Assembly (NCBI GenBank): GCA_020629115.1
Contig: JAHDDY010000022.1
Location: 2,719 to 47,905, forward strand
Length of the DNA: 45,187 nt
Direction: 5' to 3'
From: Paracoccaceae bacterium
Lineage (GTDB): Bacteria; Pseudomonadota; Alphaproteobacteria; Rhodobacterales; Rhodobacteraceae
Below the pieces are notes generated by a model. It saw nothing but the letters and a program-made list of their open reading frames with translations. It was not told where the DNA came from and searched no databases. A program made the position numbers and the translations under genes. Shown here in pieces: positions 1-45,187 of the stretch (its first letter is position 1; the number at the start of each line of letters is the position of its first letter).

Positions 1-54
1 CGAGGCGATCTCGATGGGATCGAGGGAGGCGCGGTCGGGGGTGAGGTCTTGCAT
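1..54 (-). CDS. paaK: Start of a phenylacetate-CoA ligase-like gene (partial)
   Basis: Only the first 18 codons are present, reading leftward off the window edge from an ATG at 54-52 (MQDLTPDRASLDPIEIAS). This N-terminus resembles those of phenylacetate-CoA ligases, the ATP-dependent enzymes that activate phenylacetate. The position directly behind paaG and paaI, a common order in alphaproteobacterial paa clusters, supports the call. Identity is an inference from a very short fragment plus context. Confidence 0.5.
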   Translation of the reverse strand, partial: MQDLTPDRASLDPIEIAS

Positions 55-83
55 GAACTTATCATCTTTCCCAGTCAGGCCAC

Positions 84-177
84 CGTCATCGTCGGACTTG
101 TTCCGACGATCCATCTCACCACATTCACCGTCGCGCGGTTGGTAACGTGGACCCTCGCAACAAGTGCGGGGGTGACA
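84..177. repeat. Dispersed palindromic (REP-like) element, copy 1
   Basis: A 94-base element lies between paaK and paaI. It opens with CGTCA followed by an imperfect hairpin (ATCGTCGGA, loop CTTGT, TCCGACGAT) and closes with GCGGGGGTGACA, giving terminal CGTCA/TGACA inverted ends. It has the same layout and many identical bases as the element at 19034-19128. Elements of this shape are commonly scattered between genes in alphaproteobacterial genomes. It may also end transcription from paaI or act as a processing signal, but that is not shown. Confidence 0.7.
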
Positions 178-199
178 GCGCAGCTATCATCATCGGTCG

Positions 200-625
200 T
201 CATTCCTCGAACAGCTGCCCCCGCACGGCGCGGGAGAGGCCCGTGAAGCGGGCGACGAGCACGTCGTCCTGATTGGTCACGGCCACATCGTAGAGGCCGC
301 TGCGCCCGGCGAGCGAGACCTCGGTCGCGGTCGCGGTCAGGCGGTCGCCGAGATGGCCGGGGGCGAGGTAGGTGATGGAGTTGTGCTGCGCGACCGTCAT
401 GGCGTTGCGGCTGTTGCAGGCGAAGGCAAAAGCGCTGTCGGCGAGGGCGAAGATGATGCCGCCGTGGCAGGCGCCGTGCCCGTTCGTATGGCGCTTCTCG
501 ACGGTGAGGGTCAGGACCGCGCGGCCCTCGTCCACCTCCCGCAGCGCCATGCCCAGCGATTGCGAGGCCCCGTCGTCCGACCACATCGCCGCCGCCGCGC
601 GCTCGGCCCGCTCGCGGGGGGTCAC
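200..625 (-). CDS. paaI: Hydroxyphenylacetyl-CoA thioesterase PaaI
   Basis: A 141-residue hot-dog fold thioesterase. PaaI hydrolyses dead-end CoA thioesters of the phenylacetate pathway and so frees CoA. The motif TNGHGACHGGIIFALADSAF (about residues 40-60) carries the family's conserved HGG and the acidic residue on the long helix. The GTG start at 625-623 is chosen because it overlaps the TGA of paaG (GTGA), which points to translational coupling. It also gives the usual PaaI length. An internal ATG further in would cut off the conserved N-terminal helix. It lies in one leftward operon with paaG and, downstream, probable paaK. Confidence 0.9.
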   Translation of the reverse strand: MTPRERAERAAAAMWSDDGASQSLGMALREVDEGRAVLTLTVEKRHTNGHGACHGGIIFALADSAFAFACNSRNAMTVAQHNSITYLAPGHLGDRLTATATEVSLAGRSGLYDVAVTNQDDVLVARFTGLSRAVRGQLFEE

Positions 626-1413
626 GAGGATCGCCCCGTGAAATGCGGCGCGCGCTTGGTCAGGAACGCGCTCACCCCCTCGGCGTAGTCCGGAGAGCGC
701 CCGCATATCCGCTGCACCCGTGCCTCCTCCGCGAGCTGCTCCTCGAAGGGGGCGGTGGCGGCGGACTGGATGAGCTGCTTCGCGTGACCCAGCCCCAGGG
801 TCGGCCCGGCGGCCAGCCGCGCGGCGAGCGCGCGGGCCTCGTCCATCAGCGCGTCGTCCGGCACCGCCTTCCAGATCAGGCCCCAGTCGGCGGCGTCGCG
901 CGCGCCCAGCGGTTCGGCGGTCAGCGCCAGCGCCTTGGCCCGCGCCTCGCCCACCAGATGCGTCAGCGTCCACGTCCCGCCCGCATCGGGCACCAGCCCG
1001 ACCCTGGCGAAGGACTGGATGAAGCGCGCGCCGTTCGCGGCGAGCACGATATCGCAGGCGAGCGCAAGGTTCGCCCCCGCCCCCGCCGCCACGCCGTTCA
1101 CCGCGCAGACGACCGGGAAATCGAGCGAGCGGATCAGCCGCACGAGCGGATTGAAGAACCGCTCCAGCGTGTCGCCCAGATCGGGCGGGCCGCCCATCTT
1201 CGCGGGATCGCGGTCGCCCAGATCCTGCCCCGCGCAGAAGCCGCGCCCCGCGCCCGTCAGCAGGATGCAGCGCGCGCCACCGTCCCGCGCGCCCTCGATG
1301 GCGGCGAAAAGCGCGCCGTGCATGGCATCGGTGAAGCTGTTCAGGCGGTCGGGGCGGTCGAGGGTGATCTCGACCCAGTCGCCATGATCCGCCACCAGAA
1401 CCGTCCCGCCCAT
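622..1413 (-). CDS. paaG: 1,2-epoxyphenylacetyl-CoA isomerase PaaG (crotonase family)
   Basis: A 263-residue enoyl-CoA hydratase/isomerase family protein. In the aerobic phenylacetate pathway PaaG isomerises the ring epoxide of phenylacetyl-CoA to oxepin-CoA. Crotonase features are visible: the CoA and oxyanion-hole segment GRGFCAGQDLGDRD (about residues 62-75), the second oxyanion segment NGVAAGAGANLALACDI (about 106-122) and the C-terminal helical region. An ATG at 1413 gives the normal family length. It starts a leftward operon with paaI, whose GTG start overlaps this stop. The start faces the divergent ATPase/P450/paaZ operon across a 121-base region. Confidence 0.92.
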   Translation of the reverse strand: MGGTVLVADHGDWVEITLDRPDRLNSFTDAMHGALFAAIEGARDGGARCILLTGAGRGFCAGQDLGDRDPAKMGGPPDLGDTLERFFNPLVRLIRSLDFPVVCAVNGVAAGAGANLALACDIVLAANGARFIQSFARVGLVPDAGGTWTLTHLVGEARAKALALTAEPLGARDAADWGLIWKAVPDDALMDEARALAARLAAGPTLGLGHAKQLIQSAATAPFEEQLAEEARVQRICGRSPDYAEGVSAFLTKRAPHFTGRSS

Positions 1414-1457
1414 GCCACCCTCCCCGCTTGTGCCTTGCCTGACAAATGCGTTGCATG

Positions 1458-1484
1458 GACCGGGCGGACGGTCAATTGTTACCG
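1458..1484. promoter_or_regulatory. Overlapping palindromes in the divergent paaG/paaZ-operon promoter region
   Basis: Between the divergent starts (1413 and 1535), GACCG-GGCGGA-CGGTC (1458-1473) forms an inverted repeat. Its right half is shared with a second one, CGGT...ACCG (1469-1484). The location between two paa operons suits a TetR-type repressor such as PaaR, but no regulator gene is in the window. The assignment rests on symmetry and position only. Confidence 0.4.
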
Positions 1485-1534
1485 GACGTACCGCCGCGCA
1501 GAAAATATTGTAACGCAACCGAGGGAAAGCCCCC

Positions 1535-2058
1535 ATGACGCGCGGATCGTCCGCCTCGACGCTGCTGATCCTCGCGGGCCTGCCCGGGGTCGGCAAGTCG
1601 ACCCTCGCGCGCGGGGTCGCCGCAAGGCTGAAGGCGGTGTACCTGCGCATCGACAGCATCGAGCGCGCCCTGGCCGAATCGAGCCTGCGCATCGCCCCGG
1701 CGGCGGATGCCGGGCGGCCTACGGGCTGGCGGCGGATAATCTGGTCCTCGGGCGAAGCGTCGTCGCCGACTCCGTGAACCCGGTCGAGGAGACGCGGACG
1801 GCGTGGCGGGCGGTGGCACGGGAGGCCGGATGCGCGGCGGTCGAGATCGAGGTGATCTGTTCCGACATCGCCGAACACCGCCGCCGGGTCGAGACCCGCC
1901 GCCATGCCGCGCCGGAGGCGGGCCTGCCGACCTGGGAGGCCGTCCTCGCCTGCGACTATCGCCCCTGGACGCGCGAGCGGGTCGTGGTCGATACCGCCGG
2001 TCGCTCCGCGGAAAGCGGTGTCGCGGCGATCCTCGGCGCGCTACCCTCCCGCGCATGA
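1535..2058 (+). pseudogene. P-loop ATPase/kinase-like gene, frameshifted
   Basis: The gene starts at ATG 1535 with a Walker A loop GLPGVGKST (about residues 14-22) and RIDSIERAL, typical of small AAA/zeta-toxin-like or kinase-like ATPases. The frame breaks at about 1705-1715. The original reading continues one frame over from TGCCGGGCG (1708), giving AAYGLAADNLVLGRSVVADSVN and running to a TGA at 2056-2058. That stop overlaps the ATG of the P450 gene. The net change equals one lost base (or seven, since TGCCGG could have been a collapsed duplication). If the sequence is right the protein is truncated to 80 residues. Substrate unknown. Tight coupling to P450 and paaZ suggests a role in the same operon. 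Confidence 0.75.
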
Positions 2059-3239
2059 TCCTCACCGACCCGCCCCCCGGCTTCCACGAGAACCCGTGGC
2101 CGACCTATGCGGCGCTGCGCGAGGAGACGCCCGTCTGCCGCCAGCCGGACGGGTCGGTCATCCTCTCGCGCCATGCCGATCTCGACGCGGTGTACCGCGA
2201 TCCGGCGCGCTTCGTCTCGGACAAGAAGGCGGTGTTCGGGCCGAAATACGGGGTCGAGGCCCCGCTCTACGAACACCACACGACGTCGCTGGTCTTCAAC
2301 GATCCGCCGCTGCATACGCGCGTGCGCCGGATGATCGTGCGGGCGATGACGCCGAAGGCATTGGCGCGACTGCGGCCCGGGCTGGAGACGGTGGTGGACG
2401 GCCTGCTCGACCGGCTGGAGACGGTGGACGCGCCCGACCTGATCGAGGATTTCGCGAGCGCCATCCCCGTCGAGGTCATCGGCACCCTGTTCGACATCCC
2501 CCATGTCGACCGCGCGCCCCTGCGCGCGTGGTCCCTCGCCATCCTCGGCGCGCTGGAGCCTGTCCTGACGCCCGCGCAGCACGCGGCGGGGAACCGGGCG
2601 GTGACGGCGTTCGCCGCGCTGCTGGCCGACCTCGCCGCCCATCGCCGCCGCCATCCGGGCGACCCGGAGACGGACGTTCTGACCCGGCTGATCAAAAGCA
2701 ACCTGAGCGAGGCGGAGCTGTACCAGAACTGCATCTTCATCCTGAACGCGGGGCACGAGACGACGACGAACCTCATCGGCAACGGCCTCGCCCTGCTCGA
2801 TGCCCATCGCGACGCCCGCGCGGCCCTGCTGGCCGATCCGGCGCGCATCGTCCCGGCGGTGGAGGAGATCCTGCGCGTGGAAAGCTCGAACCAGTTCGGC
2901 AACCGGCTGACCGCGGAGGATATCGCGCTGCACGGCGAGGCCATCCCCGCCGGGACCGACCTGCACCTGTGCATCGGCGCGGCCAACCGCGATCCGCGCG
3001 CCTTCGACGCGGCGGAGACCTTCCGCATCGACCGGCGGCCCAACCCGCATCTCGCCTTCGGCGGCGGGGCGCATACCTGCGCGGGGCTGTCGCTGGCGCG
3101 GATGGAGGGGCAGGTGGCGCTGTCGCGGCTTCTCGCCCGCTTCCCGGACTACACGCTCGCGCCGGGGGTCGCCCGCTCGCCCCGCCTGCGCTTTCGCGGC
3201 TACGCCGCCCTGCCCGCCATCCTGAGGAACACGCCATGA
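2055..3239 (+). CDS. Cytochrome P450
   Basis: A 394-residue bacterial class I P450. The oxygen-binding I-helix motif AGHETT is at about residue 236. An E-x-x-R pair lies in the K-helix (EEILRVESSNQF). The haem loop FGGGAHTCAG has the thiolate ligand Cys342. The ATG at 2055-2057 overlaps the stop of the preceding ATPase frame, and its own TGA overlaps the ATG of paaZ. The three are therefore probably translated as one coupled unit. No ferredoxin or reductase gene lies nearby, so the electron donor must be encoded elsewhere. Substrate unknown; context suggests an aromatic acid or a related precursor feeding the phenylacetate pathway. Confidence 0.93.
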   Translation: MILTDPPPGFHENPWPTYAALREETPVCRQPDGSVILSRHADLDAVYRDPARFVSDKKAVFGPKYGVEAPLYEHHTTSLVFNDPPLHTRVRRMIVRAMTPKALARLRPGLETVVDGLLDRLETVDAPDLIEDFASAIPVEVIGTLFDIPHVDRAPLRAWSLAILGALEPVLTPAQHAAGNRAVTAFAALLADLAAHRRRHPGDPETDVLTRLIKSNLSEAELYQNCIFILNAGHETTTNLIGNGLALLDAHRDARAALLADPARIVPAVEEILRVESSNQFGNRLTAEDIALHGEAIPAGTDLHLCIGAANRDPRAFDAAETFRIDRRPNPHLAFGGGAHTCAGLSLARMEGQVALSRLLARFPDYTLAPGVARSPRLRFRGYAALPAILRNTP

Positions 3240-5272
3240 GCATCATCGCCGTATCGAGCTACGCCGCAGGCCACTGGATACCCCCCGGAGCGGGGGCGCG
3301 GCCCGTCGAGAGCGCGGTGACGGGCGAGGTCATCGCGGAAAGCGGCAACGATGCGCTCGATGCGGGCACGATGCTGGACTACGCCCGGGAGGTGGGCGGC
3401 CCGGCCCTGCGCGCGCTGACGTTCCACGACCGGGCGCGGATGGTGAAGGCGCTGGCGATGCACCTTCAGGAGCACCGCGCCCTGCTCTACGCGCTGTCGC
3501 ACAGGACCGGCGCGACCATGGCCGATAACCGCATCGACATCGACGGCGGCATCGGCACGCTGTTCGTCTTCGCGTCGAAGGGACGGCGCGAGATGCCGGA
3601 TGGGCAGGTCTATCTCGACGGCCCGGTGGAGCAGCTCAGCCGCGACGGCACGTTCCTCGGCCAACACATCCACACGCCGCTGCTGGGCGCAGCGGTGCAG
3701 ATCAACGCGTTCAACTTCCCCGTCTGGGGGATGCTCGAAAAGCTCGCCCCCGCGCTCATCGCCGGGGTGCCGAGCATCGTGAAGCCCGCCACGGCGACGG
3801 GCTACGTCGCGGAGGCCTGCGTGCGGATCATCCTCGACAGCGGCATCCTGCCCGACGGGGCGCTGCAACTGGTCAGCGGCGGGCTGGGCGACATGCTGGA
3901 GCGGCTGGACGCTCAGGATTCGGTGGCCTTCACCGGGTCGGCGGCGACCGCGCGGACCCTGCGCGCGACGCCGAACCTCCTCGACGCCGCCGTGCGCTTC
4001 ACCGCCGAGCAGGACAGCCTCAACGCCTCCGTCCTCGGGCCGGACGCGACCCCCGGCACGCCCGAATTCGACCTCTTCGTGAAGGAGGCGGCGCGGGAGA
4101 TGACCGCGAAGGCGGGGCAGAAATGCACCGCCATCCGCCGCATCATCGCCCCCGAGGCGCAGGTCGGCCCGCTGATCGAGGCGCTGTCGGCGCGCCTGTC
4201 GAAGACCGTCATCGGCGATCCCGCGCGGGACGACGTGCGCATGGGCGCGCTGGTCAGCCGCGCGCAGCGGCGCGACGTGCTCGACAAGGTCGCCCTGCTG
4301 GACGCGGAGGCAGAGCGCGTCCACGGCGACCCGGACGCCTTCGCGGTGACAGGGGCCGACCGCGAGCGCGGCGCGTTCCTGCCCCCGATGCTGTTCCGGT
4401 GCGACGACCCGGACGCGGCCGTCCGGGTGCACGACACGGAGGCGTTCGGCCCCGTCGCCACCGTCATGCCGTACCGCGACATCGACCACGCCGCGCGCCT
4501 GCTGAACCGGGGGAAAGGCTCGCTCGTGGCCAGCGTCGTCACCCGGGACGGCGAGACGGCCCGCGCCCTGACGCTGGCCAGCGCCGCCTGGCACGGGCGG
4601 CTCTACTTCAACAACCGCGACAGCATGGCCGAGAGCACGGGCCACGGCTCGCCCCTGCCGCACATGGTGCATGGCGGGCCGGGGCGCGCGGGGGGCGGCG
4701 AGGAGCTGGGCGGCGTGCGCGCCATGCTGCACCACATGCAGCGCACCGCCATCCAGGGCAGCCCCGACATCCTCACCGCCATCGGCGGCCGGTGGGTGCC
4801 GGGCGCGGCAGAGATCGAGGCGCCCGCGCATCCCTTCACCCGCCCCTTCGAGGCCCTGCGCATCGGCGAGACCATCCACACCGAATCGCGCGAGGTAACG
4901 TCCGAGGACATCGCGCATTTCGCGGAGTTCACCGGCGATACCTTCTACGCCCACATGGACGACGCGGCGGCGGCGGCGAACCCGTTCTTTCCGGGGCGGG
5001 TGGCGCATGGCTACCTGCTCCTGTCCTTCGCCGCCGGATTGTTCGTCCAGCCCGATCCCGGCCCGGTGCTGGCCAATACCGGCCTCGATTCCCTGCGTTT
5101 CCTCAAGCCGCTCCCCCCCGGCGAGCGGCTGGCCGTGCGCCTGACGGTCAAGCACAAGACGCGGCGCAACGACGACTACGGCGAGGTGCGCTGGCACGTC
5201 ACCCTGACGGACGGGGCCGGCGACAGGGTGGCGGAATACGAGCTGCTGACGATGAACGCCTTCGGCACCTGA
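3236..5272 (+). CDS. paaZ: Bifunctional oxepin-CoA hydrolase / 3-oxo-5,6-dehydrosuberyl-CoA semialdehyde dehydrogenase PaaZ
   Basis: A 678-residue two-domain enzyme that opens the oxepin-CoA ring and oxidises the resulting aldehyde. The N-terminal aldehyde dehydrogenase domain (about 1-510) shows INAFNFPVWG, the NAD-binding FTGSAATAR and the catalytic cysteine Cys297 in AGQKCTAIRR. The C-terminal MaoC-like hydratase domain (about 530-678) contains FTGDTFYAHMDDAAA and GRVAHGYLL, the Asp/His pair of R-hydratases. Length and domain order match full PaaZ. Its ATG overlaps the P450 stop. The paaABCDE monooxygenase genes are not in this window. Confidence 0.95.
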   Translation: MSIIAVSSYAAGHWIPPGAGARPVESAVTGEVIAESGNDALDAGTMLDYAREVGGPALRALTFHDRARMVKALAMHLQEHRALLYALSHRTGATMADNRIDIDGGIGTLFVFASKGRREMPDGQVYLDGPVEQLSRDGTFLGQHIHTPLLGAAVQINAFNFPVWGMLEKLAPALIAGVPSIVKPATATGYVAEACVRIILDSGILPDGALQLVSGGLGDMLERLDAQDSVAFTGSAATARTLRATPNLLDAAVRFTAEQDSLNASVLGPDATPGTPEFDLFVKEAAREMTAKAGQKCTAIRRIIAPEAQVGPLIEALSARLSKTVIGDPARDDVRMGALVSRAQRRDVLDKVALLDAEAERVHGDPDAFAVTGADRERGAFLPPMLFRCDDPDAAVRVHDTEAFGPVATVMPYRDIDHAARLLNRGKGSLVASVVTRDGETARALTLASAAWHGRLYFNNRDSMAESTGHGSPLPHMVHGGPGRAGGGEELGGVRAMLHHMQRTAIQGSPDILTAIGGRWVPGAAEIEAPAHPFTRPFEALRIGETIHTESREVTSEDIAHFAEFTGDTFYAHMDDAAAAANPFFPGRVAHGYLLLSFAAGLFVQPDPGPVLANTGLDSLRFLKPLPPGERLAVRLTVKHKTRRNDDYGEVRWHVTLTDGAGDRVAEYELLTMNAFGT

Positions 5273-5282
5273 GCGCAGACCG

Positions 5283-5311
5283 TGCCGCCCCGGCAGGCCC
5301 GCGCGGGAATT
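5283..5311 (+). terminator. Possible terminator after paaZ
   Basis: Two small GC hairpins, TGCCG-CCC-CGGCA (5283-5295) and the palindrome CCCGCGCGGG (5298-5307), are followed by AATTTT. The position just past the paaZ stop and the T-run suit an intrinsic terminator, though the stems are short. Confidence 0.35.
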
Positions 5312-5426
5312 TTGCGATGTCGCGGGGGTGGATGAAGCCTATATTAACTGTTCTTGTAAAATATTGGGGGGCCGGCACGCGACGACTTGATCGCTCCCTT
5401 CAGCACAAGAAGAGAGGCCGGCATCG

Positions 5427-5456
5427 TTAAGGTTTCAAACCGGAACATGCCGATGC
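5427..5456 (+). promoter_or_regulatory. Possible sigma-28 (FliA) promoter for the che operon
   Basis: TTAAGGTTT (5427-5435) and GCCGATGC (5449-5456) resemble the flagellar sigma-28 boxes TAAAGTTT and GCCGATAA. They lie about 60 bases before the cheB start. The spacing is about two bases longer than the usual optimum, so the match is only suggestive. The surrounding 244-base gap is otherwise without recognisable genes. Confidence 0.35.
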
Positions 5457-5516
5457 GCCCACCGTTCTATTCGACCCCGTTACTTGCCCTGTCCATGACC
5501 GGAGAGGGCTGAGACC

Positions 5517-6557
5517 ATGCGTCCGGTTCGCGTGCTCGTCGTCGACGATTCCCCGACCATGTGCGCCATGATCGACCGCGCGCTGCGTTCCGACCCGGAG
5601 ATCGAGGTCCTGGGCTGCGTCCACGACGCCTACGAGGCGCGCGCGGCGATCAAGCGGCTCTCGCCCGACGTCATCACGCTCGATATCGAGATGCCGCGCA
5701 TGAGCGGGCTGGAATTCCTCGACAAGATCATGACGCTGCGCCCCATGCCCGTCATCATGGTGTCGAGCCTGGCCCGGAAGGGCGGGCGGGCGGCGGTGCA
5801 GGCGCTCACGCGCGGGGCCTTCGAATGCGTGGGCAAGCCCACGGGCGGCGACTTCGCACGGGCCTTCGCGGACCTGCCGGCCATCGTCAAGGCCGCCGGC
5901 GCGAGCGGTGGATACGCCCCCGGTGCCCGGAACGCCGTCGAGCAGGGTGTCGAGCAGGCGGCCTTCAGCCCCAACCGCAACGTGGTCGCCATCGGGGCCT
6001 CGACGGGCGGCGTCGATGCCATCGCGAAGCTGCTGGCGCGCTTTCCGGAAAACTGCCCGCCGACCCTCGTCACCCAGCACATGCCCTCGGGCTTCACGGC
6101 CAGCTTCGCCAACCGCCTTAACGGACGGTGCCGCCCGACGGTGTCCGAAGCGGTGGACGGCGCGCCGCTCAAGGCCGGGCACGTCTATATCGCGCCGGGC
6201 GGAACGCGGCATCTGGAGGTCGCGGGCCGGGCGTCCCTGCGCTGCTCGCTTCGGGAGGGGACGCTCGTCTCCGGCCATCGCCCGTCCGTCGATACGCTCT
6301 TCTCCTCGGTGGCCCGTCTCGGCGGGCGCGGGGTCGGCGTGATCCTGACCGGCATGGGGGCGGACGGGGCGGCGGGACTGGCAGAGATCCGCGCCGCCGG
6401 AGGCCGCACCCTCGGCCAGGACGAGGCGACGAGCATCGTCTACGGCATGCCCCGCGCCGCCCACGAGAAGGGCGCGGTCGAGCGCCAGCTTCCCTTGCCG
6501 CACATCGCCGACGCCATCCTCGACCTGTGCAACGCCGACCGGAGGGCCGTCGCATGA
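5517..6557 (+). CDS. cheB: Chemotaxis protein-glutamate methylesterase/deamidase CheB
   Basis: A 346-residue CheB that demethylates and deamidates chemoreceptors when phosphorylated by CheA. The receiver domain (about 1-120) has Asp10/Asp11, the phosphorylation site Asp56 (LDIEMP) and Lys107. After a linker the esterase domain shows the catalytic triad Ser162 (GASTGG), His188 (TQHMPSGF) and Asp283 (TGMGADG). It is the first gene of the che operon. Its TGA overlaps the ATG of cheD, implying coupled translation of two receptor-modifying enzymes. The preceding 244 bases hold the likely promoter. Confidence 0.96.
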
Positions 6558-7090
6558 GCGCCGCCCTCGCAAAGGACGCCGGATCGAGGATCGTGCACGT
6601 CCCGCAAGGGACGTTCGACGTGTCGGACGACGCGTCCGTGCTGATGATGACGACCCTGGGTTCGTGCGTCGCCACCGCCCTGCACGACCCCGTCGCGAAG
6701 GTCGGGGGGATGAACCACTTCCTGCTTCCCGGCGGCGCGGGGGGCAGCACGAACCACGGTATCAACGCCATGGAGCTGCTGATCAACGCGCTGCTGAAGC
6801 GCGGGGCGAGACGCGGTCGCCTTCAGGCCAAGCTGTTCGGCGGGGCGCAGGTGGTGCGGGGCCTGTCGAACGTGGGCGAGGGCAATGCCTCCTTCGCCCG
6901 GCGGTTCCTCGCCGACGAGGGCATCGCCTGCATCGGCGAGAGCCTGGGCGGCACGCAGGGACGGCGCGTCCGCTACTGGCCCGCCACGGGCCGGGCGCAG
7001 CAGATGCTGCTCGCCGGGATTCCCGCCTCCGCGCCCTCGCCGCCGCCGACCCCCGCCCCGTCCGCCGGAAACGATGTGGAGCTGTTCTGA
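6554..7090 (+). CDS. cheD: Chemoreceptor glutamine deamidase CheD
   Basis: A 178-residue CheD, which deamidates specific glutamines in chemoreceptors. The catalytic cysteine lies in [11 protein letters not shown] and the histidine in [10 protein letters not shown]; both fit the family. A Pro/Ala-rich tail leads to the C-terminal sequence NDVELF. The same DVELF occurs at the C-terminus of the small protein at 11676-12026 in this operon. The start overlaps the cheB stop by four bases. Confidence 0.95.
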
Positions 7091-7092
7091 CC

Positions 7093-7365
7093 ATGCCCGA
7101 CCCCCTGACCCTCGATCCCGAACTCAGCCTCGGCGGTGCGGCGGACCTCGCCGCGGCCTTGGCAGCGCGGCGCGGGAACGACCTCACCCTCGACGCCTCG
7201 GCGGTCGAGCATCTGAGCGCGCCCGCCGCGCAGGTGCTCCTGGCCGCCCGCCGCGCCTGGGACGGCGACGGCAAGTCCCTCGCCATCGCCGATCCGTCCG
7301 ATCCGTTCCGAACCTGCCTCGACCTTCTGGGCCTGGGCGACACCCTCCTGGAGGAGCAGTCATGA
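7093..7365 (+). CDS. STAS-domain protein of the che operon
   Basis: A 90-residue single STAS domain, related to anti-sigma factor antagonists. The segment LTLDASAVEHLSAPAAQVLLAA contains the DxSxxxxLSxPAxQ pattern with a serine where antagonists are phosphorylated. Similar small STAS proteins are found in other alphaproteobacterial chemotaxis operons, where their role is poorly known. It starts two bases after cheD. Its stop overlaps the ATG of the following cheY, so it is probably made in step with that response regulator. Confidence 0.8.
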   Translation: MPDPLTLDPELSLGGAADLAAALAARRGNDLTLDASAVEHLSAPAAQVLLAARRAWDGDGKSLAIADPSDPFRTCLDLLGLGDTLLEEQS

Positions 7366-7727
7366 GCCTCAAGATCCTCGCCGTCGACGATTCGCGCACC
7401 ATGCGCATCCTCATCCAGTCCGCCCTGTCCGAAGCCGGGTTCGAGGTGGACGTCGCTGAGGACGGCGTGCATGGGCTGGAGGTGCTGGGCGGCATCGCGC
7501 CCGACGTCATCATCACCGACATCAACATGCCCCGCATGGACGGCTTCGGCTTCATCGAGGCCGTGCGCGCGACCGAGAAGAACCGAACGACCCCCATCCT
7601 GACCCTGACCACCGAAAGCGCCCCCGAGATGAAGGCGCGGGCGCGCAATGCGGGCGCGACGGGCTGGATCGTCAAGCCCTTCGACAAGGAGAAGCTCGTC
7701 TCCGTCATCCGCCGCGTCGCCGCCTGA
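7362..7727 (+). CDS. cheY: Chemotaxis response regulator CheY (first copy)
   Basis: A 121-residue stand-alone receiver domain. It has Asp9/Asp10, the phospho-acceptor Asp53 (ITDINMPRMDG), a Thr switch residue in TLTTESAP and the conserved Lys in WIVKPFDKEK. Phosphorylated by CheA, it either binds the flagellar motor switch or drains phosphate; the two CheY proteins of this operon may split these tasks. The start overlaps the STAS gene stop. It is more canonical than the second CheY (11290-11679). Confidence 0.93.
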   Translation: MSLKILAVDDSRTMRILIQSALSEAGFEVDVAEDGVHGLEVLGGIAPDVIITDINMPRMDGFGFIEAVRATEKNRTTPILTLTTESAPEMKARARNAGATGWIVKPFDKEKLVSVIRRVAA

Positions 7728-7740
7728 GGAGGACCGCCCC

Positions 7741-9867
7741 ATGAGCATGGACGATCTGCGCGTCACCTTCTTCCAGGAATGCGAGGAGCTGCTCGAAGCC
7801 CTCGAATTCGGCCTGCTGGAGATCAACGAGGGCGGCGGCGACGACGATACGCTGAACGCCGTCTTCCGGGCCGTGCACTCGATCAAGGGCGGGGCCGGGG
7901 CCTTCGGCCTCGACGATCTGGTGCGCTTCGCCCACAAGTTCGAGACGACGCTGGACGAGGTGCGCGCCGGGCGGCTGGAGAATGCGCCGGCGGTGCTCAA
8001 GACTTTCCTGCGCTCGTCCGACATCCTCGCCGATCTGGTACGCGCGGCGCAAGAGGGGACGGAGGTCCCGCCCGGGCCGGTGGAGGAGGTGCTGGCCGAG
8101 CTGGAGACCCATCTGCCGACCGAGGAAGCCGCCGAGGATGAGGAGGAGGACGACTTCCAACCCCTCGGCCTCGATTTCGACTTCGATCTCGGCGGGGACG
8201 ACGACGATGCCGGCCCGCCCGTTTCCGGGCCGGACGTCTGGACCATCGCCTTCAAGCCGAGGCGCACGCTCTACGAGCGCGGGAACGAGACGGTCCTCCT
8301 GTTCCGGGCGCTGGCCGAGCTGGGCGAGTTGTCGGTGACCTGCGACGAGAGCGCCCTGCCCGCCCTCGACGCGATGGAACCGGGGGAGGCGTATCTGGGC
8401 TGGACCGCGCGCTTGGCCACCGAGGCCGAGGAAGGCGATATCCGCGAGATCTTCGAGTTCGTGGAGGACGATTGCGACCTGACCATCGCCCTCGCCGCCC
8501 CGGAAGCGGAAGCGGAGCCGGAACCCACCCCGGAGCCGGTCGAGATCGAGCCGCTCGCCGCGCTGGAGGCCGAAGCACCGCCCGCCGAACCCGAACCCGC
8601 CGCCGAGCCGGAACCGGCCCGGGCCGAGGCCGTCGCGCCGAAGGCCAAGGCCGAGGCACCCAAGGCCACCGTGCGCGTCGAACTGGACCGGGTCGAGCGG
8701 CTCATCAATCTCGTGGGCGAGCTGGTCATCAACCAGTCCGTCCTGTCGCAGCAGGTCTTCGACGCGGGCATCGCCGCGAATTCGGAGGTCGCGACCACCA
8801 TCGACGTGTTCAAGCAGCTCACCCGCGACATCCAGGAAGGCGTGATGGCCATCCGCGCGCAGCCGGTGAAGTCATTGTTCCAGCGCATGTCGCGCATCGT
8901 GCGCGAGGCGTCGGGCGCGACCGGCAAGACCGTGCGCCTCGTCACCGAGGGCGAGAACACGGAGGTCGACAAGACGGTCGTCGAGCGCCTGTCCGATCCG
9001 CTGACTCACATGATCCGCAACTCCGTCGATCACGGGCTGGAAAGCCCCGAGAAGCGCGAGGCTGCCGGCAAGCCCGCCGAGGGCATCGTGCATCTGAGCG
9101 CGCAGCACCGCTCGGGCCGGGTGGTCATCGAGATCACCGACGACGGCGCGGGCATCGACCGCCCCCGCGTGCGCCAGATCGCGGTCGAGAAGGGCCTCAT
9201 CGCCGAGGACGCCGTCCTGAGCGACAGCGAGATCGACAACCTCCTGTTCATGCCCGGCTTCTCCACCGCGTCCGAGGTCTCGAACCTCTCGGGCCGGGGC
9301 GTCGGGATGGACGTGGTCAAGCGCGCGATCCAGTCCCTGGGCGGGCGCATCTCCATCGTCTCGGAGCCGGGGAAAGGCTCGACCTTCACCATCAGCCTGC
9401 CGCTCACCCTCGCCGTGCTCGACGGTATCGTGGTGGAGATCGGCGAGGAGACGACCGTCATCCCGCTCACCAACGTCGTGGAGACCCTCAAGCCCACCGC
9501 CGAGCAGCTCCATTCGATGGGCAACGGCGCACGGGTCGTGCGCGTGCGGGGCGACTTCGTGCCGGTGGTCGACGTGGGCTACGAGCTGGGCTTCCGCGAC
9601 AAGGCGGAGGGTCTGGACGACAAGGTCGTCCTCCTGACCGAATCGGAGGGCGGGTCGCGCAGCGCCCTCGTGATCGACGCGATCCAGGATCAGCGGCAGG
9701 TCGTCATCAAGGGCCTCCAGGACAATTACGGCACCGTGCACGGCGTGGCGGCGGCGACCATCCTCGGCGACGGCCGCATCGCGCTCATCCTCGACGTCGA
9801 TTCCCTCGTCGCCTCCGCGACGAAGACGAAGACCGATCCCGATCATTCCCTCGCGATGGCAGGATAA
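7741..9867 (+). CDS. cheA: Chemotaxis histidine kinase CheA
   Basis: A 708-residue CheA. The HPt domain (about 1-105) carries the phosphorylated His46 in AVHSIKGGAGAF. A long acidic Glu/Asp-rich and Pro/Glu/Ala-rich linker surrounds a small middle domain (about 160-255) that probably docks CheY/CheB. The dimerisation segment is at LDRVERLINLVGELVINQ. The ATPase domain has the N box HMIRNSVDHGLE, G1 ITDDGAGID and G2 GRGVGMDVV. A C-terminal CheW-like P5 domain couples to receptors. It lies 13 bases after cheY and just before cheW. Confidence 0.96.
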   Translation: MSMDDLRVTFFQECEELLEALEFGLLEINEGGGDDDTLNAVFRAVHSIKGGAGAFGLDDLVRFAHKFETTLDEVRAGRLENAPAVLKTFLRSSDILADLVRAAQEGTEVPPGPVEEVLAELETHLPTEEAAEDEEEDDFQPLGLDFDFDLGGDDDDAGPPVSGPDVWTIAFKPRRTLYERGNETVLLFRALAELGELSVTCDESALPALDAMEPGEAYLGWTARLATEAEEGDIREIFEFVEDDCDLTIALAAPEAEAEPEPTPEPVEIEPLAALEAEAPPAEPEPAAEPEPARAEAVAPKAKAEAPKATVRVELDRVERLINLVGELVINQSVLSQQVFDAGIAANSEVATTIDVFKQLTRDIQEGVMAIRAQPVKSLFQRMSRIVREASGATGKTVRLVTEGENTEVDKTVVERLSDPLTHMIRNSVDHGLESPEKREAAGKPAEGIVHLSAQHRSGRVVIEITDDGAGIDRPRVRQIAVEKGLIAEDAVLSDSEIDNLLFMPGFSTASEVSNLSGRGVGMDVVKRAIQSLGGRISIVSEPGKGSTFTISLPLTLAVLDGIVVEIGEETTVIPLTNVVETLKPTAEQLHSMGNGARVVRVRGDFVPVVDVGYELGFRDKAEGLDDKVVLLTESEGGSRSALVIDAIQDQRQVVIKGLQDNYGTVHGVAAATILGDGRIALILDVDSLVASATKTKTDPDHSLAMAG

Positions 9868-9873
9868 GAACAG

Positions 9874-10362
9874 ATGCCCGATACCGAACGGAAGACCTAT
9901 TCCCCGACCCTCGAATTCATCACCTTCCATATCGGCGAGGAGGAATACTGCGTCGATATCATGGCGGTGCGGGAGATCCGCGGCTGGACCCGGGCGACCG
10001 CCCTGCCCCACGCGCCGCACTACGTCAGCGGGGTCATCAACCTGCGCGGCACGGTCCTGCCCATCATCGACCTGGCCGCGCGCCTCGGCGTCGGCGCGAC
10101 CGAGCCGACCTCGCGCCACGTCATCATCGTGCTGCAGGTCGAGGGGCAGGTGGTGGGCCTGCTGGCCGACGCGGTCTCGGACATCATGACGGTCAAGGCC
10201 GAGGAGATGCATGCCACGCCGAACGTGGATTCGGAGACGGCCAAGCTCTTCGTGAAGGGCATCCTCGCCGTCGACGAGCGCATGATCCGGCAGATCGACG
10301 TGGCCAAGGTCTTTCCCGCGCAGCAGCAGCAGGACGCGGCCCCGCCCGCCGCCGCGGCCTGA
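9874..10362 (+). CDS. cheW: Chemotaxis coupling protein CheW
   Basis: A 162-residue CheW scaffold linking CheA to chemoreceptors. The segments LEFITFHIGEEEYCVDI, VREIRGW and SGVINLRGTVLPIIDLAARL are characteristic of the family, including the receptor-contact Arg in NLRG. The C-terminus ends in a short Gln/Ala-rich tail. It follows the cheA stop by six bases and precedes cheR by three. Confidence 0.95.
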   Translation: MPDTERKTYSPTLEFITFHIGEEEYCVDIMAVREIRGWTRATALPHAPHYVSGVINLRGTVLPIIDLAARLGVGATEPTSRHVIIVLQVEGQVVGLLADAVSDIMTVKAEEMHATPNVDSETAKLFVKGILAVDERMIRQIDVAKVFPAQQQQDAAPPAAAA

Positions 10363-10365
10363 GCG

Positions 10366-11235
10366 ATGGGCCTCGCACGGGAGAAGCCCGTCCCCGCCGC
10401 CATCGCGCAGGACACGCCGCTGTCGCCGGAGAACTTCCGGCGCATCGCCCGGGTGCTCCACGAGGACGCGGGCATCGCCATGCCCGACGCCAAGCGCCAG
10501 CTCGCGCATTCGCGCCTGTCCAAGCGCCTGCGCCGCCTCGGGATGGACGACTTCACCGCCTATTGCGATCTCGTGGAGAGCAAGGGCGGCGCGGAGGAGC
10601 GCGGGCACATGCTCGCCGCCCTGACGACGAACGTCACCCGCTTCTTCCGCGAACCGCATCATTTCGAGCTTCTGGAGAAATCCGTCCTGCCGCCCCTGCT
10701 GGACAGGGCCAGGCGGGGCGGGCGGGTGCGGCTGTGGTCGGCGGGATGCTCGACGGGGGAGGAGCCGTACTCGCTGGCGCTCACGATCCTGTCGATGCTG
10801 CCGAACGCCGCCGATCTCGACATCCGCATCCTCGCCACGGATATCGACCCCAATGTGCTCGCCACCGCCCGCCGGGGCCTCTACACCGCCCGCAGCGCCG
10901 AGACGATCCCCGAACGGAGCCGCAAGCGGTACGTCGAGAACACGGACGATCCCGGCCAGGTCCGGATGGGCGACACCGTGCGCAGGCTCGTCACCCTCAA
11001 CGGCCTGAACCTCGTGCGCCGATGGCCGATGAAGGGGCCGTTCGACGTCATCTTCTGCCGCAACGTCGTGATCTACTTCGACGAGGCCACCCAACGCGCG
11101 CTGTGGCAGGAATTCGCCCGCGTCCTCGCCCCCGACGGCTGGCTGCTCATCGGCCATTCGGAGCGGGTCTTCGGCCCGGCGGCCCAGACGTTGCGAACCG
11201 CCGGAATCACCGCCTACCGCAAGACGGTCCGGTAG
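10366..11235 (+). CDS. cheR: Chemotaxis protein methyltransferase CheR
   Basis: A 289-residue SAM-dependent methyltransferase that methylates receptor glutamates. The N-terminal helical domain (about 15-80) is followed by the catalytic domain with TTNVTRFFREPHHF, the SAM-binding loop WSAGCSTGEEPYSLAL, ATDIDPNVL and the late motif VIFCRNVVIYFD. All invariant CheR features are present. The chemoreceptor at 13828-16038 ends in DWSDF, the kind of pentapeptide that CheR docks on. Confidence 0.96.
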   Translation: MGLAREKPVPAAIAQDTPLSPENFRRIARVLHEDAGIAMPDAKRQLAHSRLSKRLRRLGMDDFTAYCDLVESKGGAEERGHMLAALTTNVTRFFREPHHFELLEKSVLPPLLDRARRGGRVRLWSAGCSTGEEPYSLALTILSMLPNAADLDIRILATDIDPNVLATARRGLYTARSAETIPERSRKRYVENTDDPGQVRMGDTVRRLVTLNGLNLVRRWPMKGPFDVIFCRNVVIYFDEATQRALWQEFARVLAPDGWLLIGHSERVFGPAAQTLRTAGITAYRKTVR

Positions 11236-11289
11236 GCGCACGCCCCATCATCCCCACGACCGGAACCCCTCAACACAGGACACCCGAAA

Positions 11290-11679
11290 ATGTCGCTCAA
11301 GGAGAAACTCCAGATCATGGTCGTCGACGACATGTCCGTCAGCCGCGGACTGCTCGTGAACGGCCTCGAAGGCCTCGGCATCAAGCGCGTCGTCTACGAG
11401 AACGACGGCGCGGCGGCGCTGAAATCGCTCACCGCCAGCCCGGCGCATATCGTCATTTCCGACTACAACATGCCCAACATGGACGGTCTGGAGCTGCTCA
11501 GGAACCTGCGCGCGAACAAGGCGACGCAGAAGGTCGGCTTCATCCTCGTCACCGGCAGCGAGGACAGGCAGGTTCTCGTGAACGGCAAGAAGTTCGGCAT
11601 GAACAACTACCTGAAGAAGCCCTTCGACGGCGCGGGCCTTCGCAAGTGCATCGAGGCGGTGGTCGGGCCGATCGGATGA
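11290..11679 (+). CDS. cheY: Chemotaxis response regulator CheY (second copy)
   Basis: A 129-residue receiver domain with Asp13/Asp14, the phospho-acceptor Asp58 (ISDYNMPNMDG), Thr in LVTGSEDRQ and Lys in YLKKPFDG. It lies 54 bases after cheR. Its TGA overlaps the ATG of the DxxxQ protein downstream, so the two are probably translated together. In alphaproteobacteria with two CheY proteins one drives the motor and the other often acts as a phosphate sink. Which is which cannot be told from this sequence. Confidence 0.92.
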   Translation: MSLKEKLQIMVVDDMSVSRGLLVNGLEGLGIKRVVYENDGAAALKSLTASPAHIVISDYNMPNMDGLELLRNLRANKATQKVGFILVTGSEDRQVLVNGKKFGMNNYLKKPFDGAGLRKCIEAVVGPIG

Positions 11680-12026
11680 CGCGCGGCGCGGCATTGCCCG
11701 ACCTGCTGTCCGCCGTGGCGGCGGAGCTGACCCGGCTGCACGAGCGCGCCCTCGACCTGCAATCCGCCACCGGGGCGCTCGCGGAGGGCGGCGCGGCGCG
11801 GGCGGTGGAGGCGCTTCAGGATCTCGACCGCCTGACGCAGGATCTGTCCGGTCTCTCCGCCTACGCGGCCGCCCTGTCCGCGCAGGGCGAGGCGGCATGG
11901 CGCGTGGACGAGGCGGCGGCGCTGGAGGCGGTGACGCTCGCCTCCCTCGCGCGGCGTCTGTCCCCGGGATCGGCATGTGCAGGCGACGACTGCGGCGGGG
12001 ACGTGGAGCTGTTCGGGCCGACCTGA
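11676..12026 (+). CDS. Small DxxxQ protein closing the che operon, CheT/CheZ-like candidate
   Basis: A 116-residue mostly helical protein. Its ATG overlaps the stop of the second cheY. Residues 48-60 (QDLDRLTQDLSGL) contain Asp51-x-x-x-Gln55, the arrangement used by CheZ to dephosphorylate CheY. CheT of Sinorhizobium meliloti is a protein of similar size and operon position with a DxxxQ helix, described as acting on a CheY. Overall similarity to either is not measurable here. After a Gly/Cys-containing linker the C-terminus reads GDVELFGPT, sharing DVELF with CheD of the same operon. A CheY phosphatase or adaptor role is inferred, not shown. Confidence 0.65.
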   Translation: MTRGAALPDLLSAVAAELTRLHERALDLQSATGALAEGGAARAVEALQDLDRLTQDLSGLSAYAAALSAQGEAAWRVDEAAALEAVTLASLARRLSPGSACAGDDCGGDVELFGPT

Positions 12027-12042
12027 GGGACACGCGGGGCGG

Positions 12043-12063
12043 GGGCCGTCAACCGGCCCTTAA
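12043..12063 (+). terminator. Possible terminator between the che operon and fliF
   Basis: GGGCCG-TCAAC-CGGCCC (12043-12059) forms a six-pair hairpin followed by TTAA, 17 bases after the stop of the last che gene. This would separate the che operon from fliF. The T-run is short, so strength is uncertain. Confidence 0.35.
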
Positions 12064-12114
12064 CCACGGCGCGGCCATCACTGCAGGGCACCCCGTCCCC
12101 ACCGAAAGCGCCCC

Positions 12115-13629
12115 ATGCCCTCTCTCGCCGACCGCTGGACCCAGCTTTCCGCCGCCCGCCGCGTCCTGCTCGTCGGGGCCGTCCTGCTGGCGGGGGGCCT
12201 CGGCGTCCTCGCATCCGTCATCTCGGGCGGGCCGGCGACGGCGCTCCTCTTCGCCGGACCGGACGAGCGCGGCATGGGCGCGGTCACGGGCCGCCTCGAT
12301 GCCTTGGGCGCCCCCTACGAGATGCGCGAGAACGCCATCCACGTCCCCGCCGACCGGCGGGACGGGCTGCGGCTGGCCCTCGCGGCGGGGGGCCTGCGCG
12401 CGCAGGGGGCGACCGGATACGCGGTTCTGCCCGGTCCCGCCCCCTCCCGCACCGACACGGAACGCGAGCTGGCGCGCACCCTCCTGTCCCTGCCCGATAT
12501 CGGCGAGGCGCGGGTCGGCATCCGTCCCGGCCCCCGCGCGACCGTCGGCCTGACCAGCGCCTCGGGCGCGGATGTCGGCACCGTCACGGCCGGCACCGCC
12601 CGCCGCCTCGTCGCCCTCGCTGTGCCCGGCCTGCCCCCCGGCGCCATCCCCGTCTTCGACGGCGCGCGCCGCATCCCCCTGCCGATGGACAGCGCGAAGC
12701 CGTCCGCCCCCCTCGTCGTCGGCGACGACCGGGCGGGCATCCTCAAGGCCTCCATCGAGCGCCTGCTGCGCGGTCTCGTCGGCAAGGACCGCCTGCGCGT
12801 CAGCGTCGCCGTCGAGACGGTCGGCGAGGCCAGCGCCCGCGAGCGCCGCAGCCTCGACCGGGACAGCCGCGTCCTGCGCCGCACCGAGCGGACGGAGGTC
12901 GCCGAGACGAGCGCCCGGGGCGAGGATGGCGAGGGGGCGAATGCGGGTCTCGACGAGACCAGCACCACCGAACGCTACGACTACACCGAGACGACCGAGA
13001 CCCGCGCCCGCGCCGCCGGATCGGTGCGCCGGATCACCGTCGCCGTGCTGATCGACCACGATCGCGAGACCGCCGCCGACGGGACGGTTTCGCGCAACCC
13101 GCGTCCCGCCGCCGAACTCGCCAAGATCGAGGCGCTGGTCAAGTCGGCCATCGGCTACGACGCGGAACGCCGGGACAGCGTGACCGTCGAGCAGATGTCC
13201 TTCGCCGACGCGGCCGACCCGGATGAGGGCGCGTCGGTCGGGGCGGTATCGTCCGGCGTGCCGGCCCTCGATACCATGCGCCTCGTCCAGGTCGGGACGG
13301 TGGCGGCGGTCGTCCTGATCCTCGGGCTGTTCGTCGTGCGTCCCGTCCTCCTGTCGGGCGCGCGCCCCCTTCCGGCACCCCGGCAGGAGGCGGAGGAGGA
13401 CGCGCCCTTCGGGGAGATGGGCTTCGCCACCGCCGGCATGGACGACCTGCCCGATTTCGGCGGCGACGGCACGATGACCGCGCCCGGCGGCCTCCAGAAC
13501 GGTGGGAACGGCGACGACACCGACCCGCGCGACCGCCTGCGCGATGCCATCGCGGACCGGGCGGACGAATCGGCGGACGTGCTTCGGGGATGGCTCGACA
13601 CGCCCCCCGACCGCCGGCGTGCGGGATGA
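12115..13629 (+). CDS. fliF: Flagellar MS-ring protein FliF
   Basis: A 504-residue FliF, the inner-membrane ring on which the flagellar motor and export gate are built. A first membrane segment lies at about 18-38 (VLLVGAVLLAGGLGVLASV). The ring-building domains follow, with ERELARTLLSLPDIGEARV typical of the family. A charged low-complexity loop (about 270-300) precedes the second membrane segment (about 383-403). The cytoplasmic tail ends in a FliG-binding-like stretch, SADVLRGWLDTPP. It is slightly shorter than many FliF proteins. No fliG or other flagellar structural gene follows; it stands alone between che genes and a chemoreceptor. Confidence 0.92.
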   Translation: MPSLADRWTQLSAARRVLLVGAVLLAGGLGVLASVISGGPATALLFAGPDERGMGAVTGRLDALGAPYEMRENAIHVPADRRDGLRLALAAGGLRAQGATGYAVLPGPAPSRTDTERELARTLLSLPDIGEARVGIRPGPRATVGLTSASGADVGTVTAGTARRLVALAVPGLPPGAIPVFDGARRIPLPMDSAKPSAPLVVGDDRAGILKASIERLLRGLVGKDRLRVSVAVETVGEASARERRSLDRDSRVLRRTERTEVAETSARGEDGEGANAGLDETSTTERYDYTETTETRARAAGSVRRITVAVLIDHDRETAADGTVSRNPRPAAELAKIEALVKSAIGYDAERRDSVTVEQMSFADAADPDEGASVGAVSSGVPALDTMRLVQVGTVAAVVLILGLFVVRPVLLSGARPLPAPRQEAEEDAPFGEMGFATAGMDDLPDFGGDGTMTAPGGLQNGGNGDDTDPRDRLRDAIADRADESADVLRGWLDTPPDRRRAG

Positions 13630-13827
13630 CCGCATCCGGGGCATCCCGTACGGCGGGGCGCGGCGAAGACAACGGTCGGTAGAAATACCGGCTTCCGAGT
13701 ATTTCGTCATTCATGACTAAAGCTGCATTAAGCATTCACAGCCTAAGGTGGATCGGTCTCAACCCCGTTTCACTCGATCCCGGACCCGCCGTTCGTGTCG
13801 ATGACGGACAAACGCAAAGGTGGTTTC

Positions 13828-16038
13828 ATGCTGAACTCGTGGCCGGTATCGCGGCGCATCACTTCGGGATTTCTCGTCCTGTTAGCGCTCATGGTAGCCC
13901 TGTCGGCTTATTCTTTCTTCAGCATGCGGATGCTGGGGGGTGGATACGAGGATTATCGCGCGAAGACGCAGCAGACGACCCAGATCGACGCCCTCATCGA
14001 GAATGTCCTCCAGATGCGTGTCGACGAGGCAGAGTACCATCTGACCGGCTCCGGCGAGACCGCCGAGAAGGTCGAGGCGCGGATCGACCGGATCGCGACC
14101 CGTTCCCAGACGCTGCGCGGCATGGGAATTAGCGAGGAACGGATGGCGGAGATACAGGCCGTCAACACGATGGGGCAGGAATACCTCGCCGGGTTCGAGA
14201 AGCTGCACCGCCTGACCGATGCGGAACACGCGCTCGAAGCGCGCATGGAGACGACGGGCGAGGCGATGGCGGAGGACCTCGCCACGCTCGCGGCCCTGGC
14301 CGTCGAGGACGGAAATATACAGGTCGTGCGCATGGCGGGCACGGCGGAGGAGAAGTTCATCCTCACCCGGCTCCATGTCACACAGTACTTCCTGTCGAGC
14401 GACGACGGCCATATCGAGACAGCACGGCTCGATCTGGCCGAGGTGGCCGAGGCGATGGCCCGGCTGGAACGCGCCGTGACGCCGGCGAACATGCGGACGA
14501 TCATCGAACGGACCATCGCGAACCTCGCCTCCTATACCGATGATCTCGACCGTGCCGACATCAACCTGAGCGCGGCGAAGGATATCCGGATCGGGACGCT
14601 GGACCGCATCGCCCCGCAGATGCAGGCGCGCTTCCAGGCCGTGGCGCAGGACATCAAGGCCCAGCAGGCCGCCCTGGGCGAGAGCGGGGAGGCCATCGTC
14701 ACGCGCTCCACCTGGCTGACGCTTGCCGCGAGCCTCCTCGCCGTGTTCGCCACCATCGGGGTGGCCCTGTTCGTCAGCCGCTGGATCGGCGATCCCCTGC
14801 GCGCCCTGGTCGAGACGACCGGCAAGCTGACCGCCGGGGACACGAGCGCCCCCATCGACGGCACCGAACACGACCACGAGTTCGGACGGCTGGCCCAGGC
14901 GCTGAGTACCCTTCGCGATACCCAGATCGAGCGGCGCGACGTGATCGAGCCGCAGGCCGAGCGCGAGCGCGGCGAGCGCGAACGGGTCGTGGCGGCCCTG
15001 GGCGTGGGCCTGCGCGACCTGTCGTCGGGCAAGCTGACCGCCCGCCTGCACGAGCGGTTCGCCCCCGAATACGAGCAGTTGCGCACCGACTTCAACGAGG
15101 CGATGGAAAAGCTGCAGGACGCGATGCACTCGGTGGTGATGAATGCCGGCAACATCAACAACGCCGCCGGCGAGATCAGCCAGTCGTCGGACGATCTGGC
15201 CCGCCGGACCGAGAACCAGGCCGCGACGCTGGAGGAGACCGCCGCCGCGATGGAGGAGCTGACCGCCAGCGTCAGCTCCACCGCCGACGGGGCCGGCAAG
15301 GCGAACCGCTTCGTCACCGACACGAAGAAGAGCGCCGAGGCGAGCGGCGCGGTGGTGCGCGAGACGGTCGAGGCCATGAGCCGCATCCAGCAATCCTCCG
15401 ACCAGATATCCCAGATCATCGGCGTCATCGACGACATCGCCTTCCAGACCAACCTCCTCGCCCTCAATGCGGGGGTCGAGGCGGCCCGGGCGGGCGAGGC
15501 GGGGCGCGGCTTCGCCGTGGTCGCCTCGGAGGTGCGGGCGCTGGCGCAGCGGTCGTCGGACGCGGCCAAGGAGATCAAGGAACTGATCTCCGACAGTTCG
15601 CAGCACGTCGAGAGCGGGGTCGATCTGGTGAACCGCACCGGCACGGCGCTGGGCGAGATCGTGACGATGGTGGGGACCGTCAGCGACCTCGTCGCCGAGA
15701 TCAGCGCCGCGACCAGCGAGCAGTCGACCGGGCTGGTGGAGATCAACACCTCCGTCAACCAGCTCGATCAGGTCACCCAGCAGAATGCCGCCATGGTGCA
15801 GGAGGCGACCGCCGCGAGCCACGAGCTGACCCGCGACGCGAACGCCCTCACGCAGCTTACCGCACGGTTCTCGATGGATGGCGCCGGCCGCGCCCCGTCG
15901 CCCGCCCCCGTCGCCGCCAACGACAGGACCGCCCCCTCGCCGGTGGCGCGGCCCGAGCGGGGGACCGCTCCGGCCACCCGGGGCGCACTGGCCCTCCAGC
16001 CGGAGCCGGTGGCGGATGACGACTGGTCCGACTTCTGA
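13828..16038 (+). CDS. Methyl-accepting chemotaxis protein
   Basis: A chemoreceptor of 736 residues. The start at 13828 is preferred because AAAGGTGG lies just upstream; earlier in-frame starts at 13795 (GTG) and 13801 lack a ribosome site. The first membrane segment is at about 14-34, followed by a long helical periplasmic sensor domain. A second membrane segment lies near residue 300, with HAMP directly after it and a second HAMP-like segment ([16 protein letters not shown]). The signalling hairpin tip has [20 protein letters not shown]. After a Pro/Ala-rich linker the protein ends DDDWSDF, an NWETF-like CheR/CheB docking pentapeptide. Ligand unknown. It has its own upstream region of about 200 bases. 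Confidence 0.93.
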
Positions 16039-16080
16039 AGTGCCTCCCGCCGCTCCGTCGCCGGCGAGAGGGTCGCACGG

Positions 16081-17367
16081 TCAGCGCGCCGAGAGCGCCT
16101 GATCGAGATCGGCGATGAGGTCGTCCGCCGTCTCCAGCCCGATGGACAGGCGCACGACCTCCGGCCCGGCCCCGGCCAGGGTCTTCGCCTCGTCCGTGAG
16201 CTGGCTGTGGGTCGTCGACGCCGAGTGGATGACCAGCGAGCGGGAATCGCCGATATTGGCGAGATGGCTGAACAGCTTGAGGCTGTCGACGAGCTTCACG
16301 CCCGCGTCGTAGCCGCCCTTGAGACCGACCGTGAAGACCGCACCCGCCCCGTTCGGCAGGTATTTCCGCGCCCGCTCGTGGTACTGCGAGGACTTGAGGC
16401 CGGGGTAGGACACCCAGTCGACCGCCGAATGCCCCTCCAGATACTCCGCGATCTTCAGCGCGTTCTGGCTGTGGCGCTCCATGCGCAGGGCCAGCGTCTC
16501 CAGGCCCAGCAGGGTGTAGAAGGCGTTCTGCGGCTGCTGGCAACCGCCCAGGTCCCGCAGGCCGATGGCGATGGAATGGAAGGTGTAGGCCATCGGCCCG
16601 AGCGCCTCGCCGAAGTTGAGACCGTTGTATTCCGGCGCGGGCTGGCTGAGCGACGGGAACTTGTCGCTCGCCATCCAGTCGAACTTCCCGGAATCGACCA
16701 CGATGCCGCCGATGGCCGTGCCGTTGCCGGACATGAACTTGGTGGTGGACGAACACACGATATCCGCCCCGTGCTCGATGGGACGCCAGAGCGCCGCGGT
16801 GGCCATGGTGTTGTCGACGATGAGCGGGACGCCCGCATCCTTCGCGACCGCCGAGACGGCCTCGACATCCGTGACGATGCCGCCCGGGTTGGCGAGCGAT
16901 TCGCACCAGATGGCGCGGGTGTCGTCGTCCACGGCCGCGCGCACGGCGTCGGTGTCGTCCATGTCCACGAATTTGACCGACCAGCCGAAGCGCTTGATCG
17001 CCTGCCCGAACTGGTTGACCGTCCCGCCGTAGAGCTTGTCGGCGGCGACGATGTTCTTGCCCGGTCCCATCAGCGGGAACAGTGCCATGATCTGCGCCGC
17101 GTGCCCGGAGGCCGCCGCCACCGCGCCGACGCCCCCTTCGAGCGAGGCGATGCGTTCCTGAAGCACGGCGACGGTGGGATTGGTCAGGCGCGAATAGATG
17201 TAGCCGACTTCCTGCAGGCTGAAGAGCCGGGCCGCATGGGCGGCATCCTTGAAGACGAAGCTGCTGGTCTGGTAGATCGGCGTCTGCCGCGCGCCGGTGG
17301 CGGGGTCGGGGGCCGCGCCCGCGTGGATCATGCGGGTCTCGAAGCCCAGGGGTGTCTCGTCGCTCAT
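16081..17367 (-). CDS. metY: O-acetylhomoserine aminocarboxypropyltransferase (sulfhydrylase)
   Basis: A 428-residue PLP enzyme of the Cys/Met metabolism family. It makes homocysteine from O-acetylhomoserine and sulfide. The N-terminal FETRMIHAGAAPDPATGARQ and YSRLTNPT are characteristic of the MetY group. The PLP lysine lies in SSTTKFMSGNGT (about residue 208) and the cofactor aspartate in LIVDNTMATA. Length fits MetY rather than the shorter cystathionine enzymes. A hairpin just upstream would mask its ribosome binding site (see 17377-17399). It faces the chemoreceptor gene tail to tail across 42 bases. Confidence 0.92.
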   Translation of the reverse strand: MSDETPLGFETRMIHAGAAPDPATGARQTPIYQTSSFVFKDAAHAARLFSLQEVGYIYSRLTNPTVAVLQERIASLEGGVGAVAAASGHAAQIMALFPLMGPGKNIVAADKLYGGTVNQFGQAIKRFGWSVKFVDMDDTDAVRAAVDDDTRAIWCESLANPGGIVTDVEAVSAVAKDAGVPLIVDNTMATAALWRPIEHGADIVCSSTTKFMSGNGTAIGGIVVDSGKFDWMASDKFPSLSQPAPEYNGLNFGEALGPMAYTFHSIAIGLRDLGGCQQPQNAFYTLLGLETLALRMERHSQNALKIAEYLEGHSAVDWVSYPGLKSSQYHERARKYLPNGAGAVFTVGLKGGYDAGVKLVDSLKLFSHLANIGDSRSLVIHSASTTHSQLTDEAKTLAGAGPEVVRLSIGLETADDLIADLDQALSAR

Positions 17368-17376
17368 CGCCGTGTT

Positions 17377-17399
17377 CTCCGCGTTGACAAAATGCGGAG
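17377..17399 (-). promoter_or_regulatory. Hairpin covering the metY ribosome binding site
   Basis: In the metY leader the minus strand reads CTCCGC-ATTTTGTCAAC-GCGGAG, a perfect six-pair GC stem with an 11-base loop. The GGAG of its 3' arm is the Shine-Dalgarno sequence, nine bases before the ATG. Closing the stem would block initiation. Methionine genes in alphaproteobacteria are often controlled by SAM-binding RNAs, but I could not match this to the SAM-II or SAM/SAH consensus, so the ligand is unknown. Confidence 0.4.
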
Positions 17400-17487
17400 G
17401 CGTCATGCCACGGTTCGGACGCGATTGGCACCCCCGGATGCACGCGGAAGGGAAACGGGTCGCCGATTCGGCCACCCGCCGGAACGC

Positions 17488-17504
17488 CGCCCCGCGCCGG
17501 GGCG
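17488..17504 (-). terminator. Possible terminator after the Sel1-repeat gene
   Basis: CGCCCC-GCGCC-GGGGCG forms a six-pair GC hairpin inside a larger imperfect GC palindrome, 26 bases past the stop of the minus-strand Sel1-repeat gene. There is no T-run, so it could instead slow or process transcripts entering metY. Confidence 0.3.
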
Positions 17505-17529
17505 CGGCGGCGGAACCGGGGTTTCGCGC

Positions 17530-18891
17530 CTATCGGCTGGGCATCACCCCGAGGCGGCGCTGCTCCTGGTAGAACGCCTCGGCCCGGGCCAGATCCTCCG
17601 GCGCGTAGCGGCCCGAGAAGTTGGCGAGGGCCGTGGCGGCGCGGACGTTGCCCCCGGCGGCGGCGCTGCGCCAGAAGCTGTAGGCGCGGAAATGGTCGAG
17701 CTGGACGCCCTCCCCGCGGTTGAACATGCGGCCCAGCAGGAACTGCGCATCCGGATCGCCCGCCCGGGCGAGGGGGACGAGCGCGCGCAGGGCACCCTGG
17801 AAATCGCCGCGGGCATAGGCGGCCTCGCCGGTCGCCGCCGACATCGCCGGGCGGATCGAGGCGGGGGCGGGAACAGGAGCGGAGGCCGGGGGAGCGACGG
17901 GCACGGCGCGGGGGGCGGGCATGGGCATCGGCGCGGGCGCGGCACGGGGGGCGGGCATCGGCGCGGGTGCGGGCGCGAGCGTGGCGGCGAGGACGGGCTT
18001 GCGCGGGGCGGGGGGCGCGGAGATCGGGGCGTCGGTCCGGTCGAAGGCGGCCTCGGCATTCTCGACCGCCGCGACGGCGGCCTCGTCCTGCTGCGGTTCC
18101 TCAGGTTCCTGCGGCTCCTCGGCCTCCGCGACCCGCTCCATCATCAGGATGGGGCCGGTCTTGGCCTCGGCCTCGGCCTGCTCCATCCGCTCGCGCCGCT
18201 CGGCCTCCTCCTCGGCGCGGGCGCGCTCGCGGACGCGGGCGACCTCGGCCTCGGCGGGCTGGCGCTCGCGCTCGGCGGCCTCCTCGCGGGCGACCTCGGC
18301 CTCGCGGGCCTCGTCGCGCGCGCGGCGGGCGGATTCGCCGCCGTCGGGGGGCAGGTCCGCCTCGATGGCGTCGAGCCGGGCGAGGGCGCGTTCCTGACCC
18401 TGGTTGCCGGCGAGGCGGTACAGCTCGCGGGCCAGCGCGCGATCGCGGGACACGCCGACGCCCTTCTCGTACATCAGCCCGAGGTTGAACTGCGCCAGCG
18501 CGTTGCCCTGGTCGGCGGCGCGGGCGAACCACATCGCGGCCTGGCGCGAATCCTTCTCGACCCCCTCCCCCGTCAGCAGCAGGAAGGCGGTGTTGACCTG
18601 CGCCTCGACCGAATCCTGCTCGGCGGCGGCGACGTACAGTTCGTAGGCCCGCTCGTTGTCGCGCTCGACCCCGAGGCCGAGGCGATAGAGCTGCGCGAGG
18701 TTGCGCTGGGCCTCGGGCACCCCGTCCTCGGCCAGCGGTCCCCACAGGTCGGCGGCGGCGGCGTAGTCCCCCGCCTCGTAGGCGGCGACGCCCATCGCGA
18801 AGGGGTCCTCCCCCTCCTGCGCATACGAAGCGATCGGCGCGGCCATCGCGAGCGCGAGGGCGAACGTGAATGCGGAAAGCGGTTTCGTCAT
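17530..18891 (-). CDS. Secreted Sel1/TPR-repeat protein with coiled-coil and Pro/Ala linker
   Basis: A 453-residue exported protein. Signal peptide at about 1-24, with cleavage likely after SYA. Residues about 28-175 hold four Sel1-like repeats (for example AQRNLAQLYRLGLGVERDNERAYELYVAAA). A long Glu/Arg/Ala-rich charged helix, probably a coiled coil, spans about 185-265. A Pro/Ala/Met-rich flexible linker spans about 290-350. Two more Sel1 repeats lie near the C-terminus (DAQFLLGRMFNRGEGVQLDHFRA is part of one). Sel1 proteins act as scaffolds for protein partners, often in the envelope. The precise role is unknown. Its stop lies 162 bases before metY. Confidence 0.85.
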   Translation of the reverse strand: MTKPLSAFTFALALAMAAPIASYAQEGEDPFAMGVAAYEAGDYAAAADLWGPLAEDGVPEAQRNLAQLYRLGLGVERDNERAYELYVAAAEQDSVEAQVNTAFLLLTGEGVEKDSRQAAMWFARAADQGNALAQFNLGLMYEKGVGVSRDRALARELYRLAGNQGQERALARLDAIEADLPPDGGESARRARDEAREAEVAREEAAERERQPAEAEVARVRERARAEEEAERRERMEQAEAEAKTGPILMMERVAEAEEPQEPEEPQQDEAAVAAVENAEAAFDRTDAPISAPPAPRKPVLAATLAPAPAPMPAPRAAPAPMPMPAPRAVPVAPPASAPVPAPASIRPAMSAATGEAAYARGDFQGALRALVPLARAGDPDAQFLLGRMFNRGEGVQLDHFRAYSFWRSAAAGGNVRAATALANFSGRYAPEDLARAEAFYQEQRRLGVMPSR

Positions 18892-19033
18892 CGGATCGGC
18901 CCTCGTGTCATGGTGCCCCGTGTCCCGGCGCGTGGTGTCGGGAAACGGGAAGCAAGAACGGGGCCATAGGGCATGGGGAGGACGGGATCGGGGCGGGAAT
19001 ATGCGGGGTGTGCGTCCTTGCGGATGCCAAAGC

Positions 19034-19128
19034 CGTCATTGCCGGGCTTGCCCCGGCAATCCATTTTGCAACTCGAACGATATTACGAGTTGAAGGATGG
19101 ACCCCCGGGTCAAGCCCCGGGGGTGACG
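19034..19128. repeat. Dispersed palindromic (REP-like) element, copy 2
   Basis: A 95-base element with terminal CGTCA/TGACG inverted ends. It contains three hairpins: ATTGCCGGG-CTTGC-CCCGGCAAT, CAACTCG-(10)-CGAGTTG and ACCCCCGGG-TCAAGC-CCCGGGGGT. The outer hairpins match the layout of copy 1 at 84-177. The middle stem is perfect here and degraded there. The form is typical of small mobile palindromes found between genes in alphaproteobacteria. Confidence 0.75.
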
Positions 19129-19178
19129 GTGCCCGGTGGCGGCTTGCGGATGCGGCGGATGCGCTTTCGTCACGTCGA

Positions 19179-19293
19179 AGGCCCCGCAGCGGGTGCGGGG
19201 CCTCTTGTCAGGCTCGTACCCCGTCCCCGGCGAAGACCGGGGACCTCGACGGGCGGCGCGTACCCGTCGAGGCTCCCGGTCTGCGCCGGGAGC
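19179..19293. repeat. Array of four tandem perfect hairpins (nrdJ terminator region)
   Basis: Four adjacent perfect stems are present. They are AGGCCCCGC/GCGGGGCCT (19179-19203, 9 bp), GTCCCCGG/CCGGGGAC (19223-19244, 8 bp), CCTCGACGGG/CCCGTCGAGG (19244-19272, 10 bp) and GCTCCCGG/CCGGGAGC (19272-19293, 8 bp). Neighbouring stems touch or share a base. They lie directly after the nrdJ stop (19307), so they probably end or protect the nrdJ transcript. The last three resemble a compound palindromic repeat unit. Confidence 0.65.
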
Positions 19294-19306
19294 GGGGGGA
19301 GACTTC

Positions 19307-22300
19307 TCAGCTACACCCGCTCGTCCCGCCGCAGGAGTTGCACTTCAGGCAGGCCCCGTTGCGGACCAGCGTGAAGTTGCCGCATTCGCCGCAGGCGTCG
19401 CCCTCGAAGCCCTTCATCTTGGCCTCGGCCACGCGGTCGAGCACCTTGGCACCGAGGGACCCGGTCGCCTCGGCCACGCGTTCGGCGACCGGGCTGGAGC
19501 CGTCCGCCGCCGGGCTGACCGATTCCACCGCCAGATCGCCGGTGAAACCCTCGGGCAGGCGGGTGCGCAGGTAGCCGATGGAGGCGAGCTGCTTGACCAT
19601 GTCGAGCGCCGGGCGGGCGCTGCCGCCGTCCTTGATCTCGCGCACGTTCGAGCCGCCCTCCTCGCCCTTGCCCAGCGCGTCGAAGCGCACCCCGCCCGTG
19701 TCCACGTGGGCCAGGTCGCTGCGGCCCGCGTAGCTGACGGCCAGCTCGCGGAAGATGTAGTCGAGGATCGAGGTCGCGTTCTTGATCGAATCGTTCCCCT
19801 GCACCATCCCGGCGGGTTCGAAGCGGGTGAAGGTGAACGCCTCGATGAACTCCTCCAGCGGCACGCCGTATTGCAGGGCGAGCGAGACGGCGATGGCGAA
19901 GTTGTTCATCATCGCGCGGAAGGCGGCGCCCTCCTTGTGCATGTCGATGAAGATCTCGCCGATGCGCCCGTCCTCGTACTCGCCGGTCCGCAGGTAGACC
20001 TTGTGCCCGCCGATGGTGGCCTTCTGGGTGTAGCCCTTGCGCCGCTGGGGCAGCTTCTCGCGCTCGCGCTTGGCCACGTCGCGATAGACGATCTTCTCCA
20101 CGATGCGCTCGGCCAGCGCCTCGGCCCGGGCGGCGGCGGGGCGGTCGGCGGCGAGGGCCTCGACCAGATCGGCCGCATCCTCGTCCTCGTCGATGAGCTG
20201 CGAGGCCAGCGGCTGCGACAGTTTCGAGCCGTCGCGGTAGAGCGCGTTCGCCTTGATGCCCAGCTTCCACGACAGGATGTAGGCGGCCTTGCAATCCTCG
20301 ATGGAGGCCGAGTTCGGCATGTTGACCGTCTTGGAGATAGCCCCCGAGATGAAGGGCTGGGCGGCGGCCATCATGCGGATATGGCTCTCCCACGACAGGT
20401 ACCGCTTGCCGGTCTTGCCGCAGGGGTTGGCGCAGTCGAAGACGTGCAGGTGCTCGTCCTTCAGGTGGGGCGCGCCCTCCAGCGTCATGGTCCCGCAGGC
20501 ATGGGCGTTCGCCGCGTCGATCTGCTCGCGGGTGAAGCCGAGTGCGCGCAGCATGTCGAAGGACGGGTCCATCATCGCGACCGCGTCGAGGCCGAGGGTC
20601 TTCGTGCAGAACTCCTCGCCCAGGGTCCACTGGTTGAAGGCGAACTTGATGTCGAAGGCGGAGGCGAGGCCGCCCTCGATCGCCTCGATCTGCGCATCGC
20701 CGAAGCCCTTGGCGCGCAGGGCCGCGTGGTCGACGCCGGGCGCGTCCTCCAGCGTGCCGTGGCCGACGGCATGGCCGATGATCTCGCGGCCCTGCTCCTC
20801 CGAGTAGCCGAGCGAGGCGAGGGCCGCCGGGACGGCCTGGTTGATGATCTTGAAGTAGCCGCCCCCCGCGAGCTTCTTGAACTTCACCAGCGCGAAGTCC
20901 GGCTCGATGCCGGTGGTGTCGCAGTCCATCACCAGGCCGATGGTGCCGGTGGGCGCGACGACGGAGGATTGCGCGTTGCGGTAGCCGTGCTTCTCGCCGA
21001 GCTTGACCGCGCGGTCCCACGCCTTCGTCGCGGCCTTCACGAGGCGCGGGTCGGGGCAGTTGGCGTGGTCGAGCGGGACCGGGGCGGTGCGCAAGGCCTC
21101 GTAGCCCGACGCCTCGCCATGGGCGGCGCGGCGGTGGTTGCGCATGACGCGCAGCATGTGATCCGCGTTCTCGGCATAGCGCGCGAACGGCCCGACCTCG
21201 CCCGCGATCTCGGCCGAGGTGGCGTAGGAGACGCCCGTCATCACCGCCGACAGCGCGCCGCAGAGCGCCCGACCCTCGTCGGAATCGTAGCCCAGGCCCA
21301 TGGTCATCAGCAGGCCGCCGATATTGGCGTAGCCGAGGCCCAGCGTGCGGAAGTCGTAGGACCCCTGCGCGATGGCCTCGGACGGGAACTGCGCCATGAG
21401 GACGGAGACCTCCAGCGTCAGCGTCCAGAGCCGCACGGCGTGCTCGTAGGCCTTGATGTCGAACGCGCCGTCCTCGCCCCGGAAGGCCAGAAGGTTCAGC
21501 GAGGCGAGGTTGCAGGCCGTATCGTCGAGGAACATGTATTCCGAGCACGGGTTCGAGCCGCGGATGGGGCCGGAGGCGGGGCAGGTGTGCCAGTCGTTGA
21601 CCGTGTCATGGTACTGGATGCCCGGATCGGCGCAGGACCACGCGGCATGGCCGACCCGGTCCCACAGGGCGGCGGCGGGGATGGTTTTGGCGACCTTGCC
21701 GTCGGTGCGGCGGATGAGGTCCCAGTCCCCGCCCTTCTGCGCGGCGTCGAGGAAGGCATCCGTCACGCGGATCGAGTTGTTGGCGTTCTGGCCCGCGACG
21801 GTCAGATACGCCTCGGAATCCCAGTCGGCCTCGTAGGTCGGGAAGTCGATGCGCTCGTAGCCCTGCGTCGCGTACTGCATCACGCGCTGGACGTAGTTGT
21901 CGGGGATGCAGGCCTTGCGCGCCTCGCGGATGGCGGCCTTCAGGCCCGCGTTCCTCTTCGGGTCGATGGCATCGGCCTCCGCGCCGTCCCATGCCTTCAC
22001 GGCCTTCATCACCGCGTTCAGGTGCCGCTCGTGCAGCTTGGACCCGGCCACCAGCGCGGCGACCTTCTGCTCCTCGCCGACCTTCCAGTCGACGAATTCC
22101 TCGATATCGGGATGGTCGGCATCGACGATGACCATCTTCGCCGCCCGGCGCGTCGTGCCGCCCGACTTGATCGCCCCCGCCGCGCGGTCGCCGATCTTGA
22201 GGAAGCTGATGAGACCCGAGGAGCGCCCGCCGCCCGAGAGCGGCTCGCCCTCGCCGCGCAGGTTCGAGAAGTTGGTGCCGGTGCCGGAACCGTACTTGAA

Positions 22301-22972
22301 GAGCCGCGCCTCGCGCACCCACAGGTCCATGATCCCGCCCTCGGTCACCAGATCGTCGGTGACGGACTGGATGAAGCAGGCATGGGGCTGGGGATGCTCG
22401 TAGCTGGATTTCGCGCGGACCATCCTGCCGGATTTGTAGTCGACGTAATGATGCCCCTGGCTCGGGCCGTCGATGCCGTAGGCCCAGTGCAGGCCGGTGT
22501 TGAACCATTGCGGCGAGTTCGGCGCGGCCTTCTGGCGGGCGAGCATCCGGCGCATCTCGTCGAAATAGGCGCGGGCATCGGATTCGGCGCTGAAATAGCC
22601 GCCCTTCCAGCCCCAGTAGGTCCACGCCCCGGCAAGGCGGTCGAAGACCTGCCGCGCGCTGCGCTCGCCGCCCGTGCGCTCGTCTTCCGGCACCGCGTCG
22701 AGCGCCTTGTCGTCGGGCACAGAGCGCCACAGCCATTCGGGGACGCCCTTCTCTTTCACGCGCTTGAGCGCCGCCGGGACGCCGGCCTTGCGGAAGTACT
22801 TCTGCGCGAGCACGTCGCAGGCGACCTGCGACCACGCCTCGGGGGCCTCGACGTCGCCGAGATGGAAGACGATCGAGCCGTCGGGATTGCGGATCTCGCT
22901 GACGATGCGCTTGAACGCGATGCCGTCATAGGCGTCGCCGTCGGCGGAGGTCTCGAAACGCTCGATCTTCAT
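19307..22972 (-). CDS. nrdJ: Vitamin B12-dependent (class II) ribonucleotide reductase
   Basis: A 1221-residue adenosylcobalamin-dependent reductase that makes deoxyribonucleotides with or without oxygen. Seen in the sequence: [15 protein letters not shown], the redox cysteine in [13 protein letters not shown], the active-site NPCSEYMF with catalytic Cys and Glu, and [21 protein letters not shown]. The C-terminal Cys-rich tail CGECGNF...CLKCNSCGG probably binds zinc and re-reduces the active site. The long form is typical of alphaproteobacteria. ATG at 22972. Candidate NrdR sites lie 120-160 bases upstream. No nrdAB or nrdDG genes are in the window. Confidence 0.96.
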
Positions 22973-23391
22973 GGTCCTTGCTCCCTGGAAAGGCGCGTCC
23001 GGGGCGCCCTCGCGCCCGGAATCGTCGCCGTCGATGCCGCTGTCCGAGGTCCGCGCGGGCTAAGCCGTTCGGACCGTTCGGGTTTTTTCAAATATCGCCG
23101 TTCGGACGCGCACATAACTACATATGGTGCAGCCGCCTGCGAACCGACCCCAGTGATAGTAGTGCGCGATCCGCAGGTGCAAGGCCCATTCTAAGAATTT
23201 CGGACTTTTCGAGCGGCCCCTGTGGGCGAATCGCGGCGACGGGCGAAATGCCTGTTCCTCGCCTCGGAACCGGCTGGGGACAGAATTGTGGACAACTTCG
23301 GAGCGCCCCGTCCGACATTGTAAAGGTTACCGAAAATTAACATTTTGAGACCAAGAATCGGACTCGTCGCAACCTCTGCCGGAGATCAGCC
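22973..23391. other. Divergent regulatory region between nrdJ and the receiver-like gene
   Basis: A 419-base gap without a convincing gene and visibly more AT-rich in places than the rest of the window. It contains the candidate NrdR boxes (23088-23130), three CCGTTCGG direct repeats (23065, 23074, 23098) and, near the right end, an AT-rich stretch (TAAAGGTTACCGAAAATTAA) that may be part of the promoter for the gene at 23392. Confidence 0.6.
23115..23130 (-). promoter_or_regulatory. Candidate NrdR box upstream of nrdJ
   Basis: The minus strand reads GCACCATATGTAGTTA, which fits the NrdR consensus acaCwATATaTwGtgt at most core positions (CA-C-ATAT-T-AG-T). A second, weaker site with the same ATAT core (GGCGATATTTGAAA on the minus strand) lies around 23088-23099. 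The cores are 30 bases apart, about three helical turns, and NrdR boxes normally occur as helically phased pairs. NrdR represses ribonucleotide reductase genes when dATP is high. Confidence 0.6.
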
Positions 23392-23868
23392 ATGGCCGAG
23401 TCCCTCGTCTTCCTGACGGAGCCGGATGCCGCGCGCCGCGCGACGGTCCTGGCCGTACTGCGCCGGGTGCCGGGCACGCGGGTGCAGGTCTTCGACACCC
23501 TCGCCGCCACGCGCAAGGCGATGCGGGCCACCCTGCCCCGGCTGATGATCGGCCCGTGGTCGGAAGGGGGCGAGACGCTGCTCGCCGCGCGGGCGGCGCT
23601 GGCCGGCAGCGCCGGGCACCGCGCGGTGCCCCAGGCGCTCGTCCTCGCCGAGACGGTGACGCCCTCGCGCATCTCGCTGACCCGGGAGGCGGGGCTTGCG
23701 GAGCTGATCCCCGCGTCACCGCTCGACGCGGAGGGCCTGTTCAACCGGCTCACGCTGCTCCTGCGCGGGCCGGAGGCGCTCTACGCGGTTCTCGACGCCC
23801 CCGCGTCCTGGCCGCTGGACGCCGCGCTGGAGAACATGCCGGCGCTCAGGAAACGGCTGGTGGCCTGA
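23392..23868 (+). CDS. Degenerate receiver-like protein of unknown function
   Basis: A 158-residue soluble protein. The start LVFLTEPDAARRATVLAVL and the alternating strand/helix pattern look like a response-regulator receiver fold, but the usual phosphorylation aspartate is not evident (the equivalent strand reads PRLMIGPWSEGG). If it is a receiver it is probably a pseudo-receiver that works without phosphorylation. No output domain is present. It is followed by a hairpin (23921-23940) and an unrelated helical protein. Function unknown; the fold assignment is an inference from pattern only. Confidence 0.6.
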   Translation: MAESLVFLTEPDAARRATVLAVLRRVPGTRVQVFDTLAATRKAMRATLPRLMIGPWSEGGETLLAARAALAGSAGHRAVPQALVLAETVTPSRISLTREAGLAELIPASPLDAEGLFNRLTLLLRGPEALYAVLDAPASWPLDAALENMPALRKRLVA

Positions 23869-23920
23869 CACACTTCCCCGCCCGAAAGCGCGACATTGAG
23901 CGCAAATTGTTCCGATTATT

Positions 23921-23945
23921 CCCGGTCGTCGCAGACCGGGCCTTA
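23921..23945 (+). terminator. Possible terminator after the receiver-like gene
   Basis: CCCGGTC-GTCGCA-GACCGGG is a perfect seven-pair hairpin, about 50 bases past the stop at 23868, followed by CCTTAAT. It fits a weak intrinsic terminator. Confidence 0.4.
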
Positions 23946-24000
23946 ATCCCCTCCCGGTAGAGTCTCGCTCAGGGACACACCGAAATCGGGGGATTTCATC

Positions 24001-24543
24001 ATGGACTATATCGACCGCTCCGGCGCGCCGCAGACACGCATCGACTCGCGCATCCTGCGCCACCTGCTCCAGGAGGCATCCGACCTGCTGGAGGAAGCCC
24101 AGACCCATGCGCTCGTGGAGAAGCAGAGTGAGACCACGGCCTCCGTTCTGGCCCAGACGAACTGGCGCATGACGGCGACCTGCCTGTGGGCCATCGGCGA
24201 GCTGATGCCCGGATCGGGCGACGCGGAGCAGGCGGCGCGGCTGCACGTGCCCTTCCCGGTCTTCGGACGCAACGGAGAGGCCCTCTCGGCGCAGCTCGAC
24301 GGGTTCGTCCAGCGGGTCGACCGCCTGCACGACCGGGCGCGCCGGCTCGACGACCTCTCGCGCGGGCCGACGGTCTCGACGGAGACGGCGGACGCATCCG
24401 CATCCCGCGCCGTGTCGCGGCCGACGGGCGAGAGCGCGGCGATCATCCCGCTCTTCGGCGCGGCACCCGGCGGGGGCCGGTGCGCGAACCCGATCGAGCG
24501 AGCGCAGTCGCAGGTCCGCCGGGCGATGCATGGCGGGGAATAG
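24001..24543 (+). CDS. Helical hypothetical protein, possibly DUF1465/RcdA-like
   Basis: A 180-residue protein with an N-terminal helical domain (about 15-115: LRHLLQEASDLLEEAQ, WRMTATCLWAIGELM, LDGFVQRVDRLHDRARRLDDL) and a disordered, Ser/Ala/Gly-rich C-terminus. The spacing of the helix containing RMTATCLW...GE recalls the MRLTTRLMQ...WLL...GE segment of DUF1465 proteins, whose member RcdA is an adaptor for CtrA proteolysis in Caulobacter. The likeness is weak and could be chance. The start at 24001 follows an AATCGGGGGATTTC leader. A strong terminator-like hairpin follows. Confidence 0.55.
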   Translation: MDYIDRSGAPQTRIDSRILRHLLQEASDLLEEAQTHALVEKQSETTASVLAQTNWRMTATCLWAIGELMPGSGDAEQAARLHVPFPVFGRNGEALSAQLDGFVQRVDRLHDRARRLDDLSRGPTVSTETADASASRAVSRPTGESAAIIPLFGAAPGGGRCANPIERAQSQVRRAMHGGE

Positions 24544-24549
24544 GATACT

Positions 24550-24606
24550 GCGCCGCGCGCCCGGATCGTCGCGGAGACGATGGCCGGCGCGCGGCGCCTC
24601 ATTTTC
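24550..24606 (+). terminator. Long hairpin and T-run after the helical protein gene
   Basis: GCGCCGCGCGCC (24550-24561) pairs with GGCGCGCGGCGC (24586-24597). Inside it ATCGTC pairs with GACGAT around a five-base loop. The stem is followed by CTCATTTTC. It starts seven bases after the stop at 24543 and has the form of a strong intrinsic terminator. Confidence 0.6.
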
Positions 24607-24634
24607 GCACGAAAGGCGGCGCAGGATCGCGCCG

Positions 24635-24669
24635 GCGGGACGGGCCGTTGCCAGGACGGCCCGTCCCGC
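24635..24669. repeat. Perfect 14-bp inverted repeat before the IalB-family gene
   Basis: GCGGGACGGGCCGT-TGCCAGG-ACGGCCCGTCCCGC forms a perfect 14-pair hairpin with a seven-base loop, ending 42 bases before the next start codon. Because it follows a separate terminator-like hairpin, it may be an mRNA 5' stabiliser or an operator rather than a terminator. Confidence 0.55.
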
Positions 24670-24710
24670 GTAGAACCGTCCACCGACAGCCTGTTCAGGG
24701 AATATCCGCG

Positions 24711-25220
24711 ATGCGCCTCGCCCTAGCCAGTCTCCTCTGCGCCCTCCTCGCCACCACCGCCGCCCCGGCGCAGCAGGCCACCCTGCCCGCCTCCTCGCTG
24801 AAGGCGACCCACGGATCGTGGGAGGTGTGGTGCTACGGCGAGGGCGACTGCATCATGACGCAGCTGCACCGGCGCTCGACCGAGACGGCGGATGCGGTCT
24901 TCACCGTGTTCAAGCCGAAGGGGCTGCAGGACGAGCGCGGCCTGCCGGTCCAGGCGCTTGCGGAGATCGTGGTGCCGCTCGGGGTCTTCCTGCCCGGCGC
25001 GCTGGGCCTGCAGATCGACACGAACGAGCCGCGCGCGGTGCCGTTCGAGCGGTGCATCCCCGATGGATGCGTCGTGCGCGCGCCCATCGCCCCGGCCATG
25101 CTCGACCAGATGCGGGCGGGGGCGACGGCCAACCTCATCGTGTCGCCCGCCCCGGACGAGCGGGTCAAGCTGCCCATCTCGCTGAACGGCTTCACGGCGG
25201 CGTTCGACAGCCTGCCGTAG
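24711..25220 (+). CDS. Invasion-associated locus B (IalB) family secreted protein
   Basis: A 169-residue exported protein. Signal peptide at about 1-21 (RLALASLLCALLATTAAPAQ). The mature part starts with the family signature THGSWEVWCYGEGDCIMTQ and continues with VPLGVFLPGALGLQID and the paired-cysteine segment FERCIPDGCVVRAPI. IalB-type proteins are common and often multi-copy in free-living alphaproteobacteria. The name comes from Bartonella, and no pathogenic role is implied. Function in the envelope is not established. The gene ends seven bases from the convergent ketoacyl synthase. Confidence 0.85.
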   Translation: MRLALASLLCALLATTAAPAQQATLPASSLKATHGSWEVWCYGEGDCIMTQLHRRSTETADAVFTVFKPKGLQDERGLPVQALAEIVVPLGVFLPGALGLQIDTNEPRAVPFERCIPDGCVVRAPIAPAMLDQMRAGATANLIVSPAPDERVKLPISLNGFTAAFDSLP

Positions 25221-25227
25221 GTCTCGG

Positions 25228-26442
25228 TCAGGCGGCGTGACGCCGGACGGCGAGCACGGCGTTCAGCCCGCCGAAGGCGAAGGAATTGGAGAGCGCGCAG
25301 GGCACGTCCGCCATGCGCGCCTCGTTGGGTACCACGTCGAGGTCGCAGTCGGGGTCGGGCTGCTCGTGGTTGATCGTCGGCGGTACGATGCCGCCGTCCA
25401 GCGCTGAGAGCGTCGCCACCATCTCCAGCGCCCCCGCCGCGCCGATGCAATGCCCGTGCATCGACTTGGTGGAGGAGACCATCAGCCGGTCGGCATGCGC
25501 GCCGAACACCGTGCGGATGGCGGCGCATTCGGTCCTGTCGTTGGCCATGGTCGCGGTGCCGTGGGCGTTGACGTAGGCGACCTCCCCGCCCGCCATCCCC
25601 GCATCGTCCAGCGCCGCGCGCATGGCCCGGGCCGCCCCGTCCAGCGACGGCTGCACGATGTCGCCCGCATCCGCCGTCGCGCCGAAGCCGACGATCTCGC
25701 CGAGGACGGTCGCGCCCCGCGCCAGCGCCGCCCCGCGCTCCTCCAGCACCAGGATCGCCGCGCCCTCGCCCTGCACCATGCCCGTGCGGTTGGCGGAGAA
25801 GGGGCGGCAGGCATCGCGGGCCATCACGCGCAGGCCCTCCCATGCCTTGAGCACGCCGAAGGTGAGGCCCGATTCCGCGCCCCCCGTCACGGCGGCATCG
25901 ACCATGCCCGCGCGGATCATGTGGAAGGCCTGTCCGATGGCGTGGTTCGAGGAGGCGCAGGCGGTCGAGACCGTCCAGGTCGGGCCCTTGAGACCGTGGT
26001 CCATGCTGATCCAGCTCGACGGCGCGTTCGCCATCAGCTTCGGCACGGTGAAGGGATGCACGCGCGGCTTGTTCTCGCGGTAGAGCAGGCGGTAGTTGTC
26101 GTCCTGGGTATGCTGTCCGCCCATCGAGGAGCCGATGACGGTGGCGGTGCGCAGGGCCAGCGCCTCGTCGAAGGCGATGCCGGCGCGGTCCACCGCCTCG
26201 GCGGTGGCGGTCAGCGCCATCTGGGTCACCCGGTCGCGCAGGGACAGTTCGTTGCGGGTGAAGCGGGCGGTGCCGTCATAGGACTTCGCCTCGGCGGCGA
26301 TGCCGATGCTCAGGCCCTCGGTGGGGATCAGCTCGATGGGACCGATGCCCGAGCGTCCGGCGCGAAGGGCCGCGACATGGGCCTCGTACCCGATGCCGAG
26401 CGCGGAGACCACGCCCGCTCCGGTAACGACAACCCGTCGCAT
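25228..26442 (-). CDS. Beta-ketoacyl-ACP synthase II-like enzyme of the lpxD operon
   Basis: A 404-residue FabF-type condensing enzyme. It shows the catalytic triad of the family: Cys in VSTACASSNHA, His in VNAHGTATMAND and His in STKSMHGHCIGAAG, plus the C-terminal NSFAFGGLNAVL. It is the last gene of an operon with a dedicated acyl carrier protein and lpxD. It therefore probably elongates a special acyl chain, for example for lipid A, rather than serving housekeeping fatty acid synthesis. The ATG at 26442 gives the standard MRRVVVTGAG start. It lies seven bases after the acp stop. Confidence 0.92.
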   Translation of the reverse strand: MRRVVVTGAGVVSALGIGYEAHVAALRAGRSGIGPIELIPTEGLSIGIAAEAKSYDGTARFTRNELSLRDRVTQMALTATAEAVDRAGIAFDEALALRTATVIGSSMGGQHTQDDNYRLLYRENKPRVHPFTVPKLMANAPSSWISMDHGLKGPTWTVSTACASSNHAIGQAFHMIRAGMVDAAVTGGAESGLTFGVLKAWEGLRVMARDACRPFSANRTGMVQGEGAAILVLEERGAALARGATVLGEIVGFGATADAGDIVQPSLDGAARAMRAALDDAGMAGGEVAYVNAHGTATMANDRTECAAIRTVFGAHADRLMVSSTKSMHGHCIGAAGALEMVATLSALDGGIVPPTINHEQPDPDCDLDVVPNEARMADVPCALSNSFAFGGLNAVLAVRRHAA

Positions 26443-26449
26443 CAATCCC

Positions 26450-26716
26450 TCAATCCTTCTCCGCCACGAGCCGGATCACCCCGTCCTCGACGGCCCTGAC
26501 CGTCGAGATGTCGAACTCGTCGGAATTGGGTTCGTTGGCGTTGTAGGGGACGGAGACGCCGAACTGCTCCTCGATGGCGAAGACGATCTCGACCAGCCCG
26601 AGCGAATCGAGACCCAGATCGTCCATGGTGGAGTCGCTCGACACCTGCTCCACGTCGATCATCGCCTGCTCGGCGATGATGGCGCGAACCTGCTGGCGTA
26701 TCTCGTCATCGGTCAT
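26450..26716 (-). CDS. Dedicated acyl carrier protein
   Basis: An 88-residue ACP with the phosphopantetheine serine Ser38 in DDLGLDSLGLVEIVFAIEEQFG. The C-terminal half (PNSDEFDISTVRAVEDGV) is longer and less acidic than that of the primary AcpP. It recalls specialised ACPs such as AcpXL, which carries very-long-chain acyl groups for lipid A in rhizobia. Its place between lpxD and a ketoacyl synthase supports a lipid A or envelope lipid role. It is not the housekeeping AcpP, which normally lies in a fabD-fabG-acpP-fabF cluster. Confidence 0.88.
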   Translation of the reverse strand: MTDDEIRQQVRAIIAEQAMIDVEQVSSDSTMDDLGLDSLGLVEIVFAIEEQFGVSVPYNANEPNSDEFDISTVRAVEDGVIRLVAEKD

Positions 26717-26771
26717 CGACGTGTTCCCCGGTCGTTCAAGACGCCCTCCATCCGCGCAGGCAATAGACCGA

Positions 26772-27869
26772 TTACCCGTCGCTGTCCATTGAGGAAAGCC
26801 GTTTTTTCAGCGCGTCCACCGTCTGCATCAGGCGCGGAAGGCGGCGCAGGGCCATGACCGAGCGCACCGCCTCGTCGCGCGGCACGGCCGGCACGCCCAT
26901 GACGATGGAGCGGCCCTTCACGTTGCTGGCGACGGCCGAGGCGGCGGCGACGAGCACGTCCGAGCCGATCCTCACATGGTCGGCCACCCCCACCTTGCCG
27001 CCCAGCACCACCCGGTCGCCGATCTCGGCGCTGCCCGCGACGCCGACCTGGGCGCAGAGCATGCACAGGCCGCCGATCGAGACGTTGTGGCCGATCTGCA
27101 CGAGGTTGTCGATCTTGGTGCCCGAACCGATGCGGGTGTCGCGCAGGGTGCCCCGGTCGATCGTCGTGCCCGCCCCGATCTCCACGTCGTCGCCCAGGGT
27201 GACGGCGGCGAGCGAGTGGATGCGGGCGAGGGCGAGGTTCTGCGCGGCGGATTCGCTGCCGCCCCCCGCCCTGGCCGCCTCGACCGCGCCCGCGTCGGGG
27301 GTGACGAAGGAGAAGCCGTCCGCCCCGATCACCGCGTTCTGGTGGATGACGGCCCGCGCGCCGACGGTGACCCGGCTGGCGATGCGCGCGCCCGCATGGA
27401 CGAGCGCGCCCGCGCCGAGGGTCGCGCCCTCGCCGACGGAGACGTGCGCGTAGAGCCGGCTGTCCGCGCCGATGCGCGCGCCGGCGGCGACGTGGACGAA
27501 CGGCCCGATGCGCGTCCCCTCGCCGATCTCGGCCCCCGGCTCGACCGCGGCGGATGGATGGATGCCCGGTGCCAGCGCGTCGGGCGCGTCGAAGGCGCGG
27601 GTGACGTGGGCCATGGCATAGCGCGGGCGCGGGGCGAGGATCGCCGCCTCCAGCCCCGCCGCGCGCCAGTCCGCCCCTTCGGCCACCAGGGCCGCCCGGG
27701 CCGTTCCCGGCACGATCCTCTTCAGGAAATCGGGCGAGCTGGCCATCACCAGCGCGTCGGGGGTCGCCGCCGCCGGATGGACGAGGCCGCCGACGCGGAT
27801 ATCGCCGTCCCCCTCGAAGCGCGCGCCGAGGGCGGCGGCGAGGGCGGCGACGGCATGGGTCTCGGGCAT
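26772..27869 (-). CDS. lpxD: UDP-3-O-acylglucosamine N-acyltransferase LpxD
   Basis: A 365-residue LpxD that adds the N-linked hydroxyacyl chain in lipid A synthesis. The N-terminal uridine-binding domain (about 1-100) has [15 protein letters not shown]. About 100-330 form a left-handed beta helix of hexapeptide repeats ([20 protein letters not shown] and so on). The conserved histidine lies in [16 protein letters not shown]. The C-terminal helix ends [11 protein letters not shown]. lpxD is usually in a bamA-fabZ-lpxA cluster; this copy is instead linked to an ACP and a condensing enzyme, so it may be a second, special-chain LpxD. Confidence 0.9.
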
Positions 27870-27899
27870 GGGGTCTCTCCGGCGCGGACGGCCCCCGCG

Positions 27900-29498
27900 T
27901 CAGGAATTGGCCTGCATGGCCCGCGCGAGGATCTCGTCGCGCTTGTACACGTCCTCGCGGAAATTGAGAACACCCGCCTCGTCCACCCAGGCCGTCATGT
28001 AGAGCAGCGTGATGGGGATGGGCCGGTCGAGGGGGACGTTCGTCTCGCGCCCGTGGGCCAGCGTCTCGTCGATCAGCGTGCCGGGGTCCTCCACCTGGTC
28101 CGACAGGAGCAGCCAGGCCAGCGCGAAGGGCCGCTCGACGCGCACGCAGCCGTGGCTGAACGCCCGGCTGGACGAGGCGAAGAGGTGCTTCGAGGGCGTG
28201 TCGTGGAGATAGACGTTGTAGCCGTTCGGGAACATGAATTTCACGTTCCCCAGCGCGTTGCCGGGTCCGGGCCGCTGGACCACCGAATAGGGCGCGACCG
28301 TCTCGGGGGTCAGCGCCTGCCAGTCCACGGTGGCGGGATCGACCTTCTTGCCGCCGCGCAGCAGGATCATGTCGTTGCGGTCGAGGAAGGTCGGGTCCTT
28401 CTGCATGTCGGCCAGGATCTCGCGCCGGATGATGCTCTTGGGCACCGTCCAGGTCGGGTTCAGGACGAGATAGCTCATGTGATCGTCGAATTCGGGCGTC
28501 TGGAGGCGGCGCTCCGTCTGGCCGATGACGACCCGGGCGTCGTGGACGGGCGCGCTGGCGTCGTCGTAGACGGTCATGCGGAAATCGGGCTGGTTCACCT
28601 CGATCCGCCGCCCGTGCAGCTGCCCCTGCCGCCAGCGCAGGCGCTCCAGGTTGAGCATCGCCTGGGCGAGGCGCATCTGGATGGGCGCGTTGAGCGCGCG
28701 CAGGGTGGCCGGGCCGGCGATGCCGTCGGCGGTCAGGCCGTGGCGCTTCTGGAAGGCGGCGACCGCGCCCATCAGGCGCTCGTCATAGGCGGCGATATCG
28801 GGATCGGGCGAGACGCCGGACAGGTCCGGCTCCGGCGCGAGGTCGCCCATCGCCATCAGCCGCCGCCGCAGGGTGGCGATGTCGGCCGAGGAGTCGCCCG
28901 GCGTCAGGCTCGACGAACGGACCGGCTCGCCCCAGCCGCCCCGGCGCACCTGATCCGTCAGGCGCATGACGGCGGCGCGCAGGTGGCGGTAGCGCAGGTT
29001 CGCCGGGGCCAGCCCGTCGAGCAGCAGCTCCACGTCCCCCGTCCGCGCGGCCCGGCGGAGCAGTTCGTCGAGATCGGCCCGGGCCGGGTCGACGTTGACT
29101 CGGCGTTCGAGCGCCTTGGGATCGACCATCCCCGAGACCAGATCGCCCGCATAGCGCAGGTAGGCGACGGACAGCGCCCGCTCCAGCGCCCGCGCCGCGC
29201 CCTCCTCCGGCATCGCCGCGAAGGCCGCGAGCCGGTCGCGCAGGCCCTCAACGTCGTAGCGCGAGGGGGACAGGCCGTGCGTCGGGGCGTCCTCCAGCCG
29301 GGTCAGCAGCGCCTCGGCCCGCGACACGTCCCCCGGCCCGCGCACCCACAGGGCGGGCGCGCCGGGGGTGGAGGCGTAGAGATCGAACGCCGCGCCGGGG
29401 GGATCGTAGGCGCTCTGGAGCGCGGCCCCGCCCGCCGGATCGGCGGCTCCGACCATCGTCGCATGCACCGGCCCGGCGGCTAACAGGCCCAGCGTCAT
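27900..29498 (-). CDS. L,D-transpeptidase (YcbB/LdtD-like)
   Basis: About 532 residues with a short hydrophobic export signal (MTLGLLAAGPVHA). A TTG at 29513 would add LRAIL and give a better signal peptide, so the start is uncertain. An alpha-helical scaffold region is followed by a peptidoglycan-binding domain (GAVAAFQKRHGLTADGIAGP, about 295-320). The YkuD catalytic domain has HGCVRVERP, with the nucleophilic Cys in SHGCVR. These enzymes make 3-3 crosslinks in peptidoglycan in the periplasm. It is the first gene of the operon with lpxD, acp and the ketoacyl synthase, and is divergent from the DUF882 gene. Confidence 0.9.
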   Translation of the reverse strand: MTLGLLAAGPVHATMVGAADPAGGAALQSAYDPPGAAFDLYASTPGAPALWVRGPGDVSRAEALLTRLEDAPTHGLSPSRYDVEGLRDRLAAFAAMPEEGAARALERALSVAYLRYAGDLVSGMVDPKALERRVNVDPARADLDELLRRAARTGDVELLLDGLAPANLRYRHLRAAVMRLTDQVRRGGWGEPVRSSSLTPGDSSADIATLRRRLMAMGDLAPEPDLSGVSPDPDIAAYDERLMGAVAAFQKRHGLTADGIAGPATLRALNAPIQMRLAQAMLNLERLRWRQGQLHGRRIEVNQPDFRMTVYDDASAPVHDARVVIGQTERRLQTPEFDDHMSYLVLNPTWTVPKSIIRREILADMQKDPTFLDRNDMILLRGGKKVDPATVDWQALTPETVAPYSVVQRPGPGNALGNVKFMFPNGYNVYLHDTPSKHLFASSSRAFSHGCVRVERPFALAWLLLSDQVEDPGTLIDETLAHGRETNVPLDRPIPITLLYMTAWVDEAGVLNFREDVYKRDEILARAMQANS

Positions 29499-29664
29499 TA
29501 AAATTGCCCGCAATGAAACGGTGTACGGACAACCCGGTAAAGGAAAGCGCAAGGCCCCTTTGCGATAGTCGGGATTGCAGCGCGGTGCACCCGGGGGGGA
29601 TGGCACCGACGCGGCATCGGCGGCATCGCCGGTGCGCAACAAGACCGCTTTGGGGGACACGTTC

Positions 29665-30225
29665 ATGTCAGTCACACCGCTACTCCGTTCCGCCTGCACC
29701 CGGCGCAGCCTCGTCACCGGCATCGCTGCCGGTCTGCTGCTCTGCCCGTTTCGCAGCGTATCGGCGCGCGTCGGTGATCTTCGACGCATCAACCTTTACA
29801 ACCCGCGAACGGACGAACGCTTTGATGACATATATTACGTCCATGGTGAATACATTCCCGATGCGATGGCCCGGCTCGATCATCTCCTGCGGGATTTCCG
29901 CACCAACGAGATGAAGCACATGGACCCGCGCGCCATCGATATCGTCTCGGCGACGCAGTACATCATCGGCCACGACCGTCCGTTCTCGGTCATCTCCGGC
30001 TTCCGCTCGAAGCGCACCAACGAGGCCCTGCGCCGACGCTCCAGCGGGGTGGCGAAGAAGTCGTTCCACGTCAAGGGGATGGCCATGGATCTGCGCATGG
30101 AGGGCGTCGACGTGAAGACCATCGCCGATGTGGGCCGGACGCTCGATTCGGGGGGCGTGGGCCGCTACACCAAGTCCAACTTCGTCCATCTGGACAGCGG
30201 CCCGGTCCGCGCCTGGGGACGGTAG
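29665..30225 (+). CDS. Tat-exported DUF882 (M15/MepK-like) murein hydrolase
   Basis: A 186-residue protein with a twin-arginine-type signal (TRRSLVTGIAAGLLLCP, about 12-28). The DUF882 domain has the metal-binding signature SFHVKGMAMDLRM (HxxGxAxD) and a later histidine in FVHLDSG, as in M15-type zinc peptidases. The E. coli relative MepK cleaves 3-3 crosslinks, the product of L,D-transpeptidases. The pairing with the divergent L,D-transpeptidase gene 166 bases away is therefore functionally sensible. ATG at 29665 preceded by GGGGGACAC. Confidence 0.88.
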   Translation: MSVTPLLRSACTRRSLVTGIAAGLLLCPFRSVSARVGDLRRINLYNPRTDERFDDIYYVHGEYIPDAMARLDHLLRDFRTNEMKHMDPRAIDIVSATQYIIGHDRPFSVISGFRSKRTNEALRRRSSGVAKKSFHVKGMAMDLRMEGVDVKTIADVGRTLDSGGVGRYTKSNFVHLDSGPVRAWGR

Positions 30226-30251
30226 GGACCGCACCCGGCGCGTCGAAAGGA

Positions 30252-30278
30252 AGCGCCCCTCCAGGGTAGCGCCCCTCC
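30252..30278. repeat. 11-bp direct repeat in the DUF882/redoxin gap
   Basis: AGCGCCCCTCC occurs at 30252-30262 and again at 30268-30278, five bases apart, between two convergent genes. Nothing indicates a function; it may be a small tandem duplication. Confidence 0.6.
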
Positions 30279-30295
30279 CGTGTCACGATTGCGTG

Positions 30296-30313
30296 GGCTT
30301 GCCCGCAAGCCTT
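30296..30313. terminator. Possible shared terminator between convergent DUF882 and redoxin genes
   Basis: GGCTTG-CCCG-CAAGCC is a six-pair hairpin followed by TT on the plus strand, lying between stops at 30225 and 30338. It could serve either gene. The T-run is minimal. Confidence 0.35.
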
Positions 30314-30337
30314 CGGCGGGACGGCGACCGATGATGC

Positions 30338-30853
30338 CTATGCCGTGCCGCGCGGCGGGCGGTCGTTCTCGACGGTGAAGATCATCCCGTCCAGAAGCTG
30401 ATCGAGATCGGGCCGGGCCGAGGGACCGTTGGAGACCGCGACGAGCAGCACGGTGCCGTCGGGGCGGATGCAGTAGAGACCCGGCTCCGCGAAGGGGCGG
30501 TCCGTCTCGGCCTCGCTCAGCGGCGCGCTGACATAGAGACCGAGCGCGCGCATGTGGTCCTCGGCCAGGTCGTAGCCGACGGGAAAGCGCCAGCCGTACT
30601 CGGCCACGTCCGCGCGCGCCTTCGCCTCGGTATCGGCGGAGACGGCCACGATGTCGAACCCCGCCGCCTCCCAACCCGCCTTCATGGCGTCGAGCTTGCC
30701 CGGATACGGCTTGCACCGCCCGCAATGCCTGCCGCGATAGACGACGAGCAGGGTCCAGCGCTCGCGCGCGCCACCCAGGGAGACGGGATCGCCCTGCACC
30801 GTCGGAAAGGTCATGGGCGGGATCGGCGTCCCGGCGGGGCAGAGATCGGCCAT
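30338..30853 (-). CDS. AhpC/TSA-family redoxin
   Basis: A 171-residue thioredoxin-fold protein of the peroxiredoxin/redoxin group. The active-site region LLVVYRGRHCGRCKPYPGKL has a CxxC pair. GFDIVAVSADTEAKA and YCIRPDGTVLLVAVSNG are typical of the family. It probably reduces peroxides or protein thiols in the cytosol, as no signal peptide is visible. It starts 19 bases after the remnant dctM gene and reads in the same direction, so it was probably the last gene of that operon. Confidence 0.85.
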   Translation of the reverse strand: MADLCPAGTPIPPMTFPTVQGDPVSLGGARERWTLLVVYRGRHCGRCKPYPGKLDAMKAGWEAAGFDIVAVSADTEAKARADVAEYGWRFPVGYDLAEDHMRALGLYVSAPLSEAETDRPFAEPGLYCIRPDGTVLLVAVSNGPSARPDLDQLLDGMIFTVENDRPPRGTA

Positions 30854-30872
30854 GGAGAGGCTCCTTGGAGTG

Positions 30873-31831
30873 TCAGCCGAGCAGTGCCGGCAGGGTCAGC
30901 GAGATCGCCGGAATGAAGGTGATGAGCATCAGCGCGGCGAAGATGGCGAGGTAGAACGGCCAGATCGTGCGCACCGCCAGCTCGATGGGCAGCCGCCCGA
31001 CCGCGCAGCCGACGAAGAGGCACGACCCGACGGGCGGCGTGCATAGGCCCAGGTTGGCGATCCTCATGATGCCGAACTGCAGCGGGTCCATCCCAAGCGC
31101 GCTCGCCACCGGCAGGAAGATCGGCGTGCAGATCAGGATCAGCGCGGACATGTCCATGATCATCCCGAGGATCAGCAGGACGGCGTTGATCATCAGGAGG
31201 ATCGCGATGGGATTCTCGGTTATCCCCGTCAGCAGGTCGACCATGCGCGACGGCACCTGATAGAAGGTCAGCATGTAGGCGAAGGCCCCGGCGCAGGCGA
31301 TGAGAATCATCACCATGGCGGTGGTGCGCACCGACTGGCGCCCCCCGCCGCGATGGCGAAGATGATCATGTTGTGGCTCGGCGGGATGACGATGCCGGCG
31401 ATGGAGGAGGTGACGTTCACGTTCACGGCGTAATCCGCGTCGTAGCCCTTCTCCTTCATCACCGGCACCAGGATCGAGCCGAGGGCCGAGATATCCGCCA
31501 CCGCCGAGCCGGAGATGCCGCCGAACAGCATCGAGGAAAAGACGTTCACGATGCCGAGGCCGCCGCGCACGGCCCCCACCGCCGCCGAGGCGAAGCGCAC
31601 CAGCCGCATGGCGATGCCGCCGTGGAACATCAGCTCCCCGGCGAAGATGAAGAACGGGATGGCCATCAGCGAGAAGACGTTGATGCCCGAGATGATGCGC
31701 TGGAATCCGACCACGAGGGGCAGCCCCTCAAACCAGAAGGCCGCAATGGCGGATATCCCGAGGGCGAAGGCGACCGGCGTGCCGATGGCGACGCAGACGG
31801 CGAAGAGGCCCAGAAGCAGCGCGAGTCCCAT
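30873..31831 (-). pseudogene. dctM: TRAP transporter large permease DctM, internally deleted and frameshifted
   Basis: The N-terminal part (from ATG 31831; GLALLLGLFAVCVAIGTP to SHNMIIFAIAAGG) is a normal DctM start. At about 31335-31341 the frame breaks. Translation resumes one frame over at QSVRTTAMVMILIACAG, which belongs near the C-terminal third, and runs to 30873. About 105 residues of the usual roughly 425 are missing between the two parts, so a deletion of around 300 bases explains both the gap and the frameshift. Several transmembrane helices are lost. The protein cannot be a working TRAP permease as it stands. Confidence 0.88.
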
Positions 31832-31840
31832 GGGCGTCCC

Positions 31841-32236
31841 CTACTGAAAGTCGTCGCGGCGCGCGTCGCGCCCGTAGGCGAGGCGCAGAAGGTGGCTGAG
31901 CGAGAACAGGAGGATCAGCGCGCCCCCGACCGTCAGCGGCGGCGAGCGCAGCCCTTCGGGAATCTGGATCAGCGGGATCATCGACCCCCACTTGAAGATC
32001 GTCAGCTTCAGCCCGAACCAGAACATCAGCGCCCCGAACCCCGCGAGCAACAGGTCGGTGAGCACGACCAGCACGGCGTGCAGGCGCGGCGGTCCCGTCG
32101 TGCGCAGCATGTTGACCGCCAGATGCGAATTCTCGTGCACCCCCACGGCGGCCCCGAGAAAGGCGATGACCATCACCAGCAGCAGCAGCAGCGCCGCCTG
32201 CTCCACCCAGGTCGGCGTCGCGTTCAGCACGTAGCG
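31841..32236 (-). pseudogene. dctQ: TRAP transporter small permease DctQ, 5' truncated and fused to dctP
   Basis: The open frame from LNATPTWVEQAALLLLLVM to RDARRDDFQ is the later part of DctQ, with three of its four usual membrane helices. The expected start and first helix are missing. Upstream in the same frame come the last residues of DctP (VNEIADKGTFQDAMKPVYGRYV). The tripeptide RYV fits both the end of DctP and the segment before LNA in DctQ, so the deletion probably joined the genes there (about 32228-32236). Confidence 0.8.
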
Positions 32237-32870
32237 CCCGTAGACCGGCTTCATCGCGTCCTGGAACGTGCCCTTGTCGGCGATCTCGTTGACCGTCACG
32301 CCCGCCGCGACCACCTTCCCCCGGCTCGCCGCCTCGCGCTCGGCCCACGGCTCGCGCCGCCTCGGCCGCCGCCGCGCTCACGGCCTCCTGCATCTCCTCC
32401 GACAGGCCGTCATAGACGTCGGTATTGATGCACAGGCATTCGGGGATGATGAGGTGCTGGCTCAGCGAGTAGTGGTCGGCGACCTCGTAATGGTCGGTCG
32501 ATTCGCAGGACGACCAGTTGTTCTCCGCCCCGTCGACCACGCCGGTCTTGAGCACCTGATAGACCTCGGCGAAGGCCATGGGCGAGGGGTTGCCGCCCAT
32601 CTCGGCGATCATGCCCGAGCAGAGGTCGTTGTTCATCACGCGGACCTTTATGCCCTCCACGTCGCCGGGGGCCTCGATGCCCTTGCCCTTGGCGTTGTAG
32701 AAGGAGCGCGCGCCCGCGTCGAACCAGGCAGGCGGCATGATGCCCTTGGCGGCCATGCCGTCGGCGATCATCTGCCCGCCCTCGCCTTCGAGCACGCAGA
32801 ACATGTGGGTCATATCCTTGAAGATGAACGGCGGCGAGGCGACGTTCGCCTCCGCCGCGCCGGAATTCGG
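32229..32870 (-). pseudogene. dctP: TRAP transporter substrate-binding protein DctP, 5' truncated and frameshifted
   Basis: From about 32870 the minus strand encodes the middle of a DctP protein (SGAAEANVASPPFIFKDMTHM, GIKVRVMNNDL, FAEVYQVLKTGVVDGAENNW, YSLSQHLIIPE). The signal peptide and roughly the first 100 residues are absent. The sequence before the remnant is the terminator hairpin of the SDR gene. Within 32345-32362 a one-base shift moves the frame: AAAAEAAR continues as EREAASRGKVVAAGV one frame over. The end is fused into dctQ. Similar binding proteins capture organic acids, including uronates, and the neighbours suggest a uronate. Confidence 0.85.
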
Positions 32871-32899
32871 CACGCGATTCCGGTTCGTGAACAAGGATG

Positions 32900-32932
32900 C
32901 CCCGCGCCGGGAGAAGCCCCCCCGGCGCGGGG
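32900..32932 (-). terminator. Terminator hairpin after the SDR gene
   Basis: CCCCGCGCCGGG (32900-32911) and CCCGGCGCGGGG (32921-32932) form a perfect 12-pair stem with a nine-base loop, 52 bases past the stop of the minus-strand SDR gene. On that strand it is followed by CATCCTTGTT. The broken dctP begins right behind it, so the remnant now lies beyond a terminator. Confidence 0.6.
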
Positions 32933-32984
32933 CGGAACGGTCGATGGGGCGCCCGGCAGGGGGGGCAGGCCCGCCCCTCCCCGC

Positions 32985-33746
32985 CTAGCTGAAGGCCAGC
33001 CCGCCGTTGATGTCGACATTCGCGCCGGTGATGAAGGAGGCGCGGTCGGAGACGAGATACGCCGTCAGGTCGGCCACCTCCTCGGGCCGGCCCTCGCGCT
33101 TGAGCGGCGTCGCGTTCGCGACGTTGGTGCGCACGTCCGGCTTCGAGAAGATGTTGTGGAAATCGGTGTCGATCATGCCGGGGCAGATGCCGTTGACGCG
33201 GATCTTCGGTCCCAGCTCCTTGGCCAGCCCGCGCGTCATCGACAGCATCGCGCCCTTCGAGGCCGCGTAGGCCACCGCCCCCGGCCCGCCCCCGTCGCGC
33301 GCGGCCTGGCTGACCATGGCGACGATCGACCCGCCCTCCGTCATGTGGGGGAGGACGGCCTGGATCATGTGCAGGTAGGAGGTGGTGTTCAGGTCCATGA
33401 CCGTCCGCCAGTGGTCGAGGTCCATCTCGGCCACCGTCTTGCGCGCGACCAGCCCGCCGGTGTTGTGGACGAGGATGTCGATCCGCCCGCCCCATTCGTC
33501 GGCGGCGGCCTTGGCCAGCGCCTTCGCGGCGGCGGGGTCGGTCAGATCGCCGCCCATCGCCAGCGCCCGCCCCCCGGCGGCGCGGATCTCCGATACCGCC
33601 GCCTCGGCCCCGTCGGCGGAACTGTGATAGTTGATCGCGACCGCGGCCCCGCCCTCGGCGAGGCGCATCGCGCAGGCCCGGCCGATATCGCGCCCGCCCC
33701 CGGTGACCACCGCGACCCTGCCGTCCAGTTCGCCATTCTCCGCCAT
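32985..33746 (-). CDS. Short-chain dehydrogenase/reductase of the uronate locus
   Basis: A 253-residue classical SDR. The cofactor loop is TGGGRDIG (about 15-22), HNTGG stands in the position of the usual NNAG, and a serine in MVSQAARDG with YAASK gives the catalytic Ser-Tyr-Lys set. The C-terminus ITGANVDINGGLAFS is typical. It is divergent from the GntR regulator and uxaC/uxuB, so it is probably induced by the same sugar acid and may oxidise or reduce a uronate-derived intermediate. FabG-like sequence alone does not fix the substrate. Confidence 0.88.
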   Translation of the reverse strand: MAENGELDGRVAVVTGGGRDIGRACAMRLAEGGAAVAINYHSSADGAEAAVSEIRAAGGRALAMGGDLTDPAAAKALAKAAADEWGGRIDILVHNTGGLVARKTVAEMDLDHWRTVMDLNTTSYLHMIQAVLPHMTEGGSIVAMVSQAARDGGGPGAVAYAASKGAMLSMTRGLAKELGPKIRVNGICPGMIDTDFHNIFSKPDVRTNVANATPLKREGRPEEVADLTAYLVSDRASFITGANVDINGGLAFS

Positions 33747-33788
33747 GTCCGTCCCTCTGCGATACGTTCTTCGTTACCTTCAGTTGAT

Positions 33789-33804
33789 GACTAGTATGCC
33801 AGTC
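33789..33804. promoter_or_regulatory. UxuR/ExuR-like operator in the divergent promoter region
   Basis: GACTAGTATGCCAGTC is an interrupted palindrome: outer arms GACT/AGTC are perfect and the centre is AT. Its inner 14 bases match 10 of 14 positions of the hexuronate operator core ATTGGTATACCAAT known for UxuR/ExuR. It lies between the SDR start (33746) and the GntR start (33916), so the FCD-type regulator encoded next to it could control both directions. Confidence 0.55.
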
Positions 33805-33915
33805 CTGTCAAGCGTCATCTCGGCCCCTGTCGTTCCGGCGCGATTTCCAGCGCGGTGCGGATCGTGCTAGGGACGGTCCCGCCTGCCGGATCAACCACGC
33901 GCGACGGACCGACCC

Positions 33916-34596
33916 ATGCCCGAGACCCTCGTCGAACCGGAACGACGCACGACCACGGATCAGGTCTTCGACCACCTGTACGCCCGGATCGCCTCGCTCG
34001 ACCTGCTGCCGGGCGCGAAGCTGTCGGAGGTGGAGATCGCGCGCCGGTTCGGGGTCTCGCGGCAGCCGGTGCGCGATGCATTCAACCGGCTGGAGAATAT
34101 CGACCTGCTGCGCATCCGCCCCCAGCGGGCGACGCGGGTGCGGGGCTTCTCGATGGAGCGCATACAGCATGCCCGCTTCGTCCGCCTCGCCCTCGAACTG
34201 GAGGTGGCGCGCCATGCCTGCACGCTCTGGACGGCTCCGATGGCGGCGGCGCTGGCCGAGAACCTGGCGCGGCAGGAGGAGGCCATCGCGGGCGAGCGGC
34301 TCGACGCGCTGCACGCGCTGGACTGCGACTTCCACACCCTGATCTGCGAGCGGGCCGGGCTGGGCATGGCCGCGCGGACCATCATGGACTGCAAGCGCCA
34401 GGTCGACCGCCTGTGCCTCCTCAGCCTCGGGCGGACCAGCGAAGCGACGGCCCTCCTGGAGGACCACCATGCCCTCGCCGCCGCCCTGGAGGCGCGGTCG
34501 GAGCGGGACGCGACCATCGTCGTGCGCCGCCACCTCGCGCGCCTCGACGAGACCATCGCCGACATCCGGCACAGCCACGGGGAGTATTTCGAATGA
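33916..34596 (+). CDS. GntR-family (FCD domain) transcriptional regulator, probable uronate repressor
   Basis: A 226-residue regulator. The N-terminal winged helix has LSEVEIARRFGVSRQPVRDAFNRLE (about 36-60; two motifs are typical of GntR). The C-terminal helical FCD domain includes RLALELEVARHA and FHTLICERAG, with histidines likely to bind metal or ligand. UxuR and ExuR belong to this subgroup. Its stop overlaps the ATG of uxaC, so it is made with the catabolic enzymes. A matching operator lies upstream at 33789-33804, suggesting autoregulation and control of the divergent SDR gene. Confidence 0.9.
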   Translation: MPETLVEPERRTTTDQVFDHLYARIASLDLLPGAKLSEVEIARRFGVSRQPVRDAFNRLENIDLLRIRPQRATRVRGFSMERIQHARFVRLALELEVARHACTLWTAPMAAALAENLARQEEAIAGERLDALHALDCDFHTLICERAGLGMAARTIMDCKRQVDRLCLLSLGRTSEATALLEDHHALAAALEARSERDATIVVRRHLARLDETIADIRHSHGEYFE

Positions 34597-35978
34597 GCGA
34601 GGCGTCCGGCATCGCCCTGCCCCCGCCCGCGATGGCGCTGTACGAGGGCATCCGCGACCTGCCCATCGTCTCGCCGCACGGGCATTGCGATCCGGCCTGG
34701 TGGGCCGGGGACGGCGCGTTCCCGGACCCCGCGACGCTGCTGATCAAGCCCGATCACTACGTCTTTCGCATGATGCATTCCCAGGGCGTCGCCCTCGCCG
34801 ATCTCGGCATCGGGCCGGAGGGGGCGGGGCGCGACCCGCGCGACGTGTTCCGCCTCTTCGCGCGGCACTGGCACCTGTTCCTCGGCACGCCGAGCCGGCA
34901 ATGGCTGGAACACACCTTCCGCCATGCGCTGGGCATCGACATGCCGCTGGGCGAGGATACGGCGGATGCGGTCTACGACCGGATCGTCGCCCGTCTCGCC
35001 GAGCCGGATTTCCGCCCCCGGGCGCTGTTCGAGCGGTTCGGCATCGAGGTGCTGGCCACGACCGACCCGGCGACGAGCGACCTGTCGGACCATGCGGCCA
35101 TCGCCGCCTCGGGCTGGGGCGGGCGGGTCGTCCCGACCTTCCGGCCCGACGCCCTGCTGGACCCGATGCAGCCCGGCCACGGCGCGGCCCTGCGGACACT
35201 GGCCGCGATGACGGGGCGGGACGTGGCCGGGTACGGCGCGTTCCTCGATGCCCTGCGCGACCGGCGGGCCGCGTTCCGGGCGGCGGGGGCGACGGCCACC
35301 GACCACGCCATCCTGCACCCCGTCACCCGCTGGCTCGACCGCGCCGCCGTCGAGCGCCTGCACGCGGGCGCGGTCGCCGGGACGCTGACGCCGGACGAGG
35401 CGGCGGCCTATCACGGCCACATGCTGACGGAGATGGCGCAGATGTCGGTCGAGGACGGGCTGGTCATGCAGATCCACGCGGGCAGCCGCCGCAATACCGA
35501 CCGTGCCCTGCACGCCACCTTCGGGCCGGACATGGGCGCGGACATTCCCGTCGCCGTCGACTGGGTGGCGGGGATGGAGGCGCTGCTGAACCGGGTGGGC
35601 GGCGATCCCCGGCTGCGGATCGTGCTGTTCACCCTGGACGAGAGCACCTACGCGCGCGAGCTGGCCCCGATGGCGGGGTACTGGCCCGCCCTGCGCATCG
35701 GGCCGCCCTGGTGGTTCCACGACAGCCTGAACGGCATCGCCCGCTACTTCGATGCCGTGGTGGAGACCGCCGGATACCGCAACCTCGCCGGCTTCAACGA
35801 CGATACCCGCGCCTTCCTCTCGATCCCCGCGCGGCACGATCTCTGGCGGCGGGGGGTCGCGCTGCACCTGGCCGGGCAGGTCGGGCGCGGGGTGATGAGG
35901 CAGGCGGACGCGCAGGCCGTCGCGCGGCTGCTGGCCCGCGACCTCGCCGTCAAGACCTACCGCCTCGGGGAGGGCTGA
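34593..35978 (+). CDS. uxaC: Glucuronate isomerase UxaC
   Basis: A 461-residue uronate isomerase that converts glucuronate to fructuronate (and galacturonate to tagaturonate). It belongs to the amidohydrolase-like superfamily: SPHGHCDPAWW carries the metal-binding HxH, and MQIHAGSRRNTD, DESTYARELAPMAGYWPALRIGPPWWFHDS and GFNDDTRAFLSIPARHD are hallmark UxaC segments. The ATG overlaps the regulator's stop. It is followed by uxuB three bases on. Confidence 0.95.
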   Translation: MSEASGIALPPPAMALYEGIRDLPIVSPHGHCDPAWWAGDGAFPDPATLLIKPDHYVFRMMHSQGVALADLGIGPEGAGRDPRDVFRLFARHWHLFLGTPSRQWLEHTFRHALGIDMPLGEDTADAVYDRIVARLAEPDFRPRALFERFGIEVLATTDPATSDLSDHAAIAASGWGGRVVPTFRPDALLDPMQPGHGAALRTLAAMTGRDVAGYGAFLDALRDRRAAFRAAGATATDHAILHPVTRWLDRAAVERLHAGAVAGTLTPDEAAAYHGHMLTEMAQMSVEDGLVMQIHAGSRRNTDRALHATFGPDMGADIPVAVDWVAGMEALLNRVGGDPRLRIVLFTLDESTYARELAPMAGYWPALRIGPPWWFHDSLNGIARYFDAVVETAGYRNLAGFNDDTRAFLSIPARHDLWRRGVALHLAGQVGRGVMRQADAQAVARLLARDLAVKTYRLGEG

Positions 35979-35981
35979 ACG

Positions 35982-37277
35982 ATGCCGCGCGTGCTGCATC
36001 TGGGCGTGGGCAACTTCCACCGGGCGCATCAGGCGGTCTATACCGCCGATGCGGGGGGCGGCTGGGCCGTCACCGGCGTCGCGATGCGCAACGCCGCCCT
36101 CCACGATGCCCTGAAGGACGGGGCGGGCTACGACCTCGGCATCCGGGGGGCGGACGGGCTGACGGTGCGCCGCATCGCCGTGCACGACCGCCTGATCCTC
36201 GCCAGCGCCGACCCGGGGGCCGTGATCGACGCCTTCGCCGACCCGGACCTGCACGTCGTCACGCTGACGATCACCGAGAAGGGCTACGGCCTCGACGCGG
36301 CGGGCGCGCTCGATCTGGCGCATCCGGCCATCGCGGCCGACCTCGCCGGGCCGGTGCCGACCGGGGCGATGGGGCTGCTCGCCCACGGCCTCGCCCGGCG
36401 GGCGGCGGCGGGGCGGGGGCCGCTGACGGTGCTGAGCTGCGACAATCTCTCGGGCAACGGGCGGGCGCTGGGGGCGGCGATGGCGCGCTTCGCCGGGGCG
36501 GCGGACCTGACCCACGATCCCGGCAACCGCTATCCCGACACGATGGTCGACCGCATCACCCCGGCCACCTCCGACGCGCTGGCCGCCGAGATCGCGGCGC
36601 GGACCGGGGGGACGGCGCGCGCGCCGGTGATGACCGAGGCGTTCTCCGAATGGGTCATCGAGGACGCCTTTGCCGGGCCGCGCCCGGACTGGGAAGCGGC
36701 GGGCGCGACGCTGGCCGCCGACGTGGCCCCGTTCGAGCAGCGCAAGCTGCGCCTGCTGAACGCGGCGCATTCCTTCCTCGCCTATGCGGGGCAGATGGCC
36801 GGGCATACCCACGTCCACGAGGCCATGGCCGACCCGGCCCTGCGCGCGGGGGTGATGCGCTTGTGGGACGAGGGCGCGGTCACCCTGCCCGCCCCCGTGC
36901 GCGAGACCGCGCCCGCCTATCGCGACGCCCTCGCCGCGCGCTTCGCCGTGCCGGAGATGCGCCACGAACTGGCGCAGATCGCCATGGACGGCAGCCTCAA
37001 ACTGCGCGAGCGGATCGTGCCGATCCTGCGCGCGGACGGCCCGGCACCGCAGGCGTGGGAGGCCGTCGCCGCGTGGATCGCCTTCGCCCTCCACCGGCAC
37101 CGGGCGGGCCAGCCTTTGGCAGACGGCGACGCGGCGCGCATCGCCCGCGCCATCGACGCGGCGGACGGCATCCCCGCCACGGTGACGGCCCTCGCAGCGG
37201 TCCTCGGCCTCGACGACCTGACCGACGCCCGCCGCGCGACCCTCGCGGCGAGCGTAGGCGCATGGCTGGCGCGGTAG
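35982..37277 (+). CDS. uxuB: Fructuronate (mannonate) reductase, mannitol dehydrogenase family
   Basis: A 431-residue NAD-dependent polyol dehydrogenase. The N-terminal nucleotide-binding segment is LHLGVGNFHRAHQAVY. TLTITEKGYG, LSCDNLSGNGRALG, EWVIEDAF and the catalytic KLRLLNAAHSFLAYAG (Lys, Asn, His) match the mannonate/mannitol dehydrogenase family. It reduces fructuronate, the product of UxaC, to mannonate. uxuA (mannonate dehydratase) is not next to it. It could also be a tagaturonate reductase or another family member; the uxaC link favours UxuB. Confidence 0.87.
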   Translation: MPRVLHLGVGNFHRAHQAVYTADAGGGWAVTGVAMRNAALHDALKDGAGYDLGIRGADGLTVRRIAVHDRLILASADPGAVIDAFADPDLHVVTLTITEKGYGLDAAGALDLAHPAIAADLAGPVPTGAMGLLAHGLARRAAAGRGPLTVLSCDNLSGNGRALGAAMARFAGAADLTHDPGNRYPDTMVDRITPATSDALAAEIAARTGGTARAPVMTEAFSEWVIEDAFAGPRPDWEAAGATLAADVAPFEQRKLRLLNAAHSFLAYAGQMAGHTHVHEAMADPALRAGVMRLWDEGAVTLPAPVRETAPAYRDALAARFAVPEMRHELAQIAMDGSLKLRERIVPILRADGPAPQAWEAVAAWIAFALHRHRAGQPLADGDAARIARAIDAADGIPATVTALAAVLGLDDLTDARRATLAASVGAWLAR

Positions 37278-37296
37278 CGGGCATCCCGTCGTCGGA

Positions 37297-37830
37297 TCAG
37301 TCGTCCGCCCCGCCTTCCGCCATGCCGGGCAGGGGGTCGGTCTGCGATACCGTCCGCTGCCAGTCGAGATTCTCCTCGGACCAGCTTTCCTTGATGAAGG
37401 CGAAGATATCCCAGATCGCGTCGTCGCTCAGCACGTCGCCGAAGCCGGGCATGTTCGAGACGATGTCGGGATAGTCCTCGAACAGCTTTTCCCCGCCGAG
37501 CTTGACGTACTCGAACAGTTGCCTGTCCGAATGATGCCAGGTGTGGCCGCTGTCGTCGTGGGGCGGGGGGCGGTAGCTGCCATCCGCTTCCGGCGTCTCC
37601 CAGTCCACGGCCCCTTCGAGCGCCACGCCGTGGCAGGCGGCGCAATGTTCGGCATAGAGCAGGCGCCCCTGGGCGACCTGGACGGCGTCGTCCGGATCGG
37701 CGGGCGAATGCTCGGCCCGCTTCATGGAGGCGAGCGGATCGTAGCGCTTCATGAAACCGCCCGACGTCTCGGCCACCGCCGCACCGCCGGACAGGAGAGC
37801 CGCCGCCGCCGCGAGGAACAGGCCTCGCAT
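37297..37830 (-). CDS. Secreted c-type cytochrome
   Basis: A 177-residue class I cytochrome c. Signal peptide at about 1-20 (RGLFLAAAAALLSGGAAVA). The haem site is LYAEHCAACHGVALEG (CxxCH) and a likely axial Met lies in SNMPGFGDVLSDDAIWDIFAFIKE. An upstream in-frame ATG at 37872, with GGAGG ten bases before it, would add 14 residues; the shorter form gives a cleaner signal peptide. It probably carries electrons in the periplasm. The redox partner is unknown, and the neighbouring genes give no clear hint. It ends 20 bases from uxuB, tail to tail. Confidence 0.87.
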   Translation of the reverse strand: MRGLFLAAAAALLSGGAAVAETSGGFMKRYDPLASMKRAEHSPADPDDAVQVAQGRLLYAEHCAACHGVALEGAVDWETPEADGSYRPPPHDDSGHTWHHSDRQLFEYVKLGGEKLFEDYPDIVSNMPGFGDVLSDDAIWDIFAFIKESWSEENLDWQRTVSQTDPLPGMAEGGADD

Positions 37831-38131
37831 CACGGTGCTTCCGGCACCCGTCACCCCCGGACATGCGTTCATGGATTCCGGTCCTCCCATGGGTTCGCTC
37901 CTTCCCCGGGAGCATATCGGCCACGACACATGGTGAAAACGCCAAATTTCGCGGCATATGCAGATGGAAGGAAGAAGGCGCAACCTGTACGGTCGCACGC
38001 CCCGGCAATCGCCGCCCGGACGGGTATTCCGGCTCTCGGCGCACTGGCAACTCCGGGTTTCGCCGCCATCTTGTCGAGCGTGGTCCTGCCGCCGCGCGCA
38101 AGGCCCCGGCGTCCGACGGAGGAGACCCCCC

Positions 38132-39106
38132 ATGAGCCTGTTCAGGCGCGATCCCAAGCCGCCGTCCTTCTCGCGCGGGGCCGGATCGCGGATCAACATC
38201 TTCGCCTTCGTTTGGCGGATGAGCGGGTACCATCAGCTCGCCCTGTGCACCCTGGCCCTCGCCACGGCCGCGCTCGCCGTCGTGCCGCTGGAACTGCAGC
38301 GCCGCATCGTCAACCGGGCCATCGAGGGGGAGGATCTCGACCTGCTGATCGTGCTCATCGCCGCGTTCCTGGGGGTGATGCTGCTCGGCACGCTGACGAA
38401 GATGGCCTTCGGGGCGTACCAGACATGGCTGTCGGAAAGCGCGCTGGTCTTCTGCCGCTCCGATCTGGTGCGGCTGGAGCTGGAGCGCCGCCCCCACCGC
38501 ACGCCGGAGGAGCGCCAGACCGCCGGGGCGAACGTGGCCGTCATCGGGTCGGAGATGGATCAGGTGTGTCAGTTCGTCGGGTCGGGCTATGCCGCCCCGC
38601 TGGCCGATATCGCGCTGCTGACCTTCGCGCTCGGCTACATGATCGCGGTCGAGCCGACCATCGCGCTGGTGTCGATGATCTTCCTGCTGCCGCAACTCGT
38701 CTCCGTCCCGCTGATCCAGCGCCCGCTCAACCGCCTCATGCGCGAGAGGACCGAGAAGATGCGCGCCCTGTCCCAGCGGATCATCGAACTGGAGAAGGCC
38801 GAGGCGCACGACCCGGCGCAGTTCCGCGCGCATCTCGTCGCGCTCTACGGCAACCGCATGGCCTCGACGCTGCTCAAGCTGCTGGGCAAGGCCATCGTGA
38901 ACATCTTCAACAACCTCGCCATCATCAGCGTGCTGGCGGTCGGGGGCTGGCTCTACATCCAGGGCGAGACGAGCCTCGGCGTCATCGTCGCCTTCATGTC
39001 GGGTTTCGAGCGCATCGCCGGCCCCATCCGCGCGCTGGTCACCTACTACCGCACCACCGCGCTGAAGATGCAGCAATACCGCAAGATCGCCGAGTGGATG
39101 AGCTGA
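38132..39106 (+). CDS. ABC exporter transmembrane domain protein without an ATPase domain
   Basis: A 324-residue protein that is a single type 1 ABC exporter membrane domain: hydrophobic segments at about 33-52 and 67-90, paired segments at about 155-205, and two more near 250-290. Coupling-helix-like stretches (FCRSDLVRLELERRP) are present. It stops at KIAEWMS, where full exporters continue into a linker and the nucleotide-binding domain. No Walker A, signature or Walker B motif follows in any frame, as the next gene is on the opposite strand. The start has GGAGGAG eight bases upstream. It may pair with an ATPase from elsewhere or be a regulatory or truncated relic. Confidence 0.8.
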   Translation: MSLFRRDPKPPSFSRGAGSRINIFAFVWRMSGYHQLALCTLALATAALAVVPLELQRRIVNRAIEGEDLDLLIVLIAAFLGVMLLGTLTKMAFGAYQTWLSESALVFCRSDLVRLELERRPHRTPEERQTAGANVAVIGSEMDQVCQFVGSGYAAPLADIALLTFALGYMIAVEPTIALVSMIFLLPQLVSVPLIQRPLNRLMRERTEKMRALSQRIIELEKAEAHDPAQFRAHLVALYGNRMASTLLKLLGKAIVNIFNNLAIISVLAVGGWLYIQGETSLGVIVAFMSGFERIAGPIRALVTYYRTTALKMQQYRKIAEWMS

Positions 39107-39107
39107 A

Positions 39108-41357
39108 TCACCCGACGAGATCCCCGAACGTGATCGGCAGGTCGCGCACCCGGCGGCCCGTCGCGTGGTACACGGCATTGGCGATGGCCGCCGCGACGCC
39201 GACCTCGCCCAGTTCCCCGATGCCGCGCACGCCGATGGCCGAGGCGTGGGGGTCGTGCTCCTCGATGAAGGAGACGTCGATCTCCTGCGGGATGTCGGCA
39301 TTGACGGGTAGGTGGACGCCGGACAGGTTCTTGCTCAGGTAGCGTGCGCTGCGCGGGTCCATCGCGCTCTTCTCCAGCATCGCGCGGCCATAACCCCAGA
39401 TTATGCCGCCGATCATCTGGCTGCGCGCGGTCACGGGGTTGAGGATGCGCCCCGCCGAGTAGCAGGCGACGCAGCGCCGCATCCGCGCCAGCCCGAGGGC
39501 CTCGTCCACCGCCATCTCCACGAAGACCGCGCCCCAGGTGTGCATCGAATGCTCCCCCGCCCCGCCATGGGCGTCGAAGGGCGCGTCGCCCGGCAGGGAG
39601 AACCCGCCCTCGCCGACCAGTTCGCCGGTGCCGTTTTCGCGCAGGAGGGCGGGCCACGCCTCGCGCGGAGGGAGCGTGCCGTCCGCCAGCCCCTCGATCC
39701 GCGCGCGCAGGGCATCCGCCGCATCGGCCACCGCCGACCCGACCGAGATGGTCGAGGACGAGCCGAAGGTGCCGCCCGTCTCGGGCAGATCGGTGCGGCC
39801 CAGTACCATTTCGATCCCGTCCGCCGCGATGCCCAGCCGTTCGGCGGCGATCTGCGGGAAGATCGTGCGCGTGCCGGTGCCGATCTCCTGCGCGCCCGCC
39901 TCGACGCGGATGGCCCCGTCCCGGGTCAGGCACACCCGCGCGGAGGCCGGAAAGCGGAAGGTCGACATGATGGCCGAGGCCATGCCGGAGCCGATCAGGC
40001 GCGGCCCCTCGCGCCGGGCGCGCACCCGCCGGGGCCGCGCGTCCCAGCCGAAGCGCCGCGCCCCTTCGGCATAGGCGTCGCGCAGGCGGTTGGAGGAGAA
40101 GGGCTTGCCGTTGGCCGGGTCCGTCTCGGCGTAATTGGCGAGGCGCAGGGCCAGCGGGTCCATGTCCAGCGCGTAGGACAATTCGTCCATCGCCGATTCC
40201 AGCGCGAACATGCCCGGCCCCTCGTGCGGCGCGCGCATGGCGGTCGGCGTGCCGACATCCGCGCGGCGGATGCGGGTGGTCAACGACAGGTTCGGCGCGG
40301 GATAGAGGCTGCGCGTGCCCGCATTGCCGAACTCGACATAGTCGTCGGCGGTCGAGGTGACGTTCTCGGTATCGTGCCGGATCGCCGTCAGCCGCCCGTC
40401 GGCATCGGCCCCGAGGGCGACGCGGGAGCGCACGACCGGCTGGTATCCCGACCCGGTGTAGCACTGCGCCCGGCTCAGCGCGATCTTGACGGGCCGTCCC
40501 GCGAGGCGCGCGGCGAGGGGGGCGAGGATCTGGTGCGGCCAGACATAGCCCTTGGCCCCGAAGCCGCCCCCCGTGAAGGGACAGCGGACGTGGATGTCGC
40601 CCGGCTCCATCGACAGGAGGCCCGAGAGCGCGTAGCGCACGCCGTAGGTCCATTGCGTGGAATCGTGCATGTGCAGCGCGCCGCCCCGCCATTCGGCCAG
40701 CGTGGCGGACGGCTCCATCATGTTGTGGTGGCGCGTGGGGGCGACGTAGACGGCATCGACCGTGGCGGCCGCATCGCGCATCGCCGCCTCCGCATCGCCC
40801 CGCGCGGGGTCGAGCGCGCCGAGGATGTAGCCGTTGCCCTCCGTGCGCGGGGTGACGGTCTCGGCAGTCTCGAACACGGTCGGCGTCTCCGCCTCGATGC
40901 GCAGGTCGACCAGCGCCGCGCCGTGCTCGGCCTGCTCCAATGTCTCGGCGAGGACGATGGCGACGGGCTGTCCCTCGTAGCGGATCGACGTGTCGCTCAT
41001 CGGCACGAAGGATTGCGCGACGGGCGGAACCGACGGCGCGGCGAGGGCGGGCATGTCGTCGGGCACGATCACGCGCACCACCCCGTCGGCGGCCAGGGCC
41101 GCATCCGTCCCGATGGCGACGATGCGCCCCTTGGCGACGGGCGACGTGACCAGCACGCCGTGCAGCGTGCCCGGCGGCATCTCCTCGCCCGCGTATGCCG
41201 CGCGGCCCGTCACCTTGTCGTCGCCGTCGAGGCGGCGTTCGGTCGAGCCGATGCCGGTCTCGGGCAACGCCGCCGCCGCGCCGCCGGGGGCGACGATCAG
41301 GCGGGCGGTGCCGATATCGACGTGGTGGATGTCCCGGGTACGGGGCGAAACGGTCAT
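39108..41357 (-). CDS. paoC: Aldehyde oxidoreductase molybdenum-binding subunit (PaoC-like)
   Basis: A 749-residue large subunit of the xanthine oxidase family, holding the molybdenum cofactor. Visible features are the N-terminal DKVTGRAAYAGEE, FTGGGFGAKGYVWPHQ, RAPHEGPGMFALESAMDELSY, the cofactor-contacting GSSSTISVGS and the catalytic glutamate in GVRGIGELGEVGV. Length matches PaoC (about 730). Its ATG overlaps the stop of the FAD subunit gene. It probably oxidises aldehydes. No XdhC/PaoD-type maturation gene follows in the window, because the opposite strand is occupied from 39106. Confidence 0.88.
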   Translation of the reverse strand: MTVSPRTRDIHHVDIGTARLIVAPGGAAAALPETGIGSTERRLDGDDKVTGRAAYAGEEMPPGTLHGVLVTSPVAKGRIVAIGTDAALAADGVVRVIVPDDMPALAAPSVPPVAQSFVPMSDTSIRYEGQPVAIVLAETLEQAEHGAALVDLRIEAETPTVFETAETVTPRTEGNGYILGALDPARGDAEAAMRDAAATVDAVYVAPTRHHNMMEPSATLAEWRGGALHMHDSTQWTYGVRYALSGLLSMEPGDIHVRCPFTGGGFGAKGYVWPHQILAPLAARLAGRPVKIALSRAQCYTGSGYQPVVRSRVALGADADGRLTAIRHDTENVTSTADDYVEFGNAGTRSLYPAPNLSLTTRIRRADVGTPTAMRAPHEGPGMFALESAMDELSYALDMDPLALRLANYAETDPANGKPFSSNRLRDAYAEGARRFGWDARPRRVRARREGPRLIGSGMASAIMSTFRFPASARVCLTRDGAIRVEAGAQEIGTGTRTIFPQIAAERLGIAADGIEMVLGRTDLPETGGTFGSSSTISVGSAVADAADALRARIEGLADGTLPPREAWPALLRENGTGELVGEGGFSLPGDAPFDAHGGAGEHSMHTWGAVFVEMAVDEALGLARMRRCVACYSAGRILNPVTARSQMIGGIIWGYGRAMLEKSAMDPRSARYLSKNLSGVHLPVNADIPQEIDVSFIEEHDPHASAIGVRGIGELGEVGVAAAIANAVYHATGRRVRDLPITFGDLVG

Positions 41358-42364
41358 CGGACGATCCCTCCTGCCATCATCACCGCGCGCGTGGCGGCAT
41401 TCGCCGCGAGGCGCGGCTTCCAGCCCTGTCCCGGCAGGGGCCGGGCATCGCGCAGGGCCGCATCCATCGCCGCCTGCACCGTCTCCTCGTCGAGCGCGGC
41501 CCCGGCCAGCGCGGCCTCCGTCTGCGGCAGGCGCCACGGCTTCTGCGCCACAGACCCGAGCGCGATGCGCAGGGCGCGGATGGTCCCGTCCGCATGGTCG
41601 AGGCACACCGCCGCCGACACCATCGCGTATTCGTAGCTCTCGCGCTCGCGGACCTTGAGATAGGCCGACCCGCGCGCCGCCGCGTCGACGGGGATGCGAT
41701 AGCCGAGGATCATCTCGCCGGGGGCGAGGCGCGTCTCGGTCGCCGCGCCGCCCTCCTGCTGGTCGAGGTGGAAATCGCGCATCGCGACCTCGCGAATGCC
41801 GTCCGGTCCCTGCACCCGCGCCACGGCGTCGAGCGCGGCGAGGGCGACGACGGGGTCCGAGGGCTGGGTCGCGACGCAGTCGTCGGTCCAGCCGAACAGG
41901 GCGGCGCGGTCGAACGGCGCCTCCCGCGCGACACAGCCCGACCCGGCGACGCGCTTGTTGCACGGCCACGGCATCCGCCCCTCCCCCGCCGCCTCGGCCC
42001 GGAAATAGGGGCAGCGCGTGCGTTGCAGGACGTTGCCGCCCAAGGTCGCGCGGTTGCGCAACTGGGGCGATGCGGCCTTCAGCGCGGCCTCGGCCAGTGC
42101 GGGGGCGTGGGTGCGCACGGGGGGCGCGGTGCCGACGGCGTTGAGCGTGGCGAGCGCGCCGACGGTCAGGGTCGCCCCGTCATCGGCGAGGGCGATGGCG
42201 GCCAGATCCAGCCCGGATATATCCGTCAGGGCGGGCGGAGCGACGATGCCGAGCCGCATCCAGTTGACGAGTTCGGTAGTGCCCGCCGCGAAGACGGCCC
42301 CGTCGGCGGCGGCGCGGATGGCGGCCTCCGGGCTGTCGGCGCGGGCGTAGGTGAAATTCTCCAT
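41354..42364 (-). CDS. paoB: Aldehyde oxidoreductase FAD and [4Fe-4S] subunit (PaoB-like)
   Basis: A 336-residue FAD-binding middle subunit. The FAD motifs AAGTTELVNWMRLG and LGGNVLQRTRCPYF are present. A cysteine-rich insert (RCPYF...WPCNKRVAGSGCVA) matches the extra [4Fe-4S] cluster region of PaoB. Plain xanthine dehydrogenase FAD subunits lack this insert, so it supports the Pao assignment. It passes electrons from the molybdenum site. It starts 15 bases after paoA and overlaps paoC by four bases. Confidence 0.88.
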   Translation of the reverse strand: MENFTYARADSPEAAIRAAADGAVFAAGTTELVNWMRLGIVAPPALTDISGLDLAAIALADDGATLTVGALATLNAVGTAPPVRTHAPALAEAALKAASPQLRNRATLGGNVLQRTRCPYFRAEAAGEGRMPWPCNKRVAGSGCVAREAPFDRAALFGWTDDCVATQPSDPVVALAALDAVARVQGPDGIREVAMRDFHLDQQEGGAATETRLAPGEMILGYRIPVDAAARGSAYLKVRERESYEYAMVSAAVCLDHADGTIRALRIALGSVAQKPWRLPQTEAALAGAALDEETVQAAMDAALRDARPLPGQGWKPRLAANAATRAVMMAGGIVR

Positions 42365-42379
42365 CGGTCCTTTCCCTCG

Positions 42380-42904
42380 TCAGGCGCGCGCGGCGGGCGC
42401 GGTGGATTGCACGGCCCCCGACGCCCCGCCCTGCGGCGTACCCAGTTCGGCGGCGGCCTGCTGGACTGCGGCGACGATCTGGGGATAAGCGGCACAGCGG
42501 CACAGGTTGCCGCTCATCCATTCGGCGATCTCCACCTCCGACCCTGCGTGTCCCTCGCGGATGCAGGCGACCGCCGAGACCACCTGACCGGGCGTGCAGT
42601 AGCCGCATTGCAGCGCGTCCTGCTCGACGAAGGCGCGCTGTACGGCGTGGAGCGTGCCGTCCGCGGCGGCCAGCCCCTCCACGGTCGTCACCTCCCGCCC
42701 ATGAACGGCGGCGGCGAGGACCATGCAGGCATTCACCCGCTCCCCGTCCAGGAGGACGGTGCAGGCCCCGCACGCCCCTTCGGCGCAGCCCTTCTTGGTG
42801 CCCGTCGCCCCCAACCGCTCGCGCAGGAGGTCGAGCAGGGTGACGCGCGCCTCGTGCGTGACGGCGCGGTCGGTGCCGTTGAGGACGAAGCGCGTGGCGG
42901 GCAT
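42380..42904 (-). CDS. paoA: Aldehyde oxidoreductase [2Fe-2S] subunit (PaoA-like), no Tat signal
   Basis: A 174-residue small subunit with two [2Fe-2S] clusters: GTKKGCAEGACGACTVLLDGE (plant ferredoxin type) and the C-terminal QCGYCTPGQ and GNLCRCAAYPQI. E. coli PaoA carries an N-terminal Tat signal that exports the whole complex. This protein has only MPATRFVLNGT before the domain, so the enzyme should be cytoplasmic. An alternative GTG start at 42940 has a better ribosome site (GGAG, seven bases upstream) and adds 12 residues, but still no twin-arginine signal. Confidence 0.87.
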   Translation of the reverse strand: MPATRFVLNGTDRAVTHEARVTLLDLLRERLGATGTKKGCAEGACGACTVLLDGERVNACMVLAAAVHGREVTTVEGLAAADGTLHAVQRAFVEQDALQCGYCTPGQVVSAVACIREGHAGSEVEIAEWMSGNLCRCAAYPQIVAAVQQAAAELGTPQGGASGAVQSTAPAARA

Positions 42905-43008
42905 CGCCTCGCCGGGATGGTCGTGGGGCCGGGTGGTCACGGGATCGCTCCGTCCTTGGCTCAACGGGAAAGGTCCGGCCCGCGCGGATGGCGCGGACCG
43001 GCGGTCGG

Positions 43009-44127
<1,119 letters not shown>

Positions 44128-44157
44128 GGTCTGTCCTTTCGTGGATGGTGTGAAATG

Positions 44158-45066
44158 TCAGGCCGTCGCGCCGCCCTTCGCGGACGGCGGATGGCCGAAG
44201 CGCAGCAACAGCGCGACGCTCGACAGGATCAGCGCGCAGCCCGCCGCCTGCGGCAGGCCGAACCGCTCGCCCAGCAGCAAGAGGCCGAGCAGCGCGGAGA
44301 CGGCGGGCGCGACATAGGCGAAGGAATTCGCGACCGCCGGGGGCGCGACCTCCGTGAGGTGGACGAAGAGCGGGAAGCCGACGAGGCTGACGGCCAGCGC
44401 CATGAAGGCGACGGCTCCCCAGGCGGCGGGCGCGATGGCGCCGGGATCGACCCGCCCCCACTCGCCCGCCGCCGCGCTGGCGATGGCCAATGCCGCCCCG
44501 CCCACGATCATCTGCATCGCGCTGGCGGTCAGGGCGTCGGGGGACTGCGCCATGCGCTCGCCCAGCGTCGAGCCGGTCGCCCATGCCAGCGCCGCCCCGA
44601 TGACGAGCAGCACCGGCACCGCGCCCCCCGCACCGAGCGAGGCGGCCCCGAGCACCCCGACGCCCAGCACGCCGAGGCCGATGGCCCCGAAGCCGGTCGC
44701 CGTCACGGGGGCGAACCCGCCCCAATGCCCGATCAGTGCCGCGAAGAGCGGCGTGGACGCCATCAGCAGGGCGACCGTGCCCGCCGGCAGGTCGGCGATG
44801 GCGATCACCGCCATCCCCTGCCCGCCGAGCAACATGCACAACCCGGCCACCGCCGCCCCCCGCCACGGGGCGCGGGAGCGCACCCCAACCGCCCGCCCGG
44901 CGACGACGCGCCAGAGCAGCAGCAGCGCCCCCACGAGGGCGAAGCGCGCGCCCAGCATCAGGGGCGGCACCCCGCCCTCGACCGCGATCTTCGCCGCGAC
45001 GTAGCCCGCGCCGAAGATCAGGTAGGTCGCGACGAGCGTGGGCAGCAATCGCGCCGTGCCGCTCAC
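44158..45066 (-). CDS. EamA/DMT-family transporter
   Basis: About 302 residues with ten hydrophobic segments in two EamA repeats (for example LVATYLIFGAGYVAAKIAV at the start and VANSFAYVAPAVSALLGLLLLGE in the second half). DMT permeases of this kind export amino acids, metabolites or drugs; the substrate is unknown. The GTG at 45066 gives the usual N-terminus just before the first helix. A TTG at 45111 would give 317 residues and would overlap the stop of the upstream gene (TTGA), so coupling from that codon is possible. It ends 30 bases before the Tat aldo/keto reductase. Confidence 0.85.
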   Translation of the reverse strand: MSGTARLLPTLVATYLIFGAGYVAAKIAVEGGVPPLMLGARFALVGALLLLWRVVAGRAVGVRSRAPWRGAAVAGLCMLLGGQGMAVIAIADLPAGTVALLMASTPLFAALIGHWGGFAPVTATGFGAIGLGVLGVGVLGAASLGAGGAVPVLLVIGAALAWATGSTLGERMAQSPDALTASAMQMIVGGAALAIASAAAGEWGRVDPGAIAPAAWGAVAFMALAVSLVGFPLFVHLTEVAPPAVANSFAYVAPAVSALLGLLLLGERFGLPQAAGCALILSSVALLLRFGHPPSAKGGATA

Positions 45067-45107
45067 CCGCGCATCCCCGTCCGCCCGCCGGAACCCGCGC
45101 GCATGGC

Positions 45108-45187
45108 TCAACCTTCCGGCACGGTATCGCGAACGTAGGCGTTGCCGCGCTGGTTGCGCACGTCGAGGCTCATCGCCTCGACCTTCC
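45108..45187 (-). CDS. C-terminal end of an unidentified gene (partial)
   Basis: The minus strand has an open frame entering from the right edge and ending in VRDTVPEG and a TGA at 45110-45108. Only about 25 codons are seen (KVEAMSLDVRNQRGNAYV...). The gene family is not recognisable. Its stop overlaps the possible TTG start of the DMT transporter, consistent with it being the upstream gene of the same operon. Confidence 0.45.
   Translation of the reverse strand, partial: KVEAMSLDVRNQRGNAYVRDTVPEG

Follow-up and report, generated by a model that had tools for sequence, protein, structure and literature searches.

A divergent CheT homologue at the end of a Paracoccaceae chemotaxis operon and a C-terminal tail shared with CheD

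Results

The chemotaxis operon and its last gene

The window, a stretch of 45,187 nucleotides from a Paracoccaceae bacterium, carries a chemotaxis operon in the order cheB-cheD-cheS-cheY1-cheA-cheW-cheR-cheY2, followed by a gene for a small CheT-like protein and then, on the same strand, by fliF. The features that matter here are the following.

5517–6557, + strand: cheB
6554–7090, + strand: cheD; the C-terminus of the protein is GNDVELF
7073–7087, + strand: C-terminal tail DVELF of CheD, common to the CheT-like protein
7093–7365, + strand: gene occupying the position of cheS; in Ruegeria and Phaeobacter its relatives carry the annotation STAS domain-containing
7362–7727, + strand: cheY1
7741–9867, + strand: cheA (homologues annotated CheA)
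9874–10362, + strand: cheW (homologues annotated CheW)
10366–11235, + strand: cheR
11290–11679, + strand: cheY2; best PDB sequence match is CheY2 of S. meliloti (1p6q)
11676–11679, + strand: ATGA, four bases shared by the end of cheY2 and the start of the CheT-like gene (translational coupling, from sequence and conserved spacing)
11676–12026, + strand: CheT-like gene, 116 amino acids, ATG start, TGA stop at 12024–12026
11817–11819, + strand: codon of Gln48, three residues ahead of Asp51 (alignment)
11826–11828, + strand: codon of Asp51 of the DxxxQ motif (invariant in alignment A4)
11838–11840, + strand: codon of Gln55 of the DxxxQ motif (invariant in alignment A4)
12000–12014, + strand: tail DVELF of the CheT-like protein (residues 109–113), then GPT (12015–12023) and the stop
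12115–13629, + strand: fliF
13795–16038, + strand: methyl-accepting chemotaxis protein with the C-terminus DWSDF (receptor-type pentapeptide)

The first-pass annotation had taken the 116-residue reading frame as the last gene of the operon, and both its limits and its place stand: fliF begins 88 bases further on in the same direction, which makes it the last che gene and does not imply that the transcript ends there. The gene at the cheS place found no match in NCBIfam at E ≤ 1e-5. In the AlphaFold2 model of the CheT-like protein (mean pLDDT 80.8), a two-helix hairpin (residues 7–36 and 41–70) is followed by short helices at 79–84 and 89–95 and by a tail of lower confidence. Asp51 and Gln55 both lie inside helix 41–70, in agreement with the helix foreseen for them. 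The receptor gene downstream of fliF ends in WSDF (16024–16035), a pentapeptide of the receptor type, so that three proteins of the cluster have, or nearly have, a C-terminal motif ending in F.

Homologues, gene order and the invariant residues

A search with the window protein matched 17 of the 149 genomes of the family, its own included; one match (L017) was an unrelated reading frame and was removed ahead of building alignment A1. Within the 16 rows of A1, Q48, D51 and Q55 alone are invariant. The A1 profile matched 61 of the 149 family genomes at E ≤ 0.01, the two weakest matches (7.8e-4 and 0.009) being doubtful, and the only other genome sampled from the window's genus (G054) gave no match. 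Weak matches at four further loci (L053–L055 and L058) look like chance and consist of long unrelated frames. Regions of up to 19 kb were read for 39 of the 60 non-window family genomes and for genome G399; the remaining 21, with weaker matches, were left out. The CheT-like gene stands directly behind cheY2 and on the same strand in 36 of these 40 regions. Of the 37 regions with a same-strand cheY2, 36 have the CheT-like start codon no more than 60 nt from where cheY2 stops, and in 33 there is one at −20 to +5 nt, which, together with the ATGA overlap in the window, bears out the translational coupling to the second cheY suggested from this DNA alone.

The same operon, with a homologue, is present in Ruegeria and Phaeobacter, hence the label Rhodobacterales-type used below. 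It had been expected that such a protein would be labelled hypothetical, and this holds in both annotated relatives inspected: TM1040_RS01440 of Ruegeria sp. TM1040 and GAL_RS19225 of Phaeobacter gallaeciensis are each annotated 'hypothetical protein' and lie behind cheR and a second response regulator. The two were found with the profile of alignment A4, described below (82 and 85 bits), whereas tblastn with the window protein against plasmid records returned nothing; a single-sequence search is thus too weak for this family. Four weak profile matches of 20–39 bits near che genes were also seen on Acetobacter and Sphingomonadales plasmids (L221:9619–9945, L218:9557–9814, L219:11503–11763 and L225:10405–10644); only the Acetobacter protein has a tail (VIDFF), and the three scanned with NCBIfam gave no match.

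In a second order, that of genome G515 and inferred from gene order to be Caulobacterales, the CheT model matched 16 of 150 genomes at 18 places. At 12 of the 18 places cheD is the gene immediately ahead of the CheT-like gene, and QxxDxxxQ is present in 16 of the 18 proteins, the other two having His for the first Gln.

In the alignment of 41 Rhodobacterales-type sequences, the window included, the only invariant residues are Q48, D51 and Q55, even though 40 of the 41 are just 16–41% identical to the window protein; that these three should be the sole invariant positions across such divergent sequences argues that the DxxxQ motif is not a chance occurrence. When 11 Rhizobiaceae and 18 second-order rows were added (alignment A4, 70 rows), Asp51 and Gln55 remained invariant in 70/70. 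The first-pass annotation had named loss of this pair among orthologues as the outcome that would speak against its proposal, and that outcome did not occur. The position of Gln48 is Gln in 41/41 Rhodobacterales-type rows, and outside that group two copies (L071, L074) have His there. The two second-order proteins with His in place of the Gln three before Asp are extra CheT-like copies (L210:9199–9561 and L211:9551–9904); around both there is a CheY-like gene, and no other che operon gene was found in the stretch.

Relation to CheT and CheU

CheT of S. meliloti was described in 2024 (reference in PMC12654446), so the enzyme class itself is not new. According to that review (PMC12654446), it has a DXXXQ motif, resembles CheZ in its AlphaFold model, removes phosphate from one of the two CheYs and is found in a complex with CheR. 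The sole NCBIfam match of the window protein is CheT (NF047973), with E 1.1e-4 and a score of 22.2 bits where the cut-off is 200; at this score it counts as a homologue of the CheT equivalog and is not filed as that equivalog. CheT of S. meliloti itself (L116, 9969–10343, behind cheD) reaches 227 bits on the same model, above the cut-off. At E ≤ 0.01 the model matches 55 of the 70 rows of A4; since the 11 Rhizobiaceae and 18 second-order rows (up to 29) are circular, the independent matches amount to at least 26 of the 41 Rhodobacterales-type rows. None of ten hand-reversed family proteins matched. Searched directly, the model found only 4 of 385 genomes of the class at E ≤ 0.01, the window's among them, 0/17 in one order and, at E ≤ 0.1, 0/5 plasmid-borne proteins found by the A4 profile (Ruegeria, Phaeobacter and three weaker ones). 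It is clear that the NCBIfam model misses many homologues.

Named rhizobial loci were fetched with CheY2 of S. meliloti (1p6q), and the best 80 of 387 were used; they belong to Sinorhizobium, Ensifer, Rhizobium and kin, some being titled only 'Rhizobiales bacterium'. In 80/80 of them a QxxDxxxQ reading frame follows cheY2 at a distance of no more than 1.8 kb, a count that is no test of conservation because the frames were chosen by that pattern. Comparison of the 41 Rhodobacterales-type rows with 18 Rhizobiaceae CheT rows, the S. meliloti protein among them, by hhalign gave 98.7% with E 2e-16 over 116 columns, that is, over the full length, with Asp placed on Asp and Gln on Gln. In the model of S. 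meliloti CheT, helices span residues 14–40, 47–74, 85–90 and 95–102, with a four-residue turn at 114–117 and a tail of low confidence; the four main helices are common to the two models and come in the same order.

As judged from the sequence and profile comparisons, the window protein is a divergent homologue of S. meliloti CheT. The two share the two-helix hairpin, the LQxxDxxxQ motif, a tail ending in F, the company of two cheY genes and a gene place behind cheY2 or cheD and ahead of fliF. They differ in sequence, the identity being 25% (22–27% to the 11 Rhizobiaceae rows), in the three extra residues past the tail of the window protein, and in gene order, which is cheY2-cheD-cheT-fliF in S. 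meliloti and cheY2-cheT-fliF, with no cheD between, in the window.

A published table (PMC2529317) gives the order cheYII-cheD-cheU-cheYIII-cheE for Phenylobacterium and Caulobacter. The CheT-like gene occupies the place behind cheD in 12 of the 18 second-order loci, where that table puts cheU, most of them with the same motif and tail, and CheU, judged by its gene place, is therefore probably CheT.

Comparison with CheZ and other phosphatases

The first-pass annotation had remarked on the lack of an annotated CheZ. Indeed, the CheZ profile (PF04344) matched none of the 149 family genomes, while the E. coli control matches, and CheZ, CheX (PF13690) and CheC (PF04509) gave no match in the window's own assembly, which is 98.8% complete; all three profiles matched among 14 control genomes, CheX and CheC in 4 of them each. 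Several rhizobia and Caulobacter crescentus have likewise been described as lacking CheZ (PMC8429497, PMC10579534). The window protein matched no Pfam family at E ≤ 0.01, CheZ, CheX and CheC included; a match to 'Harpin' (E 0.018), which falls short of the cut-off, was rejected. With the CheC/CheX/FliY phosphatases it would have a role in common, and the window's genome has neither CheX nor CheC matches.

The protein had been proposed to be of the CheT or CheZ kind. The CheT half of this proposal is upheld by the profile match, the profile-profile match, the predicted helices and the operon place, whereas by profile the protein is no CheZ, hhalign of the CheT-like profile against five CheZ proteins giving 0.2%; homology of CheT to CheZ was rejected on that ground. 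The profile comparison that had been suggested as a check accordingly came out for CheT and against CheZ, and without a Pfam match to CheX. By its sequence, then, the gene belongs with CheT, as a divergent homologue scoring under the NCBIfam cut-off, and is not a CheZ. In CheZ the motif AxxFQ directly precedes DxxxQ (PMC7750401); the window protein has ALQDL ahead of D51, which does not fit it. The likeness to CheZ is one of layout, with DxxxQ in a hairpin, a linker and a C-terminal peptide. Against this, profile similarity is lacking, the window protein has about half the length of CheZ, CheT has LQxxD where E. coli CheZ has AQDFQD, and the E. coli CheZ tail reads VDDLLDSLGF. From the motif Asp to the C-terminus there are 46–71 residues in CheT (median 65, 70 rows) and 72, 77 and 84 in CheZ, the latter taken from three of the five CheZ proteins as the motif pattern failed on the other two.

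Structure searches gave generic helical hairpins among the rows listed. The best Foldseek E-value was 1.5 for the window model (best 50 of 78 rows) and 0.81 for the S. meliloti CheT model (best 50 of 175 rows), the matches listed being WXG100, kinase-hairpin, de novo and other helical proteins; VIA-align gave the same generic helical classes among the 50 entries listed for each model. That CheZ is missing from the listed rows is uninformative, since it is missing for S. meliloti CheT as well. A PDB sequence search with the single window protein found nothing, and one with A4 matched coiled coils of keratin and spike proteins, which were rejected as matches of composition.

A tail common to CheT and CheD

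The length between D51 and L95 hardly varies (40–47 residues, sd 1.0), and 5–26 residues come after L95, so that the C-terminus appears to consist of a linker and a short tail. The consensus of that tail is about G[DE][VIF][DE][LF]F on both CheT and CheD, often G[DE][VIFA][DE][LF]F in CheT. For counting, a tail was defined by a last residue F, W or Y and a penultimate residue from LIVMFWYA. By this rule the tail occurs in 33 of 40 CheT and 29 of 32 CheD proteins of the Rhodobacterales-type loci (window excluded), compared with 0/246 in seven other Che classes (four of which end in F), 0/20 receptors (18 of the 20 end in F, as WxxF) and 20 of 1003 frames of at least 200 amino acids with no assigned class. 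The Rhizobiaceae loci gave 80/80 for CheT and 80/80 for CheD, with 0/552 for the seven other Che classes and 0/79 for FliF; 23 of 78 matches to MCPs pass this loose rule, yet just 2 of the 78 end in F. In the second-order loci, 13 of 18 CheT and all 14 CheD proteins have the tail and other Che proteins have none (0/123), which brings the seven other classes to 0/921 over the three groups of loci.

In 12 named plasmid records, CheD with the tail was found in Ruegeria, Phaeobacter, Sphingobium, Sphingomonas, Novosphingobium, Acetobacter, Azospirillum sp. B510 and Vibrio sp. THAF191c; CheD of A. brasilense has ELF followed by ERR. Among the plasmid records, those of Burkholderia glumae, Cupriavidus metallidurans and Rhizobium leguminosarum pRlX5 hold a CheD with no tail. 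The tail need not be at the free end: the window CheT reads DVELF-GPT and that of Ruegeria ELF-EL, and CheT of Phaeobacter has no tail. Such extra residues count against a strict need for a free C-terminus. No C-terminal tail of CheD or CheT is named in the titles and abstracts among the matches listed, prior publication still being possible, and the parts seen of the review PMC12654446 do not mention one.

MCP-like proteins with the same motif and tail

The Vibrio locus also encodes a 389-residue MCP-like protein (L224:7620–8789) with a match to PF00015, the motif LQFTDIIVQ and the C-terminus EGEVELF. Its last 142 residues matched 73 of 398 Pseudomonadota genomes at E ≤ 1e-4, at 74 places, 62 of which align up to the last residue of the query. 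The best 30 of the 74 (L228–L257) have both [LM]QFxDxxxQ and an end G[DEGT][IV]ELF in 30/30, a count that leans toward both features because the query holds both and the best matches were read. Most of them nevertheless show an identity of only 25–33%. Their genes adjoin a cheW, cheB, cheR or cheY-like gene in 28 of 30 loci, a hydrophobic stretch resembling a membrane segment is present in 4 of 30, the motif Asp lies 68–81 residues from the C-terminus, and 29 of the 30 tails fit Qxx[MIL][DE]EGx[IV]ELF. Unlike CheT, these proteins possess a signalling domain of the MCP type (PF00015 for the Vibrio protein) and open frames of 331–599 residues.

Comparison by hhalign of CheT (A4) with the C-terminal parts of the MCP-like proteins (alignment A5) gave 92.8%, with Asp and Gln placed on Asp and Gln and tail on tail. 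Against sub-profiles A5 gave 74% (41 Rhodobacterales-type rows) and 0.5% (18 Rhizobiaceae rows). Among the controls, 30 column shuffles gave at most 0.4%, reversed A5 0.7% and six natural decoys at most 1.9%; reversed A4 against A4 gave 27%. The pair of DxxxQ and tail recurs in CheT and in the MCP-like proteins, and this recurrence is not proof of homology. The MCP-like DxxxQ proteins are possible candidates for receptor-array phosphatases.

Discussion

In CheZ, the Asp and Gln of DxxxQ enter the active site of CheY~P, where the Gln positions the attacking water. The divergent CheT homologue of the window probably ends the chemotaxis signal in a similar manner, by accelerating the loss of phosphate from one of the two CheYs, a reading for which the conserved motif, the homology to CheT and the operon place speak. 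Helices 7–36 and 41–70 form a predicted hairpin, which probably pairs into a four-helix bundle as in CheZ; Asp51 and Gln55 of the second helix would reach into the active site of CheY~P, with the Gln presumably holding the attacking water. A linker of variable length would then lead to the conserved tail DVELF, which we infer to dock a partner, most likely CheY, as does the C-terminal peptide of CheZ; CheD, having the same tail, would bind the same partner. CheZ of E. coli is built in this way, as a hairpin dimerizing into a four-helix bundle, a linker at 169–199 and a C-terminal helix at 199–214, its CheY-binding region being C-terminal (PMC7750401).

Alternatively, the protein may be an adaptor that binds CheR, its tail mimicking the receptor pentapeptide WxxF, filling the pentapeptide site of CheR and tuning methylation, with phosphatase activity minor or lost. 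S. meliloti CheT is reported to form a complex with CheR (PMC12654446), and the majority of CheT and CheD proteins have a final F and, at −3, a hydrophobic residue, comparable with the WxxF ends of the receptors. An adaptor, however, would not need Asp51 and Gln55, which never vary in A4; the tails mostly carry a hydrophobic residue at −1, a position taken by D or E in most receptors; the Rhizobiaceae MCP matches rarely end in F, although CheT and CheD keep their tails throughout the same loci; and residues past the tail occur, as in the window CheT. We consider the adaptor unlikely. Termination of the signal by CheY1 acting as a phosphate sink with CheS, or by CheA acting as a phosphatase, with the CheT-like protein a minor modulator, appears quite unlikely too. 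The operon does contain cheY1 and a gene where cheS would stand, such a sink has been reported for S. meliloti (PMC8429497), and a paper titled for a bifunctional kinase-phosphatase (PMC2924250) mentions Rhodobacter sphaeroides in its abstract; the position of the CheT-like gene directly behind cheY2 in 36 of 40 regions points the other way, while staying compatible with a sink working alongside. A small phosphotransfer hairpin of the HPt or DHp type is very improbable, as A4 has no invariant or nearly invariant His and its invariant residues are Asp and Gln, despite histidine-kinase hairpins (CpxA, GacS) among the generic structure matches.

Returning to a DxxxQ phosphatase that acts on CheY, the tail is proposed to be the part that docks CheY. 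The start of FliM binds CheY at the same surface as the CheZ tail. The E. coli CheZ tail is SQDQVDDLLDSLGF, the N-terminus of E. coli FliM is MGDSILSQAEIDALL and the tail of the Vibrio MCP-like protein is SQESIEEGEVELF, the start of which resembles the CheZ and FliM peptides. The simplest reading of these sequences would be that CheT and the MCP-like proteins follow the plan of CheZ, with a DxxxQ helix and a C-terminal CheY-docking peptide, and that CheD carries the same peptide. More tentatively, CheT, CheD and the MCP-like DxxxQ proteins might all use one C-terminal docking peptide, about [DE][VIF][DE][LF]F, to bind CheY~P, by which CheD would become a feedback sensor.

The homologues in 61 of 149 family genomes and 16 of 150 genomes of the second order provide a concrete candidate enzyme that is annotated 'hypothetical protein' in the relatives inspected. 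The shared tail is an outcome that a specialist may not expect; it is drawn from counts over sequences, and it offers a simple handle, as one short peptide may explain both the targeting of CheT and the regulation of CheD. In Bacillus, the feedback of CheY~P on CheD works through CheC. If the shared docking peptide is real, Alphaproteobacteria without CheZ and CheC would bring CheY~P to both a phosphatase (CheT) and the receptor deamidase (CheD), and CheD itself would be the CheY~P feedback sensor, a role for which Bacillus needs CheC.
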